Origin: a virus | IMG/VR virus record: IMGVR_UViG_3300042934_000801 | Location: 1-63,304 of that record | DNA: 63,304 nucleotides | Reading direction: 5' to 3' (one strand) | Shown: one piece after another, positions 1 through 63,304 of the stretch | How the letters are laid out: each line of letters starts with the position of its first letter | Numbering within the stretch: the stretch's first letter is position 1 | Translations under genes and position numbers: made by a program | Notes under the pieces: model-generated | The model's database searches: none | What the model saw: only the letters and a program-made list of their open reading frames with translations | Told to the model about the DNA's origin: nothing

Positions 1-55
1 GCTCACCGAGTACCGCAAGAACTACGCCGACATCGCCCGGGAATACCTGCGATGA
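1..55 (+). CDS. 3' end of glycosyltransferase 1 (duplicate by contig overlap)
   Basis: The last codons and TGA (53-55) of the gene fully present at 62393-63232. It is repeated here only because the contig ends overlap, so it is not a separate gene. Confidence 0.9.
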   Translation, partial: LTEYRKNYADIAREYLR

Positions 56-127
56 CCAGCGTCGCGGTCGTCATCCCCTTCCGCGACCGCGGCCGCGACC
101 CCCTACGCGCCGCCAACCTGATTCACA
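1..127. repeat. Terminal direct repeat, left copy (contig-end overlap)
   Basis: These 127 bases are identical to 63178-63304. They hold the last 55 bases of one glycosyltransferase gene and the first 76 of the next, so they lie inside continuous coding sequence. That is what a circular contig looks like when the assembler leaves a k-mer length overlap; 127 is a common largest k-mer. I read it as closure of the circle, not as a biological terminal repeat. Confidence 0.95.
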
Positions 128-756
128 TCCTCGACCACTGGGACACCTTCGACGCCCCGCTTCACGTCGTCGACGACGGCCGCACCGGCACAGCCGCATT
201 CAACCGGTCAGCCGCCTACAACCTCGGCCGCCAACGCGCCCGCGACGCCGACGTCATCATCTTCACCGAATCGGACATGCTCATCGACTTCGAGCAGATC
301 CACCACGCTATCGGCCAGGCCGTGTCTGCTCCCGGCCTGGTCGTACCCTTCACCCAATACCGGTATCTGTCCGAAGCCGACTCCGCGCACGTCCGCGCCG
401 GGCGGCTCGACGCCGCGCAGTGCCAGCCCGAATCCACCATGGAAGACGGCCGCTCCATCGGCGCCATCAATGTCATCTCAGCCGACACCCTCGACGCCGT
501 CGGCCAATGGGACGAATCATTCGAAGGTTCCTGGTACGACGACAACGCCATGCGCATCGCCTTCGAAATGTGCGCCGGCCCAACACGATGGGTCACCGGG
601 CCCGCGCACCACCTGTACCACTTGCCAGGCTGGACCGGATCCCACCTCACCGACACTGACCGCGCCGCCACCACAGCCAACCGGCACCGCCTGCGGATGT
701 ACCGGCACGCACACACCGCCGACCGGATCCGCGACCTGACCACCGGCCGCCGATGA
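52..756 (+). CDS. Glycosyltransferase 2 (GT2/GT7C-like fold)
   Basis: The product is 234 aa. The N-terminus (MTSVAVVIPFRDR) is the classic start of a GT-A glycosyltransferase, a TESDM segment stands where a DXD motif is expected, and WDESFEGSWYDDNA resembles the W-x-D-E-F-x-G-x-x-x-DD signature of galactosyltransferase-type C-terminal domains. It begins in an ATGA overlap with the preceding glycosyltransferase and ends in an ATGA overlap with the next, so the three are surely co-translated. The role is probably decoration of virion proteins; sugar and acceptor are unknown. Its first 76 bases recur at 63229-63304. Confidence 0.8.
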   Translation: MTSVAVVIPFRDRGRDPLRAANLIHILDHWDTFDAPLHVVDDGRTGTAAFNRSAAYNLGRQRARDADVIIFTESDMLIDFEQIHHAIGQAVSAPGLVVPFTQYRYLSEADSAHVRAGRLDAAQCQPESTMEDGRSIGAINVISADTLDAVGQWDESFEGSWYDDNAMRIAFEMCAGPTRWVTGPAHHLYHLPGWTGSHLTDTDRAATTANRHRLRMYRHAHTADRIRDLTTGRR

Positions 757-1382
757 CCAACATCGTCATCGTCGCCCACCACTCACGCGCGGAACAAGCC
801 ACCGACCTCGCTCTCGCCGTCGATGCAGACGAGATCCTGTTCGACGACGGCACACTCGGCGCTGCGGGCAACCACCGCCGCGCATGGGACCTGCACACCA
901 ACAGCACACACACAGGCTGGTGCGTCGTCCTCGAAGATGACGCAGTCCCATGCGCAGGCTTCCGAGACCAGCTCGACACCGCATTACACACCGCACCAAC
1001 CGACATCGTGTCCCTGTACCTCGGCCGAACACGACCACCCCACTGGCAAGGCCGCATCGAGCAGGCCACCGTGCGGGCCGATCTACTCGGGAACGCCTGG
1101 ATCGTCGGAGGCCAGCTGCTCCACGCCGTAGGCGTCGCAGCACAGCCACGCCTTACGCCCACCATGGCGCAATGGACCCATCACCTCGCCGAGCCTGTAG
1201 ATGGCCGCCCAGTAGGCGATGAGCCCATTTCCTACACCTGGCCCTCACTGGTGGACCATGCAGACGGACCCACCGTCACCGACCACCCAGACGGCAAGGC
1301 ACGCACCACAGCACGCACGGCCTGGCGACACGGCGCCCGTGCCGAGTGGAACACCCACTACGTCCTGTTGAGCCAACGCTGA
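753..1382 (+). CDS. Glycosyltransferase 3 (GT25-like)
   Basis: The product is 209 aa. It carries a GWCVVLEDDAVP segment that matches the conserved VLEDD motif of family GT25 glycosyltransferases, after an N-terminal IVIVAHHSR strand typical of nucleotide-sugar binding folds. It starts in an ATGA overlap with glycosyltransferase 2 and its TGA shares one base with the ATG of the HNH gene. Three different glycosyltransferases in a row suggest a short oligosaccharide or several acceptor sites. The GT25 assignment rests on one motif and is moderate. Confidence 0.68.
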   Translation: MTNIVIVAHHSRAEQATDLALAVDADEILFDDGTLGAAGNHRRAWDLHTNSTHTGWCVVLEDDAVPCAGFRDQLDTALHTAPTDIVSLYLGRTRPPHWQGRIEQATVRADLLGNAWIVGGQLLHAVGVAAQPRLTPTMAQWTHHLAEPVDGRPVGDEPISYTWPSLVDHADGPTVTDHPDGKARTTARTAWRHGARAEWNTHYVLLSQR

Positions 1383-1735
1383 TGCCACGCGCACCACGCC
1401 GATGCCCAGGCGACAAGCACACCTGCGAAGAGCTGATCACTGGAAGCGCGCGCTACTGCCCAGCACACACAGTCGCATGGCGAGGCCAACGCACATCATC
1501 GAGCCAAGCCACCACCACCCACGCATGGAAGCAACTGCGCGACGACATCCTCGACCGCGACGGCCGGCTATGCCAGATCCAATACCCCGACATCTGCACC
1601 GGATACGCAACGGTGGTCGACAAGATCACCCCCGCAGCACGACGCCCCGACCTCGTGCGCGACCCCAAGAACCTGCGCGCAGCCTGCGACGCCTGCAACG
1701 AACACAAAGCCCGCACCGCAGACCGAAGGTCTTGA
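1382..1735 (+). CDS. HNH endonuclease
   Basis: The product is 117 aa. It has a C-x(5)-C...C-x-x-H zinc-ribbon-like N-terminus, then VVDKITP, KNLRAACDACN and EHK, the arrangement of the beta-beta-alpha-metal HNH fold. The first histidine position reads DKI rather than DHI, a variant I have seen in actinophage HNH proteins, but catalysis is less certain. HNH proteins near terminase genes often assist large terminase in packaging. The start overlaps the previous stop (TGATG), and a longer in-frame start at 1346 would overlap more. Confidence 0.78.
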   Translation: MPRAPRRCPGDKHTCEELITGSARYCPAHTVAWRGQRTSSSQATTTHAWKQLRDDILDRDGRLCQIQYPDICTGYATVVDKITPAARRPDLVRDPKNLRAACDACNEHKARTADRRS

Positions 1736-1789
1736 CTGTGATACGCGCTACGCTTCCGACACTGTCGTAAGCAAAGGGGAGTAGGCGCC

Positions 1790-2365
1790 ATGGCAACGAC
1801 ACCACTCTGGACCGTCTTCGTCACAGCAAGCGCCGCTCTCCTAGGCGTTGGATTAGGCGCACTCCTCCAAGTCCATCGAGACAAACGCTCATGGCAACGA
1901 GAACATGCTCAGCACTGGATCGAAACTAGGCTGGATATCTACAAAGAGTTTATTGTCGCGCACCGCGAATACCTCGCCTACGTGATGCAGGAAAGCACTC
2001 AGATCAAAGCCACTGCCCATCCACACCTCACGGAGCGTATGCCCATCTTCGACGCAGAGGGCAGGCTCATCCGACAACGACAAGAAGCAGCGTTCACCGC
2101 ACTACGACTAGTCGCGGTAGGCCAAGATACTGAGAGGGCGATGGCCCGACTGGTTACCGCAGCTCGGCAGGTTGCCTGCGCTCGCGCGGACCACTCCGAC
2201 CCTAAGAACGTCGACTCGGAATTGTTCGTTACCGCTCAACGGTTCGAGCGGCAGTTCATCAACTCGGCGCGGAAAGATCTCGGACTGCAGCCTCTTAAAC
2301 GTGAGTATGGATCGAATCTCATAAGTCCCGGCGTCACTGAATCATCGACGCCCAACGCGTACTGA
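1790..2365 (+). CDS. Membrane-anchored protein of unknown function (low GC)
   Basis: The product is 191 aa. An N-terminal hydrophobic stretch (about residues 5-26) is followed by a basic, mostly helical soluble region, which suggests a single membrane anchor with a cytoplasmic domain. A strong ribosome site (AAGGGGAG) lies 7 bases before the ATG. The gene stands alone between the HNH gene and a large hairpin. Its base composition is clearly AT-richer than its neighbours (roughly half GC in places), so it looks like an acquired cargo gene. I recognise no family. Confidence 0.6.
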   Translation: MATTPLWTVFVTASAALLGVGLGALLQVHRDKRSWQREHAQHWIETRLDIYKEFIVAHREYLAYVMQESTQIKATAHPHLTERMPIFDAEGRLIRQRQEAAFTALRLVAVGQDTERAMARLVTAARQVACARADHSDPKNVDSELFVTAQRFERQFINSARKDLGLQPLKREYGSNLISPGVTESSTPNAY

Positions 2366-2404
2366 CGCGACCGACCGCCTGAACGGCCTGGACGCAGGCC
2401 GCAG

Positions 2405-2434
2405 CGCCCTGGGGGGCACCCTCCCCCCGGGGCG
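2405..2434 (+). terminator. Very stable GC hairpin, probable terminator
   Basis: CGCCCT GGGGGG, six-base loop, CCCCCC GGGGCG forms a 12-bp stem with one T-G pair. No U tract follows, which is common for mycobacterial hairpins. It lies between the orphan membrane gene and the first packaging gene and could end the upstream transcript or mark the packaging region. The rest of the 148-bp gap (2366-2513) shows no gene. Confidence 0.5.
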
Positions 2435-2513
2435 TCCTGTGCTGCCGCAACGCACTGTGAAATCCGCCGCGTACGGGTTCCCAGACTTTCGCTCGAACGG
2501 CCAGGAGGTCGAA

Positions 2514-2750
2514 ATGGCAAGCATTGGAACGGTTTCCGTCAAGATCGAGGCTGACATCTCAGGGTTTTCCGAGTCGTTGACTCGAGAGCTGTTGGTTGAA
2601 GCAATCGCCGCACAGCTGTTGAAGCACCTACCGCGCAGCGTTGGCATCGCTGACATTCGGGTGGCGGCTGTGGCGTTGCAAGAGCAGTTCTTCATCGCGC
2701 CGAAGCCGGCCGAGTCGAATGAGCACGATGTCGCAGCTGGAAACACCTGA
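2514..2750 (+). CDS. Small protein upstream of terminase
   Basis: The product is 78 aa. The ATG at 2514 is chosen because AGGAGG sits 6 bases upstream; the frame is open further back to 2439 without a better site. The sequence starts MASIGTVSVKIEADISGF, and the rest is amphipathic helix. Its stop overlaps the next small gene by 32 bases. It precedes the small terminase subunit, but I recognise no family and assign no function. Confidence 0.6.
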   Translation: MASIGTVSVKIEADISGFSESLTRELLVEAIAAQLLKHLPRSVGIADIRVAAVALQEQFFIAPKPAESNEHDVAAGNT

Positions 2751-3038
2751 GCAGCGCGCGGCGAATGATGCGCTCGACGCGGCCGTACAGCAGACCATCG
2801 ATGCCTACGACCTGCCGGGTAAGTCGAGCGATGGCGGTCTCGTCGTCGACTACTTGATCGTGACCGAGCATGCACTCATTTGATCGTGACCGAGCATGCA
2901 CTCATCGATGACGACCAGGACGAGTGCGAGACGTACAACCTGCTGTTTCATCGTGGTCAGACCCGCCGGTCGGTGGCGCTTGGGCTGCTGGCTGAAGGGC
3001 GCAGCATGCTCGGCACGCGCGGCGATGACGACGACTGA
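2719..3038 (+). pseudogene. Small gene split by a 26-bp tandem duplication
   Basis: The reading frame from the ATG at 2719 (MSTMSQLETPEQ) stops at 2883, right after VTEHALI. The 26 bases 2854-2879 are repeated exactly at 2880-2905, and 26 is not a multiple of three. Deleting one copy restores a continuous frame through VTEHALIDDDQDE to the TGA at 3036-3038, about 97 aa. The 3' part can be read from TTG 2880 or GTG 2886. The restored product resembles small acidic proteins found ahead of terminase in other actinophages. As it stands the gene is broken, or is expressed in two pieces. Confidence 0.75.
2854..2905. repeat. 26-bp perfect tandem duplication
   Basis: Two exact copies, 2854-2879 and 2880-2905, each starting TTGATCGTGACC and ending GCACTCAT. 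The duplication introduces the frameshift in the surrounding small gene. It could be a recent slippage or strand-exchange event, or an assembly error. Confidence 0.9.
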
Positions 3039-3041
3039 GCC

Positions 3042-3078
3042 TTCCCGACATGGGAACCCCTTCCTGACATAGGAGCCC
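3042..3078 (+). promoter_or_regulatory. Pair of covarying start-associated palindromes
   Basis: TTCCCGACATGGGAACCC (3042-3059) is followed by TTCCTGACATAGGAGCCC (3061-3078). Each folds as TTCCY-GACAT-RGGA. The C-to-T change in one arm is matched by G-to-A in the other, so pairing is kept. The second copy supplies the AGGAG ribosome site of the small terminase gene. A third copy of the core (TCCCGACATGGGA, 8656-8668) supplies the ribosome site of the scaffold gene. Confidence 0.5.
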
Positions 3079-3081
3079 GCG

Positions 3082-3555
3082 ATGCCTGGACCGAGTGCGA
3101 AAGACCCGACGCTGCGCGCGCGGCGGAACAAGACGACGACCCGCGCCACGTTGACGGAGCGCAAGGGCGCCAAGGTGCCGCCACTGCCCGCCGGCACCCG
3201 CTGGTACCCGCAGGTGCGCGACTGGTGGAAGCGCGCATGGTCCTCGCCCATGGTCCCCGAGTGGACGGTCTCCGATGTCGACAACCTCTACCTGGCCGCA
3301 AAGCTGATGCAGCAGTTCTGGGATCCCGAGACCGGCCCGAACGTGTGCCGCGGTCTGGCTGGCGAGATACGTCAGATCCACACGACGTGCGGTCTGACGC
3401 CGATGTCGCGGCGGTCTCTGCAGTGGGAGATTGACCGCGGCGAGGCGGCGAGCGAGGCGACGGAGAAGCGCCGTGCGGGTCGGTCCGCGCCGGCGAAAAA
3501 GGCGCCGGCCAAGCCGGATCCGCGAGTCGCGCGGGCGAACTTGCACGCCGTGTAG
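3082..3555 (+). CDS. terS: Terminase small subunit
   Basis: The product is 157 aa and recognises the packaging site for the large subunit. The features match actinophage small terminases: a basic N-terminus (RARRNKTTTRATLT), PPLPAGTRWYPQVRDWW, a helical middle (VSDVDNLYLAAKLMQQFW), GEIRQIHTTCGLTPMSRRSLQW, and a lysine- and alanine-rich tail. The gene sits directly before the large subunit with a 9-base gap. AGGAG lies 7 bases before the ATG. Confidence 0.85.
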   Translation: MPGPSAKDPTLRARRNKTTTRATLTERKGAKVPPLPAGTRWYPQVRDWWKRAWSSPMVPEWTVSDVDNLYLAAKLMQQFWDPETGPNVCRGLAGEIRQIHTTCGLTPMSRRSLQWEIDRGEAASEATEKRRAGRSAPAKKAPAKPDPRVARANLHAV

Positions 3556-3564
3556 CAGCCGCCA

Positions 3565-5214
3565 ATGGAACTGATCGTTCCGAAGGATGACGGCGAGCTC
3601 TACCCGACCCTCGGAGACCAACTCTGCGACTTCCTCGAAGAGCGGGCTTGCCATGGGCCTGGTGACCTCAAGGGGCAGCCGCTCACGCTCGGCGAGGACT
3701 GGCGGTATGTGCTGTATCGCGCGTATGAGGTGTGGCCGAAAGGTCATCGGCGCGCCGGGAAGCGCCGGTTCAAGCGGGTCGGTGTGTCCTGGCGGAAGGG
3801 TTCGGCCAAGACCGAGTTCATGGCCCTGGTCGCGTTCGTCGAGCTGCACCCGGAGTCACCGGTGCGGTTCAACGGCTTCGACAAGGACGCCCCGTGCGGG
3901 CTGGCGCCGGGCCGGCCGGTCGTCGATCCGTACATCCCGATGCTGGCCAACACGAAGGAACAGGTCGAAGAGCTCGCCTACGGGGCGCTGAAGGTCATCT
4001 GCGAGGAATGCTCCGACGCCGAGCTGTTCGACGCGGCGCTCGACCGCATCATCCGGATCGGCGCCAACGGCAAGGCGGACGGCAAGGCGGTGGCGCTGGC
4101 CAACGCGCCGAACTCCAGCGACGGCGGCCGCACGACGTTCCAGGGTTACGACGAGACGCACCGTCTGTACCTGCCGAACCACAAGGCCGCCATCACCACG
4201 ATGGAAGCCAACCTCGGTAAGCGTGCCGCGCAGGATCCGTGGTCGCTGTCGACGACGACCGCCGGCGAGCCGGGCCAGAACTCGCAGGCCGAGGACGATC
4301 ACTTCGAGGCCGAGGCGATCCAGCGCGGTGAGCTGGAACGCCCCCGGATGTTCTATTTCCACCGCCAGGCGTCCGACGGCTGGGATCTGGAGAAGTTCGA
4401 AGACCGGATGAAGGCCATCGAGGAAGCCTCGGGTCCGGAGCTGGCGGCGCGCACCGACCTCGAAGATTTGGCGTCGCAGTGGGACAGCCCGAAGGCGGAT
4501 CGGACCTACCTCGAGCGGGTGTGGACGAATCGCTGGACCGCGCAGGCGGCTTCGGCGTTCAATGTGCGCCGGTTCAAGGCGCTTGGGCTGCCGGGGGAGT
4601 CGATTCCGCTGCGGTCCTACGTGACGCTCGGGTTCGACGGTGCCCGGTTCCGCGACGCGACGGGGCTGGTTATGACGGACGTCAAGACCGGGCTGCAGCA
4701 GAAGATGTTTCTGGCCGAGAAGCCGCTCGACGCGCCGGATGACTGGGAAGTTGACGAGACGGAGGTCGACGACGCGGTCCGGGACGCGTTCAAGAACTAC
4801 CGGGTGTTGCTGTTCTACGCGGACCCGCCGTATTGGAACTCCACTGTCGGTCAGTGGTCGGCCCGGTACGGGGAGTCTCGGGTCACGAAAAAGCCGATCG
4901 TGCAGGAGTTCTGGACGAACAAGCAGGAACGCATGATCAAGGCCATCGGTGCCTACGAGGACGCGATCGCCAACGGCTCGGTGTCGCACAACGAGGACGA
5001 CGACGGTGACCTGGTTCGCCACGTCGGCAACGCTGGCAAGAAACTGCTGAAGCGCATCGACCCTGAGACCGACAAGTTCCTGTGGATCCTCGGAAAGCTG
5101 CACAAAGACCGCAAGTTTGACCTGTGCATGGCTGCGATTCTGTCGTGGCAGGCCCGCATGGAAGTACTGGGCAAGATCCCGAACACCCGACGTCGAGTGG
5201 TGAAAGTGAGGTGA
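3565..5214 (+). CDS. terL: Terminase large subunit
   Basis: The product is 549 aa, the packaging ATPase and nuclease. A Walker A-like loop RKGSAKT lies at residues 77-83 (SWRKGSAKTEF). FQGYDETH carries the acidic Walker B-type pair. LGFDGARFRDATGL starts the C-terminal RNase H-like nuclease domain, and LLFYADPPYW holds another acidic nuclease segment. Length and order fit phage large terminases. The ATG at 3565 directly follows the small subunit, and the stop overlaps the portal start. Confidence 0.93.
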   Translation: MELIVPKDDGELYPTLGDQLCDFLEERACHGPGDLKGQPLTLGEDWRYVLYRAYEVWPKGHRRAGKRRFKRVGVSWRKGSAKTEFMALVAFVELHPESPVRFNGFDKDAPCGLAPGRPVVDPYIPMLANTKEQVEELAYGALKVICEECSDAELFDAALDRIIRIGANGKADGKAVALANAPNSSDGGRTTFQGYDETHRLYLPNHKAAITTMEANLGKRAAQDPWSLSTTTAGEPGQNSQAEDDHFEAEAIQRGELERPRMFYFHRQASDGWDLEKFEDRMKAIEEASGPELAARTDLEDLASQWDSPKADRTYLERVWTNRWTAQAASAFNVRRFKALGLPGESIPLRSYVTLGFDGARFRDATGLVMTDVKTGLQQKMFLAEKPLDAPDDWEVDETEVDDAVRDAFKNYRVLLFYADPPYWNSTVGQWSARYGESRVTKKPIVQEFWTNKQERMIKAIGAYEDAIANGSVSHNEDDDGDLVRHVGNAGKKLLKRIDPETDKFLWILGKLHKDRKFDLCMAAILSWQARMEVLGKIPNTRRRVVKVR

Positions 5215-6746
5215 ATCCGTTGACTCTGAGTCCATCTGATTGGTTCGACAAGCTCAACGAGCGGTTCACCTCGTCGATTCGCCCGAAGTGGCAGGACGGC
5301 AAGATGCGTCCTGACGAGCTGGTGCAGCGCCACAAGGCTCTGGATACGTTGTGGTCGTACTACATCGGTGATCCGCCGTTGCCGAAGGTCGCAGAGGACT
5401 ACGAGGAGATCTTCCGCGAGGTCATGCGTAAGGCTCGCTGCAACTACGCGCCGATGTGCGTGCAGGCGATGATCGACCGGATGGAATTGCAGGGTGTCGC
5501 GACTGATACCGACAAGGACTCCAACGGCGACGATATCGCCGCGCAGATCATGGAAGAGTCCGGGTTCGCGGCCCAGTTCAAGGACATGCTCGGCTATCTG
5601 TTCGCGATGGGCGAGGCGTACGGGATGGTGGTGCCGAACCCCGACGGCCCGACCATCCACGCGATCGACCCGCGCCGGTGCGTCGGCATCCCCGACCGGA
5701 AGAACCCGGTGCGCCTGCGGGCCGTGTTGGTCAAGGAATACGACGCCGAGGAAGACCGCCAGATCGGTCACCTGTTCCTGCCCGGCGAGAAGTGGGAACT
5801 CGAATACGACGCCGGCCAGTGGAAGCGGCTGAAGGACGAGCCCGAGATCATCACGGGGCTGGACGATCTCGGTGGCATCCCGATCGTGCGCTTCGAGAAC
5901 CTGCACGGACTCGGCGAGTACGAAGCGCACATCGACCTGCTCGACCGGATCATGGATATCACGCTCGACACGCTGGTGCTGATGAAGTTCCAGGCGTTCC
6001 GGCAGCGCGGTGTCTCCGGTGACGAAGACGAAGACACCGAGTACGAAGACGAGACCACCGCCGGCCAGGAGTCCGGGTTCAACGAACTGCTCACCGACGG
6101 CTCGAAAGAGAAGCGCCGGTGGGCCGACGTGTTCCAGGCCGGTCCGGGCAAGGTCTGGAAGGTGCCGAAGGACTGGGACTTCTGGGAGTCCACGCAGGCC
6201 GACCTCGGTCCGATGAACAACACCAAGCGCGACGCAGTGAAGGAATTCGCGGCGGTGACGTTTACCCCGCTGCACCTGATCACCCCCGACGACGCGAATG
6301 GGTCCGCCGAGGGCGCCGGGCTGCTGCGGGAATCCCTGACCTCGAAGGTTCGGGACCGGCGCGCGCGCATCACCCCGGGGTTGAAGCTGCTGTGGCGTAT
6401 CGCCTTCGCGATGAACGGCGAGCGTGAGCGCGGCCAAAAGGTGGACATGCTGTGGGGTCCGATCGAGTTCCGGTCGCTGGCCGAAAAGGGTTCGGCATCG
6501 GCGCAGGCCCGCGGCGTGCTGTCCCGGAAGCGGATCATGCGCGACGTCTGGGAGCTGACTCCTCAGGAGATCGCCGAGAACGAGAACGAACTGCGGGCCG
6601 AGCGGCTGCTCGATCAGGCGCTCGCCCCGCCCGCTGCCGGCGGCGGCGCGCCGGCGCCGAACAGCGTTCCGCAGGCCCAACAGCAGGAACCGACACGCAA
6701 CCCGGTTCGCCAGGTGAGCCAGCGTGACGTCGCCGTACCCGCCTGA
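5211..6746 (+). CDS. Portal protein
   Basis: The product is about 511 aa and forms the dodecameric portal through which DNA enters the head. WFDKLNERF, the Y-x-G-DPPLP motif near residue 45, and the long helical body match SPP1-Gp6-like actinophage portals, and the position after large terminase is standard. GTG 5211 (GTGA overlap with the terminase stop) is chosen. TTG 5220, with GAGG eight bases upstream, is a good alternative and would remove three residues. The C-terminus is proline- and glutamine-rich. Confidence 0.88.
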   Translation: MNPLTLSPSDWFDKLNERFTSSIRPKWQDGKMRPDELVQRHKALDTLWSYYIGDPPLPKVAEDYEEIFREVMRKARCNYAPMCVQAMIDRMELQGVATDTDKDSNGDDIAAQIMEESGFAAQFKDMLGYLFAMGEAYGMVVPNPDGPTIHAIDPRRCVGIPDRKNPVRLRAVLVKEYDAEEDRQIGHLFLPGEKWELEYDAGQWKRLKDEPEIITGLDDLGGIPIVRFENLHGLGEYEAHIDLLDRIMDITLDTLVLMKFQAFRQRGVSGDEDEDTEYEDETTAGQESGFNELLTDGSKEKRRWADVFQAGPGKVWKVPKDWDFWESTQADLGPMNNTKRDAVKEFAAVTFTPLHLITPDDANGSAEGAGLLRESLTSKVRDRRARITPGLKLLWRIAFAMNGERERGQKVDMLWGPIEFRSLAEKGSASAQARGVLSRKRIMRDVWELTPQEIAENENELRAERLLDQALAPPAAGGGAPAPNSVPQAQQQEPTRNPVRQVSQRDVAVPA

Positions 6747-8313
6747 CGCCGGTCTTACCTACGAACAGGCACTCGCGATCGTCGCGGGGACAGCGGCCGC
6801 GCAGACTACAGCGGCGGCGGCAACCTCGATCACCGGCGCGATGTCGTCGAGCGTCGCGGCCGCCCGTGACGCAGCACTGCGCTACGCGATGGCCGTCATC
6901 GGCAACCTCTGGCGCCGGGTCGACGTCTATGACGGCACCGAAGTGCAGGACTTCACCGTGCTGGCCGGCCGGCACATGGTGGAAGCCCAGACGATGGTCG
7001 CCGCGACCGCGGCGTCGGCGCAGTCGCAGATCCTCGCGGCGATGGACGTCGTTGCGCCGCTGCGCACTGCCGACCCCGAAGACGTCCGCGGTATTCCAGA
7101 GATCGACGAGGCCGGCGACATCACCGTGGTGCGTGAGACCCAGAGCGTGGACTACGCCGTCGGCGGACACCAGGTCATCGACCTGGACGAGGACGCCACC
7201 ACGGTGGGCATGTTCAACCGGCCGGCGCGCACACAGCGGTACCTCGAATCGCAGGGAATGGGTTCCGAGGAAGCGCGCGCCAGGGCCGAGCAGCGGATGC
7301 TGACCCTGGTCGACGGCAACCTGATGCTCGCGCAGCGCCTGGCCGAAGCCGAGATCATCGCGAAGGCCGCTGCGACCGACGAACGGGTCATCGGGCTGCG
7401 CCGGGTCATCCACCCCGAAATGTCGCGCACCGGTACGTGCGGCCTGTGCATCGCGGCGTCCGACCGCATCTACAAGGTGCGGGAACTGATGCCGCTGCAC
7501 GCACGCTGCTGGTGCACGACAGCCGCGGTCACCGACGAATTTGACCCGGCCGATGTGCTCAATGCGGTCGACCTCAAGCAGCTCTACGACAACGCCGGCG
7601 ACTCGACCAACAGCGCGGCGCTCAAGCGCACCCGCTACAAGATCAACGAGCACGGCGAACTCGGTCCGTCGCTGATCCCAGGCAAGCGCACGAAGACGTC
7701 GCGGCGCCGCAGCGGTGCGCCGGCGGTCGCGTCGCAGGACTCGGCGGCCGATATCGCGGTGCAACGTCTACCGGAGCGCGAAATGAGCTTGGCCGGCGGT
7801 GTGAGCGGACCCCGTGCTCCAGATCCTGCTGCCGGTGGCGGTGGCGGCGGCGGTGATGACGGCGGCAATGGCGGCGGTGGTGGGCCGCGGTCGGGGGATG
7901 ACTGGGACGACGACCGCCTAACCCCGGAGTTTCGCAAGCACGTACTGGATGGCGATTCCAGCGGCGGCGGGCACCGCGGGGATTCCACGGCGCCGGCTAA
8001 GACGCTGTTCCCGCAGGATTGGGATGACGTCGACTGTCTGGCAGCGATCAGCGCGACGCTGGACAATCCGTACACCACCAGCGATGACCATGATCATCTG
8101 CGCGACCCGAACATCCTGAACCTCTACGCGATGGTCAACGGAGTGCGAATGATCGTCCGGACCGACCGCGCCGGTAAGCCCCAGACGGGGCACCCGCTTG
8201 ATGGCGACGGAGTGTTCCGGAACGGCAAAAGGGCCGGTGACCGGCGCAAGGCTCTACCGCTGGGCAGTGTGCGCAACGTACCATTGCCTGGTGGATCTGA
8301 TAACGCTCGCTGA
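6724..8313 (+). CDS. MuF-like minor head protein fused to a C-terminal EndoU-type RNase toxin domain
   Basis: The product is 529 aa. Residues about 1-290 are a MuF-type head protein, with the signature CGLCIAASDRIY...MPLHARCWC. Residues about 360-395 are a glycine-rich linker. Residues about 396-529 match bacterial EndoU nucleases: KHVLDGD (His406), GGGH (His417), K-x-LFPQDW, GVRMIV, and QTGHPL with Thr488. EndoU domains cut RNA and serve as tips of polymorphic toxins; MuF-toxin fusions are a known class in temperate phages, thought to be packaged with the head and delivered with the DNA. The start overlaps the portal by 23 bases. The head role is firm; the toxin assignment is strong but made by motif. 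Confidence 0.82.
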   Translation: MTSPYPPDAGLTYEQALAIVAGTAAAQTTAAAATSITGAMSSSVAAARDAALRYAMAVIGNLWRRVDVYDGTEVQDFTVLAGRHMVEAQTMVAATAASAQSQILAAMDVVAPLRTADPEDVRGIPEIDEAGDITVVRETQSVDYAVGGHQVIDLDEDATTVGMFNRPARTQRYLESQGMGSEEARARAEQRMLTLVDGNLMLAQRLAEAEIIAKAAATDERVIGLRRVIHPEMSRTGTCGLCIAASDRIYKVRELMPLHARCWCTTAAVTDEFDPADVLNAVDLKQLYDNAGDSTNSAALKRTRYKINEHGELGPSLIPGKRTKTSRRRSGAPAVASQDSAADIAVQRLPEREMSLAGGVSGPRAPDPAAGGGGGGGDDGGNGGGGGPRSGDDWDDDRLTPEFRKHVLDGDSSGGGHRGDSTAPAKTLFPQDWDDVDCLAAISATLDNPYTTSDDHDHLRDPNILNLYAMVNGVRMIVRTDRAGKPQTGHPLDGDGVFRNGKRAGDRRKALPLGSVRNVPLPGGSDNAR

Positions 8314-8551
8314 TCAGGCAGCCGCTGCGGCTGACCTGGACGATCAGGCGCGCGGTCGGGTCGCGATGGAACTGGAGTTCGGCGACACCTCGGTCGCGCT
8401 CGGGACCGCTGTCCTGGAGACCCGCAAACCGCTGCCCCGGGCGATCCTCGACGAGGTCGCACGTGGAGCAGCGGACTGGTACGTGAGCGGTACGTATCGA
8501 CAGCTCATTCTGGATGCGGTCGCGCGTCAGAAGAGACAACGCGCGGCGTAG
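8291..8551 (+). CDS. Candidate immunity protein to the EndoU toxin
   Basis: The product is about 86 aa, acidic and helical, beginning VDLITLADQ and containing RVAMELEFGD and VARGAADWYVSGTYRQL. GTG 8291 overlaps the end of the MuF-EndoU gene by 23 bases; in-frame starts at 8198, 8201 and 8267 also exist and none has a clear ribosome site. It is the only gene between the toxin fusion and a strong terminator, which is where an immunity gene is normally found. I recognise no immunity family, so the function is inferred from position alone. Confidence 0.55.
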   Translation: MDLITLADQAAAAADLDDQARGRVAMELEFGDTSVALGTAVLETRKPLPRAILDEVARGAADWYVSGTYRQLILDAVARQKRQRAA

Positions 8552-8569
8552 CCCGCCAGTAGCACAGAG

Positions 8570-8603
8570 AAAACCCCGTGAGCCTTTTGCTCCGGGGTTT
8601 TTT
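8570..8603 (+). terminator. Rho-independent terminator
   Basis: AAAACCCCG-T-GAGC, loop CTTTT, GCTC-CGGGG then TTTTTT forms a 13-bp stem followed by six T. It closes the terminase-to-immunity block and separates it from the scaffold/capsid block. Some read-through, or a second promoter, must feed the capsid genes. Confidence 0.9.
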
Positions 8604-8676
8604 CGTGTGCGCCAAAGACTTCCGCCACTCGGCGGTCGACCCGTCATGGGTTCCATCCCGACATGGGAGAAGCGAA

Positions 8677-9429
8677 GTGTTCGATTTTCCGATCCATCCG
8701 ACCATTGGTTTCCGAGCAATCGGCCTGACCAAGCGCGGCGTTCCGATCTGGCCCGTCATGGGCGCTTCGGAAGAGCACACCGGTCCCGTTCCTGGCGTCC
8801 CTGATGGCGGCGGCGGCGATGGTGGTGCTGGCGGCGATGCAGGCGGTGCAGGCGGTGCAGGCAGCGATTCCGGAGGGGACGGCGACCGGGGTTTCCCGGC
8901 CAACACCCCCATCAAGGACATGACCGCTGATCAGCAGGCCGCGTACTGGAAGTTCCACGACCGGCGCAAGAGCGACAGGCTCGACGCGTACGGCGGGATC
9001 ACTCCCGAGCAGGCCAAGCAGTGGAAGCAGGATGCGGAAAACGCCCGCCTCAACGGTCTCCCCGCCGATCAGCGGGTGATCGAAGAGGCGCGCACGGAGG
9101 CTGCAGCAGCGGCTGCCGTGAAGGAAGCCGAGAAGTGGGCACCCGTGCTCGCACGCGAGGTGATCGGACGGTTCGTCGAGGACAAGAAGAAGCAGGATTC
9201 GATGCTCGCTGTTCTCAATCCGATGGCGTTCATGAAGGACGGCACGTTCGACAGTGACGCGCTCATCGGGCATCTCACCACGGTCTACGGCGCCGGCAAC
9301 GGCGGCACCAACGGTGGTGGACAGCAACAGACCCCGCAGTGGGGTCAACAGGGCGGAACCCCGCCGGCCCAGTCGGGCAAGGAACAAGGAATGGCCGAGG
9401 CGAAGCGCCGCGGCTACGTCAAGGACTAG
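8677..9429 (+). CDS. Capsid scaffolding protein
   Basis: The product is 250 aa. Layout: a short N-terminal region; a glycine/aspartate-rich linker (about residues 45-75); a charged helical middle rich in A, E and K (DRRKSDRLDAYGG, KEAEKWAPVLAREVIGRF); a GN/Q-rich stretch; and a basic C-terminus (EAKRRGYVKD) typical of the capsid-binding end of scaffolds. GTG 8677 is chosen because GGGAG lies 7 bases upstream; earlier in-frame starts fall inside the terminator. It directly precedes the decoration and capsid genes. Confidence 0.82.
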   Translation: MFDFPIHPTIGFRAIGLTKRGVPIWPVMGASEEHTGPVPGVPDGGGGDGGAGGDAGGAGGAGSDSGGDGDRGFPANTPIKDMTADQQAAYWKFHDRRKSDRLDAYGGITPEQAKQWKQDAENARLNGLPADQRVIEEARTEAAAAAAVKEAEKWAPVLAREVIGRFVEDKKKQDSMLAVLNPMAFMKDGTFDSDALIGHLTTVYGAGNGGTNGGGQQQTPQWGQQGGTPPAQSGKEQGMAEAKRRGYVKD

Positions 9430-9438
9430 GAGTCTGCA

Positions 9439-9843
9439 ATGTCGAGTGACATTTCGGTTCGGTCCACGTCATACGCGACGGACGACCGCGCTTGGCTCAT
9501 CGGCCAGCACGGTGTGGACGTCACCCCCAGTGTGACGCTGGACATCTCGAAGTTCACGAAGAACACCCATTACCCCGATGGGTTCATCAAGTCGGGCACC
9601 CCGCTCGGCAAGGTCACCGCGACCGGCCTGTACGGGCCGTACAACGACGCGGCGTCCGACGGCACCGAGGTGTGCGCCGGTCTGCTGTTCAGCTTCGTGC
9701 GCGCCATCGACCCCAGCAACGGCAACACGTTGGTCAAGGTCGGCGGCGCACGGTTCGTGCACGGGGCTGTCAAGGAGTCGAAGTTGCCGATCGCGATCAA
9801 CGCGGCCGGCAAGGCCGACCTGTCCCAGATCATCTGGCTGTAA
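9439..9843 (+). CDS. Head decoration protein
   Basis: The product is 134 aa, resembling lambda gpD-type capsid stabilisers: SDISVRSTSYATDDRAW, IKSGTPLGKVTATGLYGPY, and GTEVCAGLLF are typical of this beta-rich family. It is placed between scaffold and major capsid protein. A weak AGGAG precedes the ATG. It should bind the outer surface of the expanded head. Confidence 0.85.
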   Translation: MSSDISVRSTSYATDDRAWLIGQHGVDVTPSVTLDISKFTKNTHYPDGFIKSGTPLGKVTATGLYGPYNDAASDGTEVCAGLLFSFVRAIDPSNGNTLVKVGGARFVHGAVKESKLPIAINAAGKADLSQIIWL

Positions 9844-9857
9844 GGGAGAGCTGAACA

Positions 9858-10901
9858 ATGGCAATCGTTTTCGACGGCCCGGTCTCCCCGGACGCCCTCA
9901 CCACGTTCATCCGGCAGGTGCCGATCCCGGCAAGCAACGCACTGCAGGCTCTGTTCCCCACTCGGTACTTCGACTCCAATCGGGTCGACTGGGCCGAGCT
10001 GGTGCAGACCAACCGCACCGCGGCCTACCGGTCGTTCGACGGTCTGATCCATGTGTCGAGTCGTGACGCCGGGTCGGGCAAGTACGTCGAGCTGATCCCG
10101 TTCTCCGACTCGCTGAACCAGGGCGAGTACGAGCGGATCGCACGCGAGATCGTCCGTCTTGGCGGCACCAACCGCCAGGCCCAGGTCAACGCGGCGTACA
10201 ACGACGCCGAACGCCTCAAGGGCACGATGGACAACCGCATCGAGCTCGCATGGGGCGATGTGCTGTCCGACGGCAAGCTCACCATCAACGAGGGTGGGTT
10301 CAACGGCGAGGCCGACTACGGCGTGCCGGCCAACCAGGTCACCGCCCCAGCGGGTGCTCTGTGGACGGAAGCCAACGCGGCCACCGCAGTTCCGCTGACC
10401 GATCTGGACACCTGGCAGGAGATCCGGATCGCGAACGGCAACAACATTGCGACCCGGATGCTGACGTCGCGAGTGCGGCTCGGTGCGCTGCGCCGCAACA
10501 AGCAGATCATCGACGCGGTGTTCGGTGCGACCGCCGGCCGCACCGCGGTGTCGATCGACGAGCTGAACACGCTGCTGTCCTCGGAGAACCTGCCGACGGT
10601 GATCACCTACGACTCGACGCTCAACGTCGAGGGCTCGGTGACCCGCGTGCTGCCGCAGGACAAGGTGCTGCTGCTGCCCGAGGACATCGGCTCGCTGGGC
10701 TTCATGGCGTTCGGTATGACCGCCACCGCGCTGGAGCTGGTCGGTTCCGGCAACGTCGACATGTCGTTCGGCGATGCCCAGGGCATCGTCGGCGTGGTCG
10801 AAAAGGTCGGCCCCCCGTACCGGGAGTTCACCTTCGTCGACGCGGTCGGTATGCCGATCCTGTCGAACGCCGGCCTGCTCACGATCGCGGACGTGGCCTG
10901 A
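9858..10901 (+). CDS. Major capsid protein
   Basis: The product is 347 aa, of the lambda gpE-like capsid family with the HK97 fold. Length, position after the decoration gene, and features such as RTAAYRSFDG, KGTMDNRIELAWGDVL, RVRLGALRRNKQIIDAVFG, and the C-terminal EFTFVDAVGMPILSNAGLL fit this family. A good ribosome site (AAGGGAGAG) precedes the ATG. The stop shares a base with the next start. Confidence 0.92.
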   Translation: MAIVFDGPVSPDALTTFIRQVPIPASNALQALFPTRYFDSNRVDWAELVQTNRTAAYRSFDGLIHVSSRDAGSGKYVELIPFSDSLNQGEYERIAREIVRLGGTNRQAQVNAAYNDAERLKGTMDNRIELAWGDVLSDGKLTINEGGFNGEADYGVPANQVTAPAGALWTEANAATAVPLTDLDTWQEIRIANGNNIATRMLTSRVRLGALRRNKQIIDAVFGATAGRTAVSIDELNTLLSSENLPTVITYDSTLNVEGSVTRVLPQDKVLLLPEDIGSLGFMAFGMTATALELVGSGNVDMSFGDAQGIVGVVEKVGPPYREFTFVDAVGMPILSNAGLLTIADVA

Positions 10902-11248
10902 TGGCGCGCCTGGTCAAGCACGTCTCTCTGCGGGATGACACCGGCAATGTGGTGTCGTTCGGTCCCGGTGAGGACGTGCCGGAATGGGCGAGCAAGCGGA
11001 TCACCAACCCGGCGGTCTGGGAGGGCGGCGAAGCCCCCGAGTCCGTGGCCGGCGGTGACACCGGTGGGTCCGATGGGTCCGCAGCCGGCGGCACTCTGGA
11101 GCCCCCGCCGCGCGGTGGCGCCGGCGGCGGCCGGGACGCCTGGGCCGAGTACGCGTCGCACTTCACGGACAAGGTGACCATCACCGAGGACGACAAGCGC
11201 GACGAGATCATCGACAAGCTCGAAAAGGCTGGTGTGCGGGTCGAATGA
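10901..11248 (+). CDS. Small head protein after major capsid (LEM/Rho-N-like C-terminus)
   Basis: The product is 115 aa. The N-terminal region (MARLVKHVSLRDD...PEWASKRITNPAVW) is followed by a Gly/Ser/Pro-rich linker (about 47-80) and a short C-terminal helical motif (KRDEIIDKLEKAGVRVE) that resembles HeH/LEM-type helices. Proteins of this shape commonly follow the capsid gene in actinophages and are thought to be head-associated. The start is a TGATG overlap with the capsid stop. Confidence 0.65.
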   Translation: MARLVKHVSLRDDTGNVVSFGPGEDVPEWASKRITNPAVWEGGEAPESVAGGDTGGSDGSAAGGTLEPPPRGGAGGGRDAWAEYASHFTDKVTITEDDKRDEIIDKLEKAGVRVE

Positions 11249-11691
11249 CCGCCCCCACGCCCGCTGACGGAAAGTTCGTCACGAGCGACGCCGTGATGGC
11301 CCGGTTCGAAGGGATATTCCCTTCGAGCCGGGTCACATGGCTGAAATGGCGCATCGTCGACGTCGAGAACGAACTGCTCGGCGAAGTGCCGTCGCTGCGC
11401 ACCATCGACCTGGACTCCACCGATGAGGCTGTCAAGATCCGGATCGGCCGCGTGCGCTCGCTGATCATCGAGAAGCTGCTCGACCTGTACCGCAACCCCG
11501 ACGGCGCCAGCACCAAGAGCCAGGCCATGGACGGGTTCAGTGAATCCCGTTCATACCAGCAGGGTTCCAGCGAGGGCCGCGGACGCATCGCGTTCACCGA
11601 GGACGAACTGAACCGGGTGCGGCTGCCGAAGCGGCGCCGACCCAAGATCGGCACCTACGGTGTCAGCCCGGCGGGCACATCGTCGTGCTGA
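11245..11691 (+). CDS. Head-to-tail adaptor
   Basis: The product is 148 aa. The helical protein (FVTSDAVMARFEGIFPSSRVTWLKWRI, then VKIRIGRVRSLIIEKLLDLYRNPDG) fits the adaptor (gp6/gp15-like) that docks under the portal. It is first in the block of small connector genes. ATGA overlap with the preceding gene. Confidence 0.72.
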   Translation: MTAPTPADGKFVTSDAVMARFEGIFPSSRVTWLKWRIVDVENELLGEVPSLRTIDLDSTDEAVKIRIGRVRSLIIEKLLDLYRNPDGASTKSQAMDGFSESRSYQQGSSEGRGRIAFTEDELNRVRLPKRRRPKIGTYGVSPAGTSSC

Positions 11692-12008
11692 CGCTGCCGA
11701 ACGCGACCGAGGTGACGCCACAGCGTTCCACGATCGTGTTCGGCGAGAAGACCCCAGTGCCGATGGAACCGGTGATGGTCGGATACCTGCTCGAACCGCC
11801 GAACCCGGTGGTCACCGAATCCGGTGTGCGCTACACGCAGTCAGGCACCTTGTACGCAGAGCGCGGCGCCGACCTGCAGACCGGCGACAAAATCCCGCTT
11901 CCCGAAGGGGTTTTCGGGATCGTCGCCCCCGCCGAACTCGACTACGACCACCCGATGAACGGGCACGACTTCGGCTTCAAACGCCTACGAATCGAACTGG
12001 GAGGGTAG
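11685..12008 (+). CDS. Head-to-tail stopper
   Basis: The product is 107 aa, beta-rich (STIVFGEKTPVPMEPVMVGYLLEPP...LRIELGG), of the size and position of the stopper that closes the channel after packaging. GTG 11685 overlaps the adaptor stop. The assignment is mainly by order and size. Confidence 0.62.
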   Translation: MLTLPNATEVTPQRSTIVFGEKTPVPMEPVMVGYLLEPPNPVVTESGVRYTQSGTLYAERGADLQTGDKIPLPEGVFGIVAPAELDYDHPMNGHDFGFKRLRIELGG

Positions 12009-12010
12009 CG

Positions 12011-12382
12011 ATGAAGTGCAACATTCCGGCCAACCCGAACCCATTCCTGCAGCACTACCTCATGTCTCCGCGAAACTCGGCGGTGATGCGCGAGGCCGGC
12101 CAGACCGTCGCGGGCCTGTACTCGTCGATCGTCGCCCAGGACAGCGGTGCCCTGGCGGCATCCCCGCGGGTGGACCTGGCGCTGGGCGGCATGAAGAACG
12201 ACCGCATCTGCGCCGATGTCGTCGTCGGTGAGGGACTTCCGCGCGGCGGCTACGGCGCCTCGCGCAACTTCGGTATCGGTATCCACCCGAAGTCGGCGAC
12301 CCCGCCGACCCCCTGGATGCCGCAGGCCGCCGAGAACGACCTGCTCAAGACTCTGGCGATCCTGGACGCGATGTCGCGATGA
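12011..12382 (+). CDS. Tail-completion / head-tail joining protein
   Basis: The product is 123 aa, with the ATG at 12011 after GGGAGGG. It contains NPFLQHYLMSPRNSAVMREAG and ends NDLLKTLAILDAMSR. In the standard connector order (adaptor, stopper, gp10-like protein, tail terminator) this is the HK97-gp10-like position. The stop overlaps the next start (ATGA). Family match not certain. Confidence 0.55.
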   Translation: MKCNIPANPNPFLQHYLMSPRNSAVMREAGQTVAGLYSSIVAQDSGALAASPRVDLALGGMKNDRICADVVVGEGLPRGGYGASRNFGIGIHPKSATPPTPWMPQAAENDLLKTLAILDAMSR

Positions 12383-12912
12383 TCTCCTATCCCAGCTGGT
12401 GGAAGGGCGGCCGGTGGGATATCGAACGGCTACTCAGCGACCTGTTCACCTTCGAAGAGAATCCCGCCGCGGCTGATCTGACCAACGTGCGCGTCGAGCG
12501 AATGTTCGTCGCGATCAAGGACCAGGAAGCCCATCTCGCCGCCGGCGGGGGATTCCTACTGGTCCATCGGCGCAGCGGCCGGCTGAACAAGACGACTCGG
12601 CAGTGGACCGACGAGACGATCACCGACCTGGCCACACTCACCGCATCACCCGACGAGTCGATCAAGCTGAACTCGTACCTGACGTCCGTGCTCGAAGAGT
12701 ACGACGAAGGCGGCACCGTCTACCGGTCCACGCCGCACCCCTCTGGTCTCCTGACAACCTTCATGAAAGTTCCGGGTGAAGTTGTTGGGCCGCAATTGAT
12801 TCCGGAACTACTCAGGGATGAACGCATTGTCCCGTCGACATGGGAGATCCACGCCGACAGGCCACGCGGTCTTCCCGACTACCGCGAGGCACTGGGCCTC
12901 GATTCGATGTAA
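12379..12912 (+). CDS. Tail terminator
   Basis: The product is 177 aa. Position immediately before the major tail protein and the mixed alpha/beta content (WWKGGRWDIERLLSDLF; RVERMFVAIKDQEAHLAAGGGFLLVHRRSG) match the ring that caps the tail tube. ATGA overlap with the upstream gene. Confidence 0.7.
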   Translation: MISYPSWWKGGRWDIERLLSDLFTFEENPAAADLTNVRVERMFVAIKDQEAHLAAGGGFLLVHRRSGRLNKTTRQWTDETITDLATLTASPDESIKLNSYLTSVLEEYDEGGTVYRSTPHPSGLLTTFMKVPGEVVGPQLIPELLRDERIVPSTWEIHADRPRGLPDYREALGLDSM

Positions 12913-12924
12913 GGAGAAACCGAA

Positions 12925-13593
12925 ATGGCGCCGACACCTGCACCGTTCACGGCCCGCCGAAACTTGCTGCTCGCCGCACGCAAGCTGGCCGTGATCCAGT
13001 ACGACTACACCGCACCGCTGATCACCACGGTGAAGAACCCCACCACCGGCGCACTGGTGCTGCCGGACAACGGGTTCCCCATCGGCCTGCACTCCAAGCA
13101 GCAGGGTGGCCGGCTCGCGAACGCCCAGACCATCGAGGACATCCGGTCCCACGGTTTCGGCGGCCCGACACGGCAGATCCCCACCGAGCGGGACATTACC
13201 CTCGGCCTGCAGGCGCAGGAGACCCACCGCCGCAACCTGGAAAACCAGTACGGCGCGGACTTCTCCGATGTCGTGCCCGATGCGGCCGGTGGCGTGCATC
13301 TGGATATCCCGGATCTGCCGCTGAACAAGCTGTCGCGCGTCGTGCTGCTCGGCAAGGACGACTGGAACGGCCTGCCGATCTACCTCGCGTGGGTCGGTAA
13401 CCGCGTCAACATCACCGAGACGAGCGAGCAGCAGATCACCGACGCTGCGCTGGTCGATTACCCGTACACGATGAACTTCCAGGGAGAGGACGCCTTCGCC
13501 GAAGGCAACCCGCTGTTCATCGAGATCTTCGGGCCCGGTTGGGCGGCCATCCAGGACGCTGGCACCGACACCGGCTTCGGCGGCGGGTCGTAA
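12925..13593 (+). CDS. Major tail protein
   Basis: The product is 222 aa and forms the tail tube. AAGGAG lies 8 bases before the ATG, as expected for a highly expressed gene. The beta-rich sequence (NLENQYGADFSDV, GKDDWNGLPIYLAWVGNRVN, YTMNFQGEDAFAEGNPLFIEIFGPGW) is typical of actinophage tail tube proteins. It precedes the tail assembly chaperones. Confidence 0.88.
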   Translation: MAPTPAPFTARRNLLLAARKLAVIQYDYTAPLITTVKNPTTGALVLPDNGFPIGLHSKQQGGRLANAQTIEDIRSHGFGGPTRQIPTERDITLGLQAQETHRRNLENQYGADFSDVVPDAAGGVHLDIPDLPLNKLSRVVLLGKDDWNGLPIYLAWVGNRVNITETSEQQITDAALVDYPYTMNFQGEDAFAEGNPLFIEIFGPGWAAIQDAGTDTGFGGGS

Positions 13594-13596
13594 CCC

Positions 13597-14157
13597 ATGG
13601 CTGCTGCGAAGACCCCGCGCCGTCGGTCTCCGGCCACCCTCACGGTGGCCGGGGAGCCGGTCGGTGAATGGGCCAAGGTACTCGCCGAGACCCGCGAGAA
13701 GGGAAAGGCGATCGACCCGTTCCGCGTCACCGCGGATCTGGTGCTGTACCCGCCGACGCCGGAGCGGGCGAAGAAAATGAGTGCGGCGACACTGGCAGCT
13801 CAGGCGGCCATCGCCGCGGCGGCCAGCGCGATCCAAGTGGGTGCCACGCCGGCCGAGGTCCAGGAGATGAACAAGACCATCGAATCCGCGGACACCGCGT
13901 ACACCGAAGGTCTGATCGGCGAGCAGGAACTCCCACTGGTCGACGCGTACTTCGCTGACAAGGGCGAGTGGGAACGCCAGGCATTCATCGAAGCCGTGAA
14001 ACGGCAGTTCCTTCAACTCCCGGACGCGGGTGAGTGCCCCAGCTGTGGACGAGCACTCGATGAGGACGCGGCGGGAAAAGGGCTCGAATCCTCGACTTCA
14101 TCGAGCACTACTGGGATGAACTCGAAGGAGACTTCGCCACTGTCCTCAACGGCGTAG
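13597..14157 (+). CDS. Tail assembly chaperone, short form
   Basis: The product is 186 aa. It bears a basic N-terminus, FRVTADLVLYPPTPERAKKM, and a helical region. This is the in-frame product that lacks the frameshift. Together with the longer fusion it should bind and organise the tape measure during tail assembly. The slippery site lies 26 codons before the stop. Confidence 0.85.
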   Translation: MAAAKTPRRRSPATLTVAGEPVGEWAKVLAETREKGKAIDPFRVTADLVLYPPTPERAKKMSAATLAAQAAIAAAASAIQVGATPAEVQEMNKTIESADTAYTEGLIGEQELPLVDAYFADKGEWERQAFIEAVKRQFLQLPDAGECPSCGRALDEDAAGKGLESSTSSSTTGMNSKETSPLSSTA

Positions 14158-14552
14158 ACGCCCGGGACTGGGCCCACGGCACCCGTCCGTGGTCCCAGTT
14201 CCTGACCTACTGCGACAAGGTCGCCCGCACCGACGGATCCGATGTGTGGGCGGCCCTGCTGCGCGACGAGCGGCACTTCCCGGCATATCAGAAGCACCTC
14301 AAAGAGCAGGTCGACAAAAAGTATCGGCCCGACCTGCGGGGCTTCAGCCGTGAGACAAGAGCCATGCACGACCTCGAAGTCCGAATGACGCTCTTGCACC
14401 GCACGATCGCGAAGAACATGGGCATCCCGCTGCCCGCAGCGCCGGTCTTTCCGGCGGAACTCATCGAGGCCAAGGCCGACGAGGCGTACCTCGATGACCT
14501 GTTCGGCGACATCTACGCGGCCATGCCGAACACGCGACGGCCCAACACCTGA
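13597..14552 (+). CDS. Tail assembly chaperone, -1 frameshift fusion (13597-14079 joined to 14079-14552)
   Basis: Slippage by -1 at GGGAAAA joins the first chaperone frame to a second frame that reads on as ARILDFIEHYWDELEGDF and ends at 14552 (MPNTRRPNT), a product of about 318 aa. The second frame has no convincing start of its own. A gpG/gpGT-type frameshift just before the tape measure gene is conserved in tailed phages. Confidence 0.88.
14073..14079 (+). other. Programmed -1 ribosomal frameshift site (GGGAAAA)
   Basis: In the chaperone frame the codons read G GGA AAA, a canonical X XXY YYZ heptamer; after a -1 slip the ribosome re-reads base 14079 and enters the downstream frame. It lies 79 bases before the zero-frame stop. 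Confidence 0.9.
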
Positions 14553-14570
14553 CGATCGGAAGGGAGGCGA

Positions 14571-17500
14571 ATGCCTGACTACAGCGCCGGCACAGCGAGT
14601 GTGCGCATTCGCCCGAACGCCGATGACTTCGTTCGCGACCTCAACGCGAAGCTGAAGGCGGTCAAGGATCCCGGCTACCCGATCAGCGTGTCGGCGAACA
14701 CCGGTCAGGCGTCGGCCGACATCAAGCGGTTCCGTGATGTCGAGTCCCGCAACGGGATGAAGCTGGGTGTCGACGTGGCGCTGGGCCAGGCACAGGCCGA
14801 CATGGCGGCGTTCCGTGCCCGCCAGCGCGCCGACGGTCTCACGATCAAGGTCGATGCGGACACGAAGTCGGCTGACAACCAGCTCTCGGCGTTGCAGCGC
14901 CGCCTGAGCACGTTGGCGTCTGGCCGGGATGCTCTGCGCCTGAACATCGGTGCCGGTCTGCTCGGCAGTGTGCAGCCGGCGGTGGCCGGTCTGGCTTCGG
15001 TCGCGGCCGGTCTGCAGCAGGTGTCTGGCGCCGCGCTCGCGGTGCCGGGCGCGATCGCCGGCGCGGCCGCGAGCATCGGCACGCTGGCGTTCGGCCTGTC
15101 GGGGATCTCGGACGCGTACAAGGCGGTGTCCGACGCGTCGGAGTCGGCGGGCAAGGACCAGGCGGCGTCCGCTCGGCAGGCCGCGCAGGCGTCGAACACT
15201 CTGCGCAACGCGGTCGTCGATGAGGCGCAAGCACGCAAGGACGTCGCCGAAGCCACCCGCGATGCCCGGAATGAACTGCGGGATCTGCACACCGAGATGC
15301 GCGGCGGCCTGATCAACGAGTCGCGGGCCATCCTGCAGGCACAGCAGGCGCGCGAGCGGTTTGCCAAGGGCGATTACACCGACCAGCGCGACGCTCTGCT
15401 CGACATCGCCGAAGCCGACCAGCGGGTGCTGGAGGTCCGGCAGCGCAACGCCGACAAGGCTGTGGACCTGGCGCAGGCGCAGCGCGAGGGTGTCGCGGGT
15501 TCCGATCAGGTGGTCGCGGCCAACGAGCGGCTGGTCCGGTCGCAGCAGCAGGTCGCCGACGCTCAGATGGGCGCCGCCGAGGCCGCCACGTCGATGGGCG
15601 CCGCGCAGGAAAAAGCCATGCAGGAAATGGCCAAGCTGAGCCCGAGCGCGCAGAAGTTTGTCCAGACGCTGGTCGACATGAAGCCGCAGTTCGCCGAGTT
15701 CCGCGCTGCGGCAGCCGAACCGCTGCTGGAGGGCAAGGACGTCGAGTTCCGCAACTTCTACGAGAAAGTCGCGCCGAGCTTCAAGACGGGCATGGGCGAG
15801 ATCGCCGGCGCCTGGAACGACAACATCACTGCGCTGACTGAGTCGCTGGGTTCGGACACCGGTGTCGGGTTCATCGACCGGATACTCGGCAACACCGGTG
15901 ACGCGCAGTCCCGGCTGACCAAGGCCGTCGACCCTGTCGTTCGCGTGATCGGCACGTTATCGGCGGCCGGCTCGGATGTCCTGCCCCGTCTGGCCGACGC
16001 GACCGGCCGCTTCGCCGACCGGCTGGCCGACGCGCTAACCGAGGCCGACAAGGACGGCTCGCTCGACGCGATGATCAACCGCGGTCTCGACGGGCTGACG
16101 AGCCTTGGCCGCACCACCGTGAGCTTCGGCAAGTCGCTCAATGCGATCACTTCGTCGGCGGGCGGCGGTTCATTCCTGCAGTGGCTGGAGACCAGCACCG
16201 ACCGGATGCAGAAGTTCCTCAACTCGGCCGAGGGCAAGAACAAGATCCGCGAGTACCTGGCCGATGGCCGCGACCTGGCGCAGAAGATCGGCGAGGCGCT
16301 GAGCAAGCTGCCCGGCGCGTTGGCCGGCGTGCAGGACGCGGCGCAAACCTACCTCGGCGGCGCGCTGGTGATCGTGCGCGAACTGGCCGCGCTGATGGGC
16401 GAGCATCCCGACCTCGTGAAGACGGTCGTCGCGGCATACCTGACGTGGAAGACGGTCACCCCGATCGTGCAGGGCGTCGGCGGACTGCTGACCGGAATGT
16501 CGACGAGCCTGGTGGCGTTGGGTACCGGCTTCTCCGACACCCGAAAGAAGGCCAGCGACGAATTCGGTGTCATCCAAAAGAGATTCGACGATGCAGGTGG
16601 GCCGAAAGGGCTCGGCAAGTTCTCCGGCGCGCTGGCCGCGCTCGGCGCCGCGGCCGGCCCGTTCGGCCTGCTCGCTGGCACGATCGCCTCCGTCGCTATC
16701 CCAGCGCTGATGAACCTGAAGACCGCGCACGAGGAAGCCGCCGAAAAGGTCGGAGACCTCAACCAACGCGAGCTGGAGCTTGAGCAGACGCTCGACCGCG
16801 TCACCGGCAAGATGACCGCCCAGAGCCGCGACTCACTGCTGCAGCAGGCGCAGGACTTCGCGCCGAAGGGACCCGGGGCGGGCATACCCGGCATCAGCGA
16901 GGGTAACGCGCTCGCGGCCGCCACATCGTTGGGCATCAACCCGAAGACCTACGGCGACGCACTGACAGGCAACGGCGCTGCGCAGCAACAGGTTCGGGAC
17001 ATCCTGTCCAAGAACAACCTGGTGCCCGAGTTCCAGGCGAACGCGCAGCTCACCGGCGATGCGAACTTCCTTTCGAACATCACCGGTGGCTCGATAACCC
17101 AGGACAAGTTGATCAGTGCTCTGCTCGGTGATACCAAGGCCATCGAGGAGTTCACCGCGGCGCTGGAAAAGGCAGAGCTGGGCGCGACCGAAGAACAGTC
17201 GCAGCGGCTCGCCGGGCTCGATCTGGCGTCTATCTCGCAGCGGCTGTCTGACACCGGCAGGGCATCGGTGCTCGCCGGCGGCGCGCTGAACTACCTCACC
17301 AGCCCGATCGCGCCGGCACAGCAGTCAGTGGTGGAGCGCAACCAGGCGAACTACGGCCGGTTCCGGCTGACCGACGCTGGGCGAGGATTCTTCGGCGGCG
17401 ACCTGCAGGTGACGTCGTCGGGTTCGGACTACTCGATCGTCGCCCCGGCAATGACACCAGGATTGCAGGCGTCGTTGCAGGCATCCCAGCTGGAGCACAA

Positions 17501-19745
17501 GGTCAACAGCGACGGCTCGGTGACCATCGTCGTTCCGCCGAATTCGTCCTACATCGAGTCCTACGCCAAGGGCGGCCCGACCCCGTCCGGCCGTGGCAAC
17601 GGGCCGACCGGCGGGCACATCTCCGAGTTGCATGGCGACGAGTGGGTTCTGCCCAAGGAAGCGCGTGCGGCCATCGGTGACAAGACGTTGGCCGCGCTGA
17701 CCGCGGGCCGCAGCTTCAGCACCGGCGGCGAGATGGTCGACGAGTTCGGCAACCCGGTCACGCCGGGCATGTTGCCGGGACCGGTCTCGGCGCCGGCGAC
17801 GATGTCGATCGCGCCGAATCCGACCGCTGGCGGCGGGGGAGTTTCCGGGATTCTCAGCCAGGTCGTTTCGGGAATGCAGGGCCCGATCGGCAACGCGATG
17901 GCGCTCGGGCAGCAGCTCGGCAACATCGCTGCGCCGGGCGCGGCCGGCGGCGGCGGTGTCGATCCGAACACCACGACGCACGGCACCGGTGCCAGCCTTC
18001 TGCCCGGGCTGTCAGTTCCTGCAGTCGGCGGCGGGGGTGGTGACTTCGCGTCCCGCATGGCCGGTGTCCCCGGACTGGCTGGCCTGTTCGGATCGATGGC
18101 TTCTCCGGATCCGAAGGGCGCACTGATGAACTGGGGCAGCCAGACCGCGAACTGGGTGGCCAACTGGGGAGTCAACACCCTCGGCTCGGTGGCCTCCACG
18201 CTGTGGCAGGGCGGGCTCGGGTTCTTCGGGCTGGAGAACAGCATCCTGTCGCCATCGAACCCTTATCACCAGGCCGCCGCACAGACCGGGCAGTTCTTCA
18301 TGGCGCAGGACGGCCCACTCGGCCAGCTGCTCGGCATGGGCGGCGGCGGGGCCGCGACCGGCGGCATCGCGGATCCGAAGGCGCTCGGCGCGGCGCATGG
18401 TGTGGATGACGGGACGCTGGCAGCACTGTTCGGTCAGACCGGGGACCCGGCGGCGCTGCAAGCGATGACACCGGCCGCGCAGCGCGCAATCATGTACGCG
18501 CAGCAGCACGCGGTCGGACAGAAGTACGAGTACGGCGGAACGGGCGCGACTGGCGGCTATGACTGCTCTGGCATCGCCTCGCAGCTCTATGCGTCCTACA
18601 TGGGCTTGCCTCCGGGCCGGTATTTCGATACTGAAGCCGACTTCGAGGCGATGGGCTTCAAACAGGGCTACAAGCCTGGCGCGCTGAACATCGGTGTCCA
18701 GCGCGGTGGCGGCGGACCGAACTCGCATATGGCCGTCACGCTGCCGAACGGCATCCCGGTCGAATCCGGCGGGTCGCACGGCAGCACCGCATACGGCGGG
18801 CCTGCCCGTGGTGCCAACACATTTCCGCTGCAGTGGTACCTGGAACCACCTCCGGGTTTTGAAAAGGGCGGCCCGACCCCGGACTACATGGGTCCGGTCG
18901 ACAACAAGGGTGGACACCTGGCGGTCGTTCACCCGCGCGAGTTCATGATCTCCGCGCGCGGCCGGGCATCAGTGCCAGATGGGTTCCTGCACAAGCTGAA
19001 CCAGGGGATCGTGGATCCGACGGAGCTCGGGTTGCGTGGCTACTGGGATGGCGGCTCGGTCATGAAGGCGGCGATGGCGCGGCCGACCCCGCCGCGGCCA
19101 CCGGTGGTCCCAGCCCGCACCATGCAGCCACGCCCGCAGCAGCCCCGGACAGCACCCGCCGCGCCGGCACCTTCGGCAACCCCCGCACCGTCGTCGTCGC
19201 CCGCTCCGTCCGCGCCTCCGTCACCAGCGGCGCCCCCGCAGCAGAGCATCGCCGCGCAGGGCGGCGCGCCAGCACCGTCGATCATCGCGGCCAACCAAGG
19301 CGCAGGCGGGATCAACCACAACGTCGACTGGATGAACACCCTGATCCGTTCCAGCGCATCCAACCTCGGCCAGCTGGCATCGACCGCCATGAGCATCGCT
19401 TCCATGGGCGGCGCCGGCATCCCGGGCATGGGCGCGATCGGTGCGGCCGGCCCATTCGTCGCCGGCGGTATCCAGCAGGGCGGCAAGGTCGTCGAGGGCA
19501 TCGTCAACGTGGTCTCCTCGGCGCTGGTCGGCAGTGTGCCCGGATCGTTCGGCGGCAAGGCCGGCGAGTCCCCATACGGCCGCGTGATCAAGACACCGAC
19601 CGAGGCTCAGCCCCCCAGCGGACAGGGGCGCGGCGGCAACACCTACAACCTCAACGGGATCAGCGATATCGACCGACTGATGGACCGAATCGAGCTGAAC
19701 GACAAGATGAGTGAACAAGCGACCTTGGCCAAGGCTTATCCGTGA
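14571..19745 (+). CDS. Tape measure protein with internal NlpC/P60-like domain
   Basis: The product is 1724 aa; its length sets the tail length. It starts after GGGAGG. Layout: an N-terminal SVRIRPNADDF segment; long alanine-rich coiled coil to about residue 450; hydrophobic stretches around 120-190 and 680-730; Gly/Pro-rich linkers; and at about residues 1300-1440 a peptidoglycan-hydrolase-like segment (YDCSG with Cys1332; SHMAV with His1386). The later part is P/A-rich (about 1500-1580). Such muralytic motifs in tape measures help local cell-wall opening during DNA entry. The family is certain; the hydrolase assignment is by motif. Confidence 0.95.
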   Translation: MPDYSAGTASVRIRPNADDFVRDLNAKLKAVKDPGYPISVSANTGQASADIKRFRDVESRNGMKLGVDVALGQAQADMAAFRARQRADGLTIKVDADTKSADNQLSALQRRLSTLASGRDALRLNIGAGLLGSVQPAVAGLASVAAGLQQVSGAALAVPGAIAGAAASIGTLAFGLSGISDAYKAVSDASESAGKDQAASARQAAQASNTLRNAVVDEAQARKDVAEATRDARNELRDLHTEMRGGLINESRAILQAQQARERFAKGDYTDQRDALLDIAEADQRVLEVRQRNADKAVDLAQAQREGVAGSDQVVAANERLVRSQQQVADAQMGAAEAATSMGAAQEKAMQEMAKLSPSAQKFVQTLVDMKPQFAEFRAAAAEPLLEGKDVEFRNFYEKVAPSFKTGMGEIAGAWNDNITALTESLGSDTGVGFIDRILGNTGDAQSRLTKAVDPVVRVIGTLSAAGSDVLPRLADATGRFADRLADALTEADKDGSLDAMINRGLDGLTSLGRTTVSFGKSLNAITSSAGGGSFLQWLETSTDRMQKFLNSAEGKNKIREYLADGRDLAQKIGEALSKLPGALAGVQDAAQTYLGGALVIVRELAALMGEHPDLVKTVVAAYLTWKTVTPIVQGVGGLLTGMSTSLVALGTGFSDTRKKASDEFGVIQKRFDDAGGPKGLGKFSGALAALGAAAGPFGLLAGTIASVAIPALMNLKTAHEEAAEKVGDLNQRELELEQTLDRVTGKMTAQSRDSLLQQAQDFAPKGPGAGIPGISEGNALAAATSLGINPKTYGDALTGNGAAQQQVRDILSKNNLVPEFQANAQLTGDANFLSNITGGSITQDKLISALLGDTKAIEEFTAALEKAELGATEEQSQRLAGLDLASISQRLSDTGRASVLAGGALNYLTSPIAPAQQSVVERNQANYGRFRLTDAGRGFFGGDLQVTSSGSDYSIVAPAMTPGLQASLQASQLEHKVNSDGSVTIVVPPNSSYIESYAKGGPTPSGRGNGPTGGHISELHGDEWVLPKEARAAIGDKTLAALTAGRSFSTGGEMVDEFGNPVTPGMLPGPVSAPATMSIAPNPTAGGGGVSGILSQVVSGMQGPIGNAMALGQQLGNIAAPGAAGGGGVDPNTTTHGTGASLLPGLSVPAVGGGGGDFASRMAGVPGLAGLFGSMASPDPKGALMNWGSQTANWVANWGVNTLGSVASTLWQGGLGFFGLENSILSPSNPYHQAAAQTGQFFMAQDGPLGQLLGMGGGGAATGGIADPKALGAAHGVDDGTLAALFGQTGDPAALQAMTPAAQRAIMYAQQHAVGQKYEYGGTGATGGYDCSGIASQLYASYMGLPPGRYFDTEADFEAMGFKQGYKPGALNIGVQRGGGGPNSHMAVTLPNGIPVESGGSHGSTAYGGPARGANTFPLQWYLEPPPGFEKGGPTPDYMGPVDNKGGHLAVVHPREFMISARGRASVPDGFLHKLNQGIVDPTELGLRGYWDGGSVMKAAMARPTPPRPPVVPARTMQPRPQQPRTAPAAPAPSATPAPSSSPAPSAPPSPAAPPQQSIAAQGGAPAPSIIAANQGAGGINHNVDWMNTLIRSSASNLGQLASTAMSIASMGGAGIPGMGAIGAAGPFVAGGIQQGGKVVEGIVNVVSSALVGSVPGSFGGKAGESPYGRVIKTPTEAQPPSGQGRGGNTYNLNGISDIDRLMDRIELNDKMSEQATLAKAYP

Positions 19746-20680
19746 GACAGGTCGATTCCATCGACGTCGTCGGTGTGAACGGTGACTTCTGCCGCATCTC
19801 GGACCGCAACCTTACCTGGGGGCCACTGCTGGCGCCCGGGTCGACCGGCCTGTTCGACATGCCTATCCAAACCAACTGGGGTTCATACGGTTACGGCCAG
19901 TTCTACCAGTCGTGGAAGCCCAAGCGCCGCGACGTGGTGTGGACGATGCACCTGATCAACCCCGACACCGGCGACCGGCTCAAGCAGGACGACATGCTGT
20001 GGCATCTCATCTGCTCGCGGTGGAAGGCGATGTTCAGCCCCGAGAAAGAGGCCAAGGTCCTCTACAACTCCGTCGACGGTGAACGCAAGCTCGGCCTGCG
20101 CACCCTGGACACGTCGAAGTCGTTCTCCACCCAGAACTGGGAGGGCATCGACCCGCACATCTTCCGGTACGGGTCACTGGTGCAGGCCATGGCCGCCGAG
20201 CTGCCGTTCTACGTGGGCAAGCCCGACATCTACACCTTGGAGTTCGACGGACCGGGCAACCACTGGGGACACCTGCCGTACTTCAACCCCGCCAACGTCG
20301 ACATCTGGCCCGAGTGGGATGCCACGTGGGGCGCCGCATACGTGCTGCCCGACTACAGCTTCTACAACGAGCTGCACGGCCGCGGTATCGCCGACCTCGG
20401 CAAGACGGTGCGCACCCCGGTGATCGACGCCGGTGACGGCAACGTCACCATCTACACCCAGCCCAACCTCGAGACCTACATCTCGGAATGGGAAACCGAA
20501 GTCGGTGGCCGCGCCGGTGGGCGGGACTTCGAATACCCGATCCGGCCGGGCAGCGGCAGCAGCGACCCCGAGCTCGGATGCGTGGTGCGCGCACTGGTCA
20601 CTGCCGAGGACGGCGCGGCGCTGAAGCTGACGTTGCCGCGCTGGTACGAATCCCCATTCAGCACACCGTTGGTCGTCTGA
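19742..20680 (+). CDS. Minor tail protein (distal tail-like)
   Basis: The product is 312 aa, GTG start in a GTGA overlap with the tape measure stop. The first protein after the tape measure is usually the distal tail (Dit-type) hub; here NLTWGPLLAPGSTGLFDMP and the W/Y-rich beta segments fit actinophage minor tail proteins of this position. Confidence 0.8.
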   Translation: MRQVDSIDVVGVNGDFCRISDRNLTWGPLLAPGSTGLFDMPIQTNWGSYGYGQFYQSWKPKRRDVVWTMHLINPDTGDRLKQDDMLWHLICSRWKAMFSPEKEAKVLYNSVDGERKLGLRTLDTSKSFSTQNWEGIDPHIFRYGSLVQAMAAELPFYVGKPDIYTLEFDGPGNHWGHLPYFNPANVDIWPEWDATWGAAYVLPDYSFYNELHGRGIADLGKTVRTPVIDAGDGNVTIYTQPNLETYISEWETEVGGRAGGRDFEYPIRPGSGSSDPELGCVVRALVTAEDGAALKLTLPRWYESPFSTPLVV

Positions 20681-20681
20681 C

Positions 20682-22388
20682 ATGCCGGGCCTCGCGTCGC
20701 TGGAACGGACACGCGAGGTCACCGACGAGATCCGTCGGCAGCGCAAGGCCATCCAGCGCGCGCAGACGCAGGTGTGGCTGTACCGCAACCTGCCGGGCGA
20801 GATCGGCCTGAACATGCGCGGGTCGCTGAACATCCTCGACTGCGCGAAGCACAAGTTCCAGTCCCGCGACAACATCGCCTCCCCGGGCATGATCACCATC
20901 CCGGCAAGGCACTACCTGGCGAAGTGGATCGCCACGATTCCGAACGACCCGGAGTCGTGCAAGCAGGTCATCATCCGCGTCGACCGCTACGGCGGGGCGT
21001 GGCGCTGGACCGGCATGATGCACCACTGGACTGCCGAGACCATCGACGGCGTCGACTGGATCACCTGCTACTTCAACGACGACCTGGCGTTCCTGCAGCA
21101 CGTTCTCGTGCCGCCGAATCCAGCCCTTCCGTTGCCGGTATTCCAGTTCCCGCGCGACTTTTTCATGGTGTGCCCCACCGCATTTGGTGCCGCAGCGACC
21201 GGTCAAATGCAGTTCGTTCGCCAGTTCGCGAACGTCTGGACGATGAGCGATGACCCGTTCGATCTGAGCTCATACCCGGAGGGTTACGACCCGCGCACGT
21301 GGCAGGCGCACATGAAGGGCCCGCGGTTCCTCGACGACCCCACGCTGTGGGGTGTCTTCGCGGCCCGGATGAACAGCTACGACACGGTCATCGCCGACCC
21401 GATGGACGACGCGCAGGTCTCGATGACCTACCGCCGTATCTTCACCGCCGAGGGCGAGACGGTCGAAGGTCTGTTCAACAACGACATCGCCAACGGTGCG
21501 CTGGTCTTCGAGCCGGTCGACCGCTCAGGGTTCTCCCGCGAGACCGGCACCTACCTGTCGGGCAACGCCGCGCAGGGGTTCCTGCGAACCGGCATCGTGT
21601 GGACCTCTGACCTGCTCGAAGGCATCAACGAGTTCATGGAGGACGACCAGTCCTACACCCCCGACGAGTACCACCAGGCCGGATGGATCGGCACGAAGGC
21701 GGTCAAGCCGGCACACACGATCCGCGACTCGTACGTCAATGACCTGCAGTCCAAGGTGTCCTACTCGCCGGCCGGCCCCACCCAGATCGTCATCGGTGGC
21801 GACAACCCGACTGCTGACGCTCTGGCGCAGGTGCTCATCGCGTCGGTCGGCAACCTGCTCGGCTACTTCCTGCTGCTGGGCTTCGACAGCGCCGGCGATA
21901 TCGCCGCGGACATCATCATGCCGTTCCTCGTCGGCACCATCGCCGCGTGGGCGCAGTTCGAACTGCCCGCCCGGGCAACCAATCTCGGTTGGGCGCACCT
22001 TCTTGAGGTCTACGTCTCCGGTGCTGAGCAGAACGTATGGAGCCTGTCGGCCCTGGCCACCGCGCGCGGAGGCGTGAACGCCACCGACGACGAGACCGGC
22101 CACACCATGGTCATCGACGAGTCGACCTGGTTCATCCCGGGGCTGCATGGCGAGGTCGGGGACCGGGTGGGTTCGACCGCCGGCGTGCTGCAGCGCATGG
22201 GCATCGACCTCATGTTCACCAACCAGATCAAGGAAATGACTCTGGAAGGTGACGAGACCGGGAAGTCGGAATTCCTGGTCAAGGTCGGCGAGAACAAGGC
22301 TGCCATGTCGCGGGGTGAGCGCAACGCCCGCATGTTGAAGACCGCGCTCGACCGCATCGCCGACATCGGCGTGCACATCGTCCAGTAG
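20682..22388 (+). CDS. Minor tail protein (tail hub / Gp37-like)
   Basis: The product is 568 aa. The second protein after the tape measure is normally the tail hub; segments such as RGSLNILDCAKHKFQSRDN, SMTYRRIFTAEGETVEGLF and the C-terminal GKSEFLVKVGENKAAM are typical of actinophage hubs (ReqiPepy6 Gp37-like). A hydrophobic region around residues 380-420 is notable. It starts one base after the previous stop. Confidence 0.8.
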   Translation: MPGLASLERTREVTDEIRRQRKAIQRAQTQVWLYRNLPGEIGLNMRGSLNILDCAKHKFQSRDNIASPGMITIPARHYLAKWIATIPNDPESCKQVIIRVDRYGGAWRWTGMMHHWTAETIDGVDWITCYFNDDLAFLQHVLVPPNPALPLPVFQFPRDFFMVCPTAFGAAATGQMQFVRQFANVWTMSDDPFDLSSYPEGYDPRTWQAHMKGPRFLDDPTLWGVFAARMNSYDTVIADPMDDAQVSMTYRRIFTAEGETVEGLFNNDIANGALVFEPVDRSGFSRETGTYLSGNAAQGFLRTGIVWTSDLLEGINEFMEDDQSYTPDEYHQAGWIGTKAVKPAHTIRDSYVNDLQSKVSYSPAGPTQIVIGGDNPTADALAQVLIASVGNLLGYFLLLGFDSAGDIAADIIMPFLVGTIAAWAQFELPARATNLGWAHLLEVYVSGAEQNVWSLSALATARGGVNATDDETGHTMVIDESTWFIPGLHGEVGDRVGSTAGVLQRMGIDLMFTNQIKEMTLEGDETGKSEFLVKVGENKAAMSRGERNARMLKTALDRIADIGVHIVQ

Positions 22389-22431
22389 CAAAAGCACTGT
22401 GGCGCAACAACTTGCATTGTGGAGGTGATCT

Positions 22432-23385
22432 GTGGAGTCTTTGTATTCAGCCGTGGTGCTGTCCCGCGGCGGCACGTGGAAGCCGCGGCCGGACGAGACT
22501 CCCTACCTGCTGCCGCACAACAACCGGCTCGCCGCGTTCCCTGACGGGGCAACCGTGGAATGCCGGTTCTACGGCTCCGACGGCCTGCTCATCACCACCG
22601 TCGACGGCCAGGTGTTCCCGGACCGCATCGAATTCGTCGGCGATGCCGAAGAGATGGACCGGGTGCCGGCCGGCGCCGGGTTCACCATCGTGCTGGACAC
22701 CAATGAGGGGCCGTTCCCGATCCGGCACGGCAAGGTGATCCGCAAGCAGCTCGAATTCACCACCCCGCTGGCCCAATTGGACGTTCCGCCGCTGGCGATC
22801 AACGACAACTTGCAGCGCACAGCGCTGGGCAATAAGTGGAAGACGATCTTCGGGCGCCTGCAGCTCGTCGACAACACCGCGGATGGTTTGCCGATCGGTG
22901 TGGGCGCGAAGGCCAAAGAGGGCGCGATGCGCTACATCCAGGAGTTCACCACTCCCGGTGTGGAGATCGGCGTCACCTTCCTCAACCGCACCCCGACGGT
23001 GCCCTCGTGGACATCGCTGAACTTCGGTGCCGACATCAACGCCGAGATGGGTTTCTCGGTCAAGTTCGAGACCGGGTCGTCGCCGAACCGCCGCATCCAC
23101 ATCGGCACCATGAACAAGCCGATGGACATCATCGACCGAGTTCCCACTGTCGCAAACGAAGTCGTCAACAACGAGTACTACCGGATCCGATTCATCCCAG
23201 GCTCGAAGCTGGTGGCGGTCTATAAGGGTGAGTCGCTGGAGCCGATCGCGAAGTGGATAGACGAGAACGACATCGTGCCCCGCGGCATCGGCTACCGGCA
23301 CCTCGGCGCGAGCTTCTACCGGTCGTCGACTTCGACGACCAAGGGCATTCAGCTCACCTCGATCAGCGCCCGGGACGCAGCGTGA
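22432..23385 (+). CDS. Minor tail protein
   Basis: The product is 317 aa, GTG start with GGAGGTGAT upstream. It is a beta-rich protein with PLAINDNLQRTALGNKWKT and a jelly-roll-like second half (WTSLNFGADINAEMGFSVKFE...YYRIRFIPGSKLVAVYKGE). It is part of the baseplate region by position. The stop overlaps the next start. Confidence 0.75.
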   Translation: MESLYSAVVLSRGGTWKPRPDETPYLLPHNNRLAAFPDGATVECRFYGSDGLLITTVDGQVFPDRIEFVGDAEEMDRVPAGAGFTIVLDTNEGPFPIRHGKVIRKQLEFTTPLAQLDVPPLAINDNLQRTALGNKWKTIFGRLQLVDNTADGLPIGVGAKAKEGAMRYIQEFTTPGVEIGVTFLNRTPTVPSWTSLNFGADINAEMGFSVKFETGSSPNRRIHIGTMNKPMDIIDRVPTVANEVVNNEYYRIRFIPGSKLVAVYKGESLEPIAKWIDENDIVPRGIGYRHLGASFYRSSTSTTKGIQLTSISARDAA

Positions 23386-24044
23386 CCGCGCCGGAGCCGA
23401 CCGCGGAAGAGATCACCGCGCTGCAGGAGATCCTGTACATGATGCCGCCGGTCGGGCGGACGCACTTCGCGCCGAAGCTCGCCGCGGCGGGGATCCGCGT
23501 GCACCCGGAGCTGGCCACCAAAAAGGTGGTCATCATCGAGGGGACCGGCATCACCGGGGGATGGGCGCCGCGACGAACCCAGCAGATCAACGACAGCAAC
23601 GGGCTGCCCACCGCGCTGGCTGCTCAGGCCACCGCGCCGGATCAGGTCGATATCGAGCAGATGGGCGCGTTGGCCATCGCGCTGCGGGTGCTGCCGCCGC
23701 CACTGCCGCGCGCGCTGGGCCCGGAGTTGTACGAGCTCGGCGCTCGCGTGCACCCGGATCTGGCCACCGCGGTGGATGCGCCGGCTGCGACCGGGAAGCT
23801 GATCGGCGTACTGCGGACCCTGGAGGAGCGTGCACCGGCGCTCGCCGGCCTGGCAGACCGCGTGGAGGAAGCGCAGGCTGCCGCCGCCGAAGGTGACATG
23901 TCGAAGATCCGGGCATTGGCCGCAGAGCTCGCGCCGAAGCTGCAGCAGCAGAGTGCGACGAACCGGCAGCTGGCCGCCGACATCGATCCGGAGAAGTGGG
24001 CGGACGAAGAGAAGTCGATGCCCGCGCAGGAGAGCCCCGAGTAA
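23382..24044 (+). CDS. Minor tail-associated protein, helical
   Basis: The product is 220 aa, GTG start in a GTGA overlap. It shows two short repeats (RIHPELA-like: GIRVHPELATKK and GARVHPDLATAV) and a helical coil-forming C-terminus. It lies in the minor tail gene block. No family recognised; a structural or assembly role is likely. Confidence 0.6.
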   Translation: MTAPEPTAEEITALQEILYMMPPVGRTHFAPKLAAAGIRVHPELATKKVVIIEGTGITGGWAPRRTQQINDSNGLPTALAAQATAPDQVDIEQMGALAIALRVLPPPLPRALGPELYELGARVHPDLATAVDAPAATGKLIGVLRTLEERAPALAGLADRVEEAQAAAAEGDMSKIRALAAELAPKLQQQSATNRQLAADIDPEKWADEEKSMPAQESPE

Positions 24045-25205
24045 ATGGGCGGTCTGCCGAACGGCCCAGGCGGCGTCAATCCCGACGCGAAGTTCGTCAA
24101 CAGCGCCAGCGGGCTCGGTGAACTCGACCAGCTGACACGGCCCAACGTCGAAGCGCTGCTCAAGGAAATGCACTTCCCGCCCACCAACATCTGGCGCAAC
24201 CCGGGCGGCATCCTCAAGACCGCATGGAATGCCATGACCGCCGCGATCAGCAACGCGGCGACGAACGCGGTGAATGCGATCACCCAACTGGGCACGTTGA
24301 TATGGACCGTCGGCGGTGACTTCATCGAGGACGTCGGCGACTTCATCAACGCCGCGGTGTCCAACGCGCAGACAGCGCTCACCAACAGCGGGATCACGCT
24401 GGCCAACCTGGAGAACGCGCTCAAGGGCGCTTTCAACAAGTGGTTCAACCGCACCGACGGCACCGGCACGGTGGCCGAATTCGAGTACGTCATGGAATCC
24501 GTCCGTGACGCCGTCATCAACGGCTACCTGGTCACGGCTTTCACCTCGGACGCCGTGGCATGGCCGGTCACGCCGGCGGTCGACTGGAACACCGCGCTGA
24601 TCGGAGGCGGCCAAAATGCCTCGGGTGGCACCGGCGGTCTGCATGGATCGTTCATCGCCCGCCCGCTCGACATGGCCGGCGTCACTGCGATCGATGTCCA
24701 GATCGGGACAGCAGGCAACCTCACCACCATTCGCGTGGCTGCCACCCCGCCGCACACCGGCGCAGTGCTCGCACAGTCAGCACCGCACGGCACATCCGGG
24801 GGCGTCGCGCTGCAGGGCGGGCTGTACGGGCTGAGCCCGACCAACTCGCTGCCGGGCTCTGGCGGTAACGGCGGGTCGGGCGGACCCGGTGGCACCGAGG
24901 CGGCACCAGGCCAGGACTCAGCACTGGCAACCGGCGGTGCTCGCGGCCTGGCTGGGAACTTCGGCGGCAACGGACAGCCAGGCGGAAGCGTCTCGGCCGG
25001 ATCGCAGATCAAGTGCGGCGGCGCCGGTGGCGGCGGCGGCGGCCGAGCCAACGTGGTGCTCAACGGCGGGGGAAACGGCGGTGCTGGTGGCTATCCAGGC
25101 GGTGGCGGAGGCGGCCGCGGTGCTGGCTGGGGTGGCGGCCCGAATGGACTGCTCGGCCCGGGCGCGCCTGGCGTGGCCTTCGTCATGCGAAAGGGAGAAG
25201 CCTGA
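24045..25205 (+). CDS. Minor tail protein with polyglycine C-terminal domain
   Basis: The product is 386 aa. An alpha-helical N-terminal half (to about 150) and a beta segment are followed by a very glycine-rich C-terminus (from about residue 265), of the kind that folds as polyglycine-II bundles in phage adhesins. The ATG directly follows the previous TAA. It is likely exposed at the tail tip. Confidence 0.75.
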   Translation: MGGLPNGPGGVNPDAKFVNSASGLGELDQLTRPNVEALLKEMHFPPTNIWRNPGGILKTAWNAMTAAISNAATNAVNAITQLGTLIWTVGGDFIEDVGDFINAAVSNAQTALTNSGITLANLENALKGAFNKWFNRTDGTGTVAEFEYVMESVRDAVINGYLVTAFTSDAVAWPVTPAVDWNTALIGGGQNASGGTGGLHGSFIARPLDMAGVTAIDVQIGTAGNLTTIRVAATPPHTGAVLAQSAPHGTSGGVALQGGLYGLSPTNSLPGSGGNGGSGGPGGTEAAPGQDSALATGGARGLAGNFGGNGQPGGSVSAGSQIKCGGAGGGGGGRANVVLNGGGNGGAGGYPGGGGGGRGAGWGGGPNGLLGPGAPGVAFVMRKGEA

Positions 25206-25549
25206 TGCCTACTGCGGAGCTGGTTACGGCGAACCTGCCGCAATTCTGCCCAGTCACCAACCACTACCTGTGCACCGGCGGAGAGCACGACGGTCAGTAC
25301 CTGCTGGTCACCGTCGTGTCTATGGATGCGCCCGCGACGTTGGAGCTTTTCGGCATCGCGATTCCTATCTCCGCGGTGCAACTGCCGACTGCGGTGGACG
25401 TGTTCCTCGCCGACGAGTTCGCAACAGTCCTGGACTCCGATGGCGACCCGTCCAACGGAATGACGCCGCTGGCTTCCTACGAAGTCGACACCCACACAGC
25501 GGCTTTGGCCGCCCTCGGATATGAGCTGATTGAGGAAGGCGAGTCCTGA
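25205..25549 (+). CDS. Small tail-region protein
   Basis: The product is 114 aa, beta-rich N-terminus, acidic overall. TGATG overlap with the previous gene and the same overlap with the next. It lies between minor tail genes, so a virion or assembly role is likely. No family recognised. Confidence 0.6.
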   Translation: MPTAELVTANLPQFCPVTNHYLCTGGEHDGQYLLVTVVSMDAPATLELFGIAIPISAVQLPTAVDVFLADEFATVLDSDGDPSNGMTPLASYEVDTHTAALAALGYELIEEGES

Positions 25550-25773
25550 TGGAGTACCCAGAGAAGTCCTTGAAATGGGATCCCGAAACCGGTGACGTCG
25601 CGGTCCGGACTCGGCTCCCCGCCGATGGCAAGTTCGCCAGCATGGCGTGGCTGGTCGCACCGTCAGCTGGTGGGGCCCGTAATGCCTCGCCGGCCGAAGT
25701 CGAGGACTGGATCGACATCCCGGTGGTCCTGCTGCAGGCGCTTGCCGAACAGGCCGCCGAGGCATCCACGTGA
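25549..25773 (+). CDS. Small tail-region protein
   Basis: The product is 74 aa, starting MEYPEKSLKWDPETGDVAVRT; the W-D-P-E-T-G-D strand suggests a small beta-sheet protein. TGATG overlap with its upstream partner implies coupled translation. Function unknown. Confidence 0.6.
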   Translation: MEYPEKSLKWDPETGDVAVRTRLPADGKFASMAWLVAPSAGGARNASPAEVEDWIDIPVVLLQALAEQAAEAST

Positions 25774-25807
25774 ATTCCACTGCCGCCGCACCGAACAGGA
25801 GACTGTT

Positions 25808-26188
25808 GTGAACGAAGACGACCTCTACTCGGGATTCACGCTCAACGCGTCCATCCTGGGACACACCGCGATCCTGTCCACAATCAGCCACGCGAAGCTG
25901 CATGTCGGTCCGCCGTTCGACGGCTCTCTTGAAGCGTCGGCGTTCACCACGCGCGTGGCCGCGACCTACGGTGCACCTGACGGCAACGGCGTTTTCAATC
26001 TGACGTCACCGTTCTCGTTCTCCGGGTTGGTGGTCGTCGAAAACACCTGGGGCGTCTCATTCTGGACTGCGGCGACCGCAGGCATCTGCCGGATGGTGCG
26101 CCGCTTCGAGGACATGAAGTACGTGTTCGCCGGTGACACCCTGACCGTCGTGTCGGCGCCGGTAGTGGCCAAGGCGGTTGGGCTCTAA
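25808..26188 (+). CDS. Minor tail-region protein
   Basis: The product is 126 aa, GTG start with CAGGAG upstream. It is a beta-rich protein (LYSGFTLNASILGHTAILST; FSFSGLVVVENTWGVSFWT). It overlaps the next minor tail gene by one base. Probably part of the tail tip; no family recognised. Confidence 0.6.
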   Translation: MNEDDLYSGFTLNASILGHTAILSTISHAKLHVGPPFDGSLEASAFTTRVAATYGAPDGNGVFNLTSPFSFSGLVVVENTWGVSFWTAATAGICRMVRRFEDMKYVFAGDTLTVVSAPVVAKAVGL

Positions 26189-27234
26189 TGGCGGTCAGCC
26201 CCGGCGCGGTCATGGAAGGCGGCCACGATTCGGTCAGCTTCGGCAACGCGGTGTCGGTCGGGTTTGACAACAACTCAGAGGGCGGCCTAGCGGTCGTTGG
26301 GGCGGCGTTCTCGGCCGGTGATCTGCGGATCCTGTGGTACACCGATGACAACAACATCTCCGATTTGACGCGCACGGTGACCTACGGCGGGATTCCGATG
26401 ATCTCGGCCGGGGTCATCGAATGGGCGACCGGCGCGGACGCCTGGACCGAGATGTTCGTCCTGCCGGGCGCTCCTCCCGGAAAGCAGCGGGTCGCCGGCA
26501 AGGTATCAGGCGGTGCCAGCGGCAAGCGTCACCTGCGACTCGGGGGAGTCATGCACACGGGTGTCGATTCCGTCGGCGCGCCGATTCTGCTGGCCGGCTC
26601 GGGCACGGCAATGACCATCGCAGCCGAGGCCGAGACAGCGGACCGGCTGGTTGCGGTGTACGGCACGCTGTCTGGCATCTCGGATTTCAACGGCGAGCAA
26701 CGCTACGTGAACAACTCGGGCATCGGGCTGCTGATCGGTGACGCGCCCGGCACAGGTGACCCGATGAACCTCACAGCAACGCGGCAGAAATCCGGTGTGT
26801 GGGGCGGCATCGTGATTCCGCTCAACGCTGCAGACACCGTGGCATCGTGCCCGCCGATATCGCTCGGGACGGACTTCGGTCCGACCCTGGCGTACTGCGA
26901 ACCGCGGCTCGGCGGACTGCGCCGGCAGATCTTCAAGGTTCCGATTGGGTCGAATCAGAAGGTCATCGGCACCGCACAGCCGAAGACTCCCGACGATGTC
27001 ACGCCGATCACGATGGACTGGTCGGACTTCCTGGCATTGACGATGGACCGGATACGCGACTTTTGGTGGACAACACCAGGTGTGGACGTCGACCGCCGCT
27101 GGTTCAGCGATACCGACGCCACGCTGCTGGTGTCAGGTGGGTCCGTCGGGTCAGCGACCCTGACGTACAGCATCCGGACGTGGGGCGGCGAGGTCTACAG
27201 CCGCTCCATCAAGCTGCCGATCAAAAACCTGTAG
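26188..27234 (+). CDS. Minor tail protein
   Basis: The product is 348 aa, beta-rich with many short strands (HLRLGGVMHTGVDSVGAP, LVAVYGTLSG) and a C-terminal domain ending SIRTWGGEVYSRSIKLPIKNL-like strands. Actinophage tail operons often carry such proteins before the fibre gene. Position is the main evidence. Confidence 0.68.
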   Translation: MAVSPGAVMEGGHDSVSFGNAVSVGFDNNSEGGLAVVGAAFSAGDLRILWYTDDNNISDLTRTVTYGGIPMISAGVIEWATGADAWTEMFVLPGAPPGKQRVAGKVSGGASGKRHLRLGGVMHTGVDSVGAPILLAGSGTAMTIAAEAETADRLVAVYGTLSGISDFNGEQRYVNNSGIGLLIGDAPGTGDPMNLTATRQKSGVWGGIVIPLNAADTVASCPPISLGTDFGPTLAYCEPRLGGLRRQIFKVPIGSNQKVIGTAQPKTPDDVTPITMDWSDFLALTMDRIRDFWWTTPGVDVDRRWFSDTDATLLVSGGSVGSATLTYSIRTWGGEVYSRSIKLPIKNL

Positions 27235-27244
27235 GAGGGGCGCC

Positions 27245-27700
27245 GTGCCTGAATTGCCGAGCTTCACCGTCCCGTGGAACCTCTACGACATCCCCGGCAG
27301 CGTGGTGGCCGGCGAGCTGATCAGGCGCGCGTTGGAACACGCCCGCGTGGTGTTCAAATCGAACCTCGGGTCGGTACCGCTGATCACGTTCTCCGGTGAT
27401 TCTCACGTGCCACCGCTCGAGGTGTACGCGACGGTGAAGAACGATGGGGCACTGGTTGATCGGGATGGGTTCCCGGTGAAGCTGCTGGCCAACGACCCCG
27501 GCCTTTCGGTATCCGGAATCCAGTGGTCGGGTTCGCTGCTGATGCCGATACCCGGCCCGATGACGCGAATCTTATTCGGTCCGTTCGATGCTCTCTTGGA
27601 CGGGGACGTGCTTCCTCTGGCTGAGATCACGCCGACTGTGGAACTGCCTCCGCTGGAGGATGAGACGTTCATCTTCGACGGGAACGGTGGACTGGCATGA
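27245..27700 (+). CDS. Small minor tail protein
   Basis: The product is 151 aa, GTG start after AGGAGG. It begins PELPSFTVPWNLYDIPG and is otherwise beta-strand rich, ending in an acidic tail. It overlaps the fibre gene by four bases. Likely a small baseplate or fibre-attachment protein; no family recognised. Confidence 0.6.
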   Translation: MPELPSFTVPWNLYDIPGSVVAGELIRRALEHARVVFKSNLGSVPLITFSGDSHVPPLEVYATVKNDGALVDRDGFPVKLLANDPGLSVSGIQWSGSLLMPIPGPMTRILFGPFDALLDGDVLPLAEITPTVELPPLEDETFIFDGNGGLA

Positions 27701-29304
27701 CGACTCCGGTTCGGTTCGGCCGCTTCCAGCCAAACCGGCGCACGGCCGCTGCCTGGGCCGCGCTCAATCCTGTTCTGCTCATGGGGGAACCCGGTTTAGA
27801 GACCGACACGAAACGTTCGAAGACTGGTGACGGAACGACGCACTGGAACGACCTTCCCTACGACGACGAAGCGATCGTTGAGGAAGCGGTCTCGCAGGCC
27901 GCAGCGTCTGCCGTGTCGAAACTCCCCGCTGGCTACTACACGCCGGTCGGCAAACCTGACGGTGCCCTATCTGAATTCGACACCGGTGAAACGGCGTACA
28001 CATTCGGTGGTTCAGTAGGTGGGGTCGTCAACGACGAGATCATCCACACCCCGACGGGTGCACCGTCGGCTACCTACTACGAGATCGACGCCGGCGCGCT
28101 GGTCACGAGAGTGACCTGCGAAGTGAAGTGGACACCGGGGGCACTCGGCGGTCTATGTATTGCCCTTCCGATTGAGCCATGGGGGCCACCGGGTGGGCAC
28201 CCGTCAGGCAGTGGTGCAGCATTGGAAGTCGCTGGCGTCCACCTGGTGCTGTACGGCAACGGAATTTGGCACTGTTCGCGCTGGAATGTCGGCACTGAAA
28301 CCAAGTACGCAGAGTCGACTACACACGGCCGGTTCGCCGATGTGCGCGACGGCGAATTCCGCACCGTTGACGTGTGGATTGATCACTCCGCTAGCTCGGC
28401 GACGGTCCAGTTCCCCGATGGATCATTCAGGACGTTCTCGCACCCTGCAATCGCCGCAGACACGTCCTCATGGGTGATTTGGGAGCAGTACAACTTCACC
28501 GGGGCAGGTGAAGTTGCGTGTGTTCTGCGAGACCTTTCTTTCGACACTCAGACCCGCCGCCGAGATTCGTTCGCCGCGACGAAGGTTGATATCGCCGAGG
28601 CTGTGACTGCCCTCCGCGACGTGCTCGGCCTGGAGTATGTGCCCACCGCGGCCGGCACGAAGACGATGGATGCCCTGTCTCCGCAGATACAGGTGTTTAC
28701 CGGCACGCAGAACCACACGCTGGTATTGCCGAGCGCGGGGATTCCGCAGGGTTACCCGGTCATCGTCAACAACTCATCCACTGGTGTCATCACGATCAAC
28801 TCATCGGCCGGGAACTTTGTCACTGCACTTTCCAGTGGTGGCACCGCGCAGTTGTGGTCTTTCAATGCAACCCCGACCACCGCGGGACATTGGTTGGCGC
28901 TGGCGCTGGTGACTGTGTCTGGCACGCAGACACTGACGGGTAAGACCCTGTCGGCCGCAAAAATCGCCAACAACGGGTTTTTAGCCGATAACAACGGCAA
29001 CGAGCAGATTGTGTTCGGCACTACGGCATCTGCGGTCAATGAGATCAAGGTGACCAACGCCGCCGCTGGTAGCGCACCGAGTGTGGTGGCGAACGGTGCC
29101 GACCCCAACATCGACTTCATCGTCGGCGGCAAGGGGACAGGCATTGCCAAGACGCCCGCAGGGAATCCGTACGGGGTGAAAGTCGCTGTCCCCGCGACGG
29201 CTTCGTCTACGGGCGTGGTGGGTCAGTGGGCGGCTGATACGACGTTCTACTACGCATGCATCGCACCAAACACGTGGGTGCGTACCGCTCTCGCTACCTG
29301 GTGA
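27697..29304 (+). CDS. Tail fibre / receptor-binding protein (Mtd-type N-terminus)
   Basis: The product is 535 aa. The N-terminus (RRTAAAWAALNPVLLMGEPGLETDT...GDGTTHWNDLPY) matches the major tropism determinant N-terminal repeat widely used to attach fibres. A middle jelly-roll-like domain (about 95-285), a linker, a beta-helical segment (about 320-450) and a C-terminal head-like motif (YYACIAPNTWVRTALATW) follow. It is the last gene of the tail block and the best candidate for host-receptor contact. Confidence 0.8.
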   Translation: MTTPVRFGRFQPNRRTAAAWAALNPVLLMGEPGLETDTKRSKTGDGTTHWNDLPYDDEAIVEEAVSQAAASAVSKLPAGYYTPVGKPDGALSEFDTGETAYTFGGSVGGVVNDEIIHTPTGAPSATYYEIDAGALVTRVTCEVKWTPGALGGLCIALPIEPWGPPGGHPSGSGAALEVAGVHLVLYGNGIWHCSRWNVGTETKYAESTTHGRFADVRDGEFRTVDVWIDHSASSATVQFPDGSFRTFSHPAIAADTSSWVIWEQYNFTGAGEVACVLRDLSFDTQTRRRDSFAATKVDIAEAVTALRDVLGLEYVPTAAGTKTMDALSPQIQVFTGTQNHTLVLPSAGIPQGYPVIVNNSSTGVITINSSAGNFVTALSSGGTAQLWSFNATPTTAGHWLALALVTVSGTQTLTGKTLSAAKIANNGFLADNNGNEQIVFGTTASAVNEIKVTNAAAGSAPSVVANGADPNIDFIVGGKGTGIAKTPAGNPYGVKVAVPATASSTGVVGQWAADTTFYYACIAPNTWVRTALATW

Positions 29305-30049
29305 CCGGTTGTAGCGGCTGACCGTCTTCGACCGCCCACACGGTATCGAAGTCGAATGTTGTTGATGCAGGCGCGGGCTTGATGTATTCCTCCCAGAACG
29401 CCCGATCACCCAAGAGCCCGGCGGTGTCGACCGGGTGCGTGGACTCACTGCCGGGCACGGTCACGGTGACATCCTTGTCGGTCACCGAGATCGCGAATGT
29501 GTAGTCGCGGCCGATCGTCAGCGGCGGGCTGAAGGTGCCTTCGGCGACTGGCTCGAACGGGCCGCCGCGGCGGACGGTCAACTCCCAGGTGGATCGGTTC
29601 GCCACGAAGTGCACCATCTCCGTCACGAGCCGGTCGTTCGGCGTGATAGCCAGCGCCAGGGTGGTGTCTGCGTTTCCGTCGCGGATCTGCCGCCACCGTC
29701 CCTTAGTGCCCATGCTGCGCACGGTGCCGCGGAACTGGCGTGCCGCGTACACGGTGTCGTCCCCGGCGTAGGTGAATGCACCGTCGCGGATGAACCCGTC
29801 GGTGGCGGCGGGCATCGGGAACCGGTCGACGTACCCGGCGCGCATGTCCCAGCCATCTCCGAGCCCGGCTGTGGTGTTGGGCCGGTCGAAGGTGTCGAAC
29901 CACGACGCCTGGACCGGGGGTGCTTGCACAGGCGCGGTCGTCGTAGCGGTGGTCTCGGTAATCCGCGACTCGTACGCCGGTGGTTCCCGGGTGCAGGCCA
30001 CTGCGCTGATGAGCAGCAGCACGGCAATGAGCGTGTGCGTCAGTTTCAC
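29294..30049 (-). CDS. Phage-encoded lipoprotein, antisense in the late region
   Basis: The product is 251 aa. The GTG at 30049 gives a signal peptide VKLTHTLIAVLLLISAVAC with a lipobox (SAVAC), so it should be lipid-anchored outside the membrane. After a T/P-rich linker the rest looks like a concanavalin-type jelly roll (FDTFDRPNTTAGLGDGW, then WRQIRDGNADTTLALAI). Upstream in-frame starts would destroy the signal peptide. It is convergent with the fibre gene (stops overlap 11 bases) and divergent from the lysis operon, so it must have its own promoter. Prophage-expressed lipoproteins commonly block superinfection; that role is an inference. Confidence 0.75.
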   Translation of the reverse strand: MKLTHTLIAVLLLISAVACTREPPAYESRITETTATTTAPVQAPPVQASWFDTFDRPNTTAGLGDGWDMRAGYVDRFPMPAATDGFIRDGAFTYAGDDTVYAARQFRGTVRSMGTKGRWRQIRDGNADTTLALAITPNDRLVTEMVHFVANRSTWELTVRRGGPFEPVAEGTFSPPLTIGRDYTFAISVTDKDVTVTVPGSESTHPVDTAGLLGDRAFWEEYIKPAPASTTFDFDTVWAVEDGQPLQPVTR

Positions 30050-30105
30050 ACCCGCAGCGTAGAGCCCGCCGGTGGCGGCTGCTGCACGAATCCCCGGAGG
30101 TTCCC

Positions 30106-30225
30106 ATGTCGTTTGGTGTCGCGATCGCGGTCGGCGTTCTGCTCGGCGGCGCGGTCCTGGTCGCTGCTTTCGAGGTGGCTGACCGTTTCGAGCTGAATCT
30201 GTTCCAGGTCGGGGACGCGGCCTGA
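30106..30225 (+). CDS. Small single-span membrane protein
   Basis: The product is 39 aa with GGAGG 6 bases before the ATG. It is almost entirely one transmembrane helix (VAIAVGVLLGGAVLVAAF) and a short polar tail. It opens the lysis operon and overlaps the next gene (TGATG), so a role as a small holin-like or lysis-timing peptide is possible but not shown. Confidence 0.6.
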   Translation: MSFGVAIAVGVLLGGAVLVAAFEVADRFELNLFQVGDAA

Positions 30226-30395
30226 TGAGTTTGCGTGCCCGGCTCGACGCGTACGGCACCGACGATCCGGACTTCAACGAGGGACACCCCGAGGACCGCT
30301 GCCCGCTCTGCGAGGCCCCGGTCATCGATCACCCCACCTGGCGCCACCGCATTCACGCGCTGTGGCCCGTGCTGGCGCACGCACTGCGGCGCTGA
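30225..30395 (+). CDS. Small zinc-knuckle-like protein
   Basis: The product is 56 aa. CPLC followed by H-x(4)-H-x-x-x-H (PVIDHPTWRHRIH) can bind one zinc ion. Start in a TGATG overlap with the preceding 39-aa gene. It precedes lysin A after a hairpin. Function unknown. Confidence 0.6.
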   Translation: MSLRARLDAYGTDDPDFNEGHPEDRCPLCEAPVIDHPTWRHRIHALWPVLAHALRR

Positions 30396-30405
30396 CCCCT
30401 GTTCT

Positions 30406-30444
30406 CCCGCCACCCTGCCGACTTCCCCGGGGCAGGGCGGCGGG
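30406..30444 (+). promoter_or_regulatory. Long GC-rich inverted repeat before lysin A
   Basis: CCCGCC-A-CCCTGCC, 11-base loop, GGCAGGG-C-GGCGGG: 13 paired bases around one mismatch. No U tract. It could attenuate transcription into the lysis genes or protect the mRNA 5' end. Confidence 0.5.
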
Positions 30445-30466
30445 CCATGCCTGAAAGGAGCTCGCG

Positions 30467-31813
30467 ATGGCAGATCGATTCTGGCCGCTCGGAGCTGGCC
30501 GCGTCGTCACAAGCCCGTTCGGGCACCGCGCCGGCGGCTTCCACGCCGGTGTCGACTTCGGCCGCGCCGGCGGATCCGGCGGCATGCCGGTCTACGCCGT
30601 CCAGGCCGGCACCGTGATCTTCGCCGGCGCGGCGCAGGGCTACGGCGGCCCAGACCCCGCGGGCTGGCTGGTCATCGACTCCACCGCGGCCGAGGGCGGC
30701 GGCTGTCTTGAGTACGGGCACATCGTCCGCGAGGTCGGCATCGGCACCCACGTGGCGGCGGGGCAGCGGATCGGGCGCATCAACCCAGACACGCGCACCA
30801 ACGGTGGCACGCCGCAGCGTCCGATCGCCCCGCACCTGCACCTGTCCGACATGCCAGGCGGCTACAACCCGGCCACCAAACAGGACCCCATGCCGCGGCT
30901 ACGCGGCGCCCGCGAACCCGCAACGACAGGAGGAACGCCCATGCCCGGATGGACCGGAGACCCCACCTGGCTCGCCGACGTCGTGCGCCCGGCCGTCGGC
31001 AAGTTCGTCGAATACCCGGGATGGCGCAACCGTGGACACGGCGACTTCAAGGACATCCGCGGCGTCATGGTGCACCACACCGGTGGCCGGGCGTCGGCGC
31101 GATCGATCGCCGAAGGGCGCTCGGACCTGCCCGGGCCGCTGTCCCAGTTCCACATCTCCCGCGACGGCACCGTCACCCTGTGCGCGGTCGGTGTCGCTTG
31201 GCACGCCGGCCGCGGTTCGTACCCGTGGTTGCCGACCAACATGGGCAACTGGCACCTGATCGGCATCGAGTGTGAAGGCCCCGTCACCCCGGGCATCAAC
31301 CCGGCGACGCAGGGCCGCGAACGGTGGCCCGACGCCGAGGTGATCGCGCTGCGGAATCTGTGCGCCGCGCTGCTGTCGAAGCTGCGGTACGGCACCGACC
31401 GACTGATCGGCCACAAGGACTACGCCGGTCTAGCGCAAGGCAAGTGGGATCCCTGGAACATGGACGTCACCGGATGGCTGGCCAGCGAGGTCGACAAGCG
31501 GATGCGCGGCTTCGTGTTCCCCGGCGAGGACGGACCGCGGCCCGTGCCACCGATCACGCCGCCGCCTGTCCCTGCGCCGGTTCCGCCTATCGACCGGTAC
31601 GCCGGCGTGCTGCTGCACCGCGGCATGGCCGGTATCGCCGTGCGCACCCTGCAGACACGGCTCAAGCGCGCCTATTCGAAGCTCGCCGTCGACGGCGAGT
31701 TCGGCCCACACACCGAGGAGTGCGTCCGGGACTACCAGCGGCTGCACCCCCCGCTGGTTGCTGACGGTGTGGTCGGCCCGGCCACCGCCGCATCACTCAA
31801 GTTGGAGGTCTGA
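30467..31813 (+). CDS. lysA: Lysin A (M23 peptidase + amidase + peptidoglycan-binding)
   Basis: The product is 448 aa, the endolysin. Residues about 8-140: M23/LytM zinc peptidase (H26-x3-D30; H123-x-H125). Residues about 165-335: N-acetylmuramoyl-L-alanine amidase (MVHHTGG with His203/204; His316 and KWDP with Lys326). Residues about 385-447: PG_binding_1 repeat (LHRGMAGIAVRTLQTRL). AAGGAG lies 8 bases upstream. Two catalytic domains cut different bonds of the peptidoglycan. Lysin B follows 2 bases after the stop. Confidence 0.95.
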   Translation: MADRFWPLGAGRVVTSPFGHRAGGFHAGVDFGRAGGSGGMPVYAVQAGTVIFAGAAQGYGGPDPAGWLVIDSTAAEGGGCLEYGHIVREVGIGTHVAAGQRIGRINPDTRTNGGTPQRPIAPHLHLSDMPGGYNPATKQDPMPRLRGAREPATTGGTPMPGWTGDPTWLADVVRPAVGKFVEYPGWRNRGHGDFKDIRGVMVHHTGGRASARSIAEGRSDLPGPLSQFHISRDGTVTLCAVGVAWHAGRGSYPWLPTNMGNWHLIGIECEGPVTPGINPATQGRERWPDAEVIALRNLCAALLSKLRYGTDRLIGHKDYAGLAQGKWDPWNMDVTGWLASEVDKRMRGFVFPGEDGPRPVPPITPPPVPAPVPPIDRYAGVLLHRGMAGIAVRTLQTRLKRAYSKLAVDGEFGPHTEECVRDYQRLHPPLVADGVVGPATAASLKLEV

Positions 31814-31815
31814 CC

Positions 31816-32829
31816 GTGGCGTGGAAGCAACCCAGCGAGGTCGGCGACCGGGATCCCTCGATCATCGCCGCGAAGCGCAAGCTCCGCGCATACAGCTACG
31901 GGCAGAGCCTCGGCGAAACCGACGAGTACACAGTGGCTTTCGGTGTCGCTCTCATGTTGTTCAAGAACCGGCGCAACAAACAGATCGCCGACCGTGCCGT
32001 CATCAACATGCCCGGCATGGCGCTGACCTCCGCGCTGGACTGGGCGGTCAAAAAGAACCTCCAGATCCCGCCCTACGACAAGCCGGCCACGCCGAAAGTC
32101 GTCCCCGTCATCTTCACGGTGCAGGGGCACATGGGCGGCATGTTCGACGGCCCCGCCTACTTCACCGCCCGCGTGCTGGAGGAACAGGGGAAGGTTCGGG
32201 TTCGGCCGGTCGGCTACGACAACACCAGGAAACCGTTCAACAACCCCTCCGGCGTTCGCGAATTGGACCGACTGGTCAACGATCCCACTGTTCTGCCCTT
32301 TGACACCTCGTACGCGATCGACGCCCACAGCCAAGGCTCGATCGTGTTCTGCGACTGGTGGGAGCAGCACTGCAAGCCGAACCTGAATCGCTGGCCATAC
32401 AGCCACTTCCGCGGCGGTATCAACTTCGGCAACCCGCGTCGTCCCCAGGGTGTCGTTGCATCGTGGATCAGCGACAAGCCGAAGCCGGGCAGCGAGGGGC
32501 TCGACCCGGACTGCCTTGACGAGCAGATACCGGGCGTCGAGGAGGTCAGCCGCGACGGTGATCTCTACACCAACAAGATGCCAGGCACCGGAGCCGCCGA
32601 GTGGACGCAGGCTGTGTACCTGGCGGTCGCCCGCGCCCGTGTGTTCGGTGCCGGCACCCTTGCCGAAGAGATCGGCGAGCTGGCCATGCGGTTCGGCAAT
32701 CCGATCGAAATCTTCGCCATGTTCCAGGCCATCATCATCGGCGTCTCCGGGCTCATCCAACTGCGCGAGCACGGCGAATTCGACCTCCGACCCTGCATCG
32801 AACACAACGCCCGAATCCTCGGCGTCTAA
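31816..32829 (+). CDS. lysB: Lysin B (mycolylarabinogalactan esterase)
   Basis: The product is 337 aa. It is a serine esterase of the cutinase-like alpha/beta-hydrolase family that frees mycolic acids from arabinogalactan. The nucleophile elbow AHSQGS carries Ser172, and VVPVIFTVQGHMGGM near residue 95 is the typical N-terminal strand. GTG start two bases after the lysin A stop. Its presence points to a mycolic-acid host. Confidence 0.93.
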   Translation: MAWKQPSEVGDRDPSIIAAKRKLRAYSYGQSLGETDEYTVAFGVALMLFKNRRNKQIADRAVINMPGMALTSALDWAVKKNLQIPPYDKPATPKVVPVIFTVQGHMGGMFDGPAYFTARVLEEQGKVRVRPVGYDNTRKPFNNPSGVRELDRLVNDPTVLPFDTSYAIDAHSQGSIVFCDWWEQHCKPNLNRWPYSHFRGGINFGNPRRPQGVVASWISDKPKPGSEGLDPDCLDEQIPGVEEVSRDGDLYTNKMPGTGAAEWTQAVYLAVARARVFGAGTLAEEIGELAMRFGNPIEIFAMFQAIIIGVSGLIQLREHGEFDLRPCIEHNARILGV

Positions 32830-32844
32830 CCGAAAGGCACTGCA

Positions 32845-33216
32845 ATGAAACTGCTTACACTCCGTGACTGGCCCACGATCCGACAGTGGATTCAGGTCGT
32901 CGCCGCCGCCCTTCTGGTCGCGCTGGTCAACAATCAGCTGATTGCGTCGGACCTCGCGGACATCATCATCACGTTCGTCGTCGCCGTGCTGCCCCCGGCG
33001 CTCTCCATTTTCAATTCGGCCAGCGGGTTTCGCAGCTGGCTCTACACGCTGATCACCGCCGGCCAGGCCGCGGTGCTGGCGCTGGACATCTGGACCACGC
33101 TGCAGGTCGAGTCCATCGTGAACGTGCTGCTCGCGGTTATCGGCGCGGGCGTCGCTGTCACCCACACCCCGACACCGGCAGGTGAGCAGGGGCCGAGTCT
33201 GTTCGCGGCCAAGTGA
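32845..33216 (+). CDS. Holin-like membrane protein
   Basis: The product is 123 aa with three hydrophobic stretches (about residues 17-35, 40-58 and 68-105) and a hydrophilic tail. Directly after lysin B, with AAAGG upstream, it is a good candidate for the holin that controls lysis timing. The next gene overlaps it (GTGA). Confidence 0.72.
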   Translation: MKLLTLRDWPTIRQWIQVVAAALLVALVNNQLIASDLADIIITFVVAVLPPALSIFNSASGFRSWLYTLITAGQAAVLALDIWTTLQVESIVNVLLAVIGAGVAVTHTPTPAGEQGPSLFAAK

Positions 33217-33509
33217 GCGTCTGGGGCAACCCCGAGCTGTGGAACGGCATCGGAGTTGTTGGTCTGGTGATCCTGTTCGCCATCGCTCTGGCCCGCGAGT
33301 GGATCGTGACGGGCCCATCGCACCGACGCGAGATCGCCAGTCGGGACCGCACCATCGCGATGTTGGAAGCCCGCGGCGACAAGGACGCCGAATCCATCGG
33401 CACGTTCGCGAACACACAGCGCGACATGAACAACGAAAAGGCGTCCGAGACCAGGTTGATAGCCGCGGTGCGTGATGCGCTGCTCAGCAACCAGGGGCAG
33501 CAGACATGA
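33213..33509 (+). CDS. Lysis-cassette protein with N-terminal membrane anchor
   Basis: The product is 98 aa. One transmembrane helix (LWNGIGVVGLVILFAIALA) then a charged coiled-coil (SRDRTIAMLEARGDKDAES). GTG start in a GTGA overlap. In mycobacteriophages such single-span proteins follow lysin B and may act as a second holin or a spanin-like factor; not proved here. Confidence 0.65.
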   Translation: MSVWGNPELWNGIGVVGLVILFAIALAREWIVTGPSHRREIASRDRTIAMLEARGDKDAESIGTFANTQRDMNNEKASETRLIAAVRDALLSNQGQQT

Positions 33510-33721
33510 TCTGGCCGTGGAAGCGCCGCGCCGCCGACGCGGCCAGCAGTCGGGAACGTGAGGCGTCGGCCGCCGAGAAGAACAGTGAATCGGCAGCACG
33601 ACTGGCCGAGGCTCATCAACTGGCCGCCGAGCACCGCGTCGTGACCGCGGCGAAGCGGCGTGAACTGGACAAGAACAGGTGGACCGAGTTGTTCGCAGAA
33701 GCATTGGCGCGGAGGGCGTGA
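33506..33721 (+). CDS. Small coiled-coil protein of the lysis cassette
   Basis: The product is 71 aa, highly charged and helical (AASSREREASAAEKNSESAA), starting MIWPWKRR. ATGA overlap upstream and TGATG overlap downstream, so it is translationally coupled to two membrane proteins. Function unknown. Confidence 0.65.
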   Translation: MIWPWKRRAADAASSREREASAAEKNSESAARLAEAHQLAAEHRVVTAAKRRELDKNRWTELFAEALARRA

Positions 33722-34110
33722 TGCGCTGGATCTATGGTGTCGGTGGTGCGGTGATCGTCTTCACCTTCCTGTCCGATCTCTGGTGGGCGATCAACTACGA
33801 GCTGGCCGCGAACTGGTCACTGACCGTGTTGACGGTCTGTGTCACCGTTTTCACCGTCCTGTACGCGGCCCGGTCGAATTGGAAAGCTAATCCCATCGGC
33901 GCCATCCTGCTGGCCAAGAGCATCTTCTTGACTGTCACGCTCTGGCAGATCGTCGCGTCGGTGTGGGTGTCGACGGAGTATCCGTTCCGGCAGCAGATCC
34001 GATTCGTGATCTATGCACTCGGTGCGCTGGCCTACATCACGATGGTCGTGAGTTTGTGGCGCTATCAGCACCAGGACCGCTCGGCCCTGCGCCGGCAGAA
34101 GGTGATCTGA
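33721..34110 (+). CDS. Four-span membrane protein, holin candidate
   Basis: The product is 129 aa with four hydrophobic segments (about residues 5-22, 27-45, 56-76, 92-112) and a short basic tail (RQKVI). It is the last gene of the lysis block before the terminator. Position and topology suggest a holin or anti-holin partner of the gene at 32845. Confidence 0.65.
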   Translation: MRWIYGVGGAVIVFTFLSDLWWAINYELAANWSLTVLTVCVTVFTVLYAARSNWKANPIGAILLAKSIFLTVTLWQIVASVWVSTEYPFRQQIRFVIYALGALAYITMVVSLWRYQHQDRSALRRQKVI

Positions 34111-34157
34111 GATGCAACCTCAGGGGTAGACCCCCGCCGCGGACTTACTGCCGACAC

Positions 34158-34195
34158 AACCGCCCGCCTGGCCTCGTGCCAGGCGGGCGGTTTTT
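34158..34195 (+). terminator. Strong Rho-independent terminator of the late operon
   Basis: AACCGCCCGCCTGGC, loop CTCGT, GCCAGGCGGGCGGTT then TTT: a perfect 15-bp stem with a U run. It ends late transcription just before the tRNA genes. Confidence 0.93.
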
Positions 34196-34306
34196 GTCGT
34201 TGCCCACAGTCGTTGTCGTGGGCTATGGTTCGTGCATGTTCGCTCACCGATCGAGTTCATCCTCCCTGCGACTCTCGTCGTAGGTGGAGGGCGCTTGCCC
34301 TCTGAA

Positions 34307-34389
34307 GGAGGGTGAGCATCAGGTGATGCAGTCCGGTTGCTAACCGGATGCGGAACAACCACCGTCTGGTTCAAGTCCAGCTCCCTCCG
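34307..34389 (+). tRNA. tRNA-Ser (anticodon GCT)
   Basis: Acceptor GGAGGGT pairs with CCCTCC (one mismatch at the inner pair). D-stem GCATC/GATGC. Anticodon stem TCCGG/CCGGA around TTGCTAA, anticodon at 34339-34341. A 16-base variable arm as expected for serine tRNAs. T-loop TTCAAGT with one weak T-stem pair. CCA is not encoded. Confidence 0.85.
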
Positions 34390-34401
34390 CGAAGTAACCA
34401 T

Positions 34402-34485
34402 GGAAGGTGCGGCTGCGGCCAGCCAGACTGCCTTGAAAGCAGTTATGCGGTAACCATTCCGGGGGATCGACACCTCCACCTTCCG
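34402..34485 (+). tRNA. tRNA-Ser (anticodon TGA)
   Basis: Acceptor GGAAGGT/ACCTTCC is fully paired. Anticodon stem ACTGC/GCAGT around CTTGAAA, anticodon at 34434-34436. A long variable arm is present, as in class II tRNAs. Discriminator G. CCA is not encoded. Confidence 0.88.
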
Positions 34486-34486
34486 C

Positions 34487-34560
34487 GCTCCTGTAGCCCA
34501 ATTGGAAGAGGCACCGGGTTTAGGTTCCGGCCAGTGGGGGTTCGACTCCCTCCAGGAGCA
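34487..34560 (+). tRNA. tRNA with anticodon TAG (nominally Leu), short variable loop
   Basis: Acceptor GCTCCTG/CAGGAGC is perfect. Anticodon stem CCGGG/TCCGG around TTTAGGT puts TAG at 34521-34523. T-arm GGGGG-TTCGACT-CCCTC. Discriminator A fits leucine, but the variable loop is only about 5 bases, whereas bacterial tRNA-Leu has a long arm. The charging identity is therefore uncertain. Confidence 0.75.
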
Positions 34561-34572
34561 CGAGATTTGTTG

Positions 34573-34651
34573 TGCCGGTTGAAGGAATCGAACCTTCGTA
34601 GCCGCAAGGCGCAGGCTTTACAGGCCCGCATGTCTCCCAGGAACAACCGGC
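34573..34651 (-). tRNA. tRNA-Tyr (anticodon GTA)
   Basis: On the minus strand: acceptor GCCGGTT/AACCGGC, anticodon stem CGGGC/GCCTG around CTGTAAA (anticodon is the complement of 34619-34621), an extended variable arm as expected for bacterial tRNA-Tyr, T-arm GAAGG-TTCGATT-CCTTC, discriminator A. Confidence 0.88.
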
Positions 34652-34655
34652 GCGG

Positions 34656-34726
34656 CACGGGTGGAGAGATTCGAACTCTCATCGCACGGTTTTGGAGACC
34701 GGCGAGCTACGCCTGTGCACACCCGC
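34656..34726 (-). tRNA. tRNA-Trp (anticodon CCA)
   Basis: On the minus strand: acceptor GCGGGTG/CACCCGT, anticodon stem CGGT/ACCG around CTCCAAA (anticodon complement of 34693-34695), T-arm GAGAG-TTCGAAT-CTCTC, discriminator G. Length is 71 bases; the D-arm is the least regular part. Confidence 0.85.
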
Positions 34727-34739
34727 ATGGGGTGCTGAG

Positions 34740-34814
34740 TCGGGGTGACAGGATTCGAACCTGCGGCTTCACGGATCCAAACCGTGCACTCTGGCCAAAC
34801 TGAGCTACACCCCG
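34740..34814 (-). tRNA. tRNA-Pro (anticodon TGG)
   Basis: On the minus strand: acceptor CGGGGTG/CACCCCG, anticodon stem CACGG/CCGTG around TTTGGAT (anticodon complement of 34777-34779), T-arm GCAGG-TTCGAAT-CCTGT, discriminator A. First of three leftward tRNAs. Confidence 0.9.
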
Positions 34815-34819
34815 TAGAG

Positions 34820-34884
34820 GGCGATATCAGTGGCGTGCTGGCAGGAAGGTGTGCGCTACCGACCCAGCGGCGACTGATATCGCC
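34820..34884. repeat. 12-bp perfect inverted repeat, upstream of the leftward tRNAs
   Basis: GGCGATATCAGT (34820-34831) and ACTGATATCGCC (34873-34884) with 41 bases between. It sits just upstream of the minus-strand tRNA genes, so it may be a protein-binding site or part of their promoter. The surrounding gap 34815-34999 shows no gene. Confidence 0.6.
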
Positions 34885-34999
34885 AGCTGGGGCCGAACGG
34901 TCGGCCGATCAAGGTGCTCACGGGAGTGAGGTTAGCAGCACGGTCGGACATTGCCGAGCTATTTTCTGGCCCGTCGGTCGTCGGGTCTACTGTGTGCGC

Positions 35000-35152
35000 G
35001 TGGCCCGCACCGCTGAGACCGTCGAAGAGATCACCCTGCTCGTTCGCACGCCGCACAACCTGAAGGGCTACCGCGCATTCACCGAGGCCGAGAGAGCCGA
35101 AGCTGAGTCGTACGCCCGCAGCCAGGGCGTCGAGGTCGAGCAGCTGCCGTGA
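35000..35152 (+). CDS. Small hypothetical protein
   Basis: The product is about 50 aa from GTG 35000 (ARTAETVEEITLLVRT...AESYARSQGVEVEQLP). GTG 34994 is an alternative. No ribosome site is visible, but TACTGT lies 6 bases before 35000 and could give a leaderless message. The frame continues upstream into a tRNA gene, which cannot be coding. The GTGA overlap with the next gene supports it as real. Function unknown. Confidence 0.5.
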   Translation: MARTAETVEEITLLVRTPHNLKGYRAFTEAERAEAESYARSQGVEVEQLP

Positions 35153-35385
35153 CGCTCGGCGAGCTTCGGCTCACACCGCGCGGAAAGTGGGCCACGAACG
35201 CACCTCGCGAGTGCGCCTACGGCCACTGGCTCGGCCCGCAGCGCGTGCTCGTCGGTCACGCCGCGTGTTCGTGCGGACGCAGCGGCGGACACACCACTTG
35301 GACCTGCCGCGAATGCGATGACGTTACGTACGGGCCACCACTATCCGCACCGTGCACCATCCGGACCGGGCCGGACGAAAGATAG
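35149..35385 (+). CDS. Small zinc-ribbon protein
   Basis: The product is 78 aa, GTG start in a GTGA overlap. A C-x(3)-H, a CSC pair and a CREC pair (CSCGRSGGHTTWTCREC) suggest a zinc ribbon. Convergent with the minus-strand genes that follow. Function unknown. Confidence 0.6.
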   Translation: MTLGELRLTPRGKWATNAPRECAYGHWLGPQRVLVGHAACSCGRSGGHTTWTCRECDDVTYGPPLSAPCTIRTGPDER

Positions 35386-35390
35386 AACCG

Positions 35391-35558
35391 CTACCGGGCC
35401 CAGCCGCGGAGTACTCGGTTGCCGAGTTGGCCGGCGACGATCACGCCATATACGGCCCACAGCGGCCACGGGAGGCCGACGGTAGCGTCCAGGGCGAACA
35501 ATGCGGCGCCGGTGCTGGCAGAGGCGACCAGATCGTAATTGCGCTGCACGATGTCCAT
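35391..35558 (-). CDS. Small membrane protein
   Basis: The product is 55 aa from the ATG at 35558 (MDIVQRNYDL); the frame is open back to 35621. A hydrophobic middle (LPWPLWAVYGVIVAGQL) is preceded by a weaker one, so one or two membrane spans. Third in a short leftward operon beside attP, 7 bases after its neighbour's stop. Confidence 0.55.
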   Translation of the reverse strand: MDIVQRNYDLVASASTGAALFALDATVGLPWPLWAVYGVIVAGQLGNRVLRGWAR

Positions 35559-35565
35559 ACGGCCA

Positions 35566-35694
35566 TTATCCCTGGTCTTGGAGTTGTTGATCAAGCAGCT
35601 CGTCGACTCGATCCATCCCACCGCCCGGCATGCCGAGAGTGTGCGCCAGGTACCGGATCGCGGCGATCACCCGCAGCTCAGTATCTACATCCAT
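35566..35694 (-). CDS. Small helical protein
   Basis: The product is 42 aa (MDVDTELRVIAAIRYLAHTL, then a glycine turn and DRVDELLDQQLQDQG), two amphipathic helices. No good ribosome site, but it fits exactly between two other leftward genes. Function unknown. Confidence 0.5.
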   Translation of the reverse strand: MDVDTELRVIAAIRYLAHTLGMPGGGMDRVDELLDQQLQDQG

Positions 35695-35730
35695 ATGAGT
35701 AGGACGCAGCCGGTGGCCGAACGGTTCCGC

Positions 35731-36015
35731 TCAATTTCCACTGCGAGCGAGTTTCCGCCGGTAGTCGCGCATGATCGCCGTGCCGTCACCCCACACGCCG
35801 CGCTCATTGCCCTGCAGCACCCACTGGTGCTGTTGGTCGCATCGCTCGGCGATCGCACGCTTCTCGGCTTCGATCGCGGCGAGCTCGGTGTTGGCGGCAA
35901 GGTAGCGCCGGCGTAGCCACGGTCCGGCCAGGGTTATGACGACCGCGGCGACGAGCCACCAGAACCACTCGGCGGTCAGCACCGCGACGGTGATTGCGGC
36001 CAGAAGTGCGCCCAT
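35731..36015 (-). CDS. Small two-span membrane protein
   Basis: The product is 94 aa. Two hydrophobic helices (about residues 3-14 and 17-33) are followed by a charged cytoplasmic helix and a conserved-looking RCDQQHQWVLQGNERGVWGDG segment that I have seen in small membrane proteins of other mycobacteriophages near the attachment site. First gene of the leftward trio. Likely expressed in lysogens; function unknown. Confidence 0.65.
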   Translation of the reverse strand: MGALLAAITVAVLTAEWFWWLVAAVVITLAGPWLRRRYLAANTELAAIEAEKRAIAERCDQQHQWVLQGNERGVWGDGTAIMRDYRRKLARSGN

Positions 36016-36063
36016 GCGCGTAATCGTACGTCCGCGACACGCCGAGGAACACGTGCGGACGCC

Positions 36064-36251
36064 GTCGGCACCGATCCAAGTTTCCGCAGGAGCCGACAGA
36101 TTCCGGCCGATGCCGAGGGATGCCGAACCGGCAGGTAGGAACCTGTTTGCCCAGCTCAGTCAGGGGTTCGAATCCCCTTAGCTCCACTCAGATCGAGGCA
36201 GAAATGCCTGGTGACGGGTTCGGAACCGAACAGAGCATCACACGTCGGCAC
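36064..36251 (+). other. attP: Phage attachment site (attP) region with tRNA 3'-end core
   Basis: The core 36161-36187 is a tRNA 3' half with no 5' half: T-stem AGGGG, loop TTCGAAT, stem CCCCT, acceptor TAGCTCC and A. Phages integrate into such tRNA ends and restore the gene with their own copy. Hexamers TCGGCA or its complement TGCCGA lie on both sides (36065, 36111, 36121, 36245) and are candidate integrase arm sites. The tRNA may be an alanine tRNA, but that is from memory. The rest of the gap 36016-36286 holds no gene. Confidence 0.8.
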
Positions 36252-36286
36252 ACCGGCGTCAGCACGAACAGGTTTACCCTGGTCAT

Positions 36287-38032
36287 GTGGATGCCAATAG
36301 CGAGCTTGCCGACCGCACCGTCGGGGATCTTCCCATCAAGATCGCCCGGGGCTTTGCGCTCCCGGCTGAGGCGGTCACCGAGACCTTCGCCATCCTGGCC
36401 AACCGCGGCGCCGGCAAGTCGGTCACCGCGCACCGCCTCGTCGAGCAGATGTACCGCACCGGCCTTCCGGTCGTGGTCCTGGACGTCAAAGGCGACTGGT
36501 GGGGGATCCGGTCCAGCGCCAGCGGAAAAGGCCCTGGCCTGCCGTTCGTCATCTTCGGCGGCGACCACGCCGACGTCCCGCTCGAGCCCACCGCCGGCGA
36601 GTTGATTGCCGATCTCATCGTCGACGACCGGATACCTGCGGTTCTCGACATGTCGTCGATGAGCAAGACGAAGGCCCGATCGTTCGCCACCGCATTCGCA
36701 GAACGTCTGTACACGCGCAACCGCGATGCCCTGCACGTCGTCATCGAGGAAGCCGATGTGCTTATCCCACAGCGCGCTTCGGCTGACACCGCGCGTCTCC
36801 TCGGCGCGATGGAAGATATCGCGAAGCGCGGACGTAGCCGAGGGCTCGGCTTGACCGTGGTCACCCAGCGCCCGCAGGAAGTGGCCAAGTCTGTCCTCGA
36901 ACTCATGGAAACCGTCATCCTGCTCCGGATGACCGGACCACGCTCCATCAAGGCCGCCCAAGACTGGATCAGCGTCAACGCCGGTGACGACGAGACAGCA
37001 TCTCGGGACGTCGTCGCATCGCTGCCCTCACTGCAGACCGGTGAGGCGTGGGTGTGGAGCCCGGCGTTCCTCCGTCTGCTCAAGCGGGTGAACATCACCA
37101 AGTTCGACACTTTCGATTCTCATGCCACCCCGAAGCCGGGGGAGACCCGCACCATCCCGAAGACCCGCGCCGACATTGACCTCGAGAAGCTCGGGCACGA
37201 GATCGCGGCGACCGTCCAACGGGCAAAAGAGAACGACCCGAAGACTCTTCGCTCGCGCACAGCGGCGCTGCAGGCGCAACTCACACGGACGGAGTCTGAG
37301 CGAGACGTTCTCGTGCGGGACAACGAATCGCTGCGGGCGCGGATCGCCGAACTGCAGGCAGACCGCACACCCGTTGTCCCCCAGGACATCTCCGGGACGA
37401 TCAACGCCGCGGTCAAGCTACTGCAAAAGGTGCTCGACGACTCGAAGAACAGCGATGGCAGGCCGCGGCCCGCAGTCGCTGCAGTGCCGATCGCGCGGAC
37501 ACCACCCACACCGAAAACACGCCCTGCCCCGCAGCAGCAGACCGGCGAGGTGAAATTCCGGGCCGGCGCACAGCGAATGCTCGAGTCCCTGGGCCGCATG
37601 GCTCCGCTGCGACTTACCAAGGCGCAGTGGGGCACTGTCGCCAAGATGAAGCACACCTCCGGAACGTTCTCGACCTACCTCGGCGAGCTACGCCGAGCAG
37701 GGCTCATCGAGGAAGACTCCGTCGGTTTCAGCCTCACCGAACAAGGCTTCGACTACCTCGGCGGCCGACCGGAGCCGATGTCCGGCGAGGAACTCCAACA
37801 GCACTACCTGACGATCCTGCGCGCAGGCGCATCCCGGATGCTGCAGGCCATCATGGACGCCTACCCCTCGGGGCTGGAAAAAGAAGAGATCAGTGCCCAG
37901 ATCGACATAGTGGCCAGCAGCGGCACGTTCTCGACCTACCTCGGGGAACTCCGCCGCAATGGACTGATCGAACAACACGGATGCGAGTTCACAGCGAGCG
38001 ACATCCTGATGCAGGGAGCAGCGGTCGCCTGA
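36287..38032 (+). CDS. HerA/FtsK-like ATPase with duplicated winged-helix tail
   Basis: The product is 581 aa. Walker A NRGAGKS is at residues 39-45, VVVLDVKGDWWG follows at about 62, Walker B LHVVIEEADVL is centred on Glu154-155, and TQRPQEV is the HerA-type sensor motif. A coiled coil (about 295-360) and a P-rich linker lead to two near-identical winged-helix units (GTFSTYLGELRR at about 456 and 544). HerA-family proteins are hexameric DNA pumps used in end resection, conjugation and anti-phage complexes. GTG 36287 is 7 bases after TACCCT, suggesting a leaderless message. The integrase start overlaps its stop. Role unknown. Confidence 0.82.
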   Translation: MDANSELADRTVGDLPIKIARGFALPAEAVTETFAILANRGAGKSVTAHRLVEQMYRTGLPVVVLDVKGDWWGIRSSASGKGPGLPFVIFGGDHADVPLEPTAGELIADLIVDDRIPAVLDMSSMSKTKARSFATAFAERLYTRNRDALHVVIEEADVLIPQRASADTARLLGAMEDIAKRGRSRGLGLTVVTQRPQEVAKSVLELMETVILLRMTGPRSIKAAQDWISVNAGDDETASRDVVASLPSLQTGEAWVWSPAFLRLLKRVNITKFDTFDSHATPKPGETRTIPKTRADIDLEKLGHEIAATVQRAKENDPKTLRSRTAALQAQLTRTESERDVLVRDNESLRARIAELQADRTPVVPQDISGTINAAVKLLQKVLDDSKNSDGRPRPAVAAVPIARTPPTPKTRPAPQQQTGEVKFRAGAQRMLESLGRMAPLRLTKAQWGTVAKMKHTSGTFSTYLGELRRAGLIEEDSVGFSLTEQGFDYLGGRPEPMSGEELQQHYLTILRAGASRMLQAIMDAYPSGLEKEEISAQIDIVASSGTFSTYLGELRRNGLIEQHGCEFTASDILMQGAAVA

Positions 38033-39171
38033 TGGCGTGGATCATCGACCGGCACCGCAAGGACGGCACCCCCTACTGGGCCGTGTGCTGGCGCGAGAGC
38101 GGCCGCAACGGCAAGCAGGAATCCATCACCTGGTACGACCGCGACGACGCCCTGCACTGCAAAGACCTCATCGACAAGCTCGGCCCCGAAAAGGCCCGCG
38201 ACATCATGAAGATCATCACCGAACCCCGGCGCGCGCAGACCGTCGCCGAGTTCCTGACCGCCCACGTCGACCACCTCACCGGCGTCGAACCCGGCACCAC
38301 GAAGCGATACCGCGCCTACATCCGCAACGACCTCGCTGGCATCGGCGACATCCCGCTTCGCGCGCTCACCCGGGAGGACGTCGCACGGTGGGTCAACGCG
38401 ATGAGCCAGACCAGCTCGGCCAAGACCGTGAAGAATAAACGCGACTTTCTGTCTGGCGCGCTCAAGGCCGCAGTGAAGGCCAAGGCCATCCCGGCCAACC
38501 CCGCCGAGGACGTCCGCAACCCGCGCTGGGACCGCCGCGAAATGGTGTTCTTGACCGCCGCAGAGTTCCGGATGCTGCTCGACGAGATCCCCGCCTACTG
38601 GAAGCCCCTGATCGAGTTCCTGGTCGCCTCCGGGGCGCGCTGGTCCGAAGCGACCGCGCTGCGGCCCGCCGACATCGACATCACACATGGCACGGTCCGG
38701 ATCTCGAAGGCGTGGAAGACCGGCAGCGACGACGGCGGATACACCCTCGGTGTCCCGAAGACCCGCAAGAGCGTCCGCACGATCAACGTGCCGGCCAGCG
38801 TGCTGGAGAAGCTCGACCTGACAGGGGAGTGGGTGTTCACCAACTCCGGGCGCGGCCGCGGCCAGAACGCCACCGAGAAGCTCGGCCCCGACCCGAACCC
38901 CGTGCGCATCCACTCGTTCGCACCGAACGTGTGGCGGCCGGCCATCGAGCGCGCCAAGCTCAAGGGGCTGACGAAGTCGCCCCGCATCCACGACCTGCGC
39001 CACACCGCGGCGTCATGGCTGCTGCAGGCCGGGCGGCCGATGCCGTCCGTACAGCAGCACCTCGGGCACGAGTCGATCCAGACCACCGTGGATGTCTATG
39101 GGCACCTGGACCGCTCGAGCGGCAAGGGCAACGCCGACGCGATCGACGCGATGCTCACACCGCTGGACTAG
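38032..39171 (+). CDS. int: Tyrosine integrase
   Basis: The product is 379 aa. Arm-binding and core-binding domains fill residues 1-170 (TVAEFLTAHVDHLTG; SAKTVKNKRDFLSGAL). The catalytic domain shows Arg203 (SGARWSEATAL), His320/Arg323 (HDLRHTAASWLL), His346 (HLGHESIQTT) and Tyr356 (VDVYGHL). The ATG at 38032 shares a base with the ATPase stop; the frame is open further back, but only inside the ATPase gene. attP lies 1.9 kb upstream, on the other side of the ATPase gene. Confidence 0.96.
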   Translation: MAWIIDRHRKDGTPYWAVCWRESGRNGKQESITWYDRDDALHCKDLIDKLGPEKARDIMKIITEPRRAQTVAEFLTAHVDHLTGVEPGTTKRYRAYIRNDLAGIGDIPLRALTREDVARWVNAMSQTSSAKTVKNKRDFLSGALKAAVKAKAIPANPAEDVRNPRWDRREMVFLTAAEFRMLLDEIPAYWKPLIEFLVASGARWSEATALRPADIDITHGTVRISKAWKTGSDDGGYTLGVPKTRKSVRTINVPASVLEKLDLTGEWVFTNSGRGRGQNATEKLGPDPNPVRIHSFAPNVWRPAIERAKLKGLTKSPRIHDLRHTAASWLLQAGRPMPSVQQHLGHESIQTTVDVYGHLDRSSGKGNADAIDAMLTPLD

Positions 39172-39191
39172 CGGGAACGAGCCCGCGTGGT

Positions 39192-39704
39192 TCACGGCAA
39201 AAGGACCGCCATCACGCCGGGGTCGATCCTCCAGGTCAGTGTGCCGCCATCGTTGAACACATGCACGGGGATGTCGTGTGGCGGCCCGCCGGCGGCTGTC
39301 ATCGTCGCCATTCCCTCGAACGAGGTGTCCCCGGTTCGCACGAGCGACACGTGGTGCACACGAACATTGAATTGCGGCTGCCCTGGGTCGGCGTCGAGTG
39401 TGTTCTGAATGTTGTTCAGGACTGTGCCGGCGAGCGCGTCGATGCCGTTGGGACTGGAGTTTGCAGGCGGTATGGCGGGGGCGGCCGGCGGACTATAGGT
39501 CGGTACCCACGGCACATTGCCGCCACTAAAGACCTTGGGGCCCTGATAGATCGGGTCGAAGTAACCGCCGGTACTTCCGTCGACGCACTTCTGATAGCCG
39601 GGACCGGTCTCGTAGCAGTACGGTGCAGCGGCAGCGACACCCGCCGACCCCGCGAAACATGTGGCTGTCGCGGCCAGTCCAAGCACAGCCAATCGGAAGG
39701 TCAT
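39192..39704 (-). CDS. Secreted protein, last gene of the lysogeny operon
   Basis: The product is 170 aa. A clear signal peptide (MTFRLAVLGLAATATC...AGVAAAAP) is followed by a Cys-containing segment and a proline-rich stretch, then FNVRVHHVSLVRTG and HDIPVHVFNDGGTLTWRIDPG. The ATG at 39704 overlaps the preceding gene's stop (ATGA). An exported protein made by the prophage could alter the cell surface. Convergent with the integrase. Confidence 0.68.
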   Translation of the reverse strand: MTFRLAVLGLAATATCFAGSAGVAAAAPYCYETGPGYQKCVDGSTGGYFDPIYQGPKVFSGGNVPWVPTYSPPAAPAIPPANSSPNGIDALAGTVLNNIQNTLDADPGQPQFNVRVHHVSLVRTGDTSFEGMATMTAAGGPPHDIPVHVFNDGGTLTWRIDPGVMAVLLP

Positions 39705-39934
39705 AGGCGGAGATCGTATTGCCGACTGCTCACCCTGCGCAGCCGGTTCACCGTGGACGCTGCGTAGGCGAGCGCCCTCTCGGTCGCCAGAAGGCGATTC
39801 AGCAGCTGGTAGTACCGAGTCGGCGTCAGGCCCATCGCGCCGATTGCGGACTCTTTGCCACCAGCAGTGGCCCACCACTGCTGCTCAAGGTCAAGGATCG
39901 CGCGCTCCTGATCGGTCAGGGAATCCATAGCCAT
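39701..39934 (-). CDS. DUF3263 family protein
   Basis: The product is 77 aa from the ATG at 39934 with GGAGG 5 bases upstream. DQERAILDLEQQWW, GLTPTRYYQLLNRLL and the basic C-terminus are diagnostic of DUF3263, small helical actinobacterial and actinophage proteins of unknown function, probably DNA-binding. Confidence 0.8.
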   Translation of the reverse strand: MAMDSLTDQERAILDLEQQWWATAGGKESAIGAMGLTPTRYYQLLNRLLATERALAYAASTVNRLRRVSSRQYDLRL

Positions 39935-40359
39935 TGGTCCTCCAGGTGATATTCGAGCTGAGACACCTCGAGCGGGTCGAGAGTGGACATGCGGGTCTGC
40001 AGGGTGGGTTCGTCGACCCAGAGGTGCTCGGCGAGCTCGCATGGGTCTCGCGTCCAGCGCAGCCCGTTGGTGAGCGCAGGGAGCGTGATGAGGCGGCGTG
40101 CGCTGATCTCCTCGACGAGGCGCTCCTCGCGCTCCGCGGCAGCCGGTTCTTCCGGCACTGGGCCGCGCTCGCGGTGCACAAGCTCGTGCGTGAGGGTGCA
40201 GCGCCGCTCGGCCTGGGTCAGTCCGCGCGCCAACCAGATCCGCCGGCCAACCTGCAGCCCCATGACACGGTCCGGGAGCCGGTACCGGCAGGACACATCG
40301 ACGTCATCGTGATGATCGCGAAGCAGCCTCCACGGGTGGAAGAGCGATTCGATGCTCAT
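39916..40359 (-). CDS. ImmA/IrrE-type zinc metallopeptidase
   Basis: The product is 147 aa. HELVH (His58-Glu59-x-x-His62) in CTLTHELVHRERG is the zinc site; R-Y-R-L-P and RIWLARGLTQAERR are typical of phage ImmA-like proteins. In other mobile elements ImmA cleaves the repressor to trigger excision; here it sits in the same leftward operon as the repressor and may act on it or on the HTH antitoxin. Overlaps the DUF3263 gene by 19 bases. Confidence 0.78.
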   Translation of the reverse strand: MSIESLFHPWRLLRDHHDDVDVSCRYRLPDRVMGLQVGRRIWLARGLTQAERRCTLTHELVHRERGPVPEEPAAAEREERLVEEISARRLITLPALTNGLRWTRDPCELAEHLWVDEPTLQTRMSTLDPLEVSQLEYHLEDQWLWIP

Positions 40360-40409
40360 GCCGACGGACGGTAGGGGACACCTCCGACAAGATCAGTGCC
40401 GCAACGGAA

Positions 40410-40976
40410 TTACGTTGTTGTAACTCCGTCGTCCAAAGACTCATCTTCGGGGTCGGGTCCCCAACCGATCGCTGACTCATTCAGATACATTCGACCGTTG
40501 ACGATGTATAACGGAAATTCTGGCGGAGGCTGCTTCAGCGTGAAACATATGCGCTCTAGTCCGGCCTCTACGTATGGCATCAAGAACGGCAGCACGTACT
40601 CAGTAGCGAAGCTCTGCAGATCTTCTTCGTTGAAAAGTTCGGTGTCGTCGAAGTTAACTACTGCGCCCTCTTCATAGATGGCAATATGCGATTCCAGCCG
40701 TGCGTGCGCTCTTAACCTAATCCCAACCATGGCTTTTGAGGAACGGCCGAGGGAGGGTTGGAGCCGTATGGTGCCTACTGGCGCATTGTCAATACTGTCG
40801 TCTTCGCGCTCATCTTTCACATGGCGCGCAAGGAAGTAGCTAGCCGCGTGGGACATCGACGTTGCCGCTTCCCAAATCTCGTGTGGCTCAGCAGAAGTCC
40901 GCTGCTCAGCAGTGCTTGAGCGTTCTTCAGTTTCTTCCGGCACGGTGCCTTCCTGGCTTGCTGTCGACATGCACAC
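40410..40976 (-). CDS. SecB-like chaperone of a toxin-antitoxin-chaperone module
   Basis: The product is 188 aa (186 from the second ATG at 40970). After an acidic N-terminus, VGIRLRAHARLESHIAIYEE, a TELFNEEDLQSFATEYVLP helix and LMPYVEAGLERICFTL followed by PPPEFPLYIV reproduce the order of SecB-fold proteins and resemble the small chaperone Rv1957 of M. tuberculosis. Its 50-base overlap with the HigA-like gene supports one operon. In TAC systems this chaperone folds and protects the unstable antitoxin. GC is low (about 48% in places). Assignment from pattern memory, no search. Confidence 0.7.
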   Translation of the reverse strand: MCMSTASQEGTVPEETEERSSTAEQRTSAEPHEIWEAATSMSHAASYFLARHVKDEREDDSIDNAPVGTIRLQPSLGRSSKAMVGIRLRAHARLESHIAIYEEGAVVNFDDTELFNEEDLQSFATEYVLPFLMPYVEAGLERICFTLKQPPPEFPLYIVNGRMYLNESAIGWGPDPEDESLDDGVTTT

Positions 40977-41445
40977 TCACGTGGGCGCGATTGTCTCGAA
41001 CTACTTCCTGGATTTGCTTTTTCCAGTCGGTGAAGACGGGAATTGGGCCGGTCATCTCCGACGGGCCCACCAACTCATGCAGCGTTGACGAGTCGACGTA
41101 TTCCCACTTCTGAAAAAGCTCATTTGGACTCGCTGTCTTCAATGTCCGGTGTATCGCGCGGTCGAGATAGACCCAGTGTTCATACCGGGCGCCGATGGAT
41201 GCCGCATAACGGCGGATCGTTGATAGGCGGGGATCCGCGCCCGGGCGCTCGAATTGACTCACGGCTGTCTTATGTCGACCCCAGGCGCGGCCAAGATCTT
41301 CCTGCGTCAGTCCGGCCGCGCGGCGTAAATCAGCGAGTTGGATCAGGAACTGTTCGTCGGCATGGGCCAAATCTGCAGCTAGTCGGGCCTCAACCGAATC
41401 TTCGCCAAGACCGAACTCTTCGGCTAACTCTTCCCAGATGCCCAT
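40927..41445 (-). CDS. HigA-like antitoxin with HTH domain and C-terminal extension
   Basis: The product is 172 aa from the ATG at 41445. Residues about 35-95 are an XRE helix-turn-helix: LADLRRAAGLTQEDLG, TAVSQFERPGADPRLSTIRRYAASIGAR. This pattern is very close to HigA of the M. tuberculosis TAC operon. The extra C-terminal tail (about 100-172) is where chaperone-addiction sequences lie in TAC antitoxins. A palindrome overlaps its start region. The ATG lies 6 bases after TATTCT, so the message may be leaderless. The frame is open to 41493, but earlier starts run through the palindrome. Confidence 0.75.
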   Translation of the reverse strand: MGIWEELAEEFGLGEDSVEARLAADLAHADEQFLIQLADLRRAAGLTQEDLGRAWGRHKTAVSQFERPGADPRLSTIRRYAASIGARYEHWVYLDRAIHRTLKTASPNELFQKWEYVDSSTLHELVGPSEMTGPIPVFTDWKKQIQEVVRDNRAHVSVHVDSKPGRHRAGRN

Positions 41446-41446
41446 A

Positions 41447-41466
41447 AGTAGAGAATAACCTCTACT
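41447..41466. promoter_or_regulatory. Operator-like palindrome at the antitoxin start
   Basis: AGTAGAGaataacCTCTACT, a perfect 7-bp inverted repeat with a 6-base centre, overlaps the end of the toxin gene and the leftward -10 element TATTCT (41452-41457 on the minus strand). A HigA-type protein binding here could control its own promoter. Confidence 0.65.
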
Positions 41467-42037
41467 GGTTGCCGGGGGTGAGACTGTTGCCAAGCTGACG
41501 CCCCGCGCGCCAAGCTGAGAACTCCGATCTAGCCTGCTCGATGTGCTGCCGTTGAATTGCTTGCCAGTCGTCGGAAACGAGAGAAGACGGCTTACGACCG
41601 AAAACCAAGAACAGGATCAACGCCGGTTCGACCAGTGGCGCAGCGAAGTACATTCTGAACTGCCAACCGCGGATGTCCGTGTCACCGTGCCCGTTCACGG
41701 TGACCGGATGGCGAAGCTCTCCAAGCTGACTGTCGTTGCCCTCTAGCGGGAAACACCACTCAGAGTCGCGGTCGCCTTGCAGGCCCGAACCGCGAACGCA
41801 TCCGTTGACTGCGCGCTTTCGCAGGTCGAAGACATCTCGAAACAAGGTGGCAACCAATCTGCGACGGATTCCAATCTGCTTGTCTGTCAACAGTTCTCCG
41901 TCGTCGTCTTCCTCGAACTCCCTGCTAATGGCAGCGACAACTTCCCGTGCCTGTTGCTCATACAGCTGGGTTTCTTCCCATTCAGTTCGACCACCGAACT
42001 GTTGACGCCACGGGTCATAAGTGCCGATTTCACTCAC
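41462..42037 (-). CDS. Putative toxin of the TAC module (RelE/HigB-like C-terminus)
   Basis: The product is 191 aa from GTG 42037. The N-terminal half is charged and helical. The C-terminal part (RGWQFRMYFAAP, then ALILFLVFGRKPSSL and a helix QRQHIEQARSEF) has the strand-strand-helix layout of RelE/HigB toxins, but I cannot place it in a named family. Order toxin, HTH antitoxin, SecB-like chaperone matches Rv1955-Rv1956-Rv1957. Low GC. The start overlaps the lipoprotein stop by 8 bases. Confidence 0.58.
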   Translation of the reverse strand: MSEIGTYDPWRQQFGGRTEWEETQLYEQQAREVVAAISREFEEDDDGELLTDKQIGIRRRLVATLFRDVFDLRKRAVNGCVRGSGLQGDRDSEWCFPLEGNDSQLGELRHPVTVNGHGDTDIRGWQFRMYFAAPLVEPALILFLVFGRKPSSLVSDDWQAIQRQHIEQARSEFSAWRAGRQLGNSLTPGNQ

Positions 42038-42497
42038 TCGGGCCACCGCCGCTCCAATCGCAATCGCCCGACAGTTCGATGAAGCCTTGGACGTTTTCGA
42101 TAGGGAACTGCAGGACGGTCTCGCCGATCGGGGTGCTCCACAGCCCGACGACGTCCTGCTTATTCGCTCCTGCCCATTGCCACGCGTTGCACGCTGCAAC
42201 GTGTGGTGTCTGGTCGGCCGGGCCGACGTAAGTGCCGACCCATACCCCGGGCTGGAGGCCAGGTAGATCGGACGCGGGGTTGTTCACGGCGAATGTCTGC
42301 GAGGCGGCACGGGTCGTGGTCGCGGAGATGACCAACGTCCCAGCGGCGGACACCGGCGGATTAGAACGCGACGGCTGCGCCGGCGCAGCCGGACTCGTCA
42401 CGGTAACCGTTTCGGCGGGGGCCGCGGAGTCGGTCTGCGCGCCGCATCCGACGGTGACGCCGCACAGCGCCAGCGCGGTGATTCCTGTGCGGATCAC
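42030..42497 (-). CDS. Lipoprotein co-transcribed with the repressor
   Basis: The product is 155 aa. GTG 42497 gives VIRTGITALALCGVTVGCG, a lipoprotein signal with cysteine after TVG. A T/S/P-rich linker follows, then a compact domain with two further cysteines (HVAACNAWQW...SGDCDW). It starts in a GTGA overlap with the repressor stop, so it is made in lysogens and placed outside the membrane, where it could block adsorption or DNA entry of related phages. Confidence 0.72.
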   Translation of the reverse strand: MIRTGITALALCGVTVGCGAQTDSAAPAETVTVTSPAAPAQPSRSNPPVSAAGTLVISATTTRAASQTFAVNNPASDLPGLQPGVWVGTYVGPADQTPHVAACNAWQWAGANKQDVVGLWSTPIGETVLQFPIENVQGFIELSGDCDWSGGGPSE

Positions 42498-43981
42498 TCG
42501 TCGCTGCCCGGGTCTTGGGATTCCTCGCCGCCAGCTTCGCCCTGCTCGGACCGCCCTGGCGTGTAGTCGCGCGGTGTGATGCGTGCGGCGGCCGCTAACG
42601 CGCCGGAGTATCGAGTTCCTGTAGTGGCGAGCGTCAGAGACTGCAGATGTGAATCGAGCTCGGCGATCAACCGAGCGGCGTCCGCAGATACCAGCACTTC
42701 TTCGGTGTCCGCAGATACCTGCACATTTTGAAGCCTTTCCCGGGCTCGTCCAAGCGCCGCAGTCAAGGACGACAGCTGGGCAAGTTGCCCGGCCGGTGTA
42801 TCCGCGGCCGGAGTGAGAGATCGGAGGGTTTCTTCCAGCTCCTCCGACACGCCGAGCGACGGATCGAGCTCGTCCATCATCTGAAACAGTTCGCGCAGTT
42901 TCTGCGGTATCCACGGGGGCACTAGACCGTCTGGAAACAGTGCAATTATCGGCTGGACATCACCGCTCCGGCTCGTGGCGTCCCCCCGCTCTAATTGGCC
43001 TGGTGTGCTTCCCTCGGGGGCGGTGCGAGCGGCGATGAGGTGACGTTGGACGGAAGGCTCGTGAGTCGCAGACAGGCCGGACTCGATCCATGCGGCCTTG
43101 TCAAGCCGTAGTCGACGCACCAAGTCGCGTAGTAAATCCCCATGCAGCACTGCAGGTTTGCGGAGCACCACGGTCGGAGCCTTCGCGGCAATGTCTTCCA
43201 GCAATGGGATGAACGTCTCGCTGGTCGTTGCGAAGAAGTCGAATGCCTTGATGGCGGCGTCGATCTGTTGCGGTGTGGCGTGCAGGTCAACCATCTGCAT
43301 GGCGTCCAACGTGTCGACGGTTGCGGCTTCGTAGCGTTCGACGGCGAGATAGAACACAGCGACTGTGGTGTCGACGTCGTCGTCGGGTGTCAGCGATGAC
43401 AGCGTCGTCACAGCGTCGATCAGAGCCATGGTTGTCGCATGCTGCGCTTCGATGACCGCATGGTCGATCGTTGCCGCTTCGAGTTTCGGCAGTACCGCAG
43501 CGTCGAGCTCGAAAACCACGTTCGTCTGCGGGATGGCGAAGTCGATGGACGCGGCAGGCTTGGCATTTCCCAGGTCGGCATCTTTCAAAAGGCCTGCGAC
43601 GGCTTTCTCCGCAACGCTGCCGTGTTCTAACGCATTCTGAACCATCCGCTCTTTTCCTAGCTCGGAGCGACTACGCACCCCTTTCATGCGTCGCTGGACT
43701 TCGGCGAGTAGTTCGTCGTCGGTGAGGGCGTCTGGCCCGCGGTGAATCTCGATGGCTTCCGCTGCTTCAGTGCCGGTGAGGTAGCCAGCGGCGACCAACG
43801 CCTCGACAGGCGGTCTGCCGTAGGCGCGGCTGAATACGACGACCGATTGAGCGCTGGGCTCGTTGTGTCCTTTGGACCACCGGGAGATGACTGTGGTGCC
43901 GATGCCTGAGACGTCGGCAATCTTCTTCTGTTCATCCGTCCCGGCAATCCGAGTCACGTAGTTCCACCACTCATTGGCCAC
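42494..43981 (-). CDS. rep: Immunity repressor (long form)
   Basis: The product is 495 aa from GTG 43981 (ANEWWNYVTRIAGTDEQKK). Residues about 8-65 form the helix-turn-helix (KIADVSGIGTTVISRWSKG) followed by AYGRPPVEALVAAGYL and DDELLAEVQRRM, the usual mycobacteriophage repressor sequence. The remaining 400 residues are helical with no recognised domain, far longer than typical repressors. The frame is open to 44158, but that would cross the operators. It lies divergent from Cro and is first in an eight-gene leftward operon. Confidence 0.82.
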   Translation of the reverse strand: MANEWWNYVTRIAGTDEQKKIADVSGIGTTVISRWSKGHNEPSAQSVVVFSRAYGRPPVEALVAAGYLTGTEAAEAIEIHRGPDALTDDELLAEVQRRMKGVRSRSELGKERMVQNALEHGSVAEKAVAGLLKDADLGNAKPAASIDFAIPQTNVVFELDAAVLPKLEAATIDHAVIEAQHATTMALIDAVTTLSSLTPDDDVDTTVAVFYLAVERYEAATVDTLDAMQMVDLHATPQQIDAAIKAFDFFATTSETFIPLLEDIAAKAPTVVLRKPAVLHGDLLRDLVRRLRLDKAAWIESGLSATHEPSVQRHLIAARTAPEGSTPGQLERGDATSRSGDVQPIIALFPDGLVPPWIPQKLRELFQMMDELDPSLGVSEELEETLRSLTPAADTPAGQLAQLSSLTAALGRARERLQNVQVSADTEEVLVSADAARLIAELDSHLQSLTLATTGTRYSGALAAAARITPRDYTPGRSEQGEAGGEESQDPGSDE

Positions 43982-43993
43982 ACAACCAGCGTA

Positions 43994-44007
43994 TTGCGCC
44001 CACGCAA
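43994..44007. promoter_or_regulatory. Operator 1 (TTGCG-n4-CGCAA)
   Basis: TTGCGcccaCGCAA, a perfect 5-bp inverted repeat 13 bases from the repressor start. Same half-sites and spacing as the other two sites in this divergent gap. Confidence 0.7.
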
Positions 44008-44027
44008 GATTCTGGGCTGCCAAAACG

Positions 44028-44047
44028 CACTTGCGTCCACGCAAGTG
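44028..44047. promoter_or_regulatory. Operator 2 (strongest palindrome)
   Basis: CACTTGCGtccaCGCAAGTG, a perfect 8-bp inverted repeat with a 4-base centre. Longest of three related sites, so probably the highest-affinity repressor or Cro site. Confidence 0.8.
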
Positions 44048-44128
44048 CCCAGCAGGTGGACTTACACGGTTGTCTTTCAGCACTGCATAGGCGCAATCAG
44101 CCACCGTTACCGAACCGTGACCTTTCTT

Positions 44129-44146
44129 GATTGCGCGTATGCAATC
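44129..44146. promoter_or_regulatory. Operator 3, overlapping the probable early promoter
   Basis: GATTGCgcgtatGCAATC contains TTGCG-n4-TGCAA. It covers a possible -35 (TTGCGC, 44131-44136) spaced 17 bases from TACATT (44154-44159) in front of Cro, so repressor bound here would shut off the rightward early promoter. Confidence 0.7.
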
Positions 44147-44210
44147 CCTCCCGTACATTCAATCGCATGGCCGCAAGATTGCAGGCCAGGGGCTTAGAAG
44201 GAGGTGAAGG

Positions 44211-44453
44211 GTGTTGGCCACTCTCGAACTGAACCAGGCCGGACTGGCAAAGATTCGCCGCCTCTCAGGGCTGAAGTTTGACCACGAACTCGCTACCCGA
44301 ATCAAGGTCGACGCGACCACCGTGTCCCGCGTACTCACAGGCAAGAGCGCACCCGGACCGCGATTCATTGCGGGCTGCGTCGAGGCATTCGGCGCCGACT
44401 GCTTCACCGACCTCTTCAACGTCGTCCCTGACGACGAGCAGGTGGTCGCATGA
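44211..44453 (+). CDS. cro: Cro-like HTH protein
   Basis: The product is 80 aa, GTG start after AAGGAGGTGA. An XRE-type helix-turn-helix is visible (GLAKIRRLSGLKFDHELATR, then VDATTVSRVLTGKSAPG). First rightward gene opposite the repressor, which is the Cro position. ATGA overlap with the antirepressor. Confidence 0.8.
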   Translation: MLATLELNQAGLAKIRRLSGLKFDHELATRIKVDATTVSRVLTGKSAPGPRFIAGCVEAFGADCFTDLFNVVPDDEQVVA

Positions 44454-45232
44454 CCGTCGTCGAGCTGTTCACCTACGACACAAACCACGTCCGTGTGCTC
44501 CGCGATGAGGACGGCGAGCCGTGGTTTGTGCTGGCCGACCTCTGCCGAGTCCTTGCCATCCGCAACGGCCGCGATGTGGCAGCACGTCTCACCGGTGACC
44601 AAAAGGGTGTCGCTCAGATCGACACCCTTGGCGGCACCCAGCAGATGACCACTGTCAGTGAGTCGGGCATGTACGAGGTGGTCATCCGCTCCGACAAGCC
44701 GGAAGCGGCCACCTTCCGTCGCTGGATCACCGGCGAAGTACTGCCGGCAATCCGCAAGACCGGCACCTACTCGCGCTACCCCGCGGCTCCCGCGCAGCTG
44801 CCGTCCAAAAAGGAACTCGCTCAGTGGGTGGTCGAGGCCGAGGAACGCGCCGAAGCTGCCGAGGCCCGTGCCCGCGAGCTCGCCGCACCCGCATCAGCAT
44901 GGAACGAACTGGCCGAAGCCAAGGGCGACTACTCCGTCGCAGACGCAGCGAAAGTGCTCAGCCGCGACCCGCACATCAGCACCGGCGAGCGCCGCCTGTT
45001 CGCCGCGATGGCAGCCAAGTCGTGGATCCACCGGCGCGGCGGCCGGTGGCGCGCATATCAGTCGCAGGTCGACAACGGCCGCCTGGTCGAAAAGGTCAAC
45101 CGCCCGTACCTGAACAGCGCCGAAGAGATGGTCGTCCCGGCCCCCACGATCCGGATTACACCCAAGGGGCTCACCGCGCTGCACCAGATGCTGGGCGGCA
45201 GTGGACAACTCGCACTGGTGGCTGTCTCATGA
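44450..45232 (+). CDS. Antirepressor (BRO-N and KilAC domains)
   Basis: The product is 260 aa. Residues about 1-105 are a BRO-N domain (VRVLRDEDGEPWFVLADLC, FRRWITGEVLPAIRKTGTY). A coiled-coil linker (about 120-150) leads to a KilAC/ANT domain (DYSVADAAKVLSRDPHIS...IRITPKGLTALHQML). Such proteins free phages from repressor control. Directly after Cro with an ATGA overlap. Confidence 0.88.
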   Translation: MTVVELFTYDTNHVRVLRDEDGEPWFVLADLCRVLAIRNGRDVAARLTGDQKGVAQIDTLGGTQQMTTVSESGMYEVVIRSDKPEAATFRRWITGEVLPAIRKTGTYSRYPAAPAQLPSKKELAQWVVEAEERAEAAEARARELAAPASAWNELAEAKGDYSVADAAKVLSRDPHISTGERRLFAAMAAKSWIHRRGGRWRAYQSQVDNGRLVEKVNRPYLNSAEEMVVPAPTIRITPKGLTALHQMLGGSGQLALVAVS

Positions 45233-45504
45233 CCGCGCCGTCGACCGTGAGCCTCGAGGAGTACGCCGACGCGCTTCTCGGCGGACACGAACCGGCCCAG
45301 CTGCAGTGGCTGACCAAGCACCTGCGCGGCGAATCCAAGCCTGTGCTGCCCGGATTCAAGGTCGGCCGGAAGTGGCGCGCCACCGAGGCTGACATCGAAA
45401 CGGCGATCGAACTGCTGCGCCCGCAGCGTGTGCAGATGCCCGTGGTGCCGTCGGTGTCGAGCATGTCGAAGACATCGCAGCGGCGTCTGGGGCTGGCCCA
45501 ATGA
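45229..45504 (+). CDS. HTH protein, possible excisionase
   Basis: The product is 91 aa. LQWLTKHLRGESKPVLPGFKV-G-RKWRATEADIETAIELL looks like a MerR/excise-type winged helix. Small basic HTH proteins after the antirepressor are often recombination directionality factors; no direct proof here. ATGA overlaps on both sides. Confidence 0.6.
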   Translation: MTAPSTVSLEEYADALLGGHEPAQLQWLTKHLRGESKPVLPGFKVGRKWRATEADIETAIELLRPQRVQMPVVPSVSSMSKTSQRRLGLAQ

Positions 45505-45647
45505 CCACGTTCCTGTCGACATTCGGCCCGGTACTGCTGCTCGGCGGCGCACTGGCCGCCGGCGTCATCGCCATCGTCCGCGGTCTCGGCGCCGAACCGC
45601 CGGCCGAATTCAATGCGTGGCCCGACGAACTGTGGAGGCAGCTGTGA
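45501..45647 (+). CDS. Small membrane protein
   Basis: The product is 48 aa with one transmembrane helix near the N-terminus (PVLLLGGALAAGVIAIV) and an acidic tail. Overlaps at both ends (ATGA, GTGA) show it is part of the early operon. Function unknown. Confidence 0.62.
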   Translation: MTTFLSTFGPVLLLGGALAAGVIAIVRGLGAEPPAEFNAWPDELWRQL

Positions 45648-45964
45648 CCCGCGCCTCGCGCAGCGCGCGCGTGATCGCCAACGCTCTTGACCGCGTGCTC
45701 GGTGTCGCTGCACCCATGGACCCGACTGTCAAGGCAGGTGTCGCCGCGGCCGCCGACTCGAAGGCCGTGATCGCTGCGCCGAACACCGTGGATCTGCTGA
45801 ACCAGGCCGCGGCCCTGATTGCCGCGATGGCACCCGGGTCAGCGCACGCAGAGAGCGCCGCGTTCCTCGTACCCGAGCTGCAGTGCCGTGCAGCGGCCCT
45901 TGCTGAGCAGCAGCACCCGAACGTCACTGCAGCACTACAGCTTTTCCCGCAACACACCCGCTGA
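45644..45964 (+). CDS. Early hypothetical protein, alanine-rich
   Basis: The product is 106 aa from GTG 45644 (TRASRSARVIANALDRVLG). It is alanine-rich and helical, without membrane spans. The frame is open further back, but the GTGA overlap fixes the likely start. No family recognised. Confidence 0.58.
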   Translation: MTRASRSARVIANALDRVLGVAAPMDPTVKAGVAAAADSKAVIAAPNTVDLLNQAAALIAAMAPGSAHAESAAFLVPELQCRAAALAEQQHPNVTAALQLFPQHTR

Positions 45965-45989
45965 TCACCCACCACCAAAGGACAACGCC

Positions 45990-46253
45990 ATGAAGAACAT
46001 CGTCGCCATCATCCCGGCCGCTGCAGTCGCCGCCTCGATCCTCCTCGCCGCCCCGGCGGCCGCCGAGCCAACCGAACCGTCGGACCCGTTCGCCTCAGTC
46101 GAGCGGTGGAACCCCGGCCTCATCTTCGAACCCCGCAGCGGCGCCAAGGACAACGACATGGGCCCGCGCAAATCGGTGGGATTCGAAGTCCACACCGTGC
46201 GCCAGGTCGGCGACCCCGGCTTCGGACCGAAGCCGATGCGCCCACGCCCCTAA
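45990..46253 (+). CDS. Small secreted protein
   Basis: The product is 87 aa. A signal peptide (MKNIVAIIPAAAVAASILL...AAAEP) with an AAA cleavage site is followed by a short acidic, proline-rich mature part. AAAGGAC precedes the ATG. Early-operon proteins exported by the host may alter the envelope; no function can be assigned. Confidence 0.65.
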   Translation: MKNIVAIIPAAAVAASILLAAPAAAEPTEPSDPFASVERWNPGLIFEPRSGAKDNDMGPRKSVGFEVHTVRQVGDPGFGPKPMRPRP

Positions 46254-46262
46254 ACGAGTAAT

Positions 46263-46294
46263 GGCCCGCCCCCGGAGTCAGCCGGGAACGGGCC
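46263..46294 (+). promoter_or_regulatory. Hairpin between early genes
   Basis: GGCCCG-CC-CCCGG, loop AGTCAG, CCGGG-AA-CGGGCC: 11 paired bases around a small internal loop, no U tract. A possible attenuator or mRNA processing site in the 77-bp gap 46254-46330, which otherwise holds only the ribosome site of the next gene. Confidence 0.5.
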
Positions 46295-46330
46295 CGACAA
46301 CGGAATCACCCAGTCGAAAGGAATCATCCG

Positions 46331-46630
46331 ATGTCAGCACCAACCATAGCCGAGCAGGGCTACGAACTCCGCGAGTCAACGACCAGGAGCGGCGCACTGC
46401 GCATCGAGGCGTGCATCCGCGACGAGTACCACAGGGACGGCGTCGTCGGGATCGCGGCAGCCCTCGGAGTCGAGACCAGAACCGGGACGGTGTGGCTGAT
46501 CGTGGCACGCCCCACGACTGCGGCGAACTTCGAAATGCCCGGCAGCACTCTGAAAGCCGAGTCCAGAGACGGTGCTGTCGAGTGGCTGCAGCACCTGGCC
46601 ACACTCCACATCAAGGCGGCTGCGGCATGA
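46331..46630 (+). CDS. Early hypothetical protein
   Basis: The product is 99 aa. Mixed alpha/beta (YELRESTTRSGALRIEACIRD; GTVWLIVARPTTAA), no cysteines beyond one, no signal. AAAGGAA lies upstream. No family recognised. Confidence 0.58.
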   Translation: MSAPTIAEQGYELRESTTRSGALRIEACIRDEYHRDGVVGIAAALGVETRTGTVWLIVARPTTAANFEMPGSTLKAESRDGAVEWLQHLATLHIKAAAA

Positions 46631-47067
46631 GGCCCGAAGACTTCACCCCCGACATCCACTGGACGCCGATAGCCAGCCGTGACCGCCGCCGGCCGCGCAC
46701 CCGCATCGGCCGCGCCGTACGGAAGCTGTTCGGTCAGTGGTGGATCTACACCACCTATATCGGTGCGATCGTCGGCGCCGCGCTGTACTTCCTCGCCGCG
46801 CCGGCCGCCGCCGACGAGCAGGTCATCACGTTCTCGGCCCCCGCGGTCAAGTACGTCGCCGAGCATGGCGTCGAAGTCTGCACCACCCTCGACGCCTCCA
46901 CCCCGGCGCAGGTCGGCGAACTCCTGCACAAAATGCGGTGGCTCGGCGACCTGACCGACCAGCAGGCCAGCGAAGCCCTGTACTTCTCGGTGATCAGCAT
47001 CTGCCCGATCCACCTGGCGCTGCTCGACGCCTACATCGACACCACCCACCAGGTGGTCATCGCATGA
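46627..47067 (+). CDS. DUF732-domain membrane/exported protein
   Basis: The product is 146 aa. A cytoplasmic basic N-terminus, one hydrophobic span (about residues 42-62, ending AAPAAAD) and a C-terminal DUF732-type domain (VKYVAEHGVEVCTTLDAST...LTDQQASEALYFSVISICP) with two cysteines. DUF732 proteins are mostly mycobacterial and exported, which supports the host assignment. ATGA overlap upstream. Confidence 0.72.
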   Translation: MRPEDFTPDIHWTPIASRDRRRPRTRIGRAVRKLFGQWWIYTTYIGAIVGAALYFLAAPAAADEQVITFSAPAVKYVAEHGVEVCTTLDASTPAQVGELLHKMRWLGDLTDQQASEALYFSVISICPIHLALLDAYIDTTHQVVIA

Positions 47068-47816
47068 GCCGACGCCCCGACAAACAGTGCCGCCGACCGG
47101 CCTGCGATAGCCGGGTCGACCGAGCAGGACTGTGTCAGAAGCACTACCGGGCGTCGAAGGACCGCGGGTTCATTGACTCGACCGCTGTTCGCGCGCACAT
47201 CACCGCACTCAACGAGACCGGGATGTCGTTTCGCGCCATCGCTTACGAAGCCGCGATGACTGAGTACGGAGTCCGACTGATTCTCGAGAACACCCGGGTG
47301 CAGAAGAACACGGCTGAACGGATCTTCGCCATCCCGGTCGGCGGGGGCAACGGTCTGGTCACCGCGTTGGGCACCCGACGCCGGGTGCAAGCCCTGGCCG
47401 CGATCGGATGGCCACAACAGGAGATCGCCGCCAGAGTCGGCGAGAAACCGCGGCATCTGAGCCAGTTCCTGCGGCGCGACCAGATTCGCGCCGACAAGGT
47501 GCGCCGAATCAGAGCTGTGTTCGACGAACTGTCCACGACACCAGGGCCGTCGGAGATATCTCGGAAACGTGCGCAGCGCGCCGGCTGGCCGCCGCCGCTG
47601 GCCTGGGATGACGACACGATCGACGACCCGAAAGCCAAGCCGCAACACAACATCCGCCGGCCGCTGCGGTTCGCCGAGCAGTACGAGGAGCTGCTGGAGC
47701 TGAAGCGCGCGAAGAAGGCAGACGAGGTAGCCCGGGAACTGGGGATGACGGCCGAGAACGCCGAGCGCCAGATCCAGCGGTACCGCGAAGCGCAACGAAA
47801 GGCCATTGCATCGTGA
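47064..47816 (+). CDS. HTH DNA-binding protein with N-terminal zinc motif
   Basis: The product is 250 aa. N-terminus CRRPACDSRVDRAGLCQKHY looks like a small zinc finger. Two helix-turn-helix segments follow (GMSFRAIAYEAAMTEYGVRLI and GWPQQEIAARVGEKPRHLSQF), and a C-terminal helix that resembles a third. Proteins of this type are common early in mycobacteriophages and are probably regulators. Confidence 0.7.
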   Translation: MSRRPDKQCRRPACDSRVDRAGLCQKHYRASKDRGFIDSTAVRAHITALNETGMSFRAIAYEAAMTEYGVRLILENTRVQKNTAERIFAIPVGGGNGLVTALGTRRRVQALAAIGWPQQEIAARVGEKPRHLSQFLRRDQIRADKVRRIRAVFDELSTTPGPSEISRKRAQRAGWPPPLAWDDDTIDDPKAKPQHNIRRPLRFAEQYEELLELKRAKKADEVARELGMTAENAERQIQRYREAQRKAIAS

Positions 47817-48745
47817 CTCTGACCGCTGGCGTGTTCCGCCGGGGCCAGCCCGGCTACATCGCCCCAGGCACCGACGAGTGGCTGCAGTGCATCACCCCAT
47901 CGAAGGTCGCCGCGATCCTGGGTGTGTCGCGGTGGGAGTCTCCCTACAGCCTGTGGCATCGGATGAAGAAACTGGTCCCGCCGGAGGATCCGAAGGACAT
48001 CTTCCAGATCGGCCACGACTACGAGCCGGCCGCGGCGAACCGGTACCGCAGCCTGAACGAGGGATGGAAGCTGTCCCCGGGCGAGGTGCAGTTCGTGCTG
48101 CCCGAGTCGGCATTCGGCTTCCCCGCGGTGTGCACTCTGGACCGGCGCGGTAGCCGCGGCCGCTCGCGCCGCGTCGTCGAGTTCAAGACGGCCCGGCATA
48201 TGGAGGACTGGGGCGACGACTTCACCGACCAGTGTCCCGAGGACTACGCCGCGCAGGTACTGGCTCAGATGCTGTTCACCGGCTGGACCGACCATCCTGG
48301 CCATCTGCTGGTGCTGGGCCCGTACTTCAACGAGCACATCTACGAGATCCCGTTCGACCTGGGTGTCACGGCATGGATTGTGCAGGCGTGCAGCGAGTTC
48401 TACGCATCGCTGAGCCAGGACACCCCGCCGCCACTCGATGACAGCGTGCCCACCTACCAGTGCGTGCGCGAGCTGCACCCCGACATCGACGGCGGCACCG
48501 TCGAGGTTGACGCGGACCTGGGCGTCGCGGTGCACAACGCCAACGACGAACTCAAGGCCGCCGAGACACGCCTGCGCGGACTGAAGACACGGCTGCTCGA
48601 CCAGATGGGCAACGCCCAGCACGCGGTCATGGGTGACCTCAAGGTCGCCACCCGCAGCCCCCACGGGCGTGGGGGAGTGGCACTCAACCTCGCCCGCAAG
48701 CATCCCGCCATCCAAGCCAACGACCTGAGGAGCAAGAGCGCATGA
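47813..48745 (+). CDS. YqaJ-type exonuclease (RecE/lambda Exo-like)
   Basis: The product is 310 aa. ITPSKVAAILGVSRWESPY and GHDYEPAAANRY are the YqaJ recombinase N-terminal motifs; the PD-(D/E)XK active site is Asp110 and Glu123-x-Lys125 (VVEFKTAR). It makes single-stranded tails for the RecT-type annealing protein encoded immediately downstream (ATGA overlap). GTG start. Confidence 0.88.
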   Translation: MTLTAGVFRRGQPGYIAPGTDEWLQCITPSKVAAILGVSRWESPYSLWHRMKKLVPPEDPKDIFQIGHDYEPAAANRYRSLNEGWKLSPGEVQFVLPESAFGFPAVCTLDRRGSRGRSRRVVEFKTARHMEDWGDDFTDQCPEDYAAQVLAQMLFTGWTDHPGHLLVLGPYFNEHIYEIPFDLGVTAWIVQACSEFYASLSQDTPPPLDDSVPTYQCVRELHPDIDGGTVEVDADLGVAVHNANDELKAAETRLRGLKTRLLDQMGNAQHAVMGDLKVATRSPHGRGGVALNLARKHPAIQANDLRSKSA

Positions 48746-49992
48746 GCACCACCACACAGGACCGCACCGAGAACCTCGTCGACGCCGCCACACAGGCCGC
48801 CCAGGAAGCCGGCGCGAAGACACTCGCCCGCATCGAATCGACACAGGATCGCTTCACCCCTGACCAGATCGCGATCCTGCGCCAGCTCGGCGTCGAGGAC
48901 GCAACCGACGGCGACCTGAACCTGTTCTTCCACGTCTGCCGCACAACCGGTTTGGACCCATTCCGCAAGCAGATCTACATGATCGGCCGCAACACCAAGG
49001 TCACCGAGTGGGTCGACAACGGCGAAGGCAGTCGCCGCAAGGTCGAGCGGTACGTCACGAAATACACGATCCAGACCGGCATCGACGGATACCGCCGCAA
49101 CGGTCGAGAGGCCGCGAAGATGCTCGGCGACGAGCTCGCCTTTGACGGCCCGTACTGGTGCGGCGAGAACGGCCAGTGGACCGACGTCTGGGTGTCGAAA
49201 GACGCTCCGCTGGCTGCGAAGTACACGATCTTCCGCAACGGCGAGCCGTTCACCGGTATCGCGCACTTCGACGAGTTCGTGCAGACCAACGTCACCTACG
49301 AGGGCAGCGGTCAGGCTCGCAGGAAGGTCGGCGAGGAGCCGAACTCGATGTGGGCGAAGATGCCACGCAACCAGATCGCGAAGTGCGCCGAGGCGCTCGC
49401 GTGGCGGCGCGCGTACCCGGATGACTTCTCCGGGCTGATCCTCGAGGACGCCTCGCTGCCGACGGTGATCGACCAGGACGGCAACGTCGAGGACGACAAG
49501 CCGAAACAGCAGCGCCAGGGCGGCCGCGGTGTCGGCGGTCTGCGGGACCGGGCGCGCGCCGCGCAGAAGGAAACGATCGACGCCGAAGTAGTCGACGATC
49601 CCGCAGCGGGTACCACCGAAATGCCTCCAGAGCCCGAATCGGCGCAGGTCGACCGGGATACCCCGGCCGACAGCCCCGCAGACGCCCCGACAACCGACCT
49701 CCGTAAGGCCGCACGCGACCAGCTGAACAAGGCCATCTTCGCCACCTTCGGCGACATCGGCATGAGCAACGACGACAAGCGCGCCGACCGCCTCATCGTC
49801 ATCCGCGCGATCGTCGACCGCGACATCGACTCTTCGAAGGAACTCACCGACGACGAGCTACAGAAGCTCCGCAACGGGCTCATCAGCCGCAAGCAGGCCG
49901 GAACGCTCGAAGCCGACGTCAACGACTGGCTCAATCTGGCGGCGATCAAGGAAGCCGATACAGCTGAAGCCGAAGGGGCACAGCAGAAATGA
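48742..49992 (+). CDS. recT: RecT-type single-strand annealing protein
   Basis: The product is 416 aa. FFHVCRTTGLDPFRKQIYMI, QTGIDGYRRNGR and KCAEALAWRRAYPDDFSGL are hallmark RecT/Bet motifs in residues about 40-235. The rest is an acidic, low-complexity linker and a C-terminal helical part that may bind host proteins. Works with the upstream exonuclease in recombination. Confidence 0.92.
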   Translation: MSTTTQDRTENLVDAATQAAQEAGAKTLARIESTQDRFTPDQIAILRQLGVEDATDGDLNLFFHVCRTTGLDPFRKQIYMIGRNTKVTEWVDNGEGSRRKVERYVTKYTIQTGIDGYRRNGREAAKMLGDELAFDGPYWCGENGQWTDVWVSKDAPLAAKYTIFRNGEPFTGIAHFDEFVQTNVTYEGSGQARRKVGEEPNSMWAKMPRNQIAKCAEALAWRRAYPDDFSGLILEDASLPTVIDQDGNVEDDKPKQQRQGGRGVGGLRDRARAAQKETIDAEVVDDPAAGTTEMPPEPESAQVDRDTPADSPADAPTTDLRKAARDQLNKAIFATFGDIGMSNDDKRADRLIVIRAIVDRDIDSSKELTDDELQKLRNGLISRKQAGTLEADVNDWLNLAAIKEADTAEAEGAQQK

Positions 49993-50228
49993 TCACTATC
50001 CACGTCACCCCCGCCAAGCGCCGGTTCTCCCGCCGCAAACAGTGGAAGTTCGCCGTCACCACCGGCAACAACGAGCCAATCGACCCGCGGGACACCTACA
50101 CGAATGTCGGTGACATCCGCGACATCTGGGACCGCATCGTTCGGTCCGCCGAAACGGTCGAACTGGTCGTCCACTACCAGTCCGGATCACGCACCACCGT
50201 GCTGCGTCCGGGTCCGGAGGTCAGCTGA
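49989..50228 (+). CDS. Early hypothetical protein
   Basis: The product is 79 aa, basic N-terminus with strands (KRRFSRRKQWKFAVTTGNNE) and a helix (VGDIRDIWDRIVRSAE), an arrangement similar to DUF1508-type small folds. ATGA overlap with the RecT gene. Function unknown. Confidence 0.58.
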   Translation: MITIHVTPAKRRFSRRKQWKFAVTTGNNEPIDPRDTYTNVGDIRDIWDRIVRSAETVELVVHYQSGSRTTVLRPGPEVS

Positions 50229-50428
50229 TGCCTGCTACCGACGTCGAGATCGAGGTCTACCCGATCTTCAACCGCCACACCCACACCGGCTACCCGCTGC
50301 GCTGGCGCACACGCAACCCGGTCAACGGCCGCGTCAAGTCCTACAAGGACCAGGCCGCAGCCCTCGCATCCATCCCCGCCGGCGTCAAGCAGTCCGCCAT
50401 CAAGGTCTGGAACCACATCCGCCGATGA
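50228..50428 (+). CDS. Early hypothetical protein
   Basis: The product is 66 aa, strands with many arginines (GYPLRWRTRNPVNGRVKSYKD). TGATG overlap upstream and ATGA overlap downstream. No family recognised. Confidence 0.58.
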   Translation: MPATDVEIEVYPIFNRHTHTGYPLRWRTRNPVNGRVKSYKDQAAALASIPAGVKQSAIKVWNHIRR

Positions 50429-50724
50429 GCAGCAACGACAAGGCCGCTGCCGCATACCACCCGCTCGATGACGAGTTCGCCGATGCGCTGGTGGGGGAGA
50501 ACCCCTGCATCCCGCCGTTCATGGACCGCGCCATGGCACTGGCCGGGCCCAACGCGCGGTCCGCAGCCGCAGCCGTGTTCGACGCCATCGCAGCCACCGA
50601 CGAAGCCGTCAAACACGCCAAGAACCTCCAGGCCGCCGTCCACGACATCCGCCTGTTCGTCGAAGGCAAGCACACCGTCGGCGCCACCGAGATTCGCCGC
50701 CTACTCGAAAGCCACCACGTATGA
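50425..50724 (+). CDS. Early hypothetical protein, helical
   Basis: The product is 99 aa from the ATG at 50425 (SSNDKAAAAYHPLDDEFADAL). Fully helical, acidic. It is tightly coupled (ATGA) to the methyltransferase gene that follows. Function unknown. Confidence 0.58.
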   Translation: MSSNDKAAAAYHPLDDEFADALVGENPCIPPFMDRAMALAGPNARSAAAAVFDAIAATDEAVKHAKNLQAAVHDIRLFVEGKHTVGATEIRRLLESHHV

Positions 50725-52679
50725 GCGCTCCCACGTCCACCGCCGAGCACCGGCCCGCCGCCCGCCGGCGTCGCTTCGCGCATGACGACCTGGTCGCCGT
50801 TGATCTGTTCTCCGGATTCGGAGGACTGACCAAGGGGATTAAGCAGGCCGGATTCACGACGATCATGGCGGCCAACCACAACCGCTACAAGGTGCAGGTG
50901 CACGAGGCCAACCACCCGGAGGCCGAGCACTGGATCGCCGACCTCGTTGATCGCGACGCGGCGGACTACCACTCGGCCCGGGACCTACCGCCAGCCGACC
51001 TGCTTGCCGCCGGGGTGTCGTGCGTCAACCACTCTGTGGCCAACACGAAGAAAGCCTACGAGCAGGGCCTGTCTCTGTTCGATCTGGATGACCCCGAGTT
51101 CGACACCCGGGTCACCCGTTCGGAGCGTGACCGGGCCACCGCCAACTGTGTCCTGCACTACGCCGCCGCGCACCACCCGCGGCTGATCCTTGTCGAGTGC
51201 ACGACCGAGCTGCAGTCCTGGGGCCCGGCCGTCCCCGGCAAGGCGAAGGTCGGCGACGGCACCACCTACCGGTGGTGGCTGCACCAGTTCGAGCTGCTCG
51301 GCTATAAGTACCGGGTTCTGTACCTGAACAGCATGTTCTTCGGTGTTCCGCAGTCGCGCGACCGCCTGTATATCGCGTTCTGGGACCGCAAGATCCCGAC
51401 GCCCAACCTTGACCACCGGCCGCGGTCTTGGTGCTCGCTGTGCGATCGCATCGTCGAGTCCGTGTGGACTTGGAAGACCGGGGTGCCACCGACCGGCTCA
51501 GTGCGCTACGGCAAGCAGTACGAGTACCGCTGCCCGTTCTGCCGGGGTGTCGTGGTCCCGCCGATGACACCCTCACTTGCCGCCCTGGACCTCCGAGACC
51601 TCGGAACCCGGATCGGCGACCGCAAGAAGCCACTGGCTCCAGCGACCATGGCCAGGGCCGAGCGGTGCCGCCAGCGGTTCGCTGAGTTCCCCGCGGTCCT
51701 CATGCCGGCCAAGGCCGTTCACGGCACTGAGAAGCACCCGTGGCAGCCGATGGCCACGCAGACCAGCCAGCAGGAGACCGGGATTCTGTCGACCGGCGCG
51801 GTGATCGCCGCAGCAGGCAACACCTACGAGCACCCCGGATCGAACTGCCGTACCCGCGATCTCGGCCAACCGCTGCCGGCTCAGACCGCGACTAATGCGA
51901 ACGGCCTCCTCACACCACCCGTGGCCGTGGCAGGCCACGCGTCCGCCGCGCACCGGCATAACGGCGACGGCAAGCACATCAGCCAGCCCATGGACACCGT
52001 CACCAGCACCCATGAGAAGGCCGTCCTGCTCGCGGTCGACAACTTCCAAGGCGTACCCCGCGGCGCCGACGAAGCTCTCCCCACGCAGGGCGGCTCGGAG
52101 ACTCTCGCCCTGATGTCGTCCGGGGTGGTGCCGTTCCGGCGCAACACCGTGCCCACCAGCCACGGCGAGGCGATGCCCACCGTGACGGCCGACCAGATCC
52201 CGGGGGTGCTGACCGCGGCCGGGGTGATGAAGTTCAACCAGGGTGCTGACCGCCGTGTGCACGGCGCTGACCAGCCGCTCAAGACGGTCGTCGCTGACGG
52301 CGCCGGCCAAGCGCTGCTGTTCTCCGGCTGGATCAAGAACAACGGAGCGATCGACGAAGCGAAGTACCGCGCCCACCCGGTGTCCGAACCGTTCGGCACC
52401 TTCACCGCGCAGGACACCAAGGCGCTGCTCACCGCCGAGTGGACGGCGATGCTCTCCGAGCTGTCGATCGAGGACTGCTACTTCCGCATGATGGCTGCCC
52501 ACGAGATCGGCCGCGGCTGCGGGTTCGATGTCGACTTCGCCGATTACGAGGGCACTTTCGTCGTCTGGGGGAGTGCGCGGGACCAAGTCGACGGGTACGG
52601 CAACGCTGTTTCGCCACAGGTCGGTGAGTGGATCGGCACCCGGCTGCGCGCCGCACTACACGGAGAGGCGGCGGCATGA
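50721..52679 (+). CDS. Divergent C5 cytosine DNA methyltransferase with repeat-built target domain
   Basis: The product is 652 aa. Motif I VDLFSGFGGLTKGI, motif IV with catalytic Cys101 (AAGVSCVNHS in place of PPCQ), motif VI-like ILVECTTEL in place of ENV, motif VIII GVPQSRDRLYIAFW, and motif X GYGNAVSPQVGEW. Between VIII and X lie about six repeats built on QPLxTxTxxxxxALL. A CSLC...CPFC pair (around 230-275) suggests a zinc ribbon. It probably methylates phage DNA against restriction. No cognate nuclease is present. Confidence 0.83.
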   Translation: MSAPTSTAEHRPAARRRRFAHDDLVAVDLFSGFGGLTKGIKQAGFTTIMAANHNRYKVQVHEANHPEAEHWIADLVDRDAADYHSARDLPPADLLAAGVSCVNHSVANTKKAYEQGLSLFDLDDPEFDTRVTRSERDRATANCVLHYAAAHHPRLILVECTTELQSWGPAVPGKAKVGDGTTYRWWLHQFELLGYKYRVLYLNSMFFGVPQSRDRLYIAFWDRKIPTPNLDHRPRSWCSLCDRIVESVWTWKTGVPPTGSVRYGKQYEYRCPFCRGVVVPPMTPSLAALDLRDLGTRIGDRKKPLAPATMARAERCRQRFAEFPAVLMPAKAVHGTEKHPWQPMATQTSQQETGILSTGAVIAAAGNTYEHPGSNCRTRDLGQPLPAQTATNANGLLTPPVAVAGHASAAHRHNGDGKHISQPMDTVTSTHEKAVLLAVDNFQGVPRGADEALPTQGGSETLALMSSGVVPFRRNTVPTSHGEAMPTVTADQIPGVLTAAGVMKFNQGADRRVHGADQPLKTVVADGAGQALLFSGWIKNNGAIDEAKYRAHPVSEPFGTFTAQDTKALLTAEWTAMLSELSIEDCYFRMMAAHEIGRGCGFDVDFADYEGTFVVWGSARDQVDGYGNAVSPQVGEWIGTRLRAALHGEAAA

Positions 52680-52693
52680 CCGAGATCCGAGCA

Positions 52694-53146
52694 TTAGCGA
52701 AACCCGAACTCGGCCAAAAGCTCCGCGGTGGTAAGAACCTCAACTCCGCGTTCTCGTGCTCGCTTGGTCAGGCGGTTCTCGTTTGTTATCAGCGCACACC
52801 CGTCCAATTGGGCGGTAGCCGCGATCAACGCATCCCGAGTGTGCGTTACGTTGCCGGACCGGAAGGCTTCGAGTGCCTCTGCGTCTCCGCCGAATCGTGC
52901 ATGTCCAAGCCGGGAAAAACCGAAGACCATCGCTCCCGTAGGAATCAGCCGACCTACGCGCACGAGGGCCAGCAACAGTGCGATACGCCGATCTGGTTCA
53001 GGAACGACTGCGAGCTCCTCAACCGTGATGTGGGTGAACATCACATCGAGGTGGCCTTGGTCAACGGCAACTCTCAGGACATCTGCGGCGCCGGCGACAT
53101 CGATCAAGGGATCGATCGCGTTGCTGTCCACCACTACCCGCCTCAT
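52694..53146 (-). CDS. PIN-domain protein (VapC-like), antisense in the early operon
   Basis: The product is 150 aa. PIN-domain acidic residues: Asp7 (VVVDSNAID), VEEL, TRDALIAATA and LITNENRL, the usual order for VapC-type RNases. No VapB-like antitoxin precedes it on either strand. TAGCCT lies 7 bases before the ATG, so it may be leaderless. It is the only minus-strand gene between 44 and 58 kb; the plus-strand genes on either side keep their overlapping starts and stops, as if it was inserted. Confidence 0.75.
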   Translation of the reverse strand: MRRVVVDSNAIDPLIDVAGAADVLRVAVDQGHLDVMFTHITVEELAVVPEPDRRIALLLALVRVGRLIPTGAMVFGFSRLGHARFGGDAEALEAFRSGNVTHTRDALIAATAQLDGCALITNENRLTKRARERGVEVLTTAELLAEFGFR

Positions 53147-53193
53147 CCCGCGAAGGCTACCGGCTTTGCCTACCCCAGCGGCTGGATCGCCTG

Positions 53194-53298
53194 ATGTGCC
53201 CGCAATGGGACGGCGTCCCGATGATCACAGACCCCTGCACCTGCACCCGCAGCCAGCAGGACACCACCGCCGACGAAAGGGAATCCAGTGGCGGATAA
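53194..53298 (+). CDS. Tiny cysteine-containing protein
   Basis: The product is 34 aa (MCPQWDGVPMITDPCTCTRS...). Three cysteines including CTC. Its ATG overlaps a TGA in a frame that is open from the methyltransferase end, which looks like the stop of a displaced plus-strand gene. Overlaps the next gene's start by 11 bases. Confidence 0.4.
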   Translation: MCPQWDGVPMITDPCTCTRSQQDTTADERESSGG

Positions 53299-53635
53299 CG
53301 AACAGAACAACGAAACCACCACCGCCTCCACCGAGATGGAGCCCGGTGACATCACCGACTTCATCGTCGCACTGACTCAGCTGGACAAGGGCCGCGTGCA
53401 GAAGGAGGCGACAAAGGCGCTCCACGAGGTGGTGGAGGCGGCACTGCTGCACGAGAAGAAGGGCGGCAGCGTGAAACTCACGCTCAAGGTCGAGCCCATC
53501 GAGTCCGGCGCTGTCCGGATCATCGCCGACGTCGTCAGCAGCCCCGTCAAGGATCCCGTCGGAACCATCTTCTTCGCCGACGGCGAAGGCACGCTGTCCC
53601 GCGACAACACCGGCCTGTACTTCGGCGTCAAGTAA
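53288..53635 (+). CDS. Early hypothetical protein
   Basis: The product is 115 aa from GTG 53288. Acidic N-terminus, helix (TDFIVALTQLDKGRVQKEAT), then a beta-hairpin (GSVKLTLKVEPIESGAVRIIADV). Often found before DUF2303 genes in actinophages. Function unknown. Confidence 0.65.
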   Translation: MADNEQNNETTTASTEMEPGDITDFIVALTQLDKGRVQKEATKALHEVVEAALLHEKKGGSVKLTLKVEPIESGAVRIIADVVSSPVKDPVGTIFFADGEGTLSRDNTGLYFGVK

Positions 53636-53667
53636 CAAGCACCCCACCTGAGAGGAACTGAAACCCT

Positions 53668-54507
53668 ATGTCCGAAAACACCCTTGACCTTCCCCAGCAC
53701 ACCATCGAAGAGGTAGACGACGGCGCCTACGGTGCCGACGGCCCGATCCGGATCGTGGCCGCCAACGGTGAGAACGGCCTCGAAACGAAAGTGATCGACC
53801 TTCGGCAGGAGGCACCCGCGGCGTTTCCGCCGAGGAGCGTCGCAGACCGCATCGTCACGGACACCGCTTCGTTCCTCGCCGAAATCGCCCGCCGACCCCT
53901 GCTTCCGGATCTGTCGACGGTGTGGGGCGACCGCAAGAAGGGTGAAGTGACCGCCGTCTACGACGAGCTGCCGGCCAACGCAGTCCACGACTACACCCGG
54001 CGTGCCGACCACCTCGTGCTGCGGTTCGTGCCAGACCCGGACTGGGCGACGCTGTTCAAGGCCGCCGACGGCGGATGGCACGACCAGGAAGAGTTCGGTG
54101 ACCTGATCGAATCGGCCAGCCACCTTATCACCTCCCATACCGCCGCGGATCTCATGGAGATCGTCGACAGCGTCCGGGCAAGCAAGTCCGGATCATTCGA
54201 ATCTCGGATCCGCCGCGACACCGGCAGCCAGCACCTGTCCTACTCCGAAGACGTGACCGCCAAGGCCGGCACGGCCGGGACGCTGGAGGTGCCGCGGACG
54301 ATCACCCTGACGGCGCGCCCCTTCGAGGACTACCCGCAGATCGATGTGACGTGCTGGCTCCGGGTGCGAATCAGCCAGGGGCAGCTCTATCTCGGCATGT
54401 TCCCGCAGCCCTACCAGCACCTGGTGCGCGACGCGTGGACTCACGTCACCGGTGAGCTGGCCGACAACCTGGGTGTCGCTGTGTACGCGGCCAATCTCGG
54501 GCGATAG
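53668..54507 (+). CDS. DUF2303 (YfdQ-like) protein
   Basis: The product is 279 aa. VTAVYDELPANAVHDYTRRAD, DWATLFKAADGGWHDQEEF and the long beta region FESRIRRDTGSQHLSYSED fit DUF2303, a conserved phage protein of unknown role found with recombination genes. AGAGG lies upstream of the ATG. Confidence 0.83.
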   Translation: MSENTLDLPQHTIEEVDDGAYGADGPIRIVAANGENGLETKVIDLRQEAPAAFPPRSVADRIVTDTASFLAEIARRPLLPDLSTVWGDRKKGEVTAVYDELPANAVHDYTRRADHLVLRFVPDPDWATLFKAADGGWHDQEEFGDLIESASHLITSHTAADLMEIVDSVRASKSGSFESRIRRDTGSQHLSYSEDVTAKAGTAGTLEVPRTITLTARPFEDYPQIDVTCWLRVRISQGQLYLGMFPQPYQHLVRDAWTHVTGELADNLGVAVYAANLGR

Positions 54508-54510
54508 CCG

Positions 54511-54945
54511 ATGCGCGAGATCGAAACCGTGGACGATGCCGTGGCGGTCCTGCGCCGCCACGGCATCACCACCGGCACCCAATACGACGCACTCCGGAAA
54601 GCCGCCGCGTCGCCGCCCGCACCGGTGAAGATCGATTACACCCGCGAAGAACTCATCGCGATCTGCGCTGACGCAGTCGTTCCGCACGACCGTTGGTGCA
54701 ACCGCGACTCGGCAAGTGCCCAGTACAAGGTAGGTCTCGGCTGGGTCTTGCTCAGTGCCGGATGTGACTTCCAGATCCTCCAGAACCCCGGTGGATGTAA
54801 CACCGACGCCGAAACGATCTGGCTCGAGATCTACTACCGCGGCTTCAACGATTTCGAAGACGGCGAAGGTCCGACATACGACGAGACCGTTTACCTACCG
54901 ACCCGTAAACGATTGCAGGACAACGTCGGAGGGGACTGGTACTGA
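54511..54945 (+). CDS. Early hypothetical protein
   Basis: The product is 144 aa. DDAVAVLRRHGITTGTQYDAL then a second domain with VPHDRWCNRDSASAQYKVGLG and acidic strands. Small polar protein; no family recognised. Ends in an overlap with the next gene. Confidence 0.6.
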   Translation: MREIETVDDAVAVLRRHGITTGTQYDALRKAAASPPAPVKIDYTREELIAICADAVVPHDRWCNRDSASAQYKVGLGWVLLSAGCDFQILQNPGGCNTDAETIWLEIYYRGFNDFEDGEGPTYDETVYLPTRKRLQDNVGGDWY

Positions 54946-55295
54946 TGGCTGCCCTGAAACCCGTACCCGGGCAGATCCTGCTCACCCGCCCGGAGGCCGA
55001 CGTGCTCCGAGATGCAGTGCGCAATGAAATCGGGGGGACGACGTCGGACGTCTACAAGACGGCTCGCTTGGTCGTCGAGGCGACGATGGCCCGGCTGAAC
55101 CAGCAGCGGTGCGGCGACCCGGCCGGCGTCATCCGCCGCTCCGAAAACGGCTCAATCGCCGTGCGCGAGCAGAACGAGGACGGCGCGCTGCACTGGAACG
55201 TCACCTACCTTGACGACGCTGACACCACGCCCACAGCATCCGATATCCGGGCGTGGGAGCGCATCCCGCCTGAACCCGAGAACGCGGGCGGGTGA
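54945..55295 (+). CDS. Early hypothetical protein
   Basis: The product is 116 aa. N-terminal strand-helix (PGQILLTRPEADVLRDAVRN) and a C-terminal acidic part. TGATG overlap upstream. No family recognised. Confidence 0.6.
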   Translation: MAALKPVPGQILLTRPEADVLRDAVRNEIGGTTSDVYKTARLVVEATMARLNQQRCGDPAGVIRRSENGSIAVREQNEDGALHWNVTYLDDADTTPTASDIRAWERIPPEPENAGG

Positions 55296-55510
55296 TGTCC
55301 AAGGAGTCCATCTCGCGCGACCGGTGGAGGCAGCTCGGACAAGCCAACTACGGCGACTGGTGCAAGGGCTGCGGACTGCACCACGCCGCCACGGGTGTCC
55401 ACCGTGCCGACTGCACCCTCACCCAGCCACCCTGCCCGATCTGCTTGTACTACCCGGCCGTCAACGGCGGTCAGCACCGCGATGACTGCGCACAAAGGAG
55501 AGCTGCATGA
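55295..55510 (+). CDS. Small zinc-binding protein
   Basis: The product is 71 aa from ATG 55295 (GTG 55292 is an alternative). Two metal-site-like clusters: WCKGCGLHH...HRADC and CPICLYYP...HRDDC, the C-x-x-C...H-x(3)-C spacing of duplicated zinc knuckles. Possibly nucleic-acid binding. Confidence 0.65.
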   Translation: MSKESISRDRWRQLGQANYGDWCKGCGLHHAATGVHRADCTLTQPPCPICLYYPAVNGGQHRDDCAQRRAA

Positions 55511-56091
55511 CCGACGCCACGGACATCGTGTTCCTGGACACCGAGACTCTCGGCCTGGACCCTGTCGCACCGATCTGGGAGTTCGCCGCGGTGCGCCGCT
55601 TCGCCACTGGGGGAGAGGACAAGACCGAGTTCCAAATCCGCCACGACGCCACCGACTGGCTGGACGCCATGCCCGACCAGTTCCTCTACGACTACGACGA
55701 ACGCTACAAACCACACGATGCCGCAACGGAATCCGATGCCGCGGTGATGATGCACATCCTGACCAAGGACGCGCTCGTCGTCGCCTGCAACCCGATTTTC
55801 GACCTGCCCCGCATCGAGAAGCTCATCCGCCGGCACGGCATGGAACCGAGCTGGCATTACCACCCGTTCGACATCTCCAGCGTCGCATTCGGGGCCTGGA
55901 TGGTCGGCCGTCGATTCGCCAGCTCGCAGATCGGTACCGCCGAGATTCCGTTGTCTGGCCCGCCGTGGAAGTCCGACCTGCTGGCTGCCGCGGTGGGTGT
56001 GCGATCCGCGGACTTCGCCCGCCACACCGCCATGGGAGACGTCCTCTGGACCATCGCGCAGTGGGACGCAGTGATGGGCGGCGCAAGGTAA
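55507..56091 (+). CDS. DEDDh 3'-5' exonuclease (DnaQ-like)
   Basis: The product is 194 aa. Exo I FLDTETLGLDP (Asp11, Glu13), Exo II NPIFDLPRI (Asp99) and Exo III HTAMGD (His173, Asp178) form the DEDDh site. Lies among replication genes, so a role in DNA processing or proofreading with host polymerase is likely. ATGA overlap upstream. Confidence 0.85.
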   Translation: MTDATDIVFLDTETLGLDPVAPIWEFAAVRRFATGGEDKTEFQIRHDATDWLDAMPDQFLYDYDERYKPHDAATESDAAVMMHILTKDALVVACNPIFDLPRIEKLIRRHGMEPSWHYHPFDISSVAFGAWMVGRRFASSQIGTAEIPLSGPPWKSDLLAAAVGVRSADFARHTAMGDVLWTIAQWDAVMGGAR

Positions 56092-56919
56092 ATGCCTTGG
56101 TTCTACGTCGATGACGCCTTCGCTGACAGCAAGCCAGTGATGCAACTGGACCGTGCGCTGCGCAACGAAGCGATCGGCCTGTGGACCCGCTGTGGGGCAT
56201 GGTCGGCCAAGGAGGAGACCGACGGCCGGGTGCCCTTGGACGTCGTCCGAGGCTTCGGTGGCACGCCTCGCGTCATCCGTGCCCTGCATGACCAGGCCGG
56301 ACTTTGGGTCGAAAGTTCGCCGGATTCCTGGCGGAATTCTCGCGAGATTTTGTTCGGAAACTGGGAGAAATGGCAGAAAACTAGGGCCGAAAATGAGGCC
56401 AAGCGCAAAGCCGACGCGGCCAGACAGTCGAACTACCGCAAGGGCAAAAAGGGTCGCGGATACGTTGCCAGTGACACTGCTACCAGCGATGATCCGGAAA
56501 CGTCACGCCGTGACACCACCCGTGACAGCGTCCACGGCGCCAAGGATTCCAGCAAAGACGTGTCACGCCGTGAGTCACAACGCCCCGACCCAGACCCGAC
56601 CCGACCCGACCCTCTTCCAGTAGTTACTTCAGGGGGAGGGGTCACCTCAGTAGACGCGAACCGAACCCCCCGCCCCCACTGCCCCCAGCACACCGAAAAC
56701 AGCGACGAGCCCTGCCCAAAATGCGCGGCACGACGCAAGTGGGACGACGCGCACCCCGAGTGGATCCTGCAGGACCAGCTGGAGCAGAAGCGCCAGCTGA
56801 AGTTGCTCCGCGAGAGCTGCCCACGCTGCAACGGCACGAACACCTACACCGACAACGACGGCCAGGTTCGTCCGTGCCGCCCGCACCTGCCCGCCCAGCA
56901 GGAGGCCGGCCATGCCTGA
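56092..56919 (+). CDS. Replication-initiation / primosome-type HTH protein
   Basis: The product is 275 aa. WFYVDDAFADSKPVMQLDRA, NEAIGLWTRCGAWSAKEETDG and LFGNWEKWQKTRAENEAKR match the N-terminal HTH of phage replication organisers. A Ser/Asp/Arg-rich linker leads to a zinc ribbon (CPQH...CPKC, CPRCNGTNTY). The ATG directly follows the previous TAA. It probably loads host replication proteins. Confidence 0.72.
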   Translation: MPWFYVDDAFADSKPVMQLDRALRNEAIGLWTRCGAWSAKEETDGRVPLDVVRGFGGTPRVIRALHDQAGLWVESSPDSWRNSREILFGNWEKWQKTRAENEAKRKADAARQSNYRKGKKGRGYVASDTATSDDPETSRRDTTRDSVHGAKDSSKDVSRRESQRPDPDPTRPDPLPVVTSGGGVTSVDANRTPRPHCPQHTENSDEPCPKCAARRKWDDAHPEWILQDQLEQKRQLKLLRESCPRCNGTNTYTDNDGQVRPCRPHLPAQQEAGHA

Positions 56920-57190
56920 CCGCTACCTCGACGAAAACGGCTTCGTCATCGACCTCGACGCTCCGGCCCAACCCGTTCTGACCGCCGAGGACCGTCGCCT
57001 GGCCGCCATCGCCGCCTGCCAGCTCTGCGACACCGACGGCTACCGCACCGGCGGCACCGTCTGCGACCACATCGACCACGCCGCCATCGCCGAACGACAC
57101 CGCGCCGCAGTCCAAGCAGAGCTTGACCGGATCGCCCGCCGCAAGGAAACACCCACCACCGACCCCGAACGGAGCCACACCGAGCCATGA
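56912..57190 (+). CDS. Small zinc-motif protein
   Basis: The product is 92 aa. CQLCDTDGYRTGGTVCDHIDH can bind zinc; a basic helix follows. ATGA-type overlaps at both ends place it in the replication block. Function unknown. Confidence 0.62.
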   Translation: MPDRYLDENGFVIDLDAPAQPVLTAEDRRLAAIAACQLCDTDGYRTGGTVCDHIDHAAIAERHRAAVQAELDRIARRKETPTTDPERSHTEP

Positions 57191-57432
57191 GCCACCCACA
57201 GCACCGCATCCGCGACTACGCCGAGACCACCAAAATCGAAGCCGCCGGCGCCGCCGCCCACTACAGCGACGCCGTCGACATGACCGGCATGGGCGCCGTC
57301 GCCGGCATCCAGACCGGCAACTGGACCGGATACGCCGACGCCTTCGAACTGCTGCAGGACGCAGCCTGGAACGCGCTCGTCAGACGCCGGCACGCCGACA
57401 GCGCCGCCCGACTCTTCGGTAGCGCCCGATGA
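57187..57432 (+). CDS. Early hypothetical protein
   Basis: The product is 81 aa, alanine-rich with YSDAVDMTGMGAVAG and WTGYADAFELLQDAAW. ATGA overlaps on both sides. No family recognised. Confidence 0.6.
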   Translation: MSHPQHRIRDYAETTKIEAAGAAAHYSDAVDMTGMGAVAGIQTGNWTGYADAFELLQDAAWNALVRRRHADSAARLFGSAR

Positions 57433-57758
57433 GCGCGGCAGAGGTGCTGGCCCATCACCAGTCCGAATCGCTCGGATGCTGCCTGCCATGCGGGCATCAG
57501 TCGCACAGTCGCGCTGAACACGCCGTGCACCAGCTCGACGCGCTCAAGTCCGCCGGATACGGCGTGATCGAACTGCCGACCGTCGCGCACAAGGGGCCGC
57601 ACGACACCGACGCGATGTTCTTCCGTCAGGTGGCCGACCGTATGGCAGACCCGACCAAGTCGGTGAACTTCCTCAGTGGCACCAATGTGCGTGCCGCAGT
57701 CCGCCAGCTGCTGTACCGCGCTGCCGACGCCACCGAGCAGGTGGGCGATGAGTCATGA
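57429..57758 (+). CDS. Early hypothetical protein with Cys cluster
   Basis: The product is 109 aa. CCLPCGHQSHSRAEH near the N-terminus could bind metal. Helical C-terminus. Overlaps both neighbours by four bases. Function unknown. Confidence 0.6.
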   Translation: MSAAEVLAHHQSESLGCCLPCGHQSHSRAEHAVHQLDALKSAGYGVIELPTVAHKGPHDTDAMFFRQVADRMADPTKSVNFLSGTNVRAAVRQLLYRAADATEQVGDES

Positions 57759-58036
57759 CCGTGCACACGTTCGCCTTGAACCCAGGCTCGGTCACCCAAG
57801 GCGTCTGCAGCTGCGGCAACTGGGACGGGCACACCGACAATCACCACTTCCACGCACGAACGAAGAACGGGCACAACGTGAAAGAGCCGGTCGATTACTT
57901 GGCCGAAGCGAAATCTGCTGTAGCGGTCGACAACAAACTCGCCACCACCTACGCGCTCATTGCCATCGCCGAAGCGATGCACGGTCTGCAACTCGCAACG
58001 GTTGCAGAGCTGCGGCGCCGATTTGAGTCGCGGTGA
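57755..58036 (+). CDS. Early hypothetical protein with zinc-like motif
   Basis: The product is 93 aa. VCSCGNWDGHTDNHHFHAR is Cys/His-rich; the C-terminal helix (TTYALIAIAEAMHGLQLATVA) may dimerise. A GTGA near its stop hints that another plus-strand gene once followed where the antisense pentapeptide gene now lies. Confidence 0.62.
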   Translation: MTVHTFALNPGSVTQGVCSCGNWDGHTDNHHFHARTKNGHNVKEPVDYLAEAKSAVAVDNKLATTYALIAIAEAMHGLQLATVAELRRRFESR

Positions 58037-58041
58037 CCGTG

Positions 58042-59568
58042 TCACTTCGTTTCCGATTGCACTCGCGGCGGCCAGTCTGGCGGCTGCGGAAACACGGACT
58101 CTGGAATCAGCGCGATATCTTGGTCCCAGTCGAACGTCACGTGCAGACTACTCCAAATCCTTGGCTCCGTGAAAAAGGCAGTGCCGTTGAGAAATTCGGC
58201 TTGTCGAAACGACGTAAGGCCGTTGGAGAAGTAACCAGTACTGAAATCGGCCGTTCCTCGGAACAGTGCCTTGCGGAAATCTGTTCGACCGGTGAATTGC
58301 GCTTCTCTGAAGAAGACGTGACCATCGAAACTTGTTCCGGCAAAGGTTGTTTCCCCGCCAAAGCGAGCGTTCAGGAAGATTCCAACGCCTGTGAATTTCG
58401 CCTTGTCGAATACCGACTTGAAGTCGAACTGTGCTCTGCGAAAGTCGACAATCTTCTTGAAGCGAGTGCTGCTGAAGTCAGTGTGGCCGTTGAACAATGT
58501 GTCGGTGAAAAGCGCGCATCCGGCGAATCTGGCGTTTTCGAAAAGAGCTCCGCGCCCGAAAGTGGCACCAGAAAAGTCAATATCGCCAGCGAAGACGGCA
58601 TCCTCAAAATCGGCAGCTCCCAAAAACGCTGCCTTCCGAAAGCTCGCGTCCTCGAAATGGACTCCGCTAAAATTGAAATTGCATGTACTCCAGCTGTTTT
58701 CCGCAGACTCGCGAAGGTGAGCGGCAATAACGTTCACCACAGTTGTGCGAACTACGCGGTCGTTCTGCCGGACCTTGCGGTGGGTCGTTACCTCCTGGCT
58801 GGACTGCGCTTCGTCAGCGTCGAGGTGGCCTTGTTTTGTCACGACTTCAGTGACGTCACTGGCCCCGGTCTTTGGAGAGTAAGGCAGGCGAAGATACCCA
58901 CACAGGACATCAATGCACTGTTGGCGGCGTCCAGTCGTCGTCGCTTCATCTGCGGCCGTGGTCATTGCGTAGACTCCGGCGATACGGACCGCTGGATCAG
59001 CGTCGCCAAGCTGGGCTGCGGCGGCCCCAAATCTCTCGATGAATCTACCCTGCTCAACATCCCGTTGGCGTCGGTAGGCGACCACCAAGGCCACAGCAGC
59101 GCCAACACCTGCTACTGCGGTCAACGCTGTCTTAAGCACATCAATCCTGGTCGGAGGCGTGCCGCCCGCGGGATGAAGAGCGTGTTCGATGGTCGAGTAG
59201 CTGACCCACACGAGCAACAAGCCGACGCTCACAGCGGCCAATACCGTCGGCATCAGAGACCAGGAGTGGATGCGTCGGCCCAATGGTGCGAGCCCGAGCG
59301 TGGACCTAATAAAAAGCAGGCACACCCCGAAAGCGATCGTGCCTCCCGCAGCGGCAAGAGACAATCGGCCGACATTGCTGTCGACCGGGGTCATCCAGTC
59401 CCAAATCTCGCGCCCTGTTTCGACCATGTCGGTATTGCCCGAGACGAGAAACACGGCAAATCCGGCGAGAAGGCCAGGGATCAGCGCGACCAAGAAAATC
59501 CATCCCGGCAGCGTTGTAGGTGCTCGCAGAACCTTGACGTCCAGTCTTTCCGACCTACCTCTTTGCAC
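58042..59568 (-). CDS. Membrane-anchored pentapeptide-repeat protein (low-GC cargo)
   Basis: The product is about 508 aa from GTG 59568; the frame is open to 59733 and TTG 59580 is possible. Four membrane helices lie in about the first 180 residues. A conserved-looking linker follows (RFGAAAAQLGDADPAVRIAGVYA...QCIDVLCGYLRLPY), then about 30 A(D/N)LXX-type pentapeptides (FSGATFGRGALFENARF). This layout is common in actinobacterial chromosomes. GC is near 47% in places, and it is antisense to its operon. A surface-protection or defence role is possible; not shown. Confidence 0.8.
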   Translation of the reverse strand: MQRGRSERLDVKVLRAPTTLPGWIFLVALIPGLLAGFAVFLVSGNTDMVETGREIWDWMTPVDSNVGRLSLAAAGGTIAFGVCLLFIRSTLGLAPLGRRIHSWSLMPTVLAAVSVGLLLVWVSYSTIEHALHPAGGTPPTRIDVLKTALTAVAGVGAAVALVVAYRRQRDVEQGRFIERFGAAAAQLGDADPAVRIAGVYAMTTAADEATTTGRRQQCIDVLCGYLRLPYSPKTGASDVTEVVTKQGHLDADEAQSSQEVTTHRKVRQNDRVVRTTVVNVIAAHLRESAENSWSTCNFNFSGVHFEDASFRKAAFLGAADFEDAVFAGDIDFSGATFGRGALFENARFAGCALFTDTLFNGHTDFSSTRFKKIVDFRRAQFDFKSVFDKAKFTGVGIFLNARFGGETTFAGTSFDGHVFFREAQFTGRTDFRKALFRGTADFSTGYFSNGLTSFRQAEFLNGTAFFTEPRIWSSLHVTFDWDQDIALIPESVFPQPPDWPPRVQSETK

Positions 59569-59653
59569 TGCGACATTCAAGCAGTTCGGATGAGTCCACG
59601 TTTGGTTTGGCAGCAAGAGAAGGCGAGGAACGGTCGTGTTTGAGCGATCGACA

Positions 59654-60808
59654 ATGGACGCCCGCCAGGACCGGCAGTCCCACCGCTGCATAGCGGGCGA
59701 CAGCTGCCGCGCCCGGCGCGACGAACTCGGCACGCTTCAACCGGCCTTGACCGAGAAACCCCTCACGCTGTGCCAGGGCTGCCATGGGCATCATCGCGAA
59801 GCCATCCGCCGTCTACCCCGCGACTACACCATGCTCCAGATCACGCTGGGGGAGCGCAGTACCGGAACCAGTGAGCCCATCCGCTCAACGCCATCACCGG
59901 TAGTCCTGCTCAACACCACGAGCGACAGGCTCATGTCCGCCATCGCCGAATGGTCAGACCGCGCTGCCTGCGCGGTCGCAGCCATGATCAACACCCCAAT
60001 TCCAACCACCCGTCGCCAACCGCCCAAGCGCACCGAGAAACGCAACGGCAAGTCAATCCGGTCCGAACCAGCGCGAGGATCAGTCGCCGAAATCACCTGG
60101 GCAGCAACAGGTCCGACACCCGGCGCTGAACTAGGCATCGCGCTACGATTCGTCGAACAACACATCGACGATCTCGCCGCCGCCCCGGAATGGGATTACT
60201 ACGTCTGGGCCCAACCGCACCGCTGCACTGTGCACGAGAACCTCATCAACGTCGCCACCGAGCACGTCGCAGCAGCAGACGAGACCACCCTGATGGAGGC
60301 TCGCGCCGGGCTAGAACGAGCACGCCTGGCCGCGGCGCTTTGCGACGACTGCAACGGCTGGTCCGACCATGGCCAAGCACGCGAACTCGCCTACCTCAAC
60401 GGATTCGAGATCCTCGAACAGCTCACCCGACTGCACCACCTCACCCGGAAACACCTCGGCCACACCATACTCCGACACCACTCCACACTGCCCTGCGACG
60501 CCTGCGGAGCCGCCACCCTCGGCCGCGCCGACGGCACCTGGGTCATCGACTGCACCACCTGTGGCGCCAAATACACCGAGAACGAACTCGGCTTCCTCAT
60601 CCGCATGAAAATCGACGAGATCCACACCAAGGAGGAGAACGACATGCTCAGATGGCTGCTCGCCGAGGCACAATGGCGGCTGGATCAGATCCAGGCCAAG
60701 GTCGACGTACTCCGCGACGACGACACCATTCAACTCGCCGGCGCGGGACCGATCATCATCGAAGCCATCGACGACGTCCTTGGTGGATCCGGCCGCCCCA
60801 CGTCATGA
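59654..60808 (+). CDS. Zinc-finger protein of the late-early region
   Basis: The product is 384 aa from ATG 59654 (GTG 59636 is in frame). N-terminal zinc motif CIAGDSCRARR...CQGCHGHH, a helical middle, then CDDCNGW and a C-terminal zinc ribbon CDACGAATLGR...CTTCGAKY. Similar multi-zinc proteins end early operons in other mycobacteriophages; DNA or RNA binding is likely. It is the first plus gene after the pentapeptide cargo. Confidence 0.65.
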   Translation: MDARQDRQSHRCIAGDSCRARRDELGTLQPALTEKPLTLCQGCHGHHREAIRRLPRDYTMLQITLGERSTGTSEPIRSTPSPVVLLNTTSDRLMSAIAEWSDRAACAVAAMINTPIPTTRRQPPKRTEKRNGKSIRSEPARGSVAEITWAATGPTPGAELGIALRFVEQHIDDLAAAPEWDYYVWAQPHRCTVHENLINVATEHVAAADETTLMEARAGLERARLAAALCDDCNGWSDHGQARELAYLNGFEILEQLTRLHHLTRKHLGHTILRHHSTLPCDACGAATLGRADGTWVIDCTTCGAKYTENELGFLIRMKIDEIHTKEENDMLRWLLAEAQWRLDQIQAKVDVLRDDDTIQLAGAGPIIIEAIDDVLGGSGRPTS

Positions 60809-61194
60809 CTGCCGACATCCGCCCCTGGCCCTGGCCCGGAGACTCCCGAGAAGACCGGGCCAAGAGAGTTGCCCTGTCATACCGCGGTCTGGTCCAACGG
60901 ATCTGCGACGGACGCTGTGAGAATCCCACCGTCGCTCTCGAACGCATGGACCAACATTGGGGAGATCTCGGAATCCACTGGCCAGTCCCGTCAACCGTGC
61001 CACTCGATCCCGACGACTGGGTTCCCGCCCGCGACGCTGCGCACCTCGCCGACCGGGCACCGCGTGACATCTACGACTGGGCCCGCCGCGGCCACATCCG
61101 ACAACGACTCGAAGCCGACGGATCCGCCGTTTACTGCGTTCGAGACATCATCAGCTACATGCAGCAGCGGCGAACCATTCGCAGGACGTCCTAG
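60805..61194 (+). CDS. HTH protein (MerR-like), last early gene
   Basis: The product is 129 aa. The C-terminal half, WVPARDAAHLADRAPRDIYDW followed by GHIRQRLEADGSAVY, is a MerR-superfamily winged helix. It is coupled to the zinc protein (ATGA). A regulator of late genes is a reasonable guess from position. Confidence 0.68.
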   Translation: MTADIRPWPWPGDSREDRAKRVALSYRGLVQRICDGRCENPTVALERMDQHWGDLGIHWPVPSTVPLDPDDWVPARDAAHLADRAPRDIYDWARRGHIRQRLEADGSAVYCVRDIISYMQQRRTIRRTS

Positions 61195-61216
61195 ATTGCG
61201 AGGAGACTGTCTCGTG

Positions 61217-61861
61217 CTAGAGGATCCGTACTTCCGGTGGACGACCCGTTCGATTTTCGCTGTCGACGGTCACCACATTTCCCATGGTCCTCACCCGATG
61301 TCGCGACCCATCTGAGTTCCGGAGCGTTATGTCGTCCGCATCCAAACGCACACGATGGATGGGCCCGCTCTCATTTCTGATCGTGATGTACCTACCGATC
61401 GTTCCCGCAACGGAGCGCCGATCGCCAACGCCGAGCTTAGTAATCGTGATGCGGTTGACTTGACCGCCGGTAGTGGTCACAGTCGCGAACGCGGGTTCAG
61501 CGGATGCGAGCCGTTCACCAGCCTCGTCATGCTTGCCCCGCCTGTAGGATCCGCGCGTCTCCCAGCGGATGCCACCCGCTCTGACGACGATGCCGGCCGC
61601 GAACTTGAACGACTTCACGAACTTGGTCCCAGGAAAGCGATCATTGGCAGCGCAAAACGCGGCTAGGTCGTCCTCCCATTCCGGGCGGTGGTAATCGCGC
61701 ATCTCTGGCCGAAGCATCCGGAGCGCGACCTCCACCATGAATGCCGGCAAAGCGTCCGCACGGGCCCGAAGCTCGTCGCTAACGAGCTTGCCGGCGAAAG
61801 CGGTAAGTCCCCACACAATTACGGCGCCGACGATGGCCAGCGCGGCGAGAATTGCCGTCAT
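61217..61861 (-). CDS. Membrane protein paired with PadR regulator
   Basis: The product is 214 aa. One N-terminal hydrophobic helix (ILAALAIVGAVIVWGLTAFA) then ALRMLRPEMRDYHRPEWEDDLAAF, a motif found in actinobacterial membrane proteins often encoded next to PadR regulators, and a basic beta-rich tail. ATGA overlap with the PadR gene. Likely host-derived cargo. Confidence 0.62.
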   Translation of the reverse strand: MTAILAALAIVGAVIVWGLTAFAGKLVSDELRARADALPAFMVEVALRMLRPEMRDYHRPEWEDDLAAFCAANDRFPGTKFVKSFKFAAGIVVRAGGIRWETRGSYRRGKHDEAGERLASAEPAFATVTTTGGQVNRITITKLGVGDRRSVAGTIGRYITIRNESGPIHRVRLDADDITLRNSDGSRHRVRTMGNVVTVDSENRTGRPPEVRIL

Positions 61862-62220
61862 GGCGCAACCCCCAGAACTTGTGTGATCCTGCGGGCCCAC
61901 GCAGGGGCAGGTCGCACGCGTGCAGGTGCTGGCGACAACTCGGTGCTGGCCTCTGCGAGGAGGCGCCGCGCAACCGGAACTGCACTGCCACGCAGCACGT
62001 ACGTGACTCGTGGGGGTCCGCCGGAGTCAGGATTCGCACCAGGATCGACCTTGCGCTGCAACCAATCGGCCTTCGTAAGCCTGGCTAGGATCTGGTAGGT
62101 CTTTGCCGAGCTGAAGCCCGTCTCCTGCATGAGCTTGTAGCCGTATTGGGTGTATTGCGGATCGTCGAGGAACGCTTTCAGGATCCGCAGTACTGCCATG
62201 GTGGGGCGGATGTCTTCCAT
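61858..62220 (-). CDS. PadR-family transcriptional regulator
   Basis: The product is 120 aa. TMAVLRILKAFLDDPQYTQYG, KLMQETGFSSAKTYQILARL and PPRVTYVLR form the PadR winged helix. ATG 62220 is 7 bases after TATCAT, so it is probably leaderless. It likely represses its own operon with the membrane protein. Antisense to the phage operons. Confidence 0.82.
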   Translation of the reverse strand: MEDIRPTMAVLRILKAFLDDPQYTQYGYKLMQETGFSSAKTYQILARLTKADWLQRKVDPGANPDSGGPPRVTYVLRGSAVPVARRLLAEASTELSPAPARVRPAPAWARRITQVLGVAP

Positions 62221-62293
62221 GGCGTCGATGATACCAACTTTCTTACATAGTTGCCGCGGCCGCGCCGAACCCTGATGTGCTGGCGCGCCCGGG

Positions 62294-62309
62294 TACGCAT
62301 GCGTATGAT
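62294..62309. promoter_or_regulatory. Palindrome and possible rightward -10 before the glycosyltransferase cassette
   Basis: TACGCATGCGTA (62294-62305) is a perfect 12-bp palindrome whose right end merges into TATGAT (62304-62309), a good -10 element for rightward transcription. No clear -35 is visible. It may be an operator-promoter for the next block. Confidence 0.45.
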
Positions 62310-62320
62310 CGACCCCAAGC

Positions 62321-62355
62321 ACCGCTGTGTCCCGATTCGGGAACGGCGGTTTTTT
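62321..62355 (+). terminator. Rho-independent terminator before the glycosyltransferase cassette
   Basis: ACCGCTGT-G-TCCCG, loop ATT, CGGGAACGGCGGT, then TTTTT: 13 pairs with one bulged G, followed by a T run. It would end rightward transcripts coming from the early region, or attenuate a transcript that starts just upstream. The gap 62221-62392 holds no gene. Confidence 0.85.
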
Positions 62356-62392
62356 CATGTGCCCTGTCGAGTGTTCCGAAAGCGGGGCAGCT

Positions 62393-63232
62393 ATGAATCC
62401 CACCATCATGTTCGTTTTCGCCGGCCGCAAGGCCAACATGGAACTCCAACTGCCCTACCTGCACCGCATCCTCGCCGAACACCCACACGCCGAACTGCAC
62501 ATCTGGGACCTGTCCCGCACGTTCGAAGACCACGTGTTCATCGGCCAGATCAAGGGCGAACGGATCACCGTGCACCGCCACCTCTACAACCACGGACGCA
62601 AGCCCTGGCAGCACTTCAACGACGTCTGGCGCCACTACGGCAACGACCGCAGCTACCGCGACCACCTGTTCGTCAAGATCGACGACGACGTCGTGTTCCT
62701 CGAAACCGAACAGTTCGCCGCCTACCTCGCCGCCATCGAGGCCAACAACGCCGCCATCGTCTCGGCCAAGGTCATCAACAACGGGGCGTGCACAGCCACC
62801 GAACCCGACCTCTGGTTCGGCCTCGAACAACTCGGCATCCCACTGCTCGACGTCCACAAGTCGAGCGAGTACGCAGACATGTGCCACCGCTGGTTCTTCG
62901 ACAACTGGCGCACCACACTCGGCGGCCCGCCAGCCCTGTCACCCACACAGGACTGGCTGTCCATCAACGTCATCGGATTCGACTGGCGCACCTGCTACGA
63001 CCTCGCCCGCCGCCTAGAACAGCCCTCACCCGAGCAGATCGCCGGCCGAACCTTCCGGGCCCGCAGCGTCATCGGCGACGAAGGCGCAGCCAACATGCTG
63101 CCCCGCGTCATCTACGAAGGGTTCGTCGCAGCGCACCTCACGTTCGGACCGCAGGAGACCGCAATGACCGACGGCCAGCTCACCGAGTACCGCAAGAACT
63201 ACGCCGACATCGCCCGGGAATACCTGCGATGA
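62393..63232 (+). CDS. Glycosyltransferase 1 (DXD-type), first gene of a three-gene cassette
   Basis: The product is 279 aa and probably transfers a sugar from a nucleotide donor, most likely onto virion proteins. A KIDDDVVFL motif near the middle is a typical metal-binding DXD motif after a Rossmann-like N-terminus (MNPTIMFVFAGRK). The ATG at 62393 was preferred over an in-frame ATG at 62327 because the latter lies inside a terminator hairpin. The gene ends with an ATGA overlap into the second glycosyltransferase, across the contig break. Glycosylated capsids and tails are known in mycobacteriophages, but the acceptor cannot be read from sequence. Confidence 0.78.
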   Translation: MNPTIMFVFAGRKANMELQLPYLHRILAEHPHAELHIWDLSRTFEDHVFIGQIKGERITVHRHLYNHGRKPWQHFNDVWRHYGNDRSYRDHLFVKIDDDVVFLETEQFAAYLAAIEANNAAIVSAKVINNGACTATEPDLWFGLEQLGIPLLDVHKSSEYADMCHRWFFDNWRTTLGGPPALSPTQDWLSINVIGFDWRTCYDLARRLEQPSPEQIAGRTFRARSVIGDEGAANMLPRVIYEGFVAAHLTFGPQETAMTDGQLTEYRKNYADIAREYLR

Positions 63233-63304
63233 CCAGCGTCGCGGTCGTCATCCCCTTCCGCGACCGCGGCCGCGACCCCCTACGCGCCGCCAACCTGATT
63301 CACA
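63178..63304. repeat. Terminal direct repeat, right copy (contig-end overlap)
   Basis: Second copy of the 127-base overlap, identical to 1-127. It contains the stop of the first glycosyltransferase (63230-63232) and the start of the second (63229, equal to position 52). Removing one copy joins the ends without disturbing any reading frame and gives a 63,177-bp circle. Confidence 0.95.

Follow-up and report, generated by a model that had tools for sequence, protein, structure and literature searches.

A putative toxin–antitoxin–SecB-like chaperone module in the lysogeny operon of a temperate actinobacterial phage

The lysogeny operon of a temperate actinobacterial phage contains three adjacent leftward genes, named here T, H and C, in the order of putative toxin, putative antitoxin and SecB-like protein. 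We estimate a probability of about 0.6 that they constitute a phage-borne toxin–antitoxin–chaperone (TAC) module, which the lysogen would express along with its immunity genes and which would abort infections by other phages. TAC systems are already known, and what is new here is the divergent branch of toxins, the position in an immunity locus, the operator-like site and the replaceable third gene.

The analyzed DNA, called here the window, is the whole IMG/VR virus record IMGVR_UViG_3300042934_000801, with a length of 63,304 bases. DNA comparison showed that its terminase region was 77–79% identical to M. abscessus prophages, and that other stretches had 71–76% identity to Mycobacterium and Gordonia phages, so the host of the phage probably belongs to the Mycobacterium/Gordonia group. 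The initial annotation of the window had placed a TAC module in the lysogeny operon, and ORFs in the claimed order of toxin, antitoxin and chaperone are present there. The features of this region, all on the minus strand, are the following:

42494–44158, minus strand: repressor-like helix–turn–helix (HTH) gene at the head of the operon (PHROG match at 2.4e-35); the true start is uncertain, as the PHROG matches cover this ORF only from about residue 61 onward
42030–42497, minus strand: lipoprotein-like gene between the repressor-like gene and T, overlapping both neighbors; the lipoprotein label was given by eye, based on its N-terminal stretch
41462–42037, minus strand: T, putative HigB/RelE-like toxin, GTG start, 191 aa
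41447–41466, minus strand: operator-like palindrome AGTAGAGgttattCTCTACT, directly before the start of H
41452–41457, minus strand: TATTCT, which lies within the palindrome, resembles a −10 box (TAnnnT) and is separated from the ATG of H by 6 nt
40927–41445, minus strand: H, putative HigA-like antitoxin and autorepressor, ATG start, 172 aa
40410–40970, minus strand: C, predicted SecB-fold protein similar to Rv1957, ATG start, 186 aa; a GTG start at 40976 is also possible
39916–40359, minus strand: metallopeptidase-like gene after C (phrog_87, 7.7e-19)

Leftward from the repressor-like gene, the lipoprotein-like gene, T, H, C and the metallopeptidase-like gene are followed by a DUF3263 gene, and the integrase lies on the opposite strand, within the ORF 37627–39171. 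T overlaps the lipoprotein-like gene, which matched no Pfam family, by 8 nt. A gap of 16 nt separates T from H, and the overlap between H and C is 44 nt long. The T-H-C block had been described as AT-richer than the surrounding DNA; its GC content is indeed 56.2%, compared to 65.0% for the whole window, and it is the most AT-rich block, with none of 1234 sliding windows of equal length as low in GC. The same gene order is kept in a second virus contig, where T is 57% identical to that of the window, and Gordonia liuliyuniae and G. zhenghanii have full modules on large contigs of their genomes, which argues that the T-H-C arrangement is more than chance.

The third protein had been assigned as SecB-like by the initial annotation. 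Single-sequence searches with C matched no families in Pfam, PADLOC, PHROGs and NCBIfam, and its direct search gave no match in phages, plasmids or IMG/VR. The relationship of C to known proteins was analyzed using profile A11, which was built from ten third genes from relatives of T and H, five of them (from JuJu, Wrigley, Agueybana, and loci L020 and L026) included by position only. Among 397 genomes of the host order this profile gave nine matches, of which eight were new and one (G001) was already in the profile. ORFs judged by eye showed a toxin-like gene and an HTH gene upstream of the matched gene in L029, L030, L032, L034 and L036; L033 resembles L032, only an HTH gene is present in L035, and neither gene was recognized in L031. 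Matches to PF05973 (Gp49) exceeded the cut-off for the toxins of L029, L030 and L036; the toxin of L032 stayed just below it, and that of L034 gave no such match. The third gene of L035 matched the SecB family PF02556 over the cut-off (31.5 versus 26 bits), those of L034 and L030 were below this cut-off (E values of 2e-4 and 0.005), and the other five of the eight, those of L032 and L033 included, gave no SecB match. When the eight third genes were combined into a joint profile, A16, in which two long ones were cut, its sole match in the PDB up to E 10 was M. tuberculosis Rv1957, with an E value of 9.2e-9.

The comparison of profiles connected C to this joint set. A11 matched A16 at 97.9% (E 6e-13), and, using hhalign, a subfamily of three containing the window C matched it at 95.4% (E 1.8e-8) and the window C by itself at 76.6% (E 2.1e-5), while two unrelated comparisons serving as controls each gave 0.1%. 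Third genes that had not entered A11 gave matches with A11 (Suerte 1.7e-11, Ecliptus 5.6e-11, Azula 6.6e-11 and BeeGee 1.3e-4) and with A16 (8e-29, 0.004, 1e-33 and 0.003 in the same order; all at Z 200). In direct searches of the PDB, SecB was missed by the first phage profile, A1; a later profile with more phage members placed Rv1957 first, but with an E value of 0.01, and mixed profiles found neither SecB nor a toxin.

The structure prediction for C was of moderate quality, with a pLDDT of 63.7 for the best of five models, reaching 73–82 over residues 81–150 and 47–68 over the first two strands. The model consists of a short helix, four strands and a long helix. Its top match in the PDB using Foldseek was Rv1957 (5mtw, E 9.9e-5), and all of the first 23 rows belonged to SecB or to two streptococcal proteins that share the fold and have no assigned function; the TM-scores against SecB chains were 0.32–0.41 by query length, with an rmsd of 5–7 Å. 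Using VIA-align, the model matched Rv1957 with a Z score of 11.7 over 128 residues at 4.3 Å, compared to 9.7 for E. coli SecB and 5.4 for the first non-SecB fold. These data suggest that C is a SecB-fold protein closest to M. tuberculosis Rv1957, as predicted by both the model and the chain of profiles; the initial annotation had made its reading depend on such a fold, and Rv1957 is the best PDB match of the model. This assignment is made slightly more secure by a 2022 genome note on phage Wrigley, which reports that its gp46 is SecB-like in predicted structure (PMC9670969).

The second protein, H, had been described as an HTH antitoxin with a C-terminal extension, and both parts were found. 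It matched the HTH family PF13560 (HTH_31) over the cut-off (32.2 versus 27 bits) at residues 35–82, and about 77 residues follow residue 95 (numbers converted from the 188-aa ORF to the 172-aa form). The tail after residue 95 is a candidate chaperone-addiction (ChAD) region. Such tails of TAC antitoxins are described as having no significant common sequence, and these antitoxins as unstable without the chaperone (PMC5105189); the long tail of H fits a TAC antitoxin, and H may depend on C through it. The identification of H as part of RosmerTA was rejected, as the PADLOC RmrA models matched only its HTH part.

The first protein, T, matched no curated family and no Pfam family, which agrees with the earlier view that the toxin is not a standard family member. 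Its relationship to RelE-like toxins was analyzed using profile A18, which consisted of 16 aligned T proteins; the T of BeeGee, annotated only as a 69-aa piece, was excluded. This profile matched profile A17, made of five toxin-like proteins from the loci found with A11, at 73.8% with an E value of 2.9e-5, and A17 in turn found M. tuberculosis HigB1 in the PDB at 4.6e-7. About 90 N-terminal residues of T lie outside the stretch that aligns with HigB. Within that stretch, residues E107, R109, R128 and K149 of T align on E66, R68, R77 and K95 of HigB1, although the correspondence of K149 to K95 is uncertain by about one column. These four positions of HigB1 were proposed to be catalytic or required for toxicity (PMC9098466). 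R128, Y130 and K149 are present in all 16 aligned T proteins, and E107 as well as R or K at position 109 in 15 of the 16. On the other hand, HigB1 also requires K99 for toxicity, and T lacks a counterpart of it, with L153 at the ungapped position. The window T together with its nearest relative reached only 0.4% against the HigB set, A17 matched the T proteins of Azula and Suerte only at E 0.09 and 0.17 (the same two matched A18 at 3e-22 and 6e-25, Z 200), and A18 found no toxin in the PDB. The model of T was poor (pLDDT 53.7), had no match at E≤0.001, and was given no weight. The RelE-like C-terminus proposed for T has support at the level of the family, and for the window pair and in the PDB profile search it is not seen. 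T is probably a divergent HigB-like toxin, and its kinship to HigB is weaker than the relationship of C to the SecB fold.

To describe the recurrence of the module, 11 different phages were examined, nine of them from 27 partly duplicate records matched by H and two matched by T. The T-H-C order is present in the immunity locus of eight of the 11 phage records: Wrigley, JuJu, BeeGee, Agueybana, Ecliptus, Suerte, Azula and Blueberry. In these eight phages T, H and the third gene are located between the repressor position and the integrase, and are followed by two small genes, the first of which carries a peptidase annotation in Wrigley, Agueybana, Suerte and Azula; in the other four phages it is annotated as DNA-binding. 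Agueybana has two extra genes between the repressor and T, and the repressor position is occupied in BeeGee and Blueberry by a gene annotated as hypothetical. Genes 42, 41 and 40 of Blueberry encode proteins identical to those of Azula genes 43, 42 and 41. Juicebox contains T, H and a third gene in a different setting, and this third gene is unsupported (A11 E value of 0.82); no T-H-C module was present in the opened records of Pupper and Skog. The Gordonia phage modules share with the window the gene order and the place in the immunity locus, but lack an annotated lipoprotein-like gene between the repressor and T. The identity of the window T to the T proteins of Wrigley and JuJu is 27.8% and 29.5%, respectively, over the matched part. 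In the Gordonia phages T and C are annotated as hypothetical, and H as an HTH protein, as hypothetical or, in Blueberry, as the immunity repressor.

In bacterial genomes, T was found in 11 of 401 genomes of the family to which the Gordonia contigs belong, and in three of 396 genomes of the phylum, two of them already in the profile, which indicates that the T branch is narrow. Six of the 11 T loci have H followed by a SecB-like gene, assigned by profile membership or by eye, and one further locus (L021) has H followed by a weakly supported one (A11 8e-5, A16 0.009). In the remaining four, H is followed by a DUF6941 gene, three of which were over the cut-off and one at 21.6 of 27 bits. A near DNA match of the window block gave nothing in phages, direct search with the window T gave nothing in genome_contigs, and the C protein of L036 and the DUF6941 protein of L023 had no match in phages. 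In viral_contigs profile A13 had no match, and A3, A5 and A12 matched only the already-known contig.

The third proteins of the phages are SecB-like, as are those of about half the chromosomal copies, and DUF6941 takes this place in the others; in one case the DUF6941 variant is under the same operator. A tentative reading, to which we give a limited chance, is that the toxin–antitoxin core uses exchangeable third proteins as infection sensors, with the slot behind the repressor as the place of exchange. If so, exchanging the third gene would alter the infecting phage to which the module responds. DUF6941 as a general partner of toxin–antitoxin pairs was rejected, as its pairing with T was seen only in loci found via T: none of 21 DUF6941 loci (from 20 of 298 genomes) had a match to T, the HigB set or the H profile in the same-strand flanks up to 1.5 kb. 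No paper naming DUF6941 was found.

The distribution of the module also bears on its possible main role in prophage maintenance. According to this explanation the genes would form the same TAC, but upon loss of the prophage H and C would be lost first, and T would poison the cell. The location in a lysogeny operon near the integrase in the phages and the instability of TAC antitoxins without their chaperone (PMC5105189) are consistent with such a role, while the full modules on the large Gordonia genome contigs, where prophage addiction would give no reason for their presence unless they are remnants, argue against it. We consider maintenance as the main role rather doubtful, and a TAC directed against other phages the preferred reading.

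The regulation of the module was analyzed by comparing the sequences before the H genes. The palindrome AGTAGAGgttattCTCTACT before H is the sole such site in the window at ≤3 mismatches, where none is expected, and it was scored on both strands because it is palindromic. An 18-bp palindrome with the same core, centered 10–12 nt before the start, was present in 12 of 17 H genes, and that of Wrigley is perfect over 20 bp. Subfamilies differ in both arms of the palindrome (GTAGAGG...CTCTAC, GTTGCGG...CTCAAC). A weight matrix built from 12 sites, which it re-found, gave one strong site (at least 24.7 bits) in each of 13 of 24 sequences, with L022 as the sole held-out find; weaker matches of 11–15 bits occurred in the window, L005, L011 and L022. 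In all 12 checked loci with the palindrome, TAnnnT is located 5–7 nt before the start of H. No such palindrome was found upstream of the H genes of Agueybana, Ecliptus, Suerte, Azula and Juicebox, nor, using the matrix, in L023–L025, L029, L030 and L036. Only 6–7 of nine pairs are retained in seven of the 12 sites, that of the window included, and shuffled sequences reach the palindrome score in 3–7% of cases for six loci and in 35% for L019. In view of this pairing and of the shuffle scores, it is conservation and position that carry the argument for an operator. Leaderless promoters occur in mycobacteria, and M. tuberculosis HigA1 binds a palindrome at its own promoter. The palindrome is likewise a putative operator of H, with a leaderless −10 box inside it, as judged from its sequence and position. 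We infer that H and C have an autorepressed promoter of their own, and that T is transcribed as part of the operon that begins upstream.

The operator-like site of H, together with the annotation of Blueberry gp41 as an immunity repressor, could also point to H being primarily a second lysogeny regulator, tuned by T and C without killing. We regard this as improbable, as the single occurrence of the site in 63 kb, before H itself, gives H the look of an autoregulator, the HigB-like catalytic positions are kept in T, and a separate repressor-like gene heads the operon. Slightly more improbable still is that C is a general SecB-like chaperone for other proteins with incidental neighbors: SecB chaperones can be generalists (PMC4257090, PMC5105189), and Wrigley gp46 was described without a toxin–antitoxin context (PMC9670969), but the SecB-like gene stands behind an HTH gene in the examined loci except L031, where none was recognized, and canonical SecB (PF02556, E≤0.001) was found in none of 101 genomes of the order, thus giving no sign of a host SecB pathway, while the control search was positive in four of 14 genomes, E. 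coli among them.

The window module resembles M. tuberculosis HigB1-HigA1-Rv1957 (Rv1955-Rv1956-Rv1957) in the order of toxin, HTH antitoxin with a tail and SecB-like chaperone, in the predicted fold of C (Z 11.7), and, as far as the alignments place them, in probable counterparts of four HigB1 positions in T. It differs in that its T is longer, much diverged, in no curated family and without K99, and in that the module is located in a phage lysogeny operon and has an operator-like site between the toxin and antitoxin genes. The E. coli systems CmdTAC and MqsRAC also have three components with a SecB-like chaperone (PMC9519451, PMC11618068). Their model of infection-triggered loss of the chaperone could apply to the window module; their toxins, an ADP-ribosyltransferase and MqsR, are different, and defense has been demonstrated in those systems. 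In CmdTAC, the antitoxin is pushed off the chaperone by the capsid protein of T4 and is degraded by ClpP (PMC11618068), and MqsRAC provides a further precedent for chaperone titration in phage defense (PMC9519451). The position of the module resembles that of CarolAnn gp43/gp44 and lambda RexAB, where defense genes lie directly behind the immunity repressor, while the CarolAnn proteins, a membrane protein and a DUF4747-like protein, are unrelated to those of the window (PMC6426606). A RexAB-like or CarolAnn-like identity was rejected because the proteins are different.

The SecB likeness of one phage-encoded homolog was noted before. In the genome note on Wrigley, gp46 and gp48 are said to have no homologs in PhagesDB, SecB is treated only as an export protein and the word toxin is absent (PMC9670969), and a 2014 review mentions secB-like genes in certain phages and plasmids (PMC4257090). 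In open-licence PubMed Central, no paper was found that describes the T-H-C genes as a toxin–antitoxin–chaperone module. The suggestion of the initial annotation that the system may be new held in part: the divergent toxin, the place in the immunity operon and the module's own operator-like site speak for it, while the system stays within the known TAC kind, and the claim of novelty is made slightly smaller by the SecB likeness already stated for gp46.

If the module works as proposed, T would be a divergent HigB-type, ribosome-associated mRNA endonuclease, H would neutralize T and repress its own promoter, and C would bind the C-terminal tail of H, keeping it folded and safe from proteolysis. 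T would be read from the upstream repressor operon, and H and C also from their own autorepressed leaderless promoter, which would allow antitoxin and chaperone to stay in excess. Upon infection by another phage, abundant or unfolded phage proteins would occupy C, H would be degraded, and the freed T would stop translation before progeny are made. The trigger step is modeled on CmdTAC and MqsRAC, and a defensive role is plausible by analogy with the work on these systems. Overall, we infer the transcription units, the toxicity of T, its neutralization, the addiction of H to C, the titration trigger and the defense from the genes and their comparison, with abortive-infection defense of the lysogen as the most likely function. 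A prophage with a capsid-sensing TAC might, on the other hand, trigger its own module at induction, which counts against the model.

Published plating data exist for the lysogen of Blueberry, one of the phages with a T-H-C module, where plating was reduced for nine of 34 non-CV phages, as counted from Table 1 of that study (PMC6426606). The authors studied the CarolAnn genes and suggested that Blueberry 36 may act in defense. They attributed strong reductions among phages of the cluster to the repressor, and stated that the expressed genes of Blueberry were not co-expressed with its repressor. The antitoxin homolog gp41 is annotated as the immunity repressor of this phage.

The modules of the Gordonia phages are candidates for a role in guarding the host cell against other phages. 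Chaperone-controlled toxins have been characterized mainly in bacterial genomes, while here a TAC-like module is located in the immunity region of named, isolated Gordonia phages. The recurring operator-like site and the exchange of the third gene for DUF6941 provide further handles on such modules, and their presence in phages bears on whether temperate phages guard their lysogens with TAC systems.

The gene that follows relatives of the putative HigB/RelE-like toxin and HigA-like HTH antitoxin is DUF6941, and not SecB-like, at the related loci L022, L023, L024 and L025.

L022:478-1017, minus strand, DUF6941 gene (21.6 bits versus a cut-off of 27)
L023:543-965, minus strand, DUF6941 gene (34.0 bits, above the cut-off of 27)
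L024:2269-2688, plus strand, DUF6941 gene (35.9 bits, above the cut-off of 27)
L025:490-909, minus strand, DUF6941 gene (35.9 bits, above the cut-off of 27)

The operator-like palindrome preceding the antitoxin gene is retained at L022. Profile searches of same-strand flanks of up to 1.5 kb around 21 independently collected DUF6941 loci found no toxin-antitoxin neighbor.

This common palindrome is absent from the toxin–antitoxin intergenic region of Gordonia phages Suerte and Azula, where another inverted repeat, GTGTTGCA-5 nt-TGCAACAC, is shared just 3′ of the toxin stop codon. In Gordonia phage Blueberry (KU998236, genes 40-43), the product of gene 41 is identical to that of the Azula HTH gene 42, an antitoxin homologue, and is annotated as an immunity repressor. 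Blueberry gene 43, annotated as hypothetical, occupies the position of Azula gene 44, which was called immunity repressor. At another locus the toxin gene is divided between two reading frames.

L019, about 1266-1854, minus strand, split toxin gene

This toxin is possibly broken; the adjoining antitoxin and SecB-like gene frames are open.

Other features were noted in the window.

42030-42497, minus strand, lipoprotein-like gene of the lysogeny operon, flanked there by the repressor and toxin genes
36287-38032, plus strand, HerA/DUF87-type ATPase with C-terminal winged-helix-like matches, integrase directly after
34307-34814, three per strand, six tRNA genes in a row

By eye, the lipoprotein-like product is a candidate superinfection-exclusion protein.

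SecB-like genes were also found at further loci.

L032:503-1510, minus strand, SecB-like protein (335 aa in all)
L033:952-1950, minus strand, SecB-like protein (332 aa in all)
L036:2371-2721, minus strand, Gp49-type toxin
L036:1453-1902, minus strand, SecB-like third gene

The L032 and L033 proteins carry a long C-terminal extension, and their genes lie behind HTH and toxin-like genes. At L036, the Gp49-type toxin, HTH and SecB-like genes are followed by ORFs which by eye resemble the window's metallopeptidase-like and DUF3263 genes, and because of this arrangement the slot ahead of these two genes may accept different types of toxin-antitoxin-chaperone (TAC) module.

What the first reader, a model, noticed from the sequence alone, without database searches (positions are those of the whole stretch)
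58042..59568. Low-GC membrane pentapeptide-repeat protein as antisense cargo
Four membrane helices and a long pentapeptide solenoid are unusual in phages, and the composition is far from the phage's own. The plus-strand neighbour again ends with a GTGA that suggests an interrupted operon. It may be a membrane defence or exclusion factor taken from a host.
Basis: partly seen in the sequence, partly recalled or inferred. Interest (0 to 1): 0.6.

Follow-up and report, generated by a model that had tools for sequence, protein, structure and literature searches.

The report
Prophage membrane pentapeptide-repeat cargo gene
A temperate mycobacterial phage carries, backwards between two of its own genes, one rare gene for a membrane protein with a repeat-built rod inside the cell; it is probably a passenger gene used while the phage lies dormant, perhaps to keep rival phages out, but that use is unproven.

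Summary
On the minus strand, 58042-59568, lies an intact 508-codon ORF with four hydrophobic segments, a conserved juxtamembrane helical module and a pentapeptide beta-solenoid of about 184 residues (PF13576, E 7e-24). GC is 57% against 65% for the rest. The phage is temperate (integrase, repressor) and related to Sparkyvirus; Sparky and Farewell have no gene at this junction, so it is an accessory insertion. Relatives: one hit in 50,697 phage records (M. abscessus prophage prophiT49-1 gp39, 42% identical, also antisense), 13 IMG/VR contigs, 7 of 396 Mycobacterium genomes, but 92 of 148 Nocardia genomes. In related MabL prophages the slot holding this gene carries other opposite-strand cargo, including a BrnT toxin-antitoxin pair. 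Family-invariant residues are kept, so the gene is probably functional. Defence is plausible by position only: no PADLOC hit, no defence-gene neighbourhood, no obligate partner, no recognisable promoter, and one Nocardia clade sits at a fixed chromosomal place, suggesting ordinary physiology. Capture from a sampled host is not supported; the gene branches deeply among mycobacterial and prophage copies. Best reading: single-gene lysogeny cargo, most likely a membrane exclusion or defence factor (about 0.4).

The parts
58042..59568 (-). Membrane pentapeptide-repeat protein, 508 aa from GTG59568 (frame open to 59733)
59071..59523 (-). N-terminal membrane region (residues 16-166), four hydrophobic segments; the last two (about 100-128, 142-166) shared with the family
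   Evidence: A1 and A2 alignments
58681..59079 (-). Conserved juxtamembrane helical module (residues 164-296: AYRRQRD..RFIERFGAAAAQLGD..AVRIAGVYAM..QQCIDVLCGYLRLPY..RQND..VR..SWS)
58132..58683 (-). Pentapeptide-repeat beta-solenoid (residues 296-479, about 9 turns of 20 residues)
58033..58036 (+). GTGA end of the upstream plus-strand gene; at the corresponding Sparky and Farewell junction GTGA joins the next gene directly
57755..58036 (+). Left neighbour, 93-aa phage gene (phrog_1545); its stop lies 5 bases from the stop of the cargo gene
59636..60808 (+). Right neighbour, DNA-binding protein family (phrog_1568), homologue of Sparky gp85, 41% identical; divergent from the cargo gene
38551..39111 (+). 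Tyrosine integrase domain, showing the phage is temperate
42494..44158 (-). Repressor-type regulator of the immunity region

Best explanation
The gene is a one-gene accessory module ('moron') of a temperate, Sparky-related mycobacterial phage, inserted backwards between two early plus-strand genes. Shown: the ORF, its domains, its absence from the same junction in relatives, and carriage of relatives by other prophages. Inferred: it is transcribed from its own start in the lysogen; the protein sits in the inner membrane with its helical module and solenoid in the cytosol. Inferred and least certain: the solenoid binds a component of an incoming or replicating phage (or a host complex it uses), and the helical module passes the state to the membrane segments, so that the membrane protein excludes or aborts the second infection. 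It would do in one polypeptide what two-gene prophage systems such as Sbash gp30/gp31 are proposed to do with a cytosolic sensor and a 4-pass membrane protein.
For: Temperate phage: integrase and repressor. Gene absent at this junction in Sparky and Farewell and in the relative L007, so accessory. Relative in prophiT49-1, antisense beside a serine recombinase; related prophages carry a BrnT toxin-antitoxin pair or other opposite-strand genes in that slot. Opposite-strand toxin-antitoxin genes inside early lytic genes of M. abscessus prophages are strongly transcribed in lysogens (PMC8092301). In 7 of 12 phage contigs inspected the gene borders a run of opposite-strand genes. Topology N-in/C-in with a cytosolic solenoid. 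Core under strong purifying selection in relatives, while the solenoid changes 3-4 times faster at amino-acid sites and varies in length from 81 to 317 residues, which fits a fixed transducer with a changeable recognition surface. Four-pass membrane proteins are known in Sbash and Butters prophage defence (PMC6426596, PMC7542560).
Against: No match to any PADLOC defence family. Genes around scattered-locus relatives are mostly ordinary; few match defence models, and the main recurrent neighbour is a serine recombinase. A 30-sequence Nocardia clade lies largely in one conserved chromosomal neighbourhood, as expected of a housekeeping role. Solenoid dN/dS stays below 1 and its relative speed is raised in that fixed clade too, so no arms-race signature. 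No sigma-70-like promoter found upstream. No expression data.
Confidence: 0.4

Rival explanations
1. Lysogenic conversion of ordinary cell physiology: a membrane-anchored scaffold for envelope or septum proteins, comparable to cyanobacterial HglK, with no role against phages.
For: HglK has four N-terminal membrane segments and a C-terminal pentapeptide solenoid and affects septa and envelope glycolipids (PMC8145042). 92 of 148 Nocardia genomes carry relatives, and one clade sits at a fixed chromosomal place. Two mycobacterial genomes carry a similar protein beside hemE-like and RNase D-like genes (names by eye).
Against: Phage, plasmid and recombinase-linked copies at scattered places suggest a mobile, conditional benefit. 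The slot in MabL prophages also takes a toxin-antitoxin pair.
Confidence: 0.32
2. Passenger with little or no effect on lysogen or phage, recently acquired and not yet lost.
For: Rare in phages, foreign composition, no promoter recognised.
Against: The reading frame is intact over 508 codons and the residues conserved across the family are kept (A2). Separate phage lineages carry diverged copies.
Confidence: 0.18
3. DNA-mimic pentapeptide protein that shields DNA gyrase or blocks restriction enzymes, like MfpA or Qnr, tethered to the membrane.
For: Same repeat class: the family profile matches solved pentapeptide proteins weakly, and Pentapeptide_3 matches.
Against: Solenoid net charge is 0 over 184 residues, not the strongly acidic surface of a DNA mimic. 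It is membrane-tethered with a conserved helical module that MfpA and Qnr lack (own knowledge of those proteins).
Confidence: 0.05
4. The insert acts mainly as antisense DNA, lowering expression of the flanking early genes in the lysogen by opposing transcription.
For: Stops of the two convergent genes are 5 bases apart with no terminator between, and the downstream early gene now starts 67 bp from the divergent start.
Against: The coding sequence is conserved in its family-invariant residues, which antisense action would not require.
Confidence: 0.05

Closest known systems
Mycobacterium abscessus prophage prophiT49-1 gp39 (cluster MabL, OQ417967)
   Same: Same family (42% identity over 73%), low GC (55% against about 63%), antisense single gene in a temperate mycobacterial phage
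   Different: Only two membrane segments, a shorter solenoid, beside a serine recombinase; annotated 'hypothetical protein'
HglK of Nostoc/Anabaena (membrane pentapeptide-repeat protein)
   Same: Four predicted N-terminal membrane segments followed by a C-terminal pentapeptide solenoid (PMC8145042)
   Different: Leu-centred AXLXX repeats, 36 of them; cyanobacterial heterocyst role; sequence homology of the helical module not tested here
Sbash gp30/gp31 and Butters gp30/gp31 prophage defence
   Same: Prophage-borne membrane component with four membrane passes, expressed in lysogens (PMC6426596, PMC7542560)
   Different: Two genes with a DUF4747-type cytosolic partner; the present gene has no partner and no such domain
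MfpA / Qnr gyrase-protecting pentapeptide proteins
   Same: Pentapeptide beta-solenoid
   Different: Soluble acidic DNA mimics without membrane segments; here the solenoid is uncharged overall, Phe-centred and membrane-anchored

Membership tests
[quoted passage not shown]
   PF13576 with four stretches, E 6.7e-24; about 184 residues of repeats
Pentapeptide-repeat protein superfamily | Right-handed quadrilateral beta-helix | tested here: inconclusive
   AlphaFold2 shows regular short strands over residues about 300-480 with pLDDT above 90; handedness not inspected; Foldseek gave no PDB match below E 0.001
Actinobacterial membrane pentapeptide family (aligned as A1/A2) | Membrane segment, YRRQ..RF..A..QLG..AVR.AGVYAM..QQCIDVLC.Y..P module, then solenoid | tested here: met
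   Invariant and nearly invariant columns of the 68-sequence alignment; core grouped with mycobacterial copies
HglK-type proteins | Four N-terminal membrane segments plus C-terminal pentapeptide repeats | tested here: met
   Hydropathy and repeats; this is architecture only, homology not tested
HglK-type proteins | Effect on septa or envelope glycolipids | not testable with these tools
   Needs experiment
RexAB-like prophage exclusion (Sbash, Butters) | Two-gene operon with a DUF4747-type cytosolic sensor | tested here: not met
   Single gene, no consistent partner in relatives, no such Pfam domain
Known anti-phage defence families (PADLOC) | Match to a PADLOC model | tested here: not met
   No family at E 0.1
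MfpA/Qnr DNA mimics | Strongly acidic solenoid surface | tested here: not met
   Net charge 0 over 184 residues; the acidic surface of MfpA/Qnr is from own knowledge
Prophage moron / lysogeny cargo | Absent from relatives at the same junction | tested here: met
   Sparky and Farewell; L007
Prophage moron / lysogeny cargo | Own promoter and expression in the lysogen | tested here: inconclusive
   No sigma-70-like promoter found, but mycobacterial promoters are poorly covered by that scan; no RNA data

The most novel reading that the evidence does not exclude
A one-protein anti-phage system of actinobacterial prophages, with a membrane channel or anchor, a conserved HEAT-like transducer and an exchangeable pentapeptide solenoid as the sensor, forming a previously unrecognised defence family also resident in Nocardia chromosomes.
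Probability: 0.2. Interest if true: 0.75.

Novelty: new member of a known kind. Interest (0 to 1): 0.42.

Why it matters
Membrane-anchored pentapeptide proteins of this family are common in Nocardia, yet I found no known function for them. Their capture by several temperate phages, in one case in a slot that in related prophages holds a toxin-antitoxin pair, gives a small and directly testable system: one gene, laboratory hosts, plaque assays. If it excludes phages it would be a new single-protein defence class and relevant to M. abscessus strains that resist phage therapy. If not, it still offers a route to the function of a neglected family.

Tried and rejected
Structure search of the AlphaFold2 model against PDB and viral models: no match below E 0.001. 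Sequence search of PDB: nothing with the protein alone, only pentapeptide solenoids and unrelated-looking designs with the family profile. Insertion-sequence hypothesis: no terminal inverted repeats or convincing target duplication, only 5-6 bp shared between the borders. Partner-gene hypothesis (toxin-antitoxin or Rex-like operon): no consistent neighbour. Ser/Thr kinase as partner: adjacent in L090 only, 2-3 kb away in five other Nocardia loci, so not pursued. Defence-island hypothesis: 141 neighbour proteins gave few scattered PADLOC matches; no matched control set was run. Positive selection on the solenoid: dN/dS below 1 (crude pairwise counts). Recent host capture: the core branches deeply, best identity 59% to a Mycobacterium sequence. 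GTGA as proof of interruption: found at the end of 15% of plus-strand genes, so only supporting. Orthology of the left neighbour with Sparky gp84: the two proteins look unrelated by eye (not tested by alignment), so the empty site rests on gp85 and gene order. Literature: no paper found linking such proteins to phage exclusion.

Full report
WHAT IS THERE. The minus-strand frame 58042-59733 is open. Pfam finds only Pentapeptide_3 (E 6.7e-24, four stretches); PADLOC, PHROGs and NCBIfam find nothing. Hydropathy shows four segments, with basic residues at the N-terminus, between segments two and three, and directly after the fourth (AYRRQRD), so both ends should lie in the cytosol. An AlphaFold2 model on 68 relatives has mean pLDDT 82.6: residues 1-100 are poorly modelled, the last two membrane helices are better, the fourth runs into a long helix (141-187), followed by shorter helices, two strands, a helix (270-285) and a regular solenoid to about 480. 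Weak Foldseek matches include HEAT/armadillo-like helices and are not significant.

COMPOSITION. The insert is 57.0% GC against 65.2% for the rest; third codon positions are 0.63 against 0.74-0.85 in neighbouring phage genes. Part of the low GC is due to the Phe-rich repeats, but the third positions show that not all of it is. The immunity region near 40.3-41.9 kb is equally low. The prophiT49-1 and one Mycobacterium copy are also low (55%), while a Nocardia chromosomal copy (L014) matches its surroundings.

THE PHAGE AND THE EMPTY SITE. The record is a 63,304-bp virus contig with a tyrosine integrase and a repressor, so it is temperate. Head and tail genes resemble those of M. abscessus prophages and Sparky/Farewell. 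In Sparky and Farewell the run DnaQ, RepA-like initiator, small genes, then gp85 (phrog_1568) has nothing between the gene before gp85 and gp85 itself, which overlap by GTGA. The window's right neighbour is the gp85 homologue (41% identity). The left neighbour is not obviously homologous to Sparky gp84, so the empty site is positional rather than base-exact. A more distant relative, L007, has the same gp85-type start (GTGTTTGAGCGATCGAC) directly after another small gene. The left neighbour's GTGA end fits an interrupted operon, but 9 of 62 plus-strand genes end that way. No terminal inverted repeats or convincing target duplication were found.

RELATIVES. Among 50,697 phage records one hit was found: prophiT49-1 gp39, antisense beside a serine recombinase. 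IMG/VR gave 13 contigs. Plasmids of Streptomyces, Rhodococcus and Nocardia carry relatives. In genomes: 339 relatives in the GTDB collection, the best 80 mainly Nocardia; 92 of 148 Nocardia genomes, 7 of 396 Mycobacterium, 4 of 296 sampled across the phylum, seed genome included. In a tree of the core module the window groups with mycobacterial and prophiT49-1 sequences (SH-aLRT 92) on long branches. Thirty Nocardia sequences form one clade, many of them in one conserved neighbourhood; 36 others form a clade at scattered loci, including a prophage and recombinase-linked loci. This was a quick tree without bootstrap.

THE CARGO SLOT. In four related MabL prophages the slot beside the serine recombinase holds four different opposite-strand inserts: the pentapeptide gene (T49-1), a 612-bp gene (GD43-6), a BrnT toxin-antitoxin set (T48-1) and a 255-bp gene (T46-2). 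PMC8092301 reports that toxin-antitoxin genes in M. abscessus prophages often lie within early lytic genes on the opposite strand, and that in several lysogens the pair is strongly transcribed, in contrast to the flanking phage genes. In 7 of 12 phage contigs inspected the pentapeptide gene borders a run of opposite-strand genes; gene calls there are crude. In the window, L101 and L127 it lies beside a phrog_1568/1467-type gene, the L127 match being weak.

CONSTRAINT. In relatives the core module has a dN/dS of roughly 0.02-0.2, while the solenoid has 3-4 times the dN and differs in length between some close pairs, for example L022/L028 with 98% core identity, 68% solenoid identity and an 89-residue length difference. 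The solenoid ratio stays below 1 and its relative speed is also raised in the fixed Nocardia clade, so this indicates a looser, changeable surface, not proven positive selection.

FUNCTION. The best-supported reading is a lysogeny cargo gene for a membrane-anchored cytosolic solenoid. Anti-phage exclusion is the single most likely benefit given its slot mates and published prophage systems, at about 0.4. It is opposed by the absence of PADLOC matches, of defence-gene neighbourhoods (no control set) and of a partner, and by the fixed Nocardia clade. A physiological, HglK-like scaffold role is close behind at about 0.32. DNA-mimic action is unlikely because the solenoid carries no net charge. 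I found no paper linking such proteins to phage exclusion in the library searched.

VERDICT. Observation confirmed; interpretation partly supported. A real and rare accessory gene, a new member of a known family in a known type of phage slot, with an open and testable function.

Noticed in passing
window 61217-62439 (-): A second antisense cassette in the same phage: a 227-aa protein with an N-terminal membrane segment and a weak PadR-like regulator, between an HTH gene and a glycosyltransferase. Absent at that place in Sparky, Farewell and L007; no relative of the 227-aa protein in the phage collection.
   Followed up: partly
window 39192-42914 (-): Low-GC minus-strand genes between integrase and repressor, including a weak IrrE/ImmA-like peptidase match (39916-40359) and an HTH protein (40927-41493).
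   Followed up: partly
L095 2779-3108, L096 12463-12825, window 61858-62439: PadR-like regulators of one sequence cluster occur near pentapeptide genes in three phage contigs; may be chance.
   Followed up: no
L002, L107, L108, L114: In MabL prophages the slot beside the serine recombinase is a hotspot of different opposite-strand cargo; the 612-bp and 255-bp inserts have no Pfam match.
   Followed up: partly
L117 8636-10141 and L118 17669-19174: Two mycobacterial genomes carry a chromosomal relative with additional N-terminal membrane segments, as in the window protein, beside a hemE-like gene.
   Followed up: partly
L090 4490-9506: A Ser/Thr kinase gene directly abuts the pentapeptide gene on the same strand; related kinases lie 2-3 kb away in other Nocardia loci.
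   Followed up: no
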